Counted from the first letter of the stretch, positions 1 through 29,318 are shown. The stretch is 29,318 nucleotides of DNA from a virus (IMGVR_UViG_3300043787_000030:1-29318); one strand, 5' to 3'. A program made the numbers and translations. The notes: generated from the sequence alone by a model not told the origin.

Positions 1-981
1 ATACAAAGTCTTAAGAACAGGATTATTAGTAGATTGTTTTCTAAGAATATCAATCCTCTTATCCCATTCAGCAGCCTGTATCTTAGCAACTTGTACTCTA
101 GCCACTCTATTAGCTTCTGCAATCTTTTCGTTACTTAGATATTTTGCTGTTGCAGCTAAGTACTGTTTCTCATATCCACCTTGTTTTGCTTTAATTAAAT
201 CCTGTGCTACTTTATCCCGACCAGCAATTTCATCTTCTTTTGTTTTTGCCTCAGATAATGTCTTAATATTTTGCCACGACGCTGTACTCTGATGATTTGC
301 ATCAGGAATAAGTCCCTGTTGGATTAATTGAGCATTAATCTGTTGTTGTGGATTAAGCTGCTGTCTCGTTGGCTGAGCATTCTGTAATTTCTGTGCAATC
401 GGATTAAGTGGTTGTGCTTGGCCATTCTTATCCGCCTCTGCTTTATCCTTCTGCCATTTAGTCATAGCAGTTGCTAGGGCAGCTTGTTCGTTCTTATTCT
501 TACCATTCTTTGTTCCAAAGATATCAATATCATATGCCTTCTGTAATTGTTTAGATATCTTTGGGTCTGTCGTGATATCATTGATTATGGCCGTATTTTT
601 CTTTATTGCCTCTTTAGCCTCTTTATTATTCGGATCATTCTGTAACACTGCCTGTGCTTCTGTATTCCCTTGTTGTGCAGACATTAAACGAGTAATATTA
701 TTCTCCAATGTCCTATTCTTCTTCGCCTGTGTATAGTCCGACCCCGCTTTAATAGCCTGAGCAATTCCATTAGCCATCCTGCTTTGGTCATATCTCTTCC
801 GAGCACCAGCAGTCTGAAAATGATTCTGTGGCTGCATTTGTTGCTGTTGTGGTACTTGTAACTGTGGACGAGGACTAGGCTGTGCTAATGGCTGTGGTGC
901 CATAGTCGTGAGGCTATTAGGATTTACGCCAGTATTTCCAGGCAGACTAGAACTAGCAGCTTGTGTTAATACATCATCCAT
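1..981 (-). CDS. Gln/Asn-rich coiled-coil virion protein, C-terminus beyond window edge
   Basis: I read an open frame from ATG at 981 to base 1 with no stop, so at least 327 codons are present and the C-terminus lies outside the window. A strong AGGAGG sits just upstream of the start. The N-terminal 60 residues are low complexity (Pro/Gln-rich, with runs such as QQQQMQPQ). The rest is polar, Lys/Gln/Ala-rich and probably helical, for example around NTEAQAVLQNDPNNKEAKEA. It starts 8 nt after the stop of the upstream virion gene, so it belongs to the late operon. Large Gln-rich helical proteins at the end of podovirus structural blocks are often internal (ejection) proteins. That role is only a positional guess; I do not recognise the family. 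Confidence 0.8.
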   Translation of the reverse strand, partial: MDDVLTQAASSSLPGNTGVNPNSLTTMAPQPLAQPSPRPQLQVPQQQQMQPQNHFQTAGARKRYDQSRMANGIAQAIKAGSDYTQAKKNRTLENNITRLMSAQQGNTEAQAVLQNDPNNKEAKEAIKKNTAIINDITTDPKISKQLQKAYDIDIFGTKNGKNKNEQAALATAMTKWQKDKAEADKNGQAQPLNPIAQKLQNAQPTRQQLNPQQQINAQLIQQGLIPDANHQSTASWQNIKTLSEAKTKEDEIAGRDKVAQDLIKAKQGGYEKQYLAATAKYLSNEKIAEANRVARVQVAKIQAAEWDKRIDILRKQSTNNPVLKTLY

Positions 982-989
982 ATATCCTC

Positions 990-1922
990 CTATGCAAAGA
1001 ATGCTGCTAATTCACCAAGACCACCAGTACTCCCAGCAGCACCAGTATCTCCAAGTAATCCACTACTACCACCAAGACTTGCTGCGGCACTAGTTTCACC
1101 GCTATATTGATCAAGAGCACCAGAATTCATTGTACCAGAATCACTCCCGACAGTACTTCCATCAGTAGAAGGAGTACTAAACTGATCCATAATATTATTC
1201 GGTGTTGATGTTGGTACATCCGATGCAGCAGTACTTTTTGGAGTAGGTTGACTAACATTAGGAACAGGACCAGTAACAAGATTAGCAAGTCCCATAGCTA
1301 CACTATAGAAATCTGCAAAATCATTCATAAAACCACCCTGATCTGCATGTGTTTCTTGTAGTGGCCCCATGAGATTAGTTAATAATTGTAATTGTTCTGT
1401 TTGTGCATTTTCATACATACCTGCTAATGTTGATTGCTCATTAAGATTAACTTGACTCTCATAATTCCCAATCCCCAAAGCAGCCGCGCTTCCGAATCGT
1501 GATCCCTCAGCACCAAAAGAATTTTGTACTGATGCAAGCCCTTGTGCATTTCCAGGACCCATTGCATTAAGGAATGCGGCGGCGATCTGAGGATTGAATA
1601 ATCCATTAGTAAGTAGATTATTAATCTCATTCCCCATACCAGAACCGTATGTCTGGTTGAGTTCGTTTAATAAATTTTGAGGGACTTGATTCCCTGTAAA
1701 GCCACTACTAAGATCAGAAAGACCACCACTAGTACCACTCCATAACGGAGCATTAGAAGATGGTGTTACTGAACTTGTCCCAGATGGTGCTCCGAACATA
1801 GGGTAAGGTTGATTACCACCACTATTCATACTTACACCAGTATTCGTTCCAGTAGGATTCCAATTTCCCTGTGGTGGAAGTGGTGCATTATTACCTGTAA
1901 GCCCAAAAGAAGGACTAGCCAT
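990..1922 (-). CDS. Gly/Ser/Asn-rich probable virion protein
   Basis: This is a 310-aa protein with TAGGAGT upstream of its ATG. Residues 1-75 and 220-310 are low-complexity Gly/Ser/Thr/Asn/Pro. The centre (about 80-220) is better ordered and Ala/Leu/Gln-rich, with helices around LLNELNQTYG and LAGMYENAQTEQLQLLTNLM. The family is not recognised. It lies between the adaptor gene and the Gln-rich protein with 8-nt gaps on both sides. That placement suits an internal virion or ejection protein, but this is inferred from position. No signal peptide or clear transmembrane segment is seen. Confidence 0.75.
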   Translation of the reverse strand: MASPSFGLTGNNAPLPPQGNWNPTGTNTGVSMNSGGNQPYPMFGAPSGTSSVTPSSNAPLWSGTSGGLSDLSSGFTGNQVPQNLLNELNQTYGSGMGNEINNLLTNGLFNPQIAAAFLNAMGPGNAQGLASVQNSFGAEGSRFGSAAALGIGNYESQVNLNEQSTLAGMYENAQTEQLQLLTNLMGPLQETHADQGGFMNDFADFYSVAMGLANLVTGPVPNVSQPTPKSTAASDVPTSTPNNIMDQFSTPSTDGSTVGSDSGTMNSGALDQYSGETSAAASLGGSSGLLGDTGAAGSTGGLGELAAFFA

Positions 1923-1930
1923 ATATACTC

Positions 1931-2728
1931 CTAAGTATATCGTCTAACGACAGGTCGTAATTGTCGTTCATTAAAACTAGTCTGCCTATCTTGTTGTGTC
2001 ATACGAACGGTTATAATACCGGGCATTTCATTACCACGTTTGTCCTTATATCCATATAATTGATTATGATATAGTTGTCCAATATCCACCATACCAATAT
2101 CATAACATGCCTTTTCTGCCGCAGCGGTTATGATTATCTCAGTCCAATCTATCGGCATATAGATTTTCGACTGTGCTATCTGCCCAAGAGCCTGTGTGTT
2201 GGATATAGATAACAATACTTGCTCATATGAAATATTAAATGGATGTTGTCTCTGATACGTTAATTGTGTTGGATATGGATTGTCTGGCATAAAGCCTACA
2301 AGAATATATCCATTATTATCATACGAACCACTTAGACAATACACTGTTGGAAGTCCTAAGATCTTAGACATAGGCTCAACTACACGAATGTCTCTATCTT
2401 TCATCTCCATACCAGTACTTTGTCCTACGGTAATAGTTCCACTAGTATCAAAGTATGTAAACCAATTTCTAAGAAATGTTATTCTATCCGTTGAACTTTG
2501 TATAAAGGGATTTCCATTAACTCCAAGAAGGTCATAACCTCTTAATGGATATTGTGATATACTCTGTACAAAGTTCGTAAGAGGTCCTGTTACTTTAAGT
2601 TCCTCAAACTCATAATTCTGTGATAGATCAATTAATGCCTGTGCAATATAGTACGGACACGACCCCGTCTTATCCGTCCTACCACGGAGTTTACTAAGAA
2701 CTGCTGGTACTAAGTCATTAATAACCAT
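1931..2728 (-). CDS. Head-tail adaptor-like protein
   Basis: This 265-aa protein resembles podovirus adaptors that ring the portal and receive the nozzle. The N-terminus (LVPAVLSKLRGR, then YIAQALIDLSQNYEFEEL) follows the usual adaptor pattern of a helix with GR.D and a helix ending in Y.F.EL. In the middle, LPTVYCLSG followed by GFMPDNPYPTQLTYQR matches the common 'P..Y...G....PxPD..Y...L.Y.R' strand segment. It sits five genes downstream of the nozzle protein, which differs from a strict portal-adaptor-nozzle order. The start has only a weak AGGG but lies 6 nt after the preceding stop, so coupling is likely. The assignment rests on motif resemblance, not a search. Confidence 0.6.
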   Translation of the reverse strand: MVINDLVPAVLSKLRGRTDKTGSCPYYIAQALIDLSQNYEFEELKVTGPLTNFVQSISQYPLRGYDLLGVNGNPFIQSSTDRITFLRNWFTYFDTSGTITVGQSTGMEMKDRDIRVVEPMSKILGLPTVYCLSGSYDNNGYILVGFMPDNPYPTQLTYQRQHPFNISYEQVLLSISNTQALGQIAQSKIYMPIDWTEIIITAAAEKACYDIGMVDIGQLYHNQLYGYKDKRGNEMPGIITVRMTQQDRQTSFNERQLRPVVRRYT

Positions 2729-2734
2729 ATAACC

Positions 2735-3133
2735 CTAACCACCAAGAAAATATTCAACAAAACCCGCAGCAGATGCTGCTATTTCTAATGTAGTTATTCC
2801 AGCAGTCGCTCCACCAGGAGCTTGCCATAAAATAATTTGATCTCCAGGATATAATACTGTAATAGTAACATCAGAACCACCAGTATTCGGTGTCCAAGTG
2901 ACTGTTAAAGTTGCTACAGGATCTATATTTTTAATATATACTTCTGTAATGGGACTTATTGGTAATGGTATTGTATTACCACCAGCACTTAACTTTTTAT
3001 AAGTTGTAAATTGTCCAACATTACTAGCAAAAGCTGGATTTCCAGTACTTCTATTAATATCTACATTGGAAGTACTTTGCTCGGTACTTGAGACATTTGC
3101 AACTAATTGATTTGTTACATCCGTCGTTGCCAT
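2735..3133 (-). CDS. Small beta-rich virion protein
   Basis: This 132-aa protein has AGGAG upstream of its ATG. It has a polar Asn/Ser/Thr-rich N-terminus of about 40 residues, then alternating strands (EVYIKNIDP, ATLTVTWTPN, VTITVLYPGDQIILW) and a hydrophobic Gly-ending tail. That pattern fits a beta-sandwich or jelly-roll structural protein. The family is not recognised. Its place between adaptor and nozzle suggests a tail or head accessory subunit. Confidence 0.75.
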   Translation of the reverse strand: MATTDVTNQLVANVSSTEQSTSNVDINRSTGNPAFASNVGQFTTYKKLSAGGNTIPLPISPITEVYIKNIDPVATLTVTWTPNTGGSDVTITVLYPGDQIILWQAPGGATAGITTLEIAASAAGFVEYFLGG

Positions 3134-3147
3134 TTGTTTCTCCTAAC

Positions 3148-3486
3148 TTAGTGTACAAAAAGTCGAATATGTGCATGAGCTACATTACACATATAAAATG
3201 ATTGTGTCTTTGTTGCCGGGGCACTTGACCATATATTACCATTAACATTTATATATTTTACATCAACATATAGTGGTATACGTTGTAAATTATGTGTAAC
3301 AGTAAATTGTGTATTCGCTAAACCAGTATCAGCAATTTCCACCATACTACCATCTACATTTTGATCTGCTCCATTTACCTGTGTTCCAAAACTAATATTC
3401 CGATTAACTAACTTAAAGATATCCTCAGTAAATCTCTTAGCATTAGGATCTTTAATATCATACGTTTTTGGTCTAGTTATCTTCAT
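3148..3486 (-). CDS. Small tail-associated protein, translationally coupled
   Basis: This 112-aa protein's ATG overlaps the previous stop in TAATG, and there is no strong Shine-Dalgarno, so translational coupling is likely. The segment NTQFTVTHNLQRIPLYVDV is typical of small phage tail or fibre-associated proteins (the 'F.v.H.Lgr.P' motif). The C-terminus ends in His/Phe-rich strands. The exact role is not recognised. The motif and its neighbours support a virion role. Confidence 0.75.
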   Translation of the reverse strand: MKITRPKTYDIKDPNAKRFTEDIFKLVNRNISFGTQVNGADQNVDGSMVEIADTGLANTQFTVTHNLQRIPLYVDVKYINVNGNIWSSAPATKTQSFYMCNVAHAHIRLFVH

Positions 3487-4094
3487 TACATTTGCGGTGT
3501 CTCATCAGCATTGCCACATAACACAAGAGAAATTATTGAATATGCACCAGAACCACCATTACTATTTATTGTCGGCTGTGGCCTTTCTCCTGGTACATTA
3601 ATCGGTATACGTAATGTATGTATCCGACCATCAGGAAAATTTGATTTCCTTTTTCCTTTTAATGGTTTAGGTGGAATACTAACTTGATATGGATATGATG
3701 TAAATGAATCTGTATTTTGCTCAAATGTTGTTACATTTATAGTAAGTGTGGCATATCCTAATTCACGATATTCCAAAATCAACATATGACAACTAACATC
3801 ACGCCCCTCTTGTGGGGCATCTAATGACGGTTTAACTTGTGGGAAATCATATTCTGCTGGTTCTTCACAATTAAAATTAGTTGGATCCATCAATAGGATA
3901 TATGATTTTTTAGTAGTATTATTAAACACAGGAGTTAACAACACTCCATTAACACCAAACAAACCACCAGTACTTGTTAATAACCCCGGATTACTCCCCA
4001 ACTTAGACGATTGATTTCCAAATGGTCCTTTAGGTAAAGGAGGTAATGGTGGTAATCCACCGGGACTATTAGGGCCGTATTGAGGAAAAGCCAT
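3486..4094 (-). CDS. Unrecognised virion-operon protein
   Basis: This 202-aa protein follows the nozzle gene by 3 nt and overlaps the next start by one base. The first 30 residues are Pro/Gly/Leu-rich (QYGPNSPGGLPPLPPLPKG). The rest has strands and ends with SIISLVLCGNADETPQM. I do not recognise the family. Tight packing on both sides argues that it is a real gene of the late operon. No signal peptide or membrane segment is evident. Confidence 0.72.
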   Translation of the reverse strand: MAFPQYGPNSPGGLPPLPPLPKGPFGNQSSKLGSNPGLLTSTGGLFGVNGVLLTPVFNNTTKKSYILLMDPTNFNCEEPAEYDFPQVKPSLDAPQEGRDVSCHMLILEYRELGYATLTINVTTFEQNTDSFTSYPYQVSIPPKPLKGKRKSNFPDGRIHTLRIPINVPGERPQPTINSNGGSGAYSIISLVLCGNADETPQM

Positions 4095-4097
4095 ATA

Positions 4098-5441
4098 TTA
4101 ACCAGTATAACAATATCGTGAATGTCCAGTAAAGAAAGTATTTGATTTAAACTCTGGTTGCCAACTAGAATCTTCTATAGAATAATTCCATATTTTTGTA
4201 CCACCAGATTGAGGAATAACTAATTTATAATGATTATAAACATAGTTTCCCTGATAATATGGAATAATACTTCCAACAGGATAACCTACTGCTTGATACA
4301 AATCATCATATATAGCATCTCTTGCTGTCCCACCGATACGATTAAAACCACCAAGAGAAACATTATAAATATCATCACTGCTTATAAATATCCCCAATGG
4401 TCCATATGCAGCAAAACCATATGGTATAATATTCCCTATCCCACGATCACTAGCCCATAAATGATTAAATGCAAATGGATTAATCCCCTGTCCAGTACTA
4501 GTAACTTCCGTAATCCCATTCTGCCTCAATATAAACGCCGTAGTACCAACAGTAAGAGCACCAAGTATGCTATCAGGAACATCGAGTTCGTCATTAAAAC
4601 CAGCTCCAATATTAACATTCGGATCCCATATAGTAGGTAACCCAGAAGGTGTCCATCTAACACGTTGTGTAAAATAACCACCAACACTTTCATTCGTGTT
4701 TAACATTATAAGTTGTGCATTAAGTTCAATCAAGAATAACGCACCAGCCGTTATCCCATTAGTCGCATCTACCATACCAACAGAACTGAAACCATTAGCC
4801 GCCGCTGGAACACCACCCATGATCCATGTTATAGGCGTTGTACCAGCGTCAACCGTCGTACCAGCAAGAGTTACTGACCAACCAGGAGTTACTCCACCAC
4901 TAATACCAGAATTACTAGCAACCTGGACTTTACCATGAGAGTCTATGATTTGTGATCCTTGTAAATATGGTGTATTCTTCTGCCATAATGCAGGAGCACT
5001 TACACTAGTTATCCCATCCCACATCCAGAGATTTTGACCACCATTTGTCCAAAATAATTTATCAACGAATACTTGAACACTTGCTGGATTATTAGGTCCA
5101 GGTTGTACTGGAAAGGAACCAACTAGACTCCATACTTTATTTGGTTTAGTTGAATTCCTTGTCCATAATCTATTTAGTTGCCATAAACCAGAACTAGTTA
5201 CACAGCAAGTATGATTTACATTATTACTATCTTGAAATGTATGTATAAATAGTACCGGATTCCCATCTGGAGGTCCGGGAATATATAATGACTGTACTGG
5301 CCTAGTACGAATTTCTCCATTCTTTAAAATAAAATTATTCATATACGGCGAAGAATCCACCGTTTGTTGGTCCTCTGGTGTGTTAGAATTAACACCCTTC
5401 CATGGACCCTTAAATTTTATTTCAAAATAATTCTTAGACAT
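4098..5441 (-). CDS. Tail nozzle / DNA-stabilisation beta-propeller protein
   Basis: This 447-aa protein resembles podovirus nozzle proteins (P22 gp10 or T7 tail tubular B type), which cap the portal-adaptor channel. The opening FKGPWKGVNSN, then SPYMNNFILKNGEIRTRPV, matches the family start ('G.nt..p.....yl.Nf.lr.G.i.tRp'). RVRWTPSGLPTIWDP matches the conserved 'R.rWs..g.p..W' segment. Later propeller-like repeats include LGALTVGTTAFILRQNGI and ASDRGIG. The ribosome site is weak. It lies in the structural operon just downstream of secreted protein A. Confidence is good for the class, less for the exact homologue. Confidence 0.72.
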   Translation of the reverse strand: MSKNYFEIKFKGPWKGVNSNTPEDQQTVDSSPYMNNFILKNGEIRTRPVQSLYIPGPPDGNPVLFIHTFQDSNNVNHTCCVTSSGLWQLNRLWTRNSTKPNKVWSLVGSFPVQPGPNNPASVQVFVDKLFWTNGGQNLWMWDGITSVSAPALWQKNTPYLQGSQIIDSHGKVQVASNSGISGGVTPGWSVTLAGTTVDAGTTPITWIMGGVPAAANGFSSVGMVDATNGITAGALFLIELNAQLIMLNTNESVGGYFTQRVRWTPSGLPTIWDPNVNIGAGFNDELDVPDSILGALTVGTTAFILRQNGITEVTSTGQGINPFAFNHLWASDRGIGNIIPYGFAAYGPLGIFISSDDIYNVSLGGFNRIGGTARDAIYDDLYQAVGYPVGSIIPYYQGNYVYNHYKLVIPQSGGTKIWNYSIEDSSWQPEFKSNTFFTGHSRYCYTG

Positions 5442-5461
5442 ATAAACTACTTTTTAATTAT

Positions 5462-6718
5462 TTATTCAATGTTACAAATTGTTCCAGTTACTATAGTACC
5501 TGCTGGTGTTGTACCACTAAGTAATGCAGTAATAGCAAATGTTCCTGATGTTGCAGATGCTTGAATAATACCCCATGCTTGAAAGGGAGAATCTGTTACA
5601 GTAGTTAAAACAACTGTTGGTGTTGCAAATGGTACATTTCCTGCACTAGTTGAAGTAGCACTATTATAAGTAAATGCTTGTACTGCCGAAACGCTTGATC
5701 CAACTGATCCAATTAGACCATGACCAGTTTCAGTAGTGGGTGCTTGTGACGCATTCATTCCTAATGATATTTCAGGAGTAGTTCCAGCAGTAATAGAATA
5801 ACTACCATTACAAAACCAAGACCAAGTTTGTGCTGCATTCGGTAATGTCCAAGAACATATAGTAGTTGGAGAAGTTGAAAGGGTAATGGCACCATTTACT
5901 TTACACTGATTTTGTAAAATTAACCCGGTATTATTAGAACTATTAATACTCCACGCTTCTGTTGTTCCACTACCAGTAGTACCTATACTAGCCCCCACCG
6001 CACCAGTAGAAACTCCAGTTTGACTAGCTTTAAATGTTCCAGAATTTGTTATTTCAATTCCACCAGTAAAAATAGCAACTGCTATACCATTTGATAAGGC
6101 ACATAAAATATTAGCCGAACATGCAGAAATACCTGTAGTATTATAAGAATTAAAAGTATACCCAGGAACAGTAGTTGAACCATTGGGTGCAATATAATTA
6201 GTACCAGTATAAGTTAAAGTAGCACCATTATCAGTCAATAAACTATCAGGTCCAATAGTAGTACCACTTCCAGGATAAACACCTATCTGTCCAGTTGTAC
6301 CTGTATTAACTGTCCCAGAACCGCCACCAGCAGGATTATTTAAATATCCTGTAAGTGTAACGACAAGACTACCAGTGCCAGTAATAGAAGCAGCAGTATT
6401 AATCCGAACATAATTCACCGTATGTGCTGTACTAGTAAAATTCCCACTACTAGTACATGTCTGTGACGCAATAATATCCCCGGAACCCCAACTACCAGTC
6501 CCGGTTGTACTACTATCAACTTCCACAGTACAAGCTGAAAGACTTCCAATTACATTCCATGATATCTGGTAATACTGTGTTCCACTACCAATAACAGGTA
6601 GTATATACGGTGTTTGTACAGATAATGAATATGTCTGTGGAGGAGATTGTGTTGATAATTGACAAAAAGAAAAAGAAGATAACAACAAAATACACAAAAG
6701 TAAATTTATTTTTTTCAT
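5462..6718 (-). CDS. Secreted beta-sandwich protein A (signal peptide, fibre-like)
   Basis: This 418-aa protein has AGAGGA upstream. It starts with a Sec signal peptide: KK, a hydrophobic core LLLCILLLSSF, and likely cleavage in FSFC|QLST. There is no proper lipobox. Residues about 45-125 contain a Cys-bearing beta domain (SACTVEVDSS, TGTGSW, QTCTSSG, YVRIN) that is clearly repeated in the protein at 8920-9651. The rest is Gly/Ser/Thr-rich, with strands and a C-terminal module (CSWTLPNAAQTWSWFCNGSY) like tail-fibre or trimeric beta structures. A signal peptide on a product of the virion operon is odd for a cytoplasmically assembled phage. It could act as a secreted decoy, an exclusion factor or an envelope-exposed receptor. 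The domain has no function I can name. Confidence 0.78.
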   Translation of the reverse strand: MKKINLLLCILLLSSFSFCQLSTQSPPQTYSLSVQTPYILPVIGSGTQYYQISWNVIGSLSACTVEVDSSTTGTGSWGSGDIIASQTCTSSGNFTSTAHTVNYVRINTAASITGTGSLVVTLTGYLNNPAGGGSGTVNTGTTGQIGVYPGSGTTIGPDSLLTDNGATLTYTGTNYIAPNGSTTVPGYTFNSYNTTGISACSANILCALSNGIAVAIFTGGIEITNSGTFKASQTGVSTGAVGASIGTTGSGTTEAWSINSSNNTGLILQNQCKVNGAITLSTSPTTICSWTLPNAAQTWSWFCNGSYSITAGTTPEISLGMNASQAPTTETGHGLIGSVGSSVSAVQAFTYNSATSTSAGNVPFATPTVVLTTVTDSPFQAWGIIQASATSGTFAITALLSGTTPAGTIVTGTICNIE

Positions 6719-6731
6719 TGTTATCCTCTTT

Positions 6732-7019
6732 TTAATGATGATAAATACGTACTGTTCCAGTTAGCGTAATACCATTTATAGGTATCACAATCCCATCTGC
6801 ATGTCTTGATTGTCCTGTTCGGACAGTTTCTAGATCCGCAGCACCTTTTAAATAAGCAAAACTCTTCCCATTTGCTTGATTTATTGTTGCACTATCTGTG
6901 GTATTTGTATACTGTTGAAACTCCACATTATCAATAAGACATTTATACGCAAACACTATCACAGGTCCAGCAGCAACATCCGCGGCCGTTATCACCCAAG
7001 GATTTGATGTTACGTCCAT
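6732..7019 (-). CDS. Small beta-rich virion-operon protein
   Basis: This 95-aa protein has AGGAGA upstream of its ATG and lies 13 nt from the next gene. Strands such as WVITAADVAAGPVIVFAYKC and GIVIPINGITLTGTVRIYHH suggest a small beta domain with a His-ending tail. The family is not recognised. It is probably a minor structural or accessory protein on the basis of location. Confidence 0.7.
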   Translation of the reverse strand: MDVTSNPWVITAADVAAGPVIVFAYKCLIDNVEFQQYTNTTDSATINQANGKSFAYLKGAADLETVRTGQSRHADGIVIPINGITLTGTVRIYHH

Positions 7020-7036
7020 TATAATCTCCTATACAA

Positions 7037-7528
7037 TTACGGAGTTGTACGACCAAAGAAAACAGTAAAAGTAACTGGTGAATTACCTAGAGAATAATTA
7101 GCACCACCAGAATTACCGATATAAATTGGCATTTGTTGTGTAGTAGCAAAAGACGCTGGACCTACAAATAAGATAGGTCCATTAATACTAATCGCACTAG
7201 CAGTCTGTGTTAAAATCGCACTAAGATCACCAGTAAGGGGATTTGCATTTGCTACTGGACCATAAAATAATTTAAGGTTTCCACCATTCAATGTATATGC
7301 AGTCCCACCATAATCAAGTCGAACTGAATAAGTATCAACCCAAAGACATTGATAAATACTCGGTGTTGGTGTTAATTGAATAGGAGTTGTCTTAAGTAAA
7401 TTCATCTGAGCAGCACTAACTTGTACCTGTGCCACTTCAAGAGTATACATGACATTCCCATTCTGCTGATTAACTGCTTGCCATAATGGATACGTTTGAA
7501 TATTCGGAAGTGAAGGTGATGTTGCCAT
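7037..7528 (-). CDS. Beta-rich virion protein, possibly head or tail decoration
   Basis: This 163-aa protein has GGAGA upstream. The sequence alternates strands and turns (VQVSAAQMNLL, TPIQLTPTP, YSVRLDYGGTAYTLNGGNL). The pattern 'vs..q...l..tpi.l.p' recurs in small phage virion proteins, though I cannot name the family. It sits within the structural operon between the zinc-ribbon protein and a small beta protein. There is no signal peptide. Confidence 0.7.
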   Translation of the reverse strand: MATSPSLPNIQTYPLWQAVNQQNGNVMYTLEVAQVQVSAAQMNLLKTTPIQLTPTPSIYQCLWVDTYSVRLDYGGTAYTLNGGNLKLFYGPVANANPLTGDLSAILTQTASAISINGPILFVGPASFATTQQMPIYIGNSGGANYSLGNSPVTFTVFFGRTTP

Positions 7529-7557
7529 TTGTTGTCTCCGTTAAAAGTTATAAAATT

Positions 7558-7836
7558 TTACCAAATAAGCTCTTCATCCATATTCCCTATAATCTCACTA
7601 GCTTCAGTAAGTTTCGGGTCAGGTTGTAATTCCATTGTAGGTACATCAAAAACTGCCTGTATCATAGCTTCTCTTTGTCCAATAAGAGGAACACCATCAT
7701 TACCATAGTCTAAACACCAAGGACAAAGAAGTAATCCACGCTGCCATGTCATCTCACTAATATGCCACTTAAAGGCACATCTATTACAAAAGTGCCACGG
7801 ACCAGAAAGATAACTTCTTTTCCCTTTGTACGCCAT
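7558..7836 (-). CDS. Zinc-ribbon-like small protein
   Basis: This 92-aa protein has AAGGA upstream of its ATG. It carries two CxxC pairs (CNRC at about 17-20 and CPWC at about 38-41) separated by 17 residues including a His, a typical zinc-ribbon spacing. The flanking LSGPWHFCNRC and WQRGLLLCPWC look like a compact ribbon. The C-terminal half is acidic and likely helical. Small zinc-ribbon proteins are common in phage structural operons, but their job is generally unknown. It is the first gene downstream of the unusual RNA element at 7866-7969, so its expression may be controlled by that element. Confidence 0.72.
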   Translation of the reverse strand: MAYKGKRSYLSGPWHFCNRCAFKWHISEMTWQRGLLLCPWCLDYGNDGVPLIGQREAMIQAVFDVPTMELQPDPKLTEASEIIGNMDEELIW

Positions 7837-7865
7837 ATAATTAATCCTTATATATCCTACAAAAA

Positions 7866-7969
7866 GAAAAAACTGGCTCCTTTTCGGTTATGATAATTAT
7901 TAAAAACTAGGGTAGTAAAGGAGCCACAAAACCTACCCTAGCCCCCACTATCCCCCGTAAGGTAGTGGG
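7866..7969 (-). promoter_or_regulatory. Interleaved terminator/attenuator RNA element with pseudoknot topology
   Basis: The 150-nt gap between two late genes holds three inverted repeats. On the minus-strand RNA, in order: a hairpin (7 bp, arms 7963-7969 and 7944-7950); a 9-bp stem CTAGGGTAG/CTACCCTAG (7933-7941 with 7907-7915) followed by TTTTT; and a 10-bp stem TGGCTCCTTT/AAAGGAGCCA (7917-7926 with 7874-7883) followed by GTTTTTTCTTTTT. The last two stems interleave, since the 5' arm of the 10-bp stem lies in the loop of the 9-bp stem. They therefore either exclude each other or form an H-type pseudoknot with connecting loops of 6, 1 and 23 nt. In addition CTACC (7933-7937) can pair with GGTAG (7961-7965), giving a further alternative. 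The pairings are read directly; the role as a terminator or switch is inferred. Confidence 0.6.
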
Positions 7970-7986
7970 AACCTATGTTAATAAAG

Positions 7987-8466
7987 TTAAGGTGTCACTG
8001 CCCAAGAAACACTTAGACTAGATGGCGTTGGGCCAGTAGTAGATTGAGTAACAGTAAAGGTATACGTCGGACTAACAACACCTGTAGCAGAATCTTGTAC
8101 TGCTACAGAAGTACTACCAACTTTAAGAGGAGTAACCGTAATTGCACCATTAGTAGGACTTACGACAACACCAACAATAGTCGGATCTTGTGCTACTGCT
8201 TGGATAGAGGCTGGGTTAAATACGAATACTGACCCATCACTATTCAACTCCGTAACAGAACCGACTGCATTTGATGTTGCATTGAGATTAAGTGGTAAAG
8301 AACTCGTTGACATATATTTTCCCTCAATTTTCCATTTTACTTCGATTTTAGTGGGTGAACTATCTTCATTTGCCGCGTGTAACAACAAATGATATAACTT
8401 TTCCAGTGTATCAGCGATACGTCTTAATTGATGTGTATCATCGTCACTATGATGATGCTCAGACAT
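7987..8466 (-). CDS. Coiled-coil plus Ig-like (Big2-type) domain protein
   Basis: This 159-aa protein has AAAGGAG upstream of its ATG. Residues 1-32 form a His/Asp-rich head and an amphipathic helix (LRRIADTLEKLYHLLLHA), likely an oligomerising coiled coil. Residues about 65-145 look like a bacterial Ig-like fold: AVAQDPTIVGVVVSP, ITVTPLKVGSTSVAVQDSATG, then TYTFTVTQ. A Pro/Ser/Thr tail follows. Ig-like domains on phage particles usually mediate weak binding to surfaces or glycans. That function is family knowledge, not proven here. It is the last gene before the attenuator-like element. Confidence 0.75.
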   Translation of the reverse strand: MSEHHHSDDDTHQLRRIADTLEKLYHLLLHAANEDSSPTKIEVKWKIEGKYMSTSSLPLNLNATSNAVGSVTELNSDGSVFVFNPASIQAVAQDPTIVGVVVSPTNGAITVTPLKVGSTSVAVQDSATGVVSPTYTFTVTQSTTGPTPSSLSVSWAVTP

Positions 8467-8486
8467 AAGAGGCTCCTTTAGCCTTC

Positions 8487-8909
8487 TTACTTCACTGGTA
8501 ATGGTGTAATCTTTGGACTGGTATTTGTGGTAGTAGTAACTACTTCTTTCTTAGGCTCTACAAATGGATCCCACTTAGTAGTACTAGTACTCTCATGCTC
8601 CGTTAAACCCTCTGGTGATACCTTACCAGTAATTAACTGACTACCATCTCCTTCATTACTACTAGCACCACCATCAGCAACTTTATTAACATCACTTTCA
8701 CTAACTACTGCATCTGATTTTAAAGTAGCAAAATAAGCATCCATACCATGAGCCATTAGATGTGAATCAAATTGACTCTTAGATGCTTGTTCTGTTCCTA
8801 AGCGACATTGAAAACCACAAAGACATTCACAGTAATACCTATACTGTGCAAAACTATTTGGTTGGTATTCATACTTAACCAACCCATGTTGAATCGGTGA
8901 ATCTGCCAT
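8487..8909 (-). CDS. Cys/His-rich small protein with acidic tail
   Basis: I place the start at 8909, giving 140 aa, because a perfect AAGGAGA lies about 4 nt upstream there. A longer frame to 8951 would overlap the previous gene and has no ribosome site. The N-terminal part has YYCECLCGFQC and then H-x3-H (SHLMAH), a C2H2-like or treble-clef-like metal site. The rest is Ser/Thr/Glu-rich and probably disordered. The family is not recognised. A structural-operon location suggests an accessory virion or morphogenesis protein. Confidence 0.7.
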   Translation of the reverse strand: MADSPIQHGLVKYEYQPNSFAQYRYYCECLCGFQCRLGTEQASKSQFDSHLMAHGMDAYFATLKSDAVVSESDVNKVADGGASSNEGDGSQLITGKVSPEGLTEHESTSTTKWDPFVEPKKEVVTTTTNTSPKITPLPVK

Positions 8910-8919
8910 AAAATCTCCT

Positions 8920-9651
8920 TTAATACCCAATACAAGTATAACTAAACACATCAGAACTAGAAGTTGTAGTAATAGTAAAAGAACTAGTACTAGTATTCGT
9001 AACTTTCAAAGCATTATTAGCAGCAGTAGTATTATCAGTTACATTACAAAAATACGATGTTGTAGCTGTAAATGCTGGGTTAATACCAGTAACTACACAA
9101 GTGGTAGAAGATGATGCTGGACAGGAACCGAATACAATACGACCAACAATGCCAAAAGTAGGACTGCAAGCAGCAGCAGTTCCACATAACATTAACTCCC
9201 CAACAAGAGGATTATTTCCTATTTGACCAAAATAATTAAACTGAAAAGTACCTGTGGTTGTAGTAAGAGCTGTAATATTAACTCTTACATATGCCGCAGT
9301 ACCAATAAATGTATATGTCCCAGAGGAAGTACAAGTCTGTTGAGTACCCAACAATGTCCATGAACCAGTACCAGTAGATGACTGTTCCAACTCAATAGTA
9401 CAAGTTGAAACAGTCGCTACAGAAGTCCACGTTAATGTATGTGACAAAACAAGACTATTCTGATACATTCCACCTTGGCCACCACAAGGGGCAATAGCAG
9501 CAGAAGTATTCACACCAGCAGCAGCAGTACATGCTACTACCGATGTTACTGGTCCATAACTTTGTACATATTGTGTTTGCTGTGCTTCGCTTAACCCCGC
9601 GGTCAAAACAAGAAAGGGGATTAATAATGCTAAACTCTTAAGAAACTTCAT
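8920..9651 (-). CDS. Secreted beta-sandwich protein B (signal peptide)
   Basis: I choose ATG at 9651 (243 aa). It has GGAG 9 nt upstream, and the sequence begins as a clean signal peptide (MKFLKSLALLIPFLVLTAG, cleavage near SEA|QQTQ). An upstream ATG at 9666 has no ribosome site. The mature part contains the same Cys-bearing domain as protein A: STCTIELEQSSTGTGSW, QTCTSSG and AYVRVN. A second Cys-rich stretch (ACSPTFGIVGRIVFGSCPA) and Thr/Ser strands follow. It lies directly after the capsid gene. Secretion by the Sec route is predicted, which is unusual for a virion-operon product. Its function is unknown; possibilities are a surface decoy, superinfection exclusion or an envelope-exposed protein. 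Confidence 0.78.
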   Translation of the reverse strand: MKFLKSLALLIPFLVLTAGLSEAQQTQYVQSYGPVTSVVACTAAAGVNTSAAIAPCGGQGGMYQNSLVLSHTLTWTSVATVSTCTIELEQSSTGTGSWTLLGTQQTCTSSGTYTFIGTAAYVRVNITALTTTTGTFQFNYFGQIGNNPLVGELMLCGTAAACSPTFGIVGRIVFGSCPASSSTTCVVTGINPAFTATTSYFCNVTDNTTAANNALKVTNTSTSSFTITTTSSSDVFSYTCIGY

Positions 9652-9710
9652 ATTTATAATCTCCATTTGATATAAAAGTACTGGCTCCTTGTTCCAATAC
9701 TAATTTATTA

Positions 9711-10664
9711 CTATGGTCCGTTTGAACCCCAAACACCAAGCCAATTATCAGGAACAGCCGTGAATCTTGACACAACAGATTCTTTAAGAGCCTTGGTATC
9801 AAAATCATCATCAAAGTCCGTTTTCGGCTTTTGGCGCCAAATAAACTTAAGATGATGATATTTCTTCTCACAAAGAGCAAACCATGCTCCGACAGACTGG
9901 AGATAATTGCTAATCATGTAACCCAAATCTTCACCAAGAAGTGAGTTAATTTCGTTAGTTGCAGTCCCCGGTTTTCCCGGTGAACCAAGTAACTCACGAG
10001 CCAAGAATCTATTAGTAAAATGAATAAGAATAGATTTTGGGAAGTAAGTAACTGGCAAACCTTGTCCATCTACCATACCCTGAAATTGGTTAGTCATTAA
10101 CTGAATTCCAGCAAAAGACAAATCAATATCAGTAGCAGGTCGATTAGGATAAGTACCCGGTGCTGAAATAATAGTACTAATACCGGGCGTGTATGAAGTA
10201 GCAGTAGGACCACCAAGTAAGGGATGTTGATTATTAAACAAGGTCACACCGTCAATACTCTTGACGGTGGAGAAACCAAGATTAATAATATTCCAAGGCA
10301 CTAACTCTTCCGTAAATTGTTGCGAGCGAGCTAATGCTTTCGGAACCTGCTTAATAACCCCATACTGATCATCATCATGCAACTCAAATGACGAACGTGC
10401 AGCCATTCCATAAGTTAAGGGGATACTACGAATAGTACCACCCTGAATTAACCTTGTATAAAACAAAGGTGTATTCTCAGGCTTCAATGGCATAGGACCA
10501 GTTCCAGCAAATTCTAACTCATCCTTGTACATTGAAGTAATTGTTTCAACATTAAAGACAGCAGGATATTGAAGTTCTCTTTGATACATTTCATTCCATT
10601 GTACAAAGATCTTTCTTTGTCCTGGTGCCATTAATTGAGCATACTGGCCCCGTACCATACTCAT
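9711..10664 (-). CDS. Major capsid protein (HK97 fold, Mu gpT-like family)
   Basis: This 317-aa protein has AGGAGTTTA upstream. It opens with a long N-terminal helix region (QRKIFVQWNEMYQREL), then a loop with Gly/Pro. The hallmark is GVTLFNNQHPLLGGP (about 140-155), close to the 'LFN..HPLLGG' signature of Mu gpT-like and related capsid proteins. The end (FDDDFDTKALKESVV...DNWLGVWGSNG) matches the usual acidic segment and C-terminal strand ('D..G.wGs'). It assembles the icosahedral shell with the upstream decoration and scaffold proteins. The gene order scaffold, decoration, capsid is as expected. Confidence 0.85.
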   Translation of the reverse strand: MSMVRGQYAQLMAPGQRKIFVQWNEMYQRELQYPAVFNVETITSMYKDELEFAGTGPMPLKPENTPLFYTRLIQGGTIRSIPLTYGMAARSSFELHDDDQYGVIKQVPKALARSQQFTEELVPWNIINLGFSTVKSIDGVTLFNNQHPLLGGPTATSYTPGISTIISAPGTYPNRPATDIDLSFAGIQLMTNQFQGMVDGQGLPVTYFPKSILIHFTNRFLARELLGSPGKPGTATNEINSLLGEDLGYMISNYLQSVGAWFALCEKKYHHLKFIWRQKPKTDFDDDFDTKALKESVVSRFTAVPDNWLGVWGSNGP

Positions 10665-10712
10665 AATTTAAACTCCTAGACTATTAATGCAAGATTAAAA
10701 TCAAAAAAATCA

Positions 10713-11333
10713 TTACGGTACTAACTGCGAAGCACTCTGTAAGAATTGAAATAAAATCCTCGCATTTGCAATAGAACCATCAATAGGATGAAGCCCGGTC
10801 ATTAATACAACAGTATTAGTCCCAGGTGTAACTTTTGCAAAATCCACGTATGCATATCCATTAGCATCATAGGACATACCATACTGTGAGCCAATATTGG
10901 CAACAGTTGGTGTAGTAGCAGTGCCAGTACTATTATCCGTTTGTGCTGAGAAAATAGTATCAGGATTAGCTTCTGCCATGTCAATATATCCTAATGATGC
11001 TGGAGCGCCTTCAGGAATATTAACAGCATTCGGCTGAAATTGAACACTACCAAATGTAGTACCAGTACCCGGAAATCCTACAATACCAAAAGCAGTAGGC
11101 GCTCCAGCACCATTAGTAGCAAGGTTATGAGCATTCTCTAAAGCCACACCAGCAATGCCCTTAGCAACAGTAACACCATCCCATGCCTGAACATAACCAC
11201 CATTTAATTGTACAGGCGTTCCCATAAAGAAAGTCTGTGCCGCTTTCTCTTGTGGTGCATCTGTCATTTCCGTAGTGTTTTGTTTAGTACTCACTACTTC
11301 AATAATAGCATGTGTTGCAAGTAATGAAGCCAT
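10713..11333 (-). CDS. Head decoration-like protein
   Basis: This 206-aa protein has CGGAGAA upstream. The segment FFMGTPVQLNGGYVQAWDGV, followed by AKGIAGVALENAHN, resembles phage head-decoration proteins of the small beta-barrel type ('GtPV.l..G....w.g.t...IaGva'). The protein is Gly/Ala/Thr-rich and strand-rich throughout. It lies directly upstream of the capsid gene, the typical place. The call rests on pattern and location. It may trimerise on the capsid surface. Confidence 0.68.
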   Translation of the reverse strand: MASLLATHAIIEVVSTKQNTTEMTDAPQEKAAQTFFMGTPVQLNGGYVQAWDGVTVAKGIAGVALENAHNLATNGAGAPTAFGIVGFPGTGTTFGSVQFQPNAVNIPEGAPASLGYIDMAEANPDTIFSAQTDNSTGTATTPTVANIGSQYGMSYDANGYAYVDFAKVTPGTNTVVLMTGLHPIDGSIANARILFQFLQSASQLVP

Positions 11334-11351
11334 TGTTTATTTCTCCGTTGT

Positions 11352-12197
11352 TTAATTCTGTGTAAACGTAACAGGAGATTCCCCACCACGTTTATATGTA
11401 GCACTCGCTAATTGACCCCTAGCAACAGGATCTTTACTAATATCATCCATAAAAGACTGACTTGCCGCTGCTACTCCGCCACGTTGGACAGAATCTAATT
11501 TATAGAGACTATCCATGACATTCTTCTTATAAAGGGCCATAAGTTGTAGTACATTGATCTTCATAAGAACAACATCATATTGTTTAATTTGTGTTCCATT
11601 GATCATCGAATCCGCTAAAGGTGTCTTAACTTGATCAACATCATCAGGTGTTGCTAAGACAAAACCTAAAGCCAAAAAGCGTTGCATATTACTTTGTAAT
11701 GCATTAATACAATTTACCCACCTAAAACGAATGGCAGGATCTTTCGGCTTAGGACTATATTGCCCAGGTATACTAAAATTAGACGCTTGGATCATTGGTA
11801 AGTCCATAATCATAGACTCATCAATGTTTGCCAAATCTGCCTTAGTAGCCGTTCCTGCCTTCATTCGACCAATAAGATCATCTCGATCTCTTGGACTTAG
11901 TTGACCTTGATAGGCTTTAGTATCTGTTGGTGGTGTAACAGTAACTCCCCCAGTTTCATAAGCCTCTTTAGGTGCAGAGGACATGGAATTATCGGCAATA
12001 TTCTGTCGAAGATGTTCCTGTACCTTTGCAGCAAGATCGGCTAGTGGGTTAATGGGGTCAATATCAATTTGTTCAGAACTGTCAATAGGACTAGTCTTTA
12101 CTTCATTTCCTAATCCAGATATCATAGCATCAGCTTGATCTTCTGTCGCAAACTGAATATTCTCCGGTAGTGGTGTGTGTCTCTTTAATGGTGACAT
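11352..12197 (-). CDS. Unrecognised 281-aa head-module protein
   Basis: The gene sits 4 nt after the scaffold stop, so it is translationally linked to scaffold. Residues 1-150 are polar and probably disordered, with many Asp/Pro/Thr. Residues about 155-250 are an ordered helical part: AIRFRWVNCINALQSNMQRF, then LQLMALYKKNVMDSLYKL. The tail has Gly/Ser. The family is not recognised. Its position between scaffold and decoration genes suggests a head-assembly factor. Confidence 0.72.
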   Translation of the reverse strand: MSPLKRHTPLPENIQFATEDQADAMISGLGNEVKTSPIDSSEQIDIDPINPLADLAAKVQEHLRQNIADNSMSSAPKEAYETGGVTVTPPTDTKAYQGQLSPRDRDDLIGRMKAGTATKADLANIDESMIMDLPMIQASNFSIPGQYSPKPKDPAIRFRWVNCINALQSNMQRFLALGFVLATPDDVDQVKTPLADSMINGTQIKQYDVVLMKINVLQLMALYKKNVMDSLYKLDSVQRGGVAAASQSFMDDISKDPVARGQLASATYKRGGESPVTFTQN

Positions 12198-12201
12198 TTA
12201 T

Positions 12202-12981
12202 TTAAGCCCTCGCTAGTACTTTCTGTTCTTCCGCAGCCATTTCAGCATTTTGATCTGCCCATTCTTTTGGAGTCATACCATAACGAGCAGCCTGCGCTTT
12301 TTCAATCTCTGTTAACATATCTTCTGGTTTCTTACCAGTATTATCATTACCAATATTACCATTCCCACCACCTCCACCGCCACCGCTGGTAGATGCTACG
12401 AGATTATATTTACCTTCTCGTTTATCCGTATCTCGTTGAATTTCTTCTGCATGGGAACCCTTTACCATATTAATAATTTTCCCAAGAAGTTTATCAGGAT
12501 CAAAATCTTTATTCATGGCAAAGTTCTCTGGCTTATAAGAACCCCACTCATCCATAATCTCTTTAGCAAGAGCTTCGTTCTTAAATAATGGTGAGGCCAT
12601 TTTAGCACGATCTAATGCCAAGTCCATACGCATCTTAGTTGCATTGATGGCAGTAAAAGCAATAGATTGGCCTACTTTCTTATTAACGAATCCTACTGCA
12701 TCGGTTAAAAAAGCAGCCGTATCATCTTCGGTCTGATTGTTGTTATTATTGTTATTGTTGTTATTATTTCCTTCACCCTCTTTATTAGTAGGTGTCCTAA
12801 GACGAGTTTCTAATTCCCCAAGACTTTTTGTAAGAGCCTCTGTAACAGAAGTAGTAATCTTCGTTTCCATTGCAGTTAACTCTTCTTTAGTAACACCCTT
12901 TGCCTTTAACTCCGTAAGATCATCAGGATTCAATCCTGCTTTAACAAGATCCTCTTTCGTTAATTCTTTTCCCCAGGCCAT
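12202..12981 (-). CDS. Scaffold-like protein with poly-Asn and poly-Gly tracts
   Basis: This 259-aa protein is highly charged and helical, with features of phage scaffolds. It begins MAWGKELTKEDLVKAGL, has a 'MTPKEWADQ' motif near the end (scaffold 'mt..e.a' box), and finishes Glu/Ala-rich (NAEMAAEEQKVLARA). A run of 11 Asn occurs at about 72-82, and a run of Gly after ASTS at about 198. It lies directly upstream of the decoration and capsid genes. Scaffolds template the procapsid and then exit or are cleaved. No protease motif is seen. The low-complexity runs may vary in length by slippage. Confidence 0.72.
   Translation of the reverse strand: MAWGKELTKEDLVKAGLNPDDLTELKAKGVTKEELTAMETKITTSVTEALTKSLGELETRLRTPTNKEGEGNNNNNNNNNNNQTEDDTAAFLTDAVGFVNKKVGQSIAFTAINATKMRMDLALDRAKMASPLFKNEALAKEIMDEWGSYKPENFAMNKDFDPDKLLGKIINMVKGSHAEEIQRDTDKREGKYNLVASTSGGGGGGGNGNIGNDNTGKKPEDMLTEIEKAQAARYGMTPKEWADQNAEMAAEEQKVLARA
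12736..12768 (-). repeat. AAY trinucleotide microsatellite coding for 11 Asn
   Basis: There are eleven consecutive AAT/AAC codons, read as ATT/GTT triplets on the plus strand. Codon use is mixed rather than a pure AAC or AAT run, which lowers slippage but still leaves the tract prone to length change. It separates the N-terminal helix of the scaffold from its central domain, so it likely acts as a flexible linker. Confidence 0.85.
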
Positions 12982-13286
12982 TAGTTTTTAGCTCCTTCCT
13001 TAACAATCTTTTCTAATCTATCTTTAAGACTTAACAAATCCTTTACCATAAAAATCTTCCCACGAATAACATCCGAGATATCACGTCCTTGTGAATTAAC
13101 AAAATTAAAAGTTAACTCATTATTTAATTGAGTTAAGATGTTATTGTAATAATTGTCCAGTAGGCCCTGCTCCGGCTGCTTTAGGTGCAGGAGTACCTCC
13201 TGTTTGCGTTCCATTATTTTGCTGAGTTCCGGGTTGATTACCTTGTCCACCTTGTTCTGCTGATCCTTGAACGTTTGGTTGTCCAT
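12981..13286 (-). CDS. Small helical protein whose gene overlaps the portal 3' end
   Basis: This 101-aa protein is predicted to be helical and coiled-coil forming (LSKIMERKQEVLLHLKQPEQ, LLSLKDRLEKIVKEGAKN). A perfect AAGGAG lies 8 nt before the ATG at 13286, inside the portal coding frame. Its first 49 codons therefore overlap the portal gene out of frame by 146 nt. Its stop overlaps the scaffold start by one base. The well-placed ribosome site and coherent helices argue that it is real. The function is unknown; portal-linked small helical proteins may aid scaffold or portal incorporation. Confidence 0.72.
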   Translation of the reverse strand: MDNQTFKDQQNKVDKVINPELSKIMERKQEVLLHLKQPEQGLLDNYYNNILTQLNNELTFNFVNSQGRDISDVIRGKIFMVKDLLSLKDRLEKIVKEGAKN

Positions 13287-15108
13287 TACTCTGGCTCCTT
13301 AGTTTATTTAAAATCTCTACCTCTGGTTGCATACGAGATATATCATCATAGTTAAAGGCACGAAGTAACTTACCCATAACATATGCTTGTGCACTTATGG
13401 AACCCATAATATACTCTTTTAAAGGTTCTGGCACAGACGGGTTTAATACACCTTGTAATAACTGTCCTATAGCTCCGAAATGCCTATTCATTACTTGCGT
13501 AAATAGCATTCCAGTTTGCTTTTCGATTTCTTTATTAATGCTAGCTGTCGCTGCCTTAATAGGTAATTCTAAACGACCTGACTTGATATTCTCCATTGCT
13601 CTCTGGAGAATTTCTTTTTGTTTTCCAAGATACTTAAGTCGCTCGTCCCCGACTCCAAAATATGCATACTGTCTAACAGACTTCTGTCCTACATTAAGAT
13701 GCATATATCGAAAGTCTGTGACATTGATATTAATTCTTCTGTTACCTGCCTGCATGATAGAAAAGGTGCCCATGCTGTTATAATTACCTTTTTTATCTAC
13801 TGTACCACTTCCCATACCTTCTCCACCGGGAATATCTGTTCCGAATCTAGCCTTTGCAAGTGCTATTGTAAGCTGCTCCTCCGCAACACTACTTGGATAG
13901 TTTGCTCCGAGTTGGACGATATCAACATCATTCTTATCAAACGGCAACACAGCCATAGGAAATAAACTAATACCAGCATCAATCCTAGCATTACGACCGC
14001 CAAGGAGAACTGAAGTATTAGCGAGAGTACGGTTATCAACACGCTGATTATGTCCAGTGGATACCTCTTCTTGATACATCTCTCCCATTTCTGCAAAGCC
14101 GTATCCTATAAGCCCATCTTCACTATAACCAAGCCTGCAATACTCAAAAGGTTCATCATTTTTAGGGTAGAAATTAAAGAAAGCTGACATTCGCTTTCCC
14201 TGTCCAGCGTTATCTCCGTGACCCAGATGGATAGTATAAAGGATGCTGAATAAAACATCGTCATGCCAATATTTAAACCAGCATTCATAAAATGTCCATG
14301 TTGCAATACTCTTCCCACTTGGCTGCGGTGGATCAATATTCTGCAACCTTAACTTCTCTTCATCCTCCGTGCTAATGCTTTCATTAGTTGGAGAGTTTTT
14401 GATATCTTCCCATGCTTCCTTATCAAACGCCCCGAAGAATACTCGTTCCTCACATTTGTTTTTAGTGAGTGTGTATTTATGATACTTGAAATTTGCCGAC
14501 TCCCATGTACTAGCTCCGGGTGTTGCTGCCCAATCTTCATAAGCTAGTTTCTCAGGTCTTGGACCATCATATATAATCTCTTTCTCATACATCGGCTTAC
14601 TGTTAGAATCTATTCCTGTTACCACCGCTTCTGTTTCTGTTACCCAGGGTAACTTAATTAGAACTGATCCTAACCCAGCATTATCATGTGCGGCTCGGCT
14701 TTCTACACGATATAAATCTAACTCTTTCTTACTAAGCCCCATTAAATTAAGGAACTCTTCCAGTGCAACACGTTGCTTATCTCCCTGTTCTGCTTCCTCA
14801 AAATCCCCCACAAGACCAGCAGAAAATAGGGGAAGAATCTCATATATACTCCCAAGCTGGGTAGCTTTAAGTACATCGACATTTTCCCCTATTAACTGGA
14901 TTATTACATTGCTGGCGTTAGGCCAAGGGAAGTTACGTGTTTCTTCTCTTGGCTTACCTTTAATCAACCTACGCCATTTAGGAACCAAGTTTTCATGCAG
15001 GTTTGCATAGGAGTTCTTCAAGGACGTGAGATTGTCATAGACATATTTGTCTAAGGCTTTATTCTCGTCCTCTCCGAAATCTACTTTTACTGGTTTCAAT
15101 AATGACAT
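13141..15108 (-). CDS. Portal protein
   Basis: This 655-aa protein has the length and patterns of podovirus-type portals. NFPWPNASNV at about 59-68 is a portal N-terminal hallmark. LAYEDWAATPGAST (about 190), YECWFKY, and a long helical C-terminal stem region (YLGKQKEILQRAMENI...) follow. The last 50 residues are Gln/Gly/Asn/Pro low complexity (QGSAEQGGQGNQPGTQQNNG) and overlap another gene in a different frame. The portal forms the dodecameric DNA entry ring and contacts terminase and adaptor. The start at 15108 lies after a strand of polar sequence with a modest ribosome site. Confidence 0.88.
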   Translation of the reverse strand: MSLLKPVKVDFGEDENKALDKYVYDNLTSLKNSYANLHENLVPKWRRLIKGKPREETRNFPWPNASNVIIQLIGENVDVLKATQLGSIYEILPLFSAGLVGDFEEAEQGDKQRVALEEFLNLMGLSKKELDLYRVESRAAHDNAGLGSVLIKLPWVTETEAVVTGIDSNSKPMYEKEIIYDGPRPEKLAYEDWAATPGASTWESANFKYHKYTLTKNKCEERVFFGAFDKEAWEDIKNSPTNESISTEDEEKLRLQNIDPPQPSGKSIATWTFYECWFKYWHDDVLFSILYTIHLGHGDNAGQGKRMSAFFNFYPKNDEPFEYCRLGYSEDGLIGYGFAEMGEMYQEEVSTGHNQRVDNRTLANTSVLLGGRNARIDAGISLFPMAVLPFDKNDVDIVQLGANYPSSVAEEQLTIALAKARFGTDIPGGEGMGSGTVDKKGNYNSMGTFSIMQAGNRRININVTDFRYMHLNVGQKSVRQYAYFGVGDERLKYLGKQKEILQRAMENIKSGRLELPIKAATASINKEIEKQTGMLFTQVMNRHFGAIGQLLQGVLNPSVPEPLKEYIMGSISAQAYVMGKLLRAFNYDDISRMQPEVEILNKLRSQSNGQPNVQGSAEQGGQGNQPGTQQNNGTQTGGTPAPKAAGAGPTGQLLQ

Positions 15109-15131
15109 AAGATGATTGTCTTTGGGAAAAC

Positions 15132-15596
15132 TTACTTACCAAAAGGTTTAAAAACCGCAGGTACTGGTGCAATAGTTGGTGTTGGTACAGAGGCTATTAC
15201 TGTTCCAGTACTATTAACACCATTTGAACTTAATGAGTTAAGAATTTCTGCTACAGCATTCGTTAAGTCTGTACAACCTTGGATAAACAAAGTTTCATTA
15301 GTGATTTGATGCCCACTTACTAATTCACTAGTCTTAACAATATTCGCCACCAACGGTGCCGCGGCAGCTAGTTTCTGTGGACCAGTACCCTGTCCTTGTA
15401 ACAAGGCTTCTGCCTGTACAACAACACCACCAATAGCAGTTAAATCATTTACAGCAGTACCTACACTACTTGTAACTCCAGGTGCTTTACTACCAAATAA
15501 TGGTGTTACTAATGGCATAACACCAGTAGCAATAGCTATACCTTCTGCTAAATATTTACCTAACTTACTAAGAAACGTTAAAGCTCCATTTGCCAT
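15132..15596 (-). CDS. Small hydrophobic Ala/Val-rich protein of the lysis-like block
   Basis: This 154-aa protein has GGAGT upstream. It has hydrophobic stretches (YLAEGIAIATGVMPLVTPLF) and helices (LVANIVKTSELVSGH, LTNAVAEILNSL), and a Pro/Val-rich tail. One or two membrane-proximal segments are possible, but no clear transmembrane helix is certain. It lies between the holin-like gene and the portal gene. I do not recognise a named family. Confidence 0.72.
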   Translation of the reverse strand: MANGALTFLSKLGKYLAEGIAIATGVMPLVTPLFGSKAPGVTSSVGTAVNDLTAIGGVVVQAEALLQGQGTGPQKLAAAAPLVANIVKTSELVSGHQITNETLFIQGCTDLTNAVAEILNSLSSNGVNSTGTVIASVPTPTIAPVPAVFKPFGK

Positions 15597-15603
15597 AAGA
15601 CTC

Positions 15604-15891
15604 CTATTTCTTTTTATCTGGAAAAGGTTTCCAGGCTTGTTGTGGTAAAGGATTATTTACTTCATCCTCTTTCGTAGCTTTATTAACTTCAGTTACATTA
15701 CTATGATTATCTGAATCTTTTGCTGCTGCTGCCCCAAGACCAAGTAACAATCCCAACACTGCCGATCGCCAATTACAGGGCTGATTATTAATCCATTCTT
15801 GAATACATACAACAGCCTGTGGGATAGTATATATAAATGCAATCAATGAAACTAAATTTGTTTTCCAATTCCTTTGTATATTCTGCCACAT
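15604..15891 (-). CDS. Holin-like small membrane protein
   Basis: This 95-aa protein has two hydrophobic segments. The first (LVSLIAFIYTIPQAVVCI, about 14-31) is a transmembrane helix; the second (AVLGLLLGLGAAAA, about 44-57) is short and Gly/Ala-rich. Both are followed by a charged, polar tail, and AAAAKDSDNHSNVT resembles the 'AaKDsnvT' signature of small phage holin-like proteins. It starts 4 nt after the preceding stop. A holin would form pores in the inner membrane at lysis. No endolysin is seen in the window, so this role is an inference. Confidence 0.6.
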   Translation of the reverse strand: MWQNIQRNWKTNLVSLIAFIYTIPQAVVCIQEWINNQPCNWRSAVLGLLLGLGAAAAKDSDNHSNVTEVNKATKEDEVNNPLPQQAWKPFPDKKK

Positions 15892-15895
15892 TGTT

Positions 15896-16111
15896 TTAAT
15901 AATCCTTAGAGTCTTTCCAATAATTAGGATCTTTAGAACTTAAATACTTCTCAATCCTTGTTGTCTGTTGTTGCATGTCTTGTATGATTTTTAAATGTGT
16001 CTCATAATTATTCATCATACTCCCATACCCAACGGCTAGACCACCTATAAGTATTAGTACATGAAAAACGGTCCCTATATTAATTTCCCAATTTATTCTC
16101 GGAGTTTCCAT
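15896..16111 (-). CDS. Small membrane protein with periplasmic coiled coil
   Basis: This 71-aa protein has GGAGA about 10 nt upstream. One transmembrane helix (about residues 14-30, TVFHVLILIGGLAVGYG) is followed by a polar helical segment (LKIIQDMQQQTTRIEKYL). The topology resembles an inner-membrane spanin or a holin-associated protein. There is no separate outer-membrane lipoprotein partner visible nearby. It lies between TerL and the holin-like gene. Confidence 0.65.
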   Translation of the reverse strand: METPRINWEINIGTVFHVLILIGGLAVGYGSMMNNYETHLKIIQDMQQQTTRIEKYLSSKDPNYWKDSKDY

Positions 16112-16169
16112 TATCTTTCTTTCTCCGCCCTAGTTCGTTCTGTAAATTAACTATTTCCGCATTGAACAT
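16080..16169 (-). CDS. Possible 29-aa ORF coupled to the terL stop
   Basis: A short frame begins at ATG 16169, one base after the terL TAG, and ends inside the next gene. It codes for a charged helix (FNAEIVNLQNELGRRKKD). The ribosome site is poor, so translation would depend on coupling. It may be a real micropeptide, or a device that feeds ribosomes to the next gene. It could also be chance. Confidence 0.25.
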   Translation of the reverse strand: MFNAEIVNLQNELGRRKKDNGNSENKLGN

Positions 16170-16170
16170 A

Positions 16171-18060
16171 CTAATACCCCGTGACAGAATTCCTCCCAGC
16201 ATGTAACATCATAGCTTGTTTCTGCTGTTGTAATATAAAACCATCCATCTCTGGTTCACTCATTCTACTTAAATCAAGATTCTGCAACCCATGTCCTAAA
16301 ATATCGAGGATATCCCTAGTTGCACAATGAGGGTATTCATTATATTCTTCCATAAACTTTTGCGTAAAGCCTGTCTGGTCGTTCTGACAAACCCATATCT
16401 GCCCCCGACGAAAAAATGGCTCTGCGTCCTCAATACGATCACTTTTCGCATTGTCACTCCGGTTGTCTTTAAATTCATTTATTTGATGGAAGTACCACTT
16501 TCCTAATGAACTTCTAAGTTTATCCTCAATCTCAAATGCCGTCTTACACCATGTTTGTCCTGCACTTATTTCGACCCATATCTCTCTAATCCGCCATTTC
16601 TCCGCCATAACATACGCATGGTGCATAATATCTTCCCGACTACAGGTATCAGCACGTCCATCAAGTATGTAAAGATTAAAAGGATCACGATTGATTCCAA
16701 GAAGCATAAGAGCATGATTCGCACGGCCTGTTTCTCCTTTATGATTCGGATCAATCATAAGCATTTTAGTGAGATTAGAAGTAGCTATATCTTTAGGAAG
16801 AACACCATTATTCATCTCGTGGCGGACTGTCATATGGCGCTTGCTTACCATATCTTCGTGTGGGACAATCTGGTAGCCTTGTGTACCGAAAGAACCACTT
16901 TCGGACATAGGGATATTAATATTTATTTGTTTCCAACCGGGAGCAGCTTTGCTTATAGTGGTGGAAATTAATACATAATGTCGAAGCCACTCAGATTTAA
17001 AGGTATTTCCACCGGGAGGTATTGGTCGATTACGAAACTGACATGAATAAAAATATTCCCCAAGACGTTGACGCATTCTTAATAACTTAACCATCGACCA
17101 TTCTTCAGGGAATATTGGTATTCCGGGTGGATGTAGTTCACAGCAACCACCTTCAGCATCATGTGTATGGAATTTGAAATAAGGAAGTTCTTTCTTAATC
17201 TTCCAATTAAGATCATGGAATGACCAACGATTTCCATTTACTACTTCATCACATTCCATGTCCGGATTAGTTGGATCAGAATCAAAAGCGCCTACTGCAA
17301 GTTGCATCCATTCCCATGTACTAAGAGCAACAAGTTCAGACTTAAGAGCATCTTTTCCATAGAGATCATCAAATACAAGGCGGCGATAATGTTTAGACTG
17401 AAGAGCAGCATCGACTCCCGTAAATTCATATGTCCCTTCACCTTGATTAGCATCTCCTTTTGTATAATCACGGAGATGTGTCATAGTGTCTGCTGTCCAC
17501 TGACACGATGTATTAGGAAGAATCTCAGGAAATAATTGTTTAAAGAAATTATTATTCTTATACTCTGACGATATCTTCTTCCCTACCTTCCATGCATTAG
17601 TAATAGTCTCCATTGCTATCAATGTACGTGTATTTTGATCGTGAGCACGATGCATCCAAGCAATCCATTCATCACCATAACCAAGTGCCCTCATCATTCG
17701 CTCATCACGATCATTAAACGGCAAGGCCCACCAAATAGGCATACCGACACTACCAATGGTGGTTTTAAAATGATCTCTAGGTACTTCAAATACTTCTTTC
17801 AAAGACCAACTCTGAAAGGCATCACAATATTGACGATGAAAAGAATTAGAAAGCCTATGTTTACGAAGGATGAATTTAATGAAATAGAAGTTATCACCAA
17901 GGGCATTTAAACGATGGGAAAGGTTTTGGACATATGGGGAGAGTTTTGTACTAGGTGGGATTATATTCCAACGATAAGCATAGGACGTTCTATTGACTTC
18001 TTGTGTCAAGTCAACTTGCGGACTACTAATATCAGAGATATCTGTGAGGATTGTTGACAT
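16171..18060 (-). CDS. terL: Terminase large subunit (ATPase-nuclease)
   Basis: This 629-aa protein is the packaging motor. The N-terminal ATPase has a Walker A-type PRDHFKTT (94-101; a Lys/Thr-bearing variant), an adenine-binding aromatic stretch before it, and Walker B LVFDD (228-232) with a following Leu-Tyr. The C-terminal RNase H-like nuclease shows MLMIDPNHKGETG (Asp437) and EISAG (Glu497), with RDILDILGH near 582-590 supplying late acidic residues (Asp583, Asp586). It cuts concatemers and pumps DNA through the portal. The upstream gene is the endonuclease VII-like nuclease. The ribosome site is weak. Confidence 0.88.
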   Translation of the reverse strand: MSTILTDISDISSPQVDLTQEVNRTSYAYRWNIIPPSTKLSPYVQNLSHRLNALGDNFYFIKFILRKHRLSNSFHRQYCDAFQSWSLKEVFEVPRDHFKTTIGSVGMPIWWALPFNDRDERMMRALGYGDEWIAWMHRAHDQNTRTLIAMETITNAWKVGKKISSEYKNNNFFKQLFPEILPNTSCQWTADTMTHLRDYTKGDANQGEGTYEFTGVDAALQSKHYRRLVFDDLYGKDALKSELVALSTWEWMQLAVGAFDSDPTNPDMECDEVVNGNRWSFHDLNWKIKKELPYFKFHTHDAEGGCCELHPPGIPIFPEEWSMVKLLRMRQRLGEYFYSCQFRNRPIPPGGNTFKSEWLRHYVLISTTISKAAPGWKQININIPMSESGSFGTQGYQIVPHEDMVSKRHMTVRHEMNNGVLPKDIATSNLTKMLMIDPNHKGETGRANHALMLLGINRDPFNLYILDGRADTCSREDIMHHAYVMAEKWRIREIWVEISAGQTWCKTAFEIEDKLRSSLGKWYFHQINEFKDNRSDNAKSDRIEDAEPFFRRGQIWVCQNDQTGFTQKFMEEYNEYPHCATRDILDILGHGLQNLDLSRMSEPEMDGFILQQQKQAMMLHAGRNSVTGY

Positions 18061-18092
18061 TATATCAATTGTTTCTTGTACGAATCCAATTG

Positions 18093-18413
18093 TTATCTCG
18101 CAAATGCACAGCTAAATCGACGCCGGAAATCGCGTCGATTATGGTATTTAAATCCTGTATTATTTTTAAGATGTAAATACAATCTATTAAGATAACACGC
18201 CAACCATGCTCTGTAACTTATTTGAAATCTTCGTTCTACTATAATTGGTGATCTATCACATTTACTTTCAAATAATCCTACTTGAGAATTGCAAAAATCA
18301 CATAACCAACCACGTATTACATTAGTATCATGATTGTGATCTATTACCAACCTTTTTGTTTTTGTTTCCGCTGGTAATTTACCACAAATAAAACACATTG
18401 GCTGTGGTTTCAT
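18093..18413 (-). CDS. Recombination endonuclease VII-like HNH nuclease
   Basis: This 106-aa protein has CFIC (7-10), then RLVIDHNHDT (Asp25-His26 with His28) and RGWLCDFCNSQVG (Cys38, Cys41). This is the endonuclease VII (Pfam 'Endonuclease_7') layout: a zinc site made by two CxxC pairs around a beta-beta-alpha metal nuclease. Family members cut Holliday or branched DNA or act as HNH nucleases near packaging genes. It sits between TerS and TerL and starts in TAATG overlap with the secreted protein. It could be a packaging helper or a mobile (homing-type) nuclease. Confidence 0.78.
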   Translation of the reverse strand: MKPQPMCFICGKLPAETKTKRLVIDHNHDTNVIRGWLCDFCNSQVGLFESKCDRSPIIVERRFQISYRAWLACYLNRLYLHLKNNTGFKYHNRRDFRRRFSCAFAR

Positions 18414-18787
18414 TAATTCACCGTAACCGTAAGTCCTGTAGGTGCGACTGGTACTTGCGCCCGAAACACACTATAGGTTACGCCGGATGTTGTACTAGCA
18501 ACCCAGCTTAACGCTACAGTGTGTGTTCCTGTGATCGGGATTGTTACGTTCAGGACGAGATTACTACAGGCAAAGCCAGCAAAATCATTAGCAGTTACGA
18601 TATATGCGTAGGTTGTGTTATCTACTGGGGTAGAGTCCGTATAGGATGTTGTTGTTATTCCAGAGATTAATTGTACACTAGGAGAAGCAGTGTCTGTATT
18701 ACACTGTGCTTGTGTAGTCTGCGCCGCTGCACATTGCCCGATGGCGGCCAGGAAAAGTAATGCGGCTATAATATAGAGGCGTTTCAT
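18413..18787 (-). CDS. Secreted Fn3-like protein inserted in the terminase region
   Basis: This 124-aa protein begins with a Sec signal peptide (MKRLYIIAALLFLAA, cleavage near CAAA|QTTQ). The mature part has Fn3-like halves: TTTSYTDSTPVDNTTYAYIV and TGTHTVALSWVASTTSGVTY, ending SVFRAQV. The start follows the TerS stop by 1 nt (TAA T ATG), and its stop overlaps the next start. By my count G+C over 18421-18780 is about 47%, which looks higher than the AT-rich late genes around it. That suggests recent acquisition with the nuclease gene. Function is unknown; Fn3-like modules usually bind surfaces or glycans. Confidence 0.75.
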   Translation of the reverse strand: MKRLYIIAALLFLAAIGQCAAAQTTQAQCNTDTASPSVQLISGITTTSYTDSTPVDNTTYAYIVTANDFAGFACSNLVLNVTIPITGTHTVALSWVASTTSGVTYSVFRAQVPVAPTGLTVTVN

Positions 18788-18788
18788 A

Positions 18789-19343
18789 TTAATGAGTGCT
18801 TTCTGTTAATGGCGGAGTGTTTATACTCGGCGCTGGCGGATTGGGTAACGATGCCCCGCCCCCGTTTGGGTGATTATTCTTCAATGCATTAATCATCTCC
18901 AACACTGCCCTATTATCCTTATCATCTGCTATACCACCCTGTTCAGCAGTAGGAGTTCCAATTCTGCTAACTTTCGCAAAGCGCCCATCCCTGTCTAGAA
19001 TATCATTAAACGCCTTATTCTTAACTCTCTCATCCTTGGCCGTAAGTGCCTGTTTAACCAAACCTTGCATTGCTATCGGGACAGCAAATTCTAATGTCTC
19101 TTGGCTAATATTGTAGCCATTTTTAATCTTCGTATCAAAGTTAGTTAGCAATCCTGTCATATACTGATTATGTATTGTCTGATACAAAGGAGATGCTTTT
19201 AGAACGGAGAACCGCCCAATACTCAACCCACACAACAAAGCAATCTGCGTTGAATTAAGCTGCGGATTATCCAACTCCAGCCTAACCAACAGATTGATCT
19301 TGTCTATCGTCCTTTGATGCGGTTTGTTGCTGTGTCTTGCCAT
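18789..19343 (-). CDS. terS: Terminase small subunit
   Basis: This 184-aa protein has an N-terminal DNA-binding helix-turn-helix (LNSTQIALLCGLSIGRFSVL, about 30-49). A helical oligomerisation core follows (TLEFAVPIAMQGLVKQAL, RVKNKAFNDILDRDGRFAKV). The Pro/Asn-rich tail probably contacts TerL. Position upstream of TerL, length and layout fit small terminases that recognise the packaging site. The start has AAGAG about 4 nt away. The two genes between it and TerL are unusual. Confidence 0.75.
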   Translation of the reverse strand: MARHSNKPHQRTIDKINLLVRLELDNPQLNSTQIALLCGLSIGRFSVLKASPLYQTIHNQYMTGLLTNFDTKIKNGYNISQETLEFAVPIAMQGLVKQALTAKDERVKNKAFNDILDRDGRFAKVSRIGTPTAEQGGIADDKDNRAVLEMINALKNNHPNGGGASLPNPPAPSINTPPLTESTH

Positions 19344-19446
19344 AATACTCTTTTATGTGTAACAAAAGGGCATTAGCTAACGGGCCACTATCAATATCCT
19401 CACCGCTATTGTCCATAGCTTTTTGAGATTCAATAGTAGTATCCAT
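19282..19446 (-). CDS. Possible 54-aa acidic protein upstream of terS
   Basis: A frame from ATG 19446 to TAG 19282 codes for a polar acidic peptide (MDTTIESQKAMDNSGEDI, then GPLANALLLHIKEYYGK). It overlaps the terS start out of frame by 62 nt. A GAGGG lies about 12 nt upstream, somewhat far. Protein-like composition and late-operon position favour a real small gene, but a different leftward frame (19377-19613) covers the same DNA without good support. The evidence is moderate. Confidence 0.4.
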   Translation of the reverse strand: MDTTIESQKAMDNSGEDIDSGPLANALLLHIKEYYGKTQQQTASKDDRQDQSVG

Positions 19447-19896
19447 ACACTAATGCCCTCTCGCTCCCGGTAAGGCCTTCTGTGCCCATGCCTATTGGAC
19501 ACAACTCTATCCTTTATATACACGCATGTCCAATAATATCCGCCCTTGTCTACCAACACTTTACAATTTATTTTTCCAAACCCCGCCTGTCTACAAAAAC
19601 TCCCTCCGACCAACTCTTAACAACACTAACTTAGTACAATCAAACTCCCATTATTACACAATTTCCCTTAATAGAGATGATTATTTACTCCGAGTATATT
19701 ATTTTTTACAAAAAATTTTTGTGCAACGTATGCAATTTCATTACCAAACAAGTGTATTACTAGTGTCGCCTTGGTTAATAGCATAATGGTTAATACTTTG
19801 TATCATAAAGTACTCTGTAGTAATCATTAGTATGATGATAGACTTACTTGTTTCAGTCGTTACAGAATTAACTGAATGATCTTTATTAAAATAAAC
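19447..19896. other. AT-rich divergent intergenic region with direct repeat and small hairpins
   Basis: No convincing gene is seen. The region separates leftward late genes from rightward early genes. It holds a 9-bp direct repeat TGGTTAATA (19772-19780 and 19787-19795, period 15) and AT-rich hairpins: ACAAAAA/TTTTTGT near 19710, TACTTT/AAAGTA with a 7-nt loop near 19795-19813, and ATCAT/ATGAT near 19825-19838. The repeat could be an operator or part of a replication origin. No clear leftward promoter could be picked out. Confidence 0.55.
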
Positions 19897-19924
19897 TTGA
19901 CACTGACCACGGCTGTGGTAGGAT
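19897..19924 (+). promoter_or_regulatory. Strong sigma70-like early promoter
   Basis: TTGACA (19897-19902) is followed by a 16-nt spacer and TAGGAT (19919-19924). A start near 19931 is expected. It would transcribe a leader of about 490 nt before the first rightward gene. The -35 is a perfect consensus and the -10 matches in four of six. Confidence 0.6.
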
Positions 19925-19930
19925 TACACC

Positions 19931-20223
19931 ATTACAGCAGGTTGATCGGTTGACCGGAATTGGCGTGAGGCGTGGTCAACACAACCGATGGTAATAGATG
20001 GCACGATGATTACAGCGCGGACTGTGTAGTGTTAGACAGTCAGGCACATCAAAGCAAGCGCAATGCTATCATGTCCCATCTTGTATGACAAGCGGTACAG
20101 CTTAACTGCTGTTAGCTTGGTGCTGTTAGATCGGATGGCCTGAATTACAATGAATAGGCCAACGGTTGGTAACAGCAAGCCAAGTAATGGTGGGAGCTGC
20201 TTACTCCGCAATCTTTTTTCTTC
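19931..20223 (+). ncRNA. Structured early leader RNA or small RNA with weak terminator
   Basis: This stretch has no plausible gene but many base-pairing arms. ATCGGTTG/CAACCGAT (19945-19952 with 19982-19989) competes with GTTGACC/GGTCAAC (19949-19955 with 19974-19980). GACTGT/ACAGTC (20020-20025 with 20036-20041) forms a hairpin. A 13-bp stem CTTGGTGCTGTTA with TAACAGCA-AG-CCAAG (20116-20128 with 20170-20184, a 2-nt bulge) encloses a TGGCCT/AGGCCA hairpin (20136-20141 with 20156-20161). TGCTGTTA occurs twice (20107, 20121), so two arms compete for one partner. A short GGAG/CTCC hairpin followed by TTTTTT (20214-20219) may end a small RNA. It matches no RNA family I can name. Confidence 0.45.
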
Positions 20224-20239
20224 TGCTAGTAGCCTAGAA

Positions 20240-20384
20240 AGTACAGGTTAATGAGTGGGAGTGAAAGAACACTGCCTTAACCAAAGCCTATCCACTAAGC
20301 AGGTAAGCTAGCATATCCTGTTCTTTAGTCTGATACGCAACTAGGACAGTACACTTCTCTCCCTCTCACGCGTTAACCTGTACT
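20240..20384 (+). ncRNA. Rod-shaped structured RNA with central bubble (candidate new ncRNA)
   Basis: The ends pair perfectly for 12 bp (20240-20251 with 20373-20384; arm GTACAGGTTAA with TTAACCTGTAC). The helix continues through 20277/20343 with few mismatches, 34 bp in total, mixing Watson-Crick and G-U pairs. An open region (20278-20294 and 20329-20342, about 17 and 14 nt) separates it from an apical hairpin (CTAA/TTAG, CAGGTA/TATCCTG, 20295-20328). A closing stem, central bubble and apical hairpin is also the plan of 6S RNA, but sequence identity to it is not claimed. It precedes the first early gene by 36 nt, so it may be a leader domain or be cut out. Confidence 0.55.
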
Positions 20385-20419
20385 AATCAAGACTACAATT
20401 CAAAGCGGAGGATAATACA

Positions 20420-20863
20420 ATGCCAGTAGCAACGGAAGTAAAGACGGTTGTTCCGGTTGTGGGATTGGAGAACAAGGAAAACAAGGAAACCAGCAAACTT
20501 GAGCAAGTTACTACCACGATTGAGAAAGACAAAGAATCAATTGTGGTGGTGAATACTGCTACGACAACGTTGGTTGAGTTGGCCTTTGAGTTACAACGTA
20601 ATGAGGCTAACTCGTTTGACAATCCTTCTCAGTATCAGCGTTACATGCTTGAACAGGGGGCGATTAAGGAATTGAAGTATGGTTGCCAGCAAGCAATTGG
20701 ACGTTGGAAGAGTCTTGTGGTTAAGATGGCAGGGAGTCCTGCATATAAGGGAACTAAGACACAAGATGAAGTAGAACTCATTGCTAAAGGGCATCCGAAG
20801 TGTCAGACGATGCTCAAGGCAATGGAGCGGGCTGTGGCAATCAAGAAGCAATATAACTTCTAG
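20420..20863 (+). CDS. First early protein, Lys/Glu-rich
   Basis: This 147-aa protein has a very good ribosome site (GGAGGA, 20407-20412). Residues 1-50 are polar with Val/Thr/Lys. The rest is helical and basic (LVELAFELQRNEANSF, QAIGRWKSLVVKMAG, MLKAMERAVAIKKQYNF). The family is not recognised. As the first gene of the rightward block behind a strong promoter and structured leader, it is likely expressed early and strongly. There is no clear DNA-binding motif. Confidence 0.7.
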   Translation: MPVATEVKTVVPVVGLENKENKETSKLEQVTTTIEKDKESIVVVNTATTTLVELAFELQRNEANSFDNPSQYQRYMLEQGAIKELKYGCQQAIGRWKSLVVKMAGSPAYKGTKTQDEVELIAKGHPKCQTMLKAMERAVAIKKQYNF

Positions 20864-20868
20864 GTTAC

Positions 20869-20920
20869 GCTAATAGTCTATGCTATGGTAAATAGCGGTG
20901 ACTAGGCTATTAGCAGGAGG
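20869..20920 (+). promoter_or_regulatory. Stem-loop abutting a consensus ribosome site
   Basis: GCTAATAG (20869-20876) pairs with CTATTAGC (20907-20914). Inside it, GCTAT/ATAGC (20882-20886 with 20892-20896) forms a hairpin. The 3' arm ends directly before AGGAGG (20915-20920), which serves the ATG at 20930. Such stem-loops can stabilise early mRNA and present the ribosome site in single strand. The pairing is read directly; the role is inferred. Confidence 0.5.
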
Positions 20921-20929
20921 AAAAAGAAT

Positions 20930-21094
20930 ATGTATTCGGATAATGATTCCCGTGGTGCTTACTGCCCTCAGTGCGGATTACATCATACGCATCATGATGA
21001 TAGTATTTGTGGATTTCGTTATTATCACGACGAAATCAATCATGAGAGAGGATGGATTCCTGATTATGATGCAGAAGAACAAGCGCAAGACTAA
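20930..21094 (+). CDS. 54-aa His/Cys-rich (zinc-knuckle-like) protein
   Basis: ATG 20930 follows a perfect AGGAGG by 9 nt and the frame runs 54 codons. A longer frame in another phase (from 20898) has no ribosome site and reads as an unlikely protein there. The peptide has CPQC (12-15), a His cluster (HHTHHDD) and Cys27, so it is probably metal binding, then an acidic Asp/Glu tail. The family is not recognised. Confidence 0.7.
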   Translation: MYSDNDSRGAYCPQCGLHHTHHDDSICGFRYYHDEINHERGWIPDYDAEEQAQD

Positions 21095-21470
21095 CAAGAC
21101 ATTGGATGAGATAATTGACTCGTTTGTATGTCCTGTTAGGTCGGATGAGCATAAGATTGCTCAGGAGAAACGGAGGATTTCTAATGAAGCAATACGGGTA
21201 TATAATCGCGCTTCTAGTATGCATGGGAATCCGTTTGCTGGTGATACTACGGTTTTGGATAAAGCCGTAGATAATAGGCGGGATTCTGTACCGTTAACGA
21301 TGGATGAGATTATTGATAGCGTCCAGCATCCAAGGCGAGCATTTCGGGTTAAACGAAATTTGTCTCGTTTAATGCCGGATGTGGTTAGTCCGGAAGTTAG
21401 GTATGTCTGGCTTGAGAAGATTCATGGTAGTAGGTTACGTGGGGCACGTTCGTTAAAGAATCAAAGTTGA
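21066..21470 (+). CDS. Basic protein with internal DEIIDS repeat
   Basis: I start this 134-aa protein at ATG 21066 (a second ATG follows directly), overlapping the end of the 54-aa gene by 29 nt. The frame continues upstream, but that part is noise in the other gene's shadow. Two copies of a short motif occur: KTLDEIIDSFVCP and LTMDEIIDSVQHP, about 60 residues apart. The sequence is Arg/Lys-rich between them. The ribosome site is only fair (GAGAGGA, far from ATG), so coupling is likely. The function is unknown; the repeated acidic helix could bind a protein partner, perhaps as a polymerase-modulating peptide. Confidence 0.6.
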   Translation: MMQKNKRKTNKTLDEIIDSFVCPVRSDEHKIAQEKRRISNEAIRVYNRASSMHGNPFAGDTTVLDKAVDNRRDSVPLTMDEIIDSVQHPRRAFRVKRNLSRLMPDVVSPEVRYVWLEKIHGSRLRGARSLKNQS

Positions 21471-21991
21471 TTACCCACGGCAGAAGTAATGATTTTCATA
21501 TCCAACAGACCCATTAGTGGTGCTTATCATCATAGAACCACCACTAGTGGTCTTGTTGGGGGTTATGGTGAGCAATTTAGCTGTTGTAAATGGAGATAAA
21601 TTCGTGTAGGACGTTACATTGACTCTAGAAAAGAGAACTAGATTTGTAGTTATCTTCTTTAGATTCAATGATTTAGAGGCTCTATTGCGAGATTCTATTG
21701 TCGATTGGCCTCTGGGGGTGTTGCGCTGGGGTTAAGAATCAAGGATTCGATTTTCTATGGATTACTTCGCAAGATTTCCTTGCTTCTGGTGATTGTTGTT
21801 GTAGTAGTGTGTTGTGTGTGTAGTAATATGTGTGTGATGTTAATACACTCTTCAAAATCAAACTCAAGCGAACACGAATCCCTCATTTCTAACCCGAACG
21901 TGTGGCCTACAGAGCCAGATCGACGCTCTTAGCTACATGATTTACGCCTATCCTATTGATTCCAAATGATTTACATAGGAATCAAATTCGC
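21471..21991. other. 521-bp stretch with no well-supported gene
   Basis: Two weak frames exist, both with TTG starts and no ribosome site: a 65-aa leftward frame ending at 21471, and a 75-aa rightward frame at 21705-21932 with a hydrophobic LLLVIVVVVV segment. I treat neither as real. Visible structure includes the palindrome CCACTAGTGG near 21539 (with a degenerate second copy near 21509) and AGAGGC/GCCTCT arms around 21675-21713. There is also an AGAGC/GCTCT hairpin near 21911-21929. The region could be decayed sequence or hold an RNA. Confidence 0.5.
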
Positions 21992-22020
21992 TTGACAAGA
22001 GACACACAAGAGCCTATAGT
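21992..22020 (+). promoter_or_regulatory. Near-consensus sigma70 promoter upstream of HNH gene
   Basis: TTGACA (21992-21997), a 17-nt spacer and TATAGT (22015-22020) form an almost ideal promoter. Transcription would start near 22027, leaving a leader of about 17 nt that carries AAAGG as ribosome site for the ATG at 22044. It probably drives the HNH gene and the following small-gene run. Confidence 0.7.
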
Positions 22021-22043
22021 GAATCTATCTCCTGAAAGGCTCT

Positions 22044-22430
22044 ATGTCAAAGAGACTAAAAGTATTAAATCTTCTTGGTTTGAAATGTGCTATATGTGGA
22101 TATTGTGATAATATCCGTTGTATTGATTTTGATCATATCCATGAGGATGGTGGTCTTGAACGTAAGCATTTTGAATCACATACAATATATCAACTGATAA
22201 TTGATATCTATGAAATGGATGAGCCTATGTTAATAGCTTATATTAATTCAAGATATCAGTTGCTTTGTGTATTGTGTCACAGAGAAAAAACTACTAGAAA
22301 ACGTTCAAGATCAATACAAGATATCATGGAAAAATCCAATGCTGATTGGAAAAGACTTTATGAATTAAAGAAGATATATACTCTTGTACAGGAGAATAAA
22401 TACAGAGAACCATATGGAGTGTACATATGA
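22044..22430 (+). CDS. HNH endonuclease
   Basis: This 128-aa protein has CAIC (15-18), then CIDFDHIHEDG (the DH of the HNH beta-hairpin) and LLCVLCHREKTTRKR (a second CxxC and the final His). It is the compact HNH fold with a structural zinc. The N-terminus and C-terminal half are helical and charged. Such small HNH proteins in phages may be homing nucleases or DNA-processing factors. It has its own strong promoter and is coupled by ATGA overlap to the next gene. Confidence 0.75.
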   Translation: MSKRLKVLNLLGLKCAICGYCDNIRCIDFDHIHEDGGLERKHFESHTIYQLIIDIYEMDEPMLIAYINSRYQLLCVLCHREKTTRKRSRSIQDIMEKSNADWKRLYELKKIYTLVQENKYREPYGVYI

Positions 22431-22924
22431 TGTACAAGAAGATATGTATCATAGATCAGAAGATTTTCTATGCTATTAAGATTAATAAGGTATTTTGCTC
22501 TAAACGTTGTGCGAATAGAGCAAGGTATCTACCTAAGAATCTAGTAGCATCTCTTATTCATCGTAATTCAGTCTATACCATGAAAGCAGACGGTTATGTT
22601 GCTATGGTTGAAGATAGAAATGGTAATGAAGTTTCTGTCGGAGAACATATTAAAGCTGTATCATCAGAACATCCACTAGGAAAAGAAGAAGGATTACTTA
22701 TTGCTGCTGCATTAGTAGCAAAAGACGAACGAGAAGCAGAAAATAGAAGAAAACAGAAGGAAATTGAGGATAAAAAGCTACAAGAACAAGAACAACAAAA
22801 ATCCCTAGAGAGTAACTCGGGATTTTCTACAGTTAATGAAAATGATATTAATCTCATTAACGAAGTACGAAAGCCACCACAAAATACGCAACAGAAATAT
22901 AAAATTCGTCCGATAGGAGGATAA
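22427..22924 (+). CDS. Cys-motif plus coiled-coil protein
   Basis: This 165-aa protein's ATG overlaps the HNH stop (ATGATG with TGA), and GGAG lies upstream. The N-terminal part has FCSKRCANRARY (CxxxC), a half zinc-binding motif also seen in HNH partners. Residues about 105-130 are a highly charged helix (EREAENRRKQKEIEDKKLQE), probably a coiled coil, then a polar tail. It may work with the HNH protein. The family is not named. Confidence 0.65.
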   Translation: MMYKKICIIDQKIFYAIKINKVFCSKRCANRARYLPKNLVASLIHRNSVYTMKADGYVAMVEDRNGNEVSVGEHIKAVSSEHPLGKEEGLLIAAALVAKDEREAENRRKQKEIEDKKLQEQEQQKSLESNSGFSTVNENDINLINEVRKPPQNTQQKYKIRPIGG

Positions 22925-22928
22925 AGTC

Positions 22929-23084
22929 ATGTCCCTCCAATGGGGCAGTATGAAAATAATCCCATTACAAACATCTTCTCTTACGAAGAAAAAGATTCTA
23001 AAAGGCTTCGTAAATGCTATTATCTGGCAAGCCGTGATGTTTGTTGTTATTTGGTTCGTCGTGCAACATTCTAGTTTAAGGTAA
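22929..23084 (+). CDS. 51-aa small membrane protein
   Basis: AGGAGG sits about 8 nt upstream of ATG 22929. The peptide has a basic N-terminal half (LTKKKILKG) and one transmembrane helix (FVNAIIWQAVMFVVIWFVVQ), ending HSSLR. Positive residues before the helix predict the N-terminus inside. The gene lies between the coiled-coil and RHH-like genes. Small membrane proteins of this type can act in superinfection immunity or lysis inhibition; that is a guess. Confidence 0.7.
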   Translation: MSLQWGSMKIIPLQTSSLTKKKILKGFVNAIIWQAVMFVVIWFVVQHSSLR

Positions 23085-23103
23085 AAGACAAGGAGAAAAA
23101 TAA

Positions 23104-23307
23104 ATGAAGAAAAAAAGATTATCTACATCTCCTGAATGGGGTACAGAGAAACATTTAGTACATTTTAGTTTTACGTTATCAGAAAAAGATAGTGTAGAAC
23201 TTAAAAGATTAATAAAAAAAGCAAACAGAACAAGATGTCAGTATTTGAGATTTATAGTACAATCTTGGATTCAAGAACAACTTTGGCTTAATAGTTATAA
23301 TCAATAA
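23104..23307 (+). CDS. Ribbon-helix-helix-like protein (probable regulator)
   Basis: This 67-aa protein has AAGGAG upstream. After a short basic start, VHFSFTLSEKDSVELKRLIK looks like the beta strand and first helix of a ribbon-helix-helix protein, and RCQYLRFIVQSWI the second helix. Such proteins dimerise and bind operators. The 9-bp direct repeat at 19772-19795 would be one candidate site. Similarity is by pattern only. Confidence 0.55.
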   Translation: MKKKRLSTSPEWGTEKHLVHFSFTLSEKDSVELKRLIKKANRTRCQYLRFIVQSWIQEQLWLNSYNQ

Positions 23308-23380
23308 ATTCCCTGCAAGGGCCGTTAGGCCGTACGGGCGGGATAGCTATCATTACTATTATTTTACAATGGATTGACTA

Positions 23381-23788
23381 ATGCTTTCACAACTAAAACT
23401 CCTTGTTAACATCCTCCGAGATATTGATAGTAATCCATCACAAAGTATGATGTTTTACACTGGTGGTTCTTACAAACAACATCTAAGTAATCCGAACTCC
23501 AATCCACCACCGACTCCAGATTGTAGATGGATATTAATCGTAGAAGCCCTACAACATATAGACACCAGCAATCCAGATGCTACCAGAGATATTAGTCACA
23601 AAGAAGATCACCATGAAGTTCTACGAAAGTTAAACACTGGCTGGCAAGAGACACAGCATCTTTGTTGGCATTCACATGATCATCATTTTCATATAAACTT
23701 TCACCAATATGTGTTATGTCCCGTGACGTGTTTGTATGAAATAATTGAGTATATTGAGAAAGTGATAAAGGAGAAATATATTGTATGA
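23381..23788 (+). CDS. His-rich unrecognised protein
   Basis: This 135-aa protein has a helical N-terminus (LSQLKLLVNILRDI), a Pro/Asn stretch, then a His/Asp-rich region (HLCWHSHDHHFHINFHQ) that could bind metal. The end is helical (EIIEYIEKVIKEKYIV). The ribosome site is weak. Its stop overlaps the next start by ATGA. The family is not recognised; the His cluster is the most notable trait. Upstream (23308-23380) are short GC-rich inverted repeats such as GGCC/GGCC and CCCT/AGGG, and no other gene. Confidence 0.6.
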   Translation: MLSQLKLLVNILRDIDSNPSQSMMFYTGGSYKQHLSNPNSNPPPTPDCRWILIVEALQHIDTSNPDATRDISHKEDHHEVLRKLNTGWQETQHLCWHSHDHHFHINFHQYVLCPVTCLYEIIEYIEKVIKEKYIV

Positions 23789-24015
23789 GTGATTATGGAT
23801 TTAATACAAACAACAAACCATCTACAAATACGCCCTTACTAAAGGAACGAAACATCCTCATCTGTACTAATCGTTTCTGCCACAATGTACACGAATACTC
23901 TATTAACACAGTAGACCAAAACAACAATCCCCTTGAGTTCTGTCCAGATTGTAAGAAACGTCTCGGGAAGAGTATTAGTCAAGAACAACCACATTTTGTA
24001 TTGACGGGAGAATAA
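23785..24015 (+). CDS. Small zinc-ribbon-like protein
   Basis: This 76-aa protein overlaps the previous stop by ATGA. It contains CTNRFCHN and, 26 residues later, CPDC, a typical four-Cys knuckle or ribbon. The first 20 residues are polar and disordered. Ribosome site AAGGAG lies about 12 nt upstream. Probably metal binding; function unknown. Confidence 0.65.
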   Translation: MSDYGFNTNNKPSTNTPLLKERNILICTNRFCHNVHEYSINTVDQNNNPLEFCPDCKKRLGKSISQEQPHFVLTGE

Positions 24016-24315
24016 ATGCCAACAGACTACAGTATAATGAAGAATCGTTCTGACTTAACAGACAAGCTAATTAAATCCCACTTCACGAATACAGAAATTA
24101 CACATATCTGTATTCGTTTGTTTGCTTATATGGAAACCGTCCAAACCCACCCAGACAGGCAGACATTTTGGGAGTATGTTGAAAAAATAATTTCGGAAAA
24201 AGACTCTCAACAACTATCCTTGCAAACTCCTGAAAAACAATCAGTTATATACCCTGATTTTACCACACCGGGAATAGTCTCAAAGATTCTCCTTGACAAT
24301 CCCAAGGCCATTTGA
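24016..24315 (+). CDS. Unrecognised 99-aa helical protein
   Basis: The ATG directly follows the previous stop (TAAATG), with GGGAG upstream. The protein is helical in the first two thirds (SDLTDKLIKSHFTNTEI, RQTFWEYVEKIIS), with Pro/Thr near the end. The C-terminus resembles a short linear motif. I do not recognise the family. The following 140 nt hold a structured RNA region. Confidence 0.6.
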   Translation: MPTDYSIMKNRSDLTDKLIKSHFTNTEITHICIRLFAYMETVQTHPDRQTFWEYVEKIISEKDSQQLSLQTPEKQSVIYPDFTTPGIVSKILLDNPKAI

Positions 24316-24326
24316 TAATCTAGTCT

Positions 24327-24455
24327 TGTCTTTGGGGAAAGACATAAATCCTCCCGCTAGGTCCGACGGAATAAATCGGACCATCTTTCAGGGGCACCTA
24401 GGAAGCTAGGTTTCCTGATGGATGGTAATAATTCGATAATAGGTTGATAACCTAT
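24327..24455 (+). ncRNA. Array of four hairpins upstream of the tRNA-like gene
   Basis: Consecutive perfect hairpins are seen: TGTCTTT/AAAGACA with a GGGG loop (24327-24344, 7 bp); GGTCCGA/TCGGACC (24360-24382, 7 bp, 9-nt loop); TCAGG/CCTGA enclosing ACCTAG-GAAG-CTAGGT (24388-24418); and ATAGGTT/AACCTAT with a 3-nt loop (24439-24455). CCATC (24381-24385) can also pair with GATGG (24421-24425). The last ends 3 nt before the tRNA-like acceptor. No T-tract follows, so these are not simple terminators. They may be an RNA with its own role or a processing leader. Confidence 0.5.
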
Positions 24456-24457
24456 GT

Positions 24458-24549
24458 AGGGATATAGCTCAAGATGGATAGAGCACCCGGATTAGAGCCT
24501 TATCACCTCAAGTGTCCGGTTGGTTACTGGTTCGATTCCAGTTATCCTA
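24458..24549 (+). tRNA. tRNA-like gene with 18-nt insertion in anticodon loop (TAG if spliced)
   Basis: The outer parts look canonical. There is a 5-bp acceptor core GGATA/TATCC (24460-24464 with 24543-24547) plus a G-U pair, TAGCTC with GAGC as D-stem, a D-loop with GG, and T-arm ACTGG-TTCGATT-CCAGT (24526-24542). A 5-nt variable loop fits if the anticodon stem is CCCGG/CCGGT (24486-24490 with 24516-24520; 4 bp plus a C-U mismatch). The loop is then 25 nt instead of 7. If 18 nt (24497-24514) are an intron at the canonical 37/38 site, the loop reads ATTAGAT, anticodon TAG. But a bacterial Leu tRNA should have a long variable arm. Position 1 mismatches position 72, and no CCA is encoded. The insertion could instead make a decoy tRNA. 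Confidence 0.5.
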
Positions 24550-24550
24550 A

Positions 24551-24578
24551 TTATTACTATCCAAAATTGTTGTATAAT
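24551..24578 (+). promoter_or_regulatory. Candidate promoter downstream of the tRNA-like gene
   Basis: TTATTA (24551-24556), a 16-nt spacer and a perfect TATAAT (24573-24578) give a start near 24585, about 33 nt before the ATG of the next gene. The -35 matches only four of six. Confidence 0.4.
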
Positions 24579-24617
24579 CTAGATAATATAACACACAAAA
24601 AAGGAGCAACATATATC

Positions 24618-25205
24618 ATGTCCACAACCGTAGCCACACCAACCCAACCACTAACCCGTACAGAAACCTTTGATATTGCTTTTGGTCTTAAGACCAAGAC
24701 CGACAAAGATGGTAATCCTGTTCTTGAAAATGGTAAACAAGTAACGGAAGCAGAAATGCTTACGGATGTAAAAAAAGCAGAAGAACTAAGCGAAAAGAAT
24801 TTGTTTGCTGGTACTACTATCCAAGTCCGTACTGATTATCCTTCAAGCTGGGATGGATTACTTGCCTTTGCTGAGAAGGAATGGAAAAATGAAGATGGTT
24901 CTGTTCGCCCGACTGAAGATGTAAAGGCAGAACTTGTTAAACTTCTTAACAATGGTGCCAGTGGTAAGGTAATGAATCGCTTGAGAGCTATTGCCACGAA
25001 GCAGGACGAAAAGGGTAATTTTGTCCTCACTGGTGATGTTGTTGATCTTACTAATGAAATTACCAGTGGTAGTAAGCGAGTGTTCTTGACTGAGGAACAA
25101 AAGGCTTGGAAGTCTTTGTCTAATCTTCCGGCAGCTATTAAGGATAGTATGTGGAAGGCATATTTGTCTGCCACAGGGAAGGATTATTACGTCCCGGCGG
25201 AGTAA
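24618..25205 (+). CDS. Unrecognised 195-aa soluble protein
   Basis: The start at 24618 has AAGGAG about 12 nt upstream. The same frame continues back into the tRNA-like gene, but nothing there supports translation. Segments look like a globular protein: RTETFDIAFGLKTKTDKDG, then PSSWDGLLAFAEKEWKNEDG (helical), LLNNGASGKVMNRLRAIA and LTEEQKAWKSLSNLPAAI. There is no signal peptide, membrane segment or known catalytic motif. It has its own promoter candidate and ends at a terminator, so it may be a single-gene unit. Confidence 0.7.
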   Translation: MSTTVATPTQPLTRTETFDIAFGLKTKTDKDGNPVLENGKQVTEAEMLTDVKKAEELSEKNLFAGTTIQVRTDYPSSWDGLLAFAEKEWKNEDGSVRPTEDVKAELVKLLNNGASGKVMNRLRAIATKQDEKGNFVLTGDVVDLTNEITSGSKRVFLTEEQKAWKSLSNLPAAIKDSMWKAYLSATGKDYYVPAE

Positions 25206-25210
25206 TTGAG

Positions 25211-25267
25211 ATTGTAGGTTTACCATATAATCAAGATCACTAGAGTATATGTGATCTATCCTACAAT
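25211..25267 (+). promoter_or_regulatory. Two-tier stem-loop in the 3' UTR
   Basis: ATTGTAGG (25211-25218) pairs with CCTACAAT (25260-25267). Within it, AGATCAC (25234-25240) pairs with GTGATCT (25251-25257). It lies between the stop codon and the terminator and has no T-tract. It may protect the mRNA 3' end. Confidence 0.5.
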
Positions 25268-25275
25268 GTTGTACA

Positions 25276-25307
25276 GGGTACATATAGCAATATATGTACC
25301 CTTTTTT
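25276..25307 (+). terminator. Rho-independent terminator
   Basis: An 11-bp perfect stem GGGTACATATA/TATATGTACCC (25276-25286 with 25291-25301) with a GCAA loop is followed by TTTTTT. It should end the transcript of the gene at 24618. The next gene starts 29 nt after the T-tract, so it may rely on read-through or a promoter within this spacer. Confidence 0.8.
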
Positions 25308-25335
25308 ATTTTACAAAAACAAAGGAGAAAAGAAC

Positions 25336-25518
25336 ATGGCCAAAGCACTATCCGCAGTTGCTAAACTAGCAGCTAATGCAATTAACGAATTACAACGTAA
25401 TCCATTGTTTGATCGTATCGTGTTACATGATAAGAAGATTAATTACACCGCTATCGCTTATCATGGAGATAGGTGTGATGGAACGGATATTGTGGTATTG
25501 AAAAATAATAATTGTTAG
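25336..25518 (+). CDS. Unrecognised 60-aa protein
   Basis: I start at ATG 25336, which has AAGGAG about 9 nt upstream. The same frame begins upstream within the terminator, without a ribosome site. The protein is helical and Ala-rich at the N-terminus (LSAVAKLAANAINELQRN), followed by a strand part ending KNNNC. It is soluble. The family is not recognised. Confidence 0.6.
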   Translation: MAKALSAVAKLAANAINELQRNPLFDRIVLHDKKINYTAIAYHGDRCDGTDIVVLKNNNC

Positions 25519-25532
25519 CATTTCTTGTATGG

Positions 25533-25619
25533 TATAAGATATATGGAAATCCATAGGTGCTTCTATGGCTTTCTACATATCCTATAACTTATTGAAAACA
25601 AAGCAGATATTCTTAGATA
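25533..25619 (+). promoter_or_regulatory. Hairpin and weak promoter-like site ahead of the J-domain operon
   Basis: CCATAG/CTATGG (25551-25556 with 25563-25568) is flanked by TATA and GATATG/CATATC arms (25533-25545 with 25576-25586). Downstream, TTGAAA (25592-25597) with a 16-nt spacer and TAGATA (25614-25619) is a poor promoter match. The 12-mer TTGAAAACAAAG here recurs at 29112-29123. The rest of 25519-25679 has no gene. Confidence 0.35.
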
Positions 25620-25679
25620 TTCCTGTAGACAACTTTCCAGATTTTCTCTAAACTCAAAAGATTGGAGTGTGTGTTCTTT

Positions 25680-26222
25680 ATGCCCTACCGACGACGCCCA
25701 TCATGGCTAGATTCTTCTCCTACTACTACAAAAGTCTCTATCCACTGGTCTAGTAAATCCAGTGCCTTTGCTATTAAATTCTCCGATACAAAGAACTGGA
25801 ATCAGATGCAGATACTTATTCAGTATCTTAAGAATATTCCCTACGGAGAACGAGACTATGATCCAGAAACTAAAGTTTGGTTCCTAATCGAGAAATATAT
25901 CGAACCATTTAAGGAAATGGTTTCATTAATGAACCAATTCTTTTCTCTCGATTTCACGCCAAAACCGACAGAGCAAACAAACCAAGCCGTGTTTATTCCT
26001 GTTGATGTATATCTCGATAAATTCAAAAATTTAACCGGACATGATATTAAAGGTATTGAATATCCCGTAGCCAGAAAACAATATCTACGATGGTTAATGA
26101 TTAACCACCCGGACAAGAAACCGGAGAATCATATTCTTGTCCGTGATGTAAATGAATGTTGGTCGGCTCTTGAATTAAATTATTTTAAAACGAAAAAGGA
26201 GACGGAGTATGCTAGTACTTAA
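25680..26222 (+). CDS. J-domain-like (DnaJ) protein with N-terminal WxxW-type domain
   Basis: The start is ATG 25680 (GGAG about 12 nt upstream), giving 180 aa; a TTG six codons earlier is less likely. The C-terminal part, residues about 131-170, is a J-domain-like stretch: ARKQYLRWLMINHPDKKPEN (HPD at 143-145) then VNECWSALE, matching helix II, HPD loop and helix III. Such domains stimulate Hsp70 ATPase. The N-terminal part (SIHWSSKSSAFAIKFSD, PETKVWFLIEKY) resembles a small domain found in helicase-like proteins. So it may bring DnaK to a DNA-bound partner. It is the first of a tightly overlapped operon. Confidence 0.6.
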   Translation: MPYRRRPSWLDSSPTTTKVSIHWSSKSSAFAIKFSDTKNWNQMQILIQYLKNIPYGERDYDPETKVWFLIEKYIEPFKEMVSLMNQFFSLDFTPKPTEQTNQAVFIPVDVYLDKFKNLTGHDIKGIEYPVARKQYLRWLMINHPDKKPENHILVRDVNECWSALELNYFKTKKETEYAST

Positions 26223-26394
26223 AATAACAAAGAGAAATTTTGATAAAGCAATAAAATTATCAAAAAAGAAAATTATGATTTTATCTAAATGGCCAAAGGA
26301 ATTTTCAAACAAATATTATAATGCAAAAACCAGAAAACAACGTGCTATTATAGTAGGAAAAGTTATTGATGCTTATATAAAAGGTGACTTTTAA
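26209..26394 (+). CDS. Basic 61-aa protein
   Basis: The ATG lies inside the previous gene (14-nt overlap) with GGAG upstream. The protein is very Lys-rich (KITKRNFDKAIKLSKKKIM) and helical, and ends VIDAYIKGDF. It could bind nucleic acid. The family is not recognised; overlap places it in the J-domain/VWA operon. Confidence 0.6.
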   Translation: MLVLKITKRNFDKAIKLSKKKIMILSKWPKEFSNKYYNAKTRKQRAIIVGKVIDAYIKGDF

Positions 26395-26395
26395 T

Positions 26396-26578
26396 ATGCG
26401 AATTGACCTACATAACCTTCCCTACTCTCCTCCATATGAATATTGGTGTTATAATTGTGGTACTTGTAATTTATGTTTCTGTGTCACAGATAATTGTTTA
26501 GGTTGTGGTAGTGATAAAATTATAAAAGATGAATTAGGTGGATTAGATTTAGACAAATTAAGGAGCGAATACGAATGA
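26396..26578 (+). CDS. Cys-rich zinc-knuckle protein (60 aa)
   Basis: I start at ATG 26396, since AAGGTG lies about 10 nt upstream and it follows the previous stop by 1 nt; a GTG four codons earlier is possible. It has seven Cys in a 20-residue block (CYNCGTCNLCFC, then NCLGCG), probably two metal sites. The end is acidic. The stop overlaps the VWA start by ATGA. Confidence 0.62.
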   Translation: MRIDLHNLPYSPPYEYWCYNCGTCNLCFCVTDNCLGCGSDKIIKDELGGLDLDKLRSEYE

Positions 26579-27300
26579 CAGAATCAACAAACTTAACAGT
26601 AAAACCTAAGATATCTCTAGGCTTCAAAAAAGGTATCGCCGCTGTTCGTGAGCAAACAGAACAAAAATTAAAAGAACTAGATCCAAAAACAGTCCCCAAT
26701 CGTTTAGGTATTGTCTTTGATGACAGTGGCAGTATGAGCGGTGAAGCCATTACCAATGCTCACAGTGCTGTGAAAAACTTCACAGCATCCTGTGACTTCA
26801 ATACCACTAGTATCTGCCTCTACCCGCTTAACATTGACCCTAAACCATTAACCGTAGACTACGATTTGCTTAATCTCTTTGTACTTGGGATAAAGGCAGG
26901 TGGAGGAACGCCTTTGTATGGTAAGTTAGACTTGATGATAACCAACGAGTCTATTACAAGAGGAGTAGTTTTCAGCGATGGTAGTCCGACAGGTAGTAAG
27001 TTAATTGGTCATAGCGAAAGCTGGGATAGTAAACCAACGGATTTTGCTATTGGCGTTATTAAGAAATATCAAGAAAAAGAGATTCCAATAGATACAATTT
27101 TTATTGGTGAAGCCTACGATAACACTAGTGGTGGTTATGCAGAAATGAAGAAAATTGCAGAAATGACTGGCGGGACATTTATTCATTTCAAAGATAGTCA
27201 AAGTCTTAGTAGTGGCCTAAAGTATCTATCCCCGCGATATAGAGCATTGTTGAGTAATCCGGAAATAAAAGAAAGAATACAGAGAGGAGAAACAATATGA
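26575..27300 (+). CDS. Von Willebrand factor A (VWA) domain protein
   Basis: This 241-aa protein has AAGGAG upstream. It shows the metal-ion-dependent adhesion site: FDDSGSMSG (DxSxS at 49-53), Thr112 in GGGTPLYG, and FSDGSP (Asp135). VWA proteins bind partners through Mg2+ and often pair with AAA ATPases (MoxR-type) or with metallochelatase-like assemblies. No MoxR is seen here; the nearest ATPase is the FtsK-like translocase two genes on. The overlaps indicate a common operon. Its role in a phage is unknown. Confidence 0.75.
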   Translation: MTESTNLTVKPKISLGFKKGIAAVREQTEQKLKELDPKTVPNRLGIVFDDSGSMSGEAITNAHSAVKNFTASCDFNTTSICLYPLNIDPKPLTVDYDLLNLFVLGIKAGGGTPLYGKLDLMITNESITRGVVFSDGSPTGSKLIGHSESWDSKPTDFAIGVIKKYQEKEIPIDTIFIGEAYDNTSGGYAEMKKIAEMTGGTFIHFKDSQSLSSGLKYLSPRYRALLSNPEIKERIQRGETI

Positions 27301-27449
27301 ATCCAGTAGATGAAATCAACGACAATATCCCCTGTCCCGAATGTGGGCAAGATCCATGTATTTGTGATATAATCGAAGTTGATTATTTTATCGATGATGA
27401 AGATTTCTACACAGACGACGAAGAATCCGAGGATGAAATTATCCCATGA
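27297..27449 (+). CDS. 50-aa acidic zinc-knuckle protein
   Basis: ATG 27297 overlaps the VWA stop (ATGA), and GAGGAG lies upstream. The N-terminal half has CPECGQDPCIC (four Cys, residues 13-23). The C-terminal half is strongly acidic (DDEDFYTDDEESEDE). The stop overlaps the FtsK-like start by ATGA. A Cys knuckle with an acidic tail could mimic DNA or bridge the VWA and translocase proteins; this is speculative. Confidence 0.65.
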   Translation: MNPVDEINDNIPCPECGQDPCICDIIEVDYFIDDEDFYTDDEESEDEIIP

Positions 27450-28579
27450 CAGAATCCTATACACCAGAACAAACAACCAACACTTTGGCTCTTGTCCGTA
27501 AACTAATCGGTCTTGGCATCCAAGCCAAGCCTATTGGTGTAGAACAAGGGCCAGTAGTAACGGCATATTTCTTTGAACTCGACCAAGGGGAAAGTCTTAG
27601 TAAATTTCTCAAACGTAGTGAGGACTTTGCCCTTTCCTTGGGAGTGGACAAAGTAATTACACAACGAATAAAGGACAAAGTAGTAATCTTTATCCCAAAT
27701 AAAGAACGAAAAATTGTAGATTTTAAGGATGTTCTCTATTGGTACATGAACGATGAAAAAGTAAAAGAAATGGAAATCCCTGTACCACTAGGAGTAGACT
27801 TTCATGGTAATAAGAGTGCTTTTGATCTTGCAGCTTGTCCTCATGTACTTCTTACTGGTAGTACGGGCTCCGGAAAGAGTGTCTATGAAGCAGCTATATT
27901 ATCGAGTCTTGGGTACTACTTTAATCCTAGTGAACTTAATATGTATTTGGTTGACACTAAAAAATTAGATTTACCTTTATTTAAGACCCTGCCACATGTT
28001 TTAGATGTGGCAGATGACTTGGACAAATTTCACAATATGATTAACACAATCATGTTAGAAATTCGTCGTCGGAATAGTATGTTACAAAATGCACAGGTAC
28101 GGAATATTCAATCTTATCATAAAATGATGGGTGGGAAAGAAAGCCTTCCATATATTATTCTTATGTTAGATGAATTCGGTTATCTTATTAAATTAGACGA
28201 AGAAGCTCGTAAGGAGGATAAAGAGAAATATGAAGATATTCCTAGGGTTATGTCCAGAATCCAGACTGCCGCGGGCATTGCCAGAGCAGCAGGAGTTCAT
28301 ATTATCGCCTGTACTCAAAGAGCAGATGTTAAAGTTATTAACGGAACCATAAAAACAAACTTGCCTTGCCGCATCGCACTTAGATGTACAAGTAGGGTTG
28401 ATTCTCAAACTATTCTTGACACCGGAGGAGCTGAGAATCTTCTTGGAAAAGGAGATATGTTAGTAAAATATCCAGAAAACGACATATTAGTAAGATATCA
28501 TGGTCCTTACGTAGACATGGCAGATATACAACAACTAACAATGAATTATGATATGATTAAGGGGAGTATGAGGAGTTAA
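27446..28579 (+). CDS. FtsK/SpoIIIE-type DNA translocase
   Basis: This 377-aa protein matches the motor half of FtsK. A beta-type domain at about 35-90 (GPVVTAYFFELDQG, IFIPNKERKIV) precedes the RecA-like domain: Walker A GSTGSGKS (138-145), VDTKKLDLPLF, Walker B ILMLDEFG (238-245), then ARAAGVHIIACTQRAD and TILDTGGAENLLGKGDML. There is no N-terminal membrane region and no C-terminal winged-helix gamma domain, so it is a short soluble form. FtsK-like motors move double-stranded DNA. In a phage with its own terminase the target is unclear: perhaps genome segregation, resolution, or transfer. Confidence 0.82.
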   Translation: MTESYTPEQTTNTLALVRKLIGLGIQAKPIGVEQGPVVTAYFFELDQGESLSKFLKRSEDFALSLGVDKVITQRIKDKVVIFIPNKERKIVDFKDVLYWYMNDEKVKEMEIPVPLGVDFHGNKSAFDLAACPHVLLTGSTGSGKSVYEAAILSSLGYYFNPSELNMYLVDTKKLDLPLFKTLPHVLDVADDLDKFHNMINTIMLEIRRRNSMLQNAQVRNIQSYHKMMGGKESLPYIILMLDEFGYLIKLDEEARKEDKEKYEDIPRVMSRIQTAAGIARAAGVHIIACTQRADVKVINGTIKTNLPCRIALRCTSRVDSQTILDTGGAENLLGKGDMLVKYPENDILVRYHGPYVDMADIQQLTMNYDMIKGSMRS

Positions 28580-28580
28580 T

Positions 28581-28778
28581 ATGGATATAAAAGGTAAAAG
28601 TATGATTGTAAGAAACTCTCAAATAATTCAGTTTTATATAGAAATTGAGTCTGCTCATCGTTATGAATTTTTAGAAGAACTATTACATAAATTAGGTTAT
28701 GCTTATTATCTTCCACCTGCACGAGATAAATTACCAAAAACACTTGAAGAAATTGAATGTCTTTTAGAGGATAAATGA
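28581..28778 (+). CDS. Unrecognised 65-aa protein
   Basis: The ATG follows the translocase stop by 1 nt, with AGGAG upstream. The protein has strands (GKSMIVRNSQIIQFYIEIES) and a helical, acidic end (LPKTLEEIECLLEDK). Its stop overlaps the next start. The family is not recognised. Confidence 0.6.
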   Translation: MDIKGKSMIVRNSQIIQFYIEIESAHRYEFLEELLHKLGYAYYLPPARDKLPKTLEEIECLLEDK

Positions 28779-29036
28779 AATACATAATGCTCCAACATCG
28801 CCAAAATAAGAACAAAGTCCCAATAATCTTCCCTAACCACCTAGTACACATTACTGTCTGGGACACACTCTGTCTTTCCCCCTGAATTTGGCCTACAATA
28901 CGACTGCATTTCTGCTGGTGAATGTACTATAACCTGCACCGCTGTCCACGGTAATAGCACCACACTCAATCTAACTTTCGCTGATGGTGACAGTGCTGTA
29001 ATAGATATGATGGATTACTTACATGGTTTAGAGTAA
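28775..29036 (+). CDS. Two-part gene joined by a +1 frameshift at CCC TGA
   Basis: ATG 28775 overlaps the previous stop by ATGA. The zero frame gives 36 aa (MKYIMLQHRQ, VPIIFPNHLVHITVW) and stops at TGA 28883. If the ribosome slips +1 on the Pro codon CCC (28880-28882) and skips T28883, it continues with GAA at 28884 for 50 more codons (EFGLQYDCISAGECTI, HGNSTTLNLTFADGDSAVI) to TAA 29036, 86 aa in all. The second part has no start codon. The joined product resembles a family of small phage proteins with a 'KY..L......P.iFp..L.H' start and a SAG segment. CCC-TGA is a known +1 shift context in Listeria phage PSA. A one-base error in the run of five C is the main alternative. Confidence 0.55.
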
Positions 29037-29049
29037 TTATTCTCGTTTT

Positions 29050-29155
29050 AGTACTTGTCTAGTCCATCGGGTGAAACCCGTATGCCATCTGAAGAAATCT
29101 TGTGCAAAGTGTTGAAAACAAAGGACATTCCCCGCTTGCGTCGTCTAGGGGTACT
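29050..29155 (+). ncRNA. Possible structured RNA downstream of last early gene
   Basis: AGTAC (29050-29054) pairs with GTACT (29151-29155), and CTAG (29059-29062) with CTAG (29145-29148). Inside are CGGGT/ACCCG with a GAA loop (29068-29080) and CCCC/GGGG (29130-29133 with 29148-29151, which competes with the outer arm). The 12-mer TTGAAAACAAAG at 29112-29123 is shared with 25592-25603. No gene is seen between 29037 and 29254. Support is moderate to weak. Confidence 0.3.
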
Positions 29156-29201
29156 CCTGTAACCTTAGTCAAATGGGGCAGCCTACCCACATACTACAGA
29201 T

Positions 29202-29242
29202 AAAAAGTACGGCCGTCAGTCTTCTAGACCGACAGCCATTTT
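29202..29242. terminator. Bidirectional terminator between convergent units
   Basis: The arms 29211-29222 and 29226-29237 pair. The two A-C mismatches on the plus-strand RNA become G-U pairs on the minus-strand RNA, giving a 12-bp stem there with a 3-nt loop. On the minus strand it is followed by GTACTTTTT, and on the plus strand by ATTTTC. It should end the leftward tRNA-like transcript well and the rightward operon less well. Confidence 0.65.
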
Positions 29243-29254
29243 CAACGTGCACTG

Positions 29255-29318
29255 TAGCGGCGGCAGGAGTCGGACCTACGATCCTCCGGATTAGAATCCG
29301 GTGCTGGTCGGCAACGGG
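29255..29318 (-). tRNA. tRNA-like gene, 5' part beyond window; anticodon uncertain (TCT or CTA)
   Basis: On the minus strand the 3' acceptor strand CGCCGCT (29262-29256) and a T-arm GTAGG-TCCGACT-CCTGC (29263-29279) are clear, as is part of a D-arm (CAGC). The T-loop has C instead of T at position 55. The anticodon stem CCGGA/TCCGG encloses only six bases (TTCTAA) with a 6-nt variable loop. If the missing base is position 32 the anticodon is TCT (Arg); if it is position 38, CTA (reads UAG). The visible D-loop lacks a GG pair. No CCA is encoded. The 5' acceptor strand is outside the window. Confidence 0.5.

Follow-up and report, generated by a model that had tools for sequence, protein, structure and literature searches.

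A conserved trio of J-domain, VWA and FtsK-type motor genes in a lineage of uncultivated tailed phages, with a possible role in DNA handling

Results

Gene organization of the cassette

The window analysed here, 29,318 bases long, is itself a virus record. Between positions 25680 and 29036 of its plus strand, the eight head-to-tail frames given in the preliminary description are confirmed. Together with the upstream gene c9, the features are:

24618..25205, plus strand: c9 (195 aa), precedes the J gene lineage-wide; conserved, function unassigned
25680..26222, plus strand: J protein (180 aa), core gene 1; HARP-like domain and C-terminal J domain with HPD
26209..26394, plus strand: basic 61-aa protein, not core; 14-nt overlap with the J gene
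26396..26578, plus strand: seven-Cys protein (Cys-7, 60 aa), not core; 1-nt gap before it; probable metal binder
26575..27300, plus strand: VWA protein (241 aa), core gene 2; ATGA junction; invariant MIDAS
27297..27449, plus strand: acidic CPxCxxxPCxC (Cys-knuckle) protein (50 aa), not core; ATGA junction
27446..28579, plus strand: FtsK/SpoIIIE-type soluble motor (377 aa), core gene 3; ATGA junction; alpha and RecA-like domains
28581..28778, plus strand: 65-aa protein, not core; 1-nt gap before it
28775-29036, plus strand: frameshifted gene (~86 aa); ATGA junction; readable only with a +1 shift

The seven junctions of the cassette measure, in order, -14, +1, -4, -4, -4, +1 and -4 nt. The tight packing by ATGA overlaps or 1-nt gaps described earlier is correct for all but the first, the 14-nt overlap of the J and 61-aa genes being the sole junction of neither type.

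The window is part of a tailed-phage genome of ~51 kb. Contig IMGVR_UViG_3300044653_000021 (51,150 bases) covers it as a circular permutation: positions 1-3091 match the end of this contig and the sequence from 3104 onward matches its start. The genome is therefore circular, circularly permuted or terminally redundant. The minus strand carries structural genes (the terminase and a weak major-head match). Past the window, the cassette strand of the sister contig encodes a PD-(D/E)XK exonuclease, a Sak4-like protein, an SSB-sized protein, a DNA polymerase match and a primase/helicase.

Several further features were observed in these sequences. The sister contig encodes a GroES-like protein (PF00166, 2.8e-9; L007:1513-2106), in which N-terminal Cys pairs of the CxxCxGxG type recall the DnaJ zinc finger, and, on its structural strand, an ATP-grasp-like protein (GARS_A, 1.2e-9; L007:8611-9888). 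It also contains a LAGLIDADG endonuclease gene (4e-6; L006:3482-3898), where the window has unrelated sequence (about 24392-24594). An Rfam tRNA match at 24458-24550 of the window (39.8 bits), not called by ARAGORN, overlaps the start of a long ORF that runs into c9. By eye, an apparent partial tRNA on the minus strand (29200-29318) is cut by the window end; ARAGORN gave no call for it on the sister contig.

The small genes are restricted to close relatives

The preliminary description took all eight genes as parts of one machine. This does not hold for the five small genes (61-aa, Cys-7, Cys-knuckle, 65-aa and frameshifted), which outside close kin are absent or swapped for unrelated small ORFs. 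The basic 61-aa protein has a clear homologue only in a near-identical contig; L012 shows weak similarity to it (E 4e-4). The Cys-7 homologue of L011 is located elsewhere (905-1216), and the acidic Cys-knuckle protein is recognisable only in L011, with unrelated small ORFs at its place in other relatives. Accordingly, both Cys-rich proteins were rejected as core parts. The 65-aa protein is likewise confined to close kin. In the last gene, the +1 shift at CCC_TGA (28880-28885) is identical in the near-identical contig, and the shifted read-through product can be aligned over the full length of an 85-aa homologue in L083 (11378-11635), the frame of which is unbroken. The shift is either programmed frameshifting or else a recent lesion or a shared assembly error.

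Domain composition of the core proteins

The J domain is confirmed by evidence from its family. Of its 29 members, 26 have a Pfam DnaJ (PF00226) match (best 3.3e-8), the family profile matches the J domain of Sis1 (6.5e-11) and the HPD motif is invariant in all 29. In the AF2 model (pLDDT 84) an N-terminal alpha/beta domain is followed by three J-like helices, and H143-P144-D145 occupies the loop that joins helix 128-141 to helix 148-178. Pfam gave no DnaJ match for the window's J protein alone. The best viral fold matches, none of which reaches E 0.001, include a HepA-related protein, a polyomavirus T antigen and a SMARCAL1-like protein; annotated viral HARP proteins match with a probability of 0.99-1.00 (E 2.5e-3 to 1e-2). 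Weak Pfam HARP matches are present in 5/29 family members (best 0.0015), with the window's protein below the Pfam cut-off, and the PDB fold search gave no significant match. From these domain assignments, the J protein could probably call on the host Hsp70 chaperone. The model of c9 (pLDDT 79.5) has no confident fold match and none in the PDB search, and Pfam assigns c9 of the window to no family.

The MIDAS of the VWA protein is intact, as had been stated (D49-x-S51-x-S53, T112 and D135), and its pattern DxSxS...T...D is invariant in 30 relatives. Pfam VWA_2 is found in 26/30 and VWA_3 in 22/30 family members (E up to 0.1), and the best solved structure for the family profile is 8s05 (3.2e-11). 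The C-terminal tail contains a conserved K-Y-L-x-P-x-x-R motif.

Both Walker motifs, A (GSTGSGKS) and B, are present in the motor, and the motif columns are invariant in its relatives. Pfam detects the FtsK_SpoIIIE motor domain (PF01580, 1.6e-29) and the alpha domain (PF17854, 1.3e-8), and a search of solved structures with the FtsK profile gives FtsK motors (1.4e-87). In its 377 residues there is no Pfam gamma domain, no membrane domain and no N-terminal extension. It is therefore called a soluble FtsK-type motor here and not a cell-division FtsK.

The core trio is fixed across one broad lineage

An alignment-based VWA scan identified 63 viral loci, to which one locus from a metagenome-assembled genome (L073) was added. 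In all 64, FtsK is the next of the core genes downstream of VWA on the same strand, and the J gene is present in every locus with more than 812 nt of upstream sequence (55/55). The J-VWA spacing reaches 2 kb in some relatives. Across 31 non-redundant loci, the order c9-J-VWA-FtsK-c8-c5-exo-c20-Sak4 is kept as far as each contig extends and for every gene detected. With FtsK as the anchor, 41 loci had full flanks; 34 of them have VWA, J, c5 and exo, six have none of these and one has VWA only. Anchoring on the terminase with at least ~9 kb of upstream sequence gave FtsK, VWA and J in 20/21 loci, the exception being L296; L308 duplicates L244, and without the duplicate the count is 19/20. Co-occurrence of the trio in other phages is thus far beyond chance, and the earlier claim of a recurring gene set stands for these three genes. 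The opposite outcome considered there, homologues that never occur together, is clearly not what these neighbourhood counts gave.

The window's terminase is present in 32 of 37 records tested, including all cassette contigs longer than 40 kb. The records without it are two FtsK-only phages, the L080 phage and two cassette contigs of 7 kb and 37 kb, which may be fragments. Together with the anchored counts, this distribution shows the module to be fixed within a single broad lineage. One scan of IMG/VR confirmed 387 terminase relatives, whereas the 50,697 deposited phage records gave four matches, all of them weak. Single-sequence searches of INPHARED with VWA and J gave nothing, even at high E; distant relatives were reached only by alignment-based search or via the terminase. 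A scan of genome collections gave three matches. Among them the module is present in L073 alone, a phage-like contig from a Sulfuriferula metagenome-assembled genome (which does not prove the host); the other two (E 8e-6 and 4e-5) are weak and are read as generic VWA proteins. VWA matches on haloarchaeal plasmids belong to large unrelated proteins and served only as an alignment seed. The FtsK-like motors checked outside the lineage have no neighbouring VWA or J. A displacement of the motor in a second sub-lineage is not claimed; the unrooted FtsK tree, when the VWA-less motors are taken as outgroup, is compatible with one origin. No natural fusion among the J, VWA and FtsK genes was seen, and no paper reporting the trio was found in the literature.

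Two loci lie apart. In the distantly related podovirus ctLwi270 (MW202554), whose terminase is 27.5% identical to that of the window over the aligned part, an HPD-bearing J gene adjoins VWA, followed by an HTH gene, a PD-(D/E)XK nuclease, a Sak4-like frame (by eye) and an SSB-like gene. There is no FtsK match anywhere in this genome; thus, VWA does not need FtsK there. The terminase of ctLwi270 (L222, 32887-34542) is interrupted by an apparent intein, the insert of which starts with Cys and ends with Asn-Cys. L080, from an unrelated 71-kb phage, encodes a DUF2786-VWA protein (3952-5295) and an FtsK motor (5989-7107) with two small ORFs between them, and has no J, c5, exo or matching terminase. 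This VWA-FtsK pair is possibly an independent one. Each pair therefore recurs once outside the core lineage, VWA-FtsK in L080 and J-VWA in ctLwi270, and neither is absolute. Scans with both outlying VWA proteins found no further members.

Discussion

Comparison with known systems

The window's motor has the alpha and RecA-like domains and the Walker A/B motifs in common with FtsK/SpoIIIE translocases (phage proteins of PHROG 1358), but lacks their membrane domain and the Pfam gamma (sequence-reading) domain. It is paired with VWA and J, whereas the other phage FtsK motors checked are not. Sinorhizobium phage AP-20-A, a soil podovirus of ~49 kb that was compared by description only, likewise has a PHROG 1358 FtsK motor. 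Its FtsK/SpoIIIE protein p011 was proposed to act on replicating concatemers, and its terminase was reported as closest to those of Paenibacillus phages (PMC13299392). That report mentions no VWA or DnaJ.

An HPD motif between helices II and III is common to the J protein and other J-domain proteins (DnaJ/Hsp40, polyomavirus T antigen and the J protein of phage RB43, for which DnaK binding is cited in PMC12619734). In the window, by contrast, the J domain is C-terminal, fused to a HARP-like domain and without a zinc finger. The likeness to HARP (HepA-related protein, PF07443; SMARCAL1) is one of viral folds and of weak Pfam matches in 5/29 family members, and the window's J protein has no fused SNF2 helicase.

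VWA proteins beside a ring ATPase are known from other viruses. Group 2.2 jumbo phages encode MoxR-vWA pairs and DnaJ proteins, for which a function in virion assembly was proposed (PMC7824862), and the MoxR protein p618 of ATV binds the VWA protein p892 (PMC4124505). These systems resemble the window in the MIDAS-bearing VWA next to a ring ATPase and in a virus with Hsp co-chaperones. However, the ATPase beside VWA is of FtsK type at all 64 loci instead of a MoxR AAA+ protein, the genes are positioned in the replication block, and the peptidase fusion of the jumbo-phage VWA is missing from the window's protein. The precedents for the earlier statement that VWA proteins usually act with an ATPase are MoxR AAA+ proteins and not FtsK.

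A possible DNA-handling complex

The preliminary description suggested a machine for DNA handling or host takeover. DNA handling is consistent with the position of the genes immediately before those for the exonuclease, Sak4, the SSB-like protein, DNA polymerase and primase, whereas host takeover has no direct support. A joint function is suggested by gene order, and the likeliest role would be DNA handling, for which the J protein would recruit host DnaK. More specifically, the three core genes may encode a phage DNA-handling complex that is made with the recombination/replication block, a reading of slightly less than even probability. Physical contact, DNA binding, recruitment of DnaK and the stage of action are all inferred from the domain families and the gene order. 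The soluble FtsK ring would act as a pump on double-stranded phage DNA, such as concatemers or DNA in replication. The VWA protein could serve, via its metal site, as an adaptor or regulator linking the motor to other proteins. The HARP-like half of the J protein might bind branched or single-stranded DNA, or another component, and its HPD loop would bring host DnaK to remodel or recycle the complex. The replication of phage lambda uses DnaJ and DnaK, and polyomavirus T antigen uses a J domain of its own.

The fixed order, the invariant HPD, MIDAS and Walker motifs, the recurrence of pairs in L080 and ctLwi270 and the HARP-like N-terminus argue for such a complex. Points against it are the single terminase lineage, the FtsK-less ctLwi270, the J-VWA gaps of up to 2 kb and the lone motors outside the lineage. 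Because nearly all loci belong to one terminase-defined lineage, the order could also persist by descent alone. The three genes would then act separately in different jobs. This main rival is less probable but a serious one: gene order is commonly kept within phage lineages, and the absence of FtsK from ctLwi270 and of J from L080 indicates that the parts are separable. Inheritance alone accounts less well for a trio that persists while the small genes between and around it turn over freely, for an FtsK that is always next although VWA identity drops to ~27%, and for the single recurrence of each pair beyond the core lineage.

It is improbable that VWA and J instead help as co-chaperones to assemble capsids or tails while FtsK aids the packaging of DNA. 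Such a function would be in line with the proposal for the jumbo-phage proteins, the p618-p892 interaction of ATV and the GroES-like protein of the sister contig, but the genes belong to the rightward replication/recombination block and not to the leftward structural block, and the adjoining ATPase is not MoxR, its nearest profile being FtsK, a DNA pump. Counter-defence genes usually spread patchily, which is unlike the lineage-wide fixation of the trio. A counter-defence or host-takeover function, for example a motor acting on DNA or proteins against defence and a J protein sequestering DnaK, is quite improbable. PADLOC matches the motor to the FtsK-like domains of SspH and mads_8, which reflects the generic FtsK/HerA motor domain shared by these proteins, and DnaK binding by the RB43 J protein would suit sequestration. 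On the other hand, J, VWA, c9 and c5 have no PADLOC family match. With the generic motor domain as the only match, assignment to a known defence system was rejected.

The DNA-handling complex might even represent an undescribed phage DNA machine, in which an FtsK-type pump would have its dedicated regulator in VWA and be coupled to host Hsp70 by the HARP-J protein. The machine would be fixed as a core function of a large lineage from which hardly any isolate has been deposited. This extended proposal is rather unlikely. VWA adaptors have been described alongside MoxR AAA+ ATPases; obligate VWA-FtsK pairing, if true, would be a new use of such an adaptor on a DNA pump. A HARP-J protein in the replication block would offer a possible route for phages to draw host Hsp70 to DNA. 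The module marks a widespread, little-described lineage of uncultivated phages.
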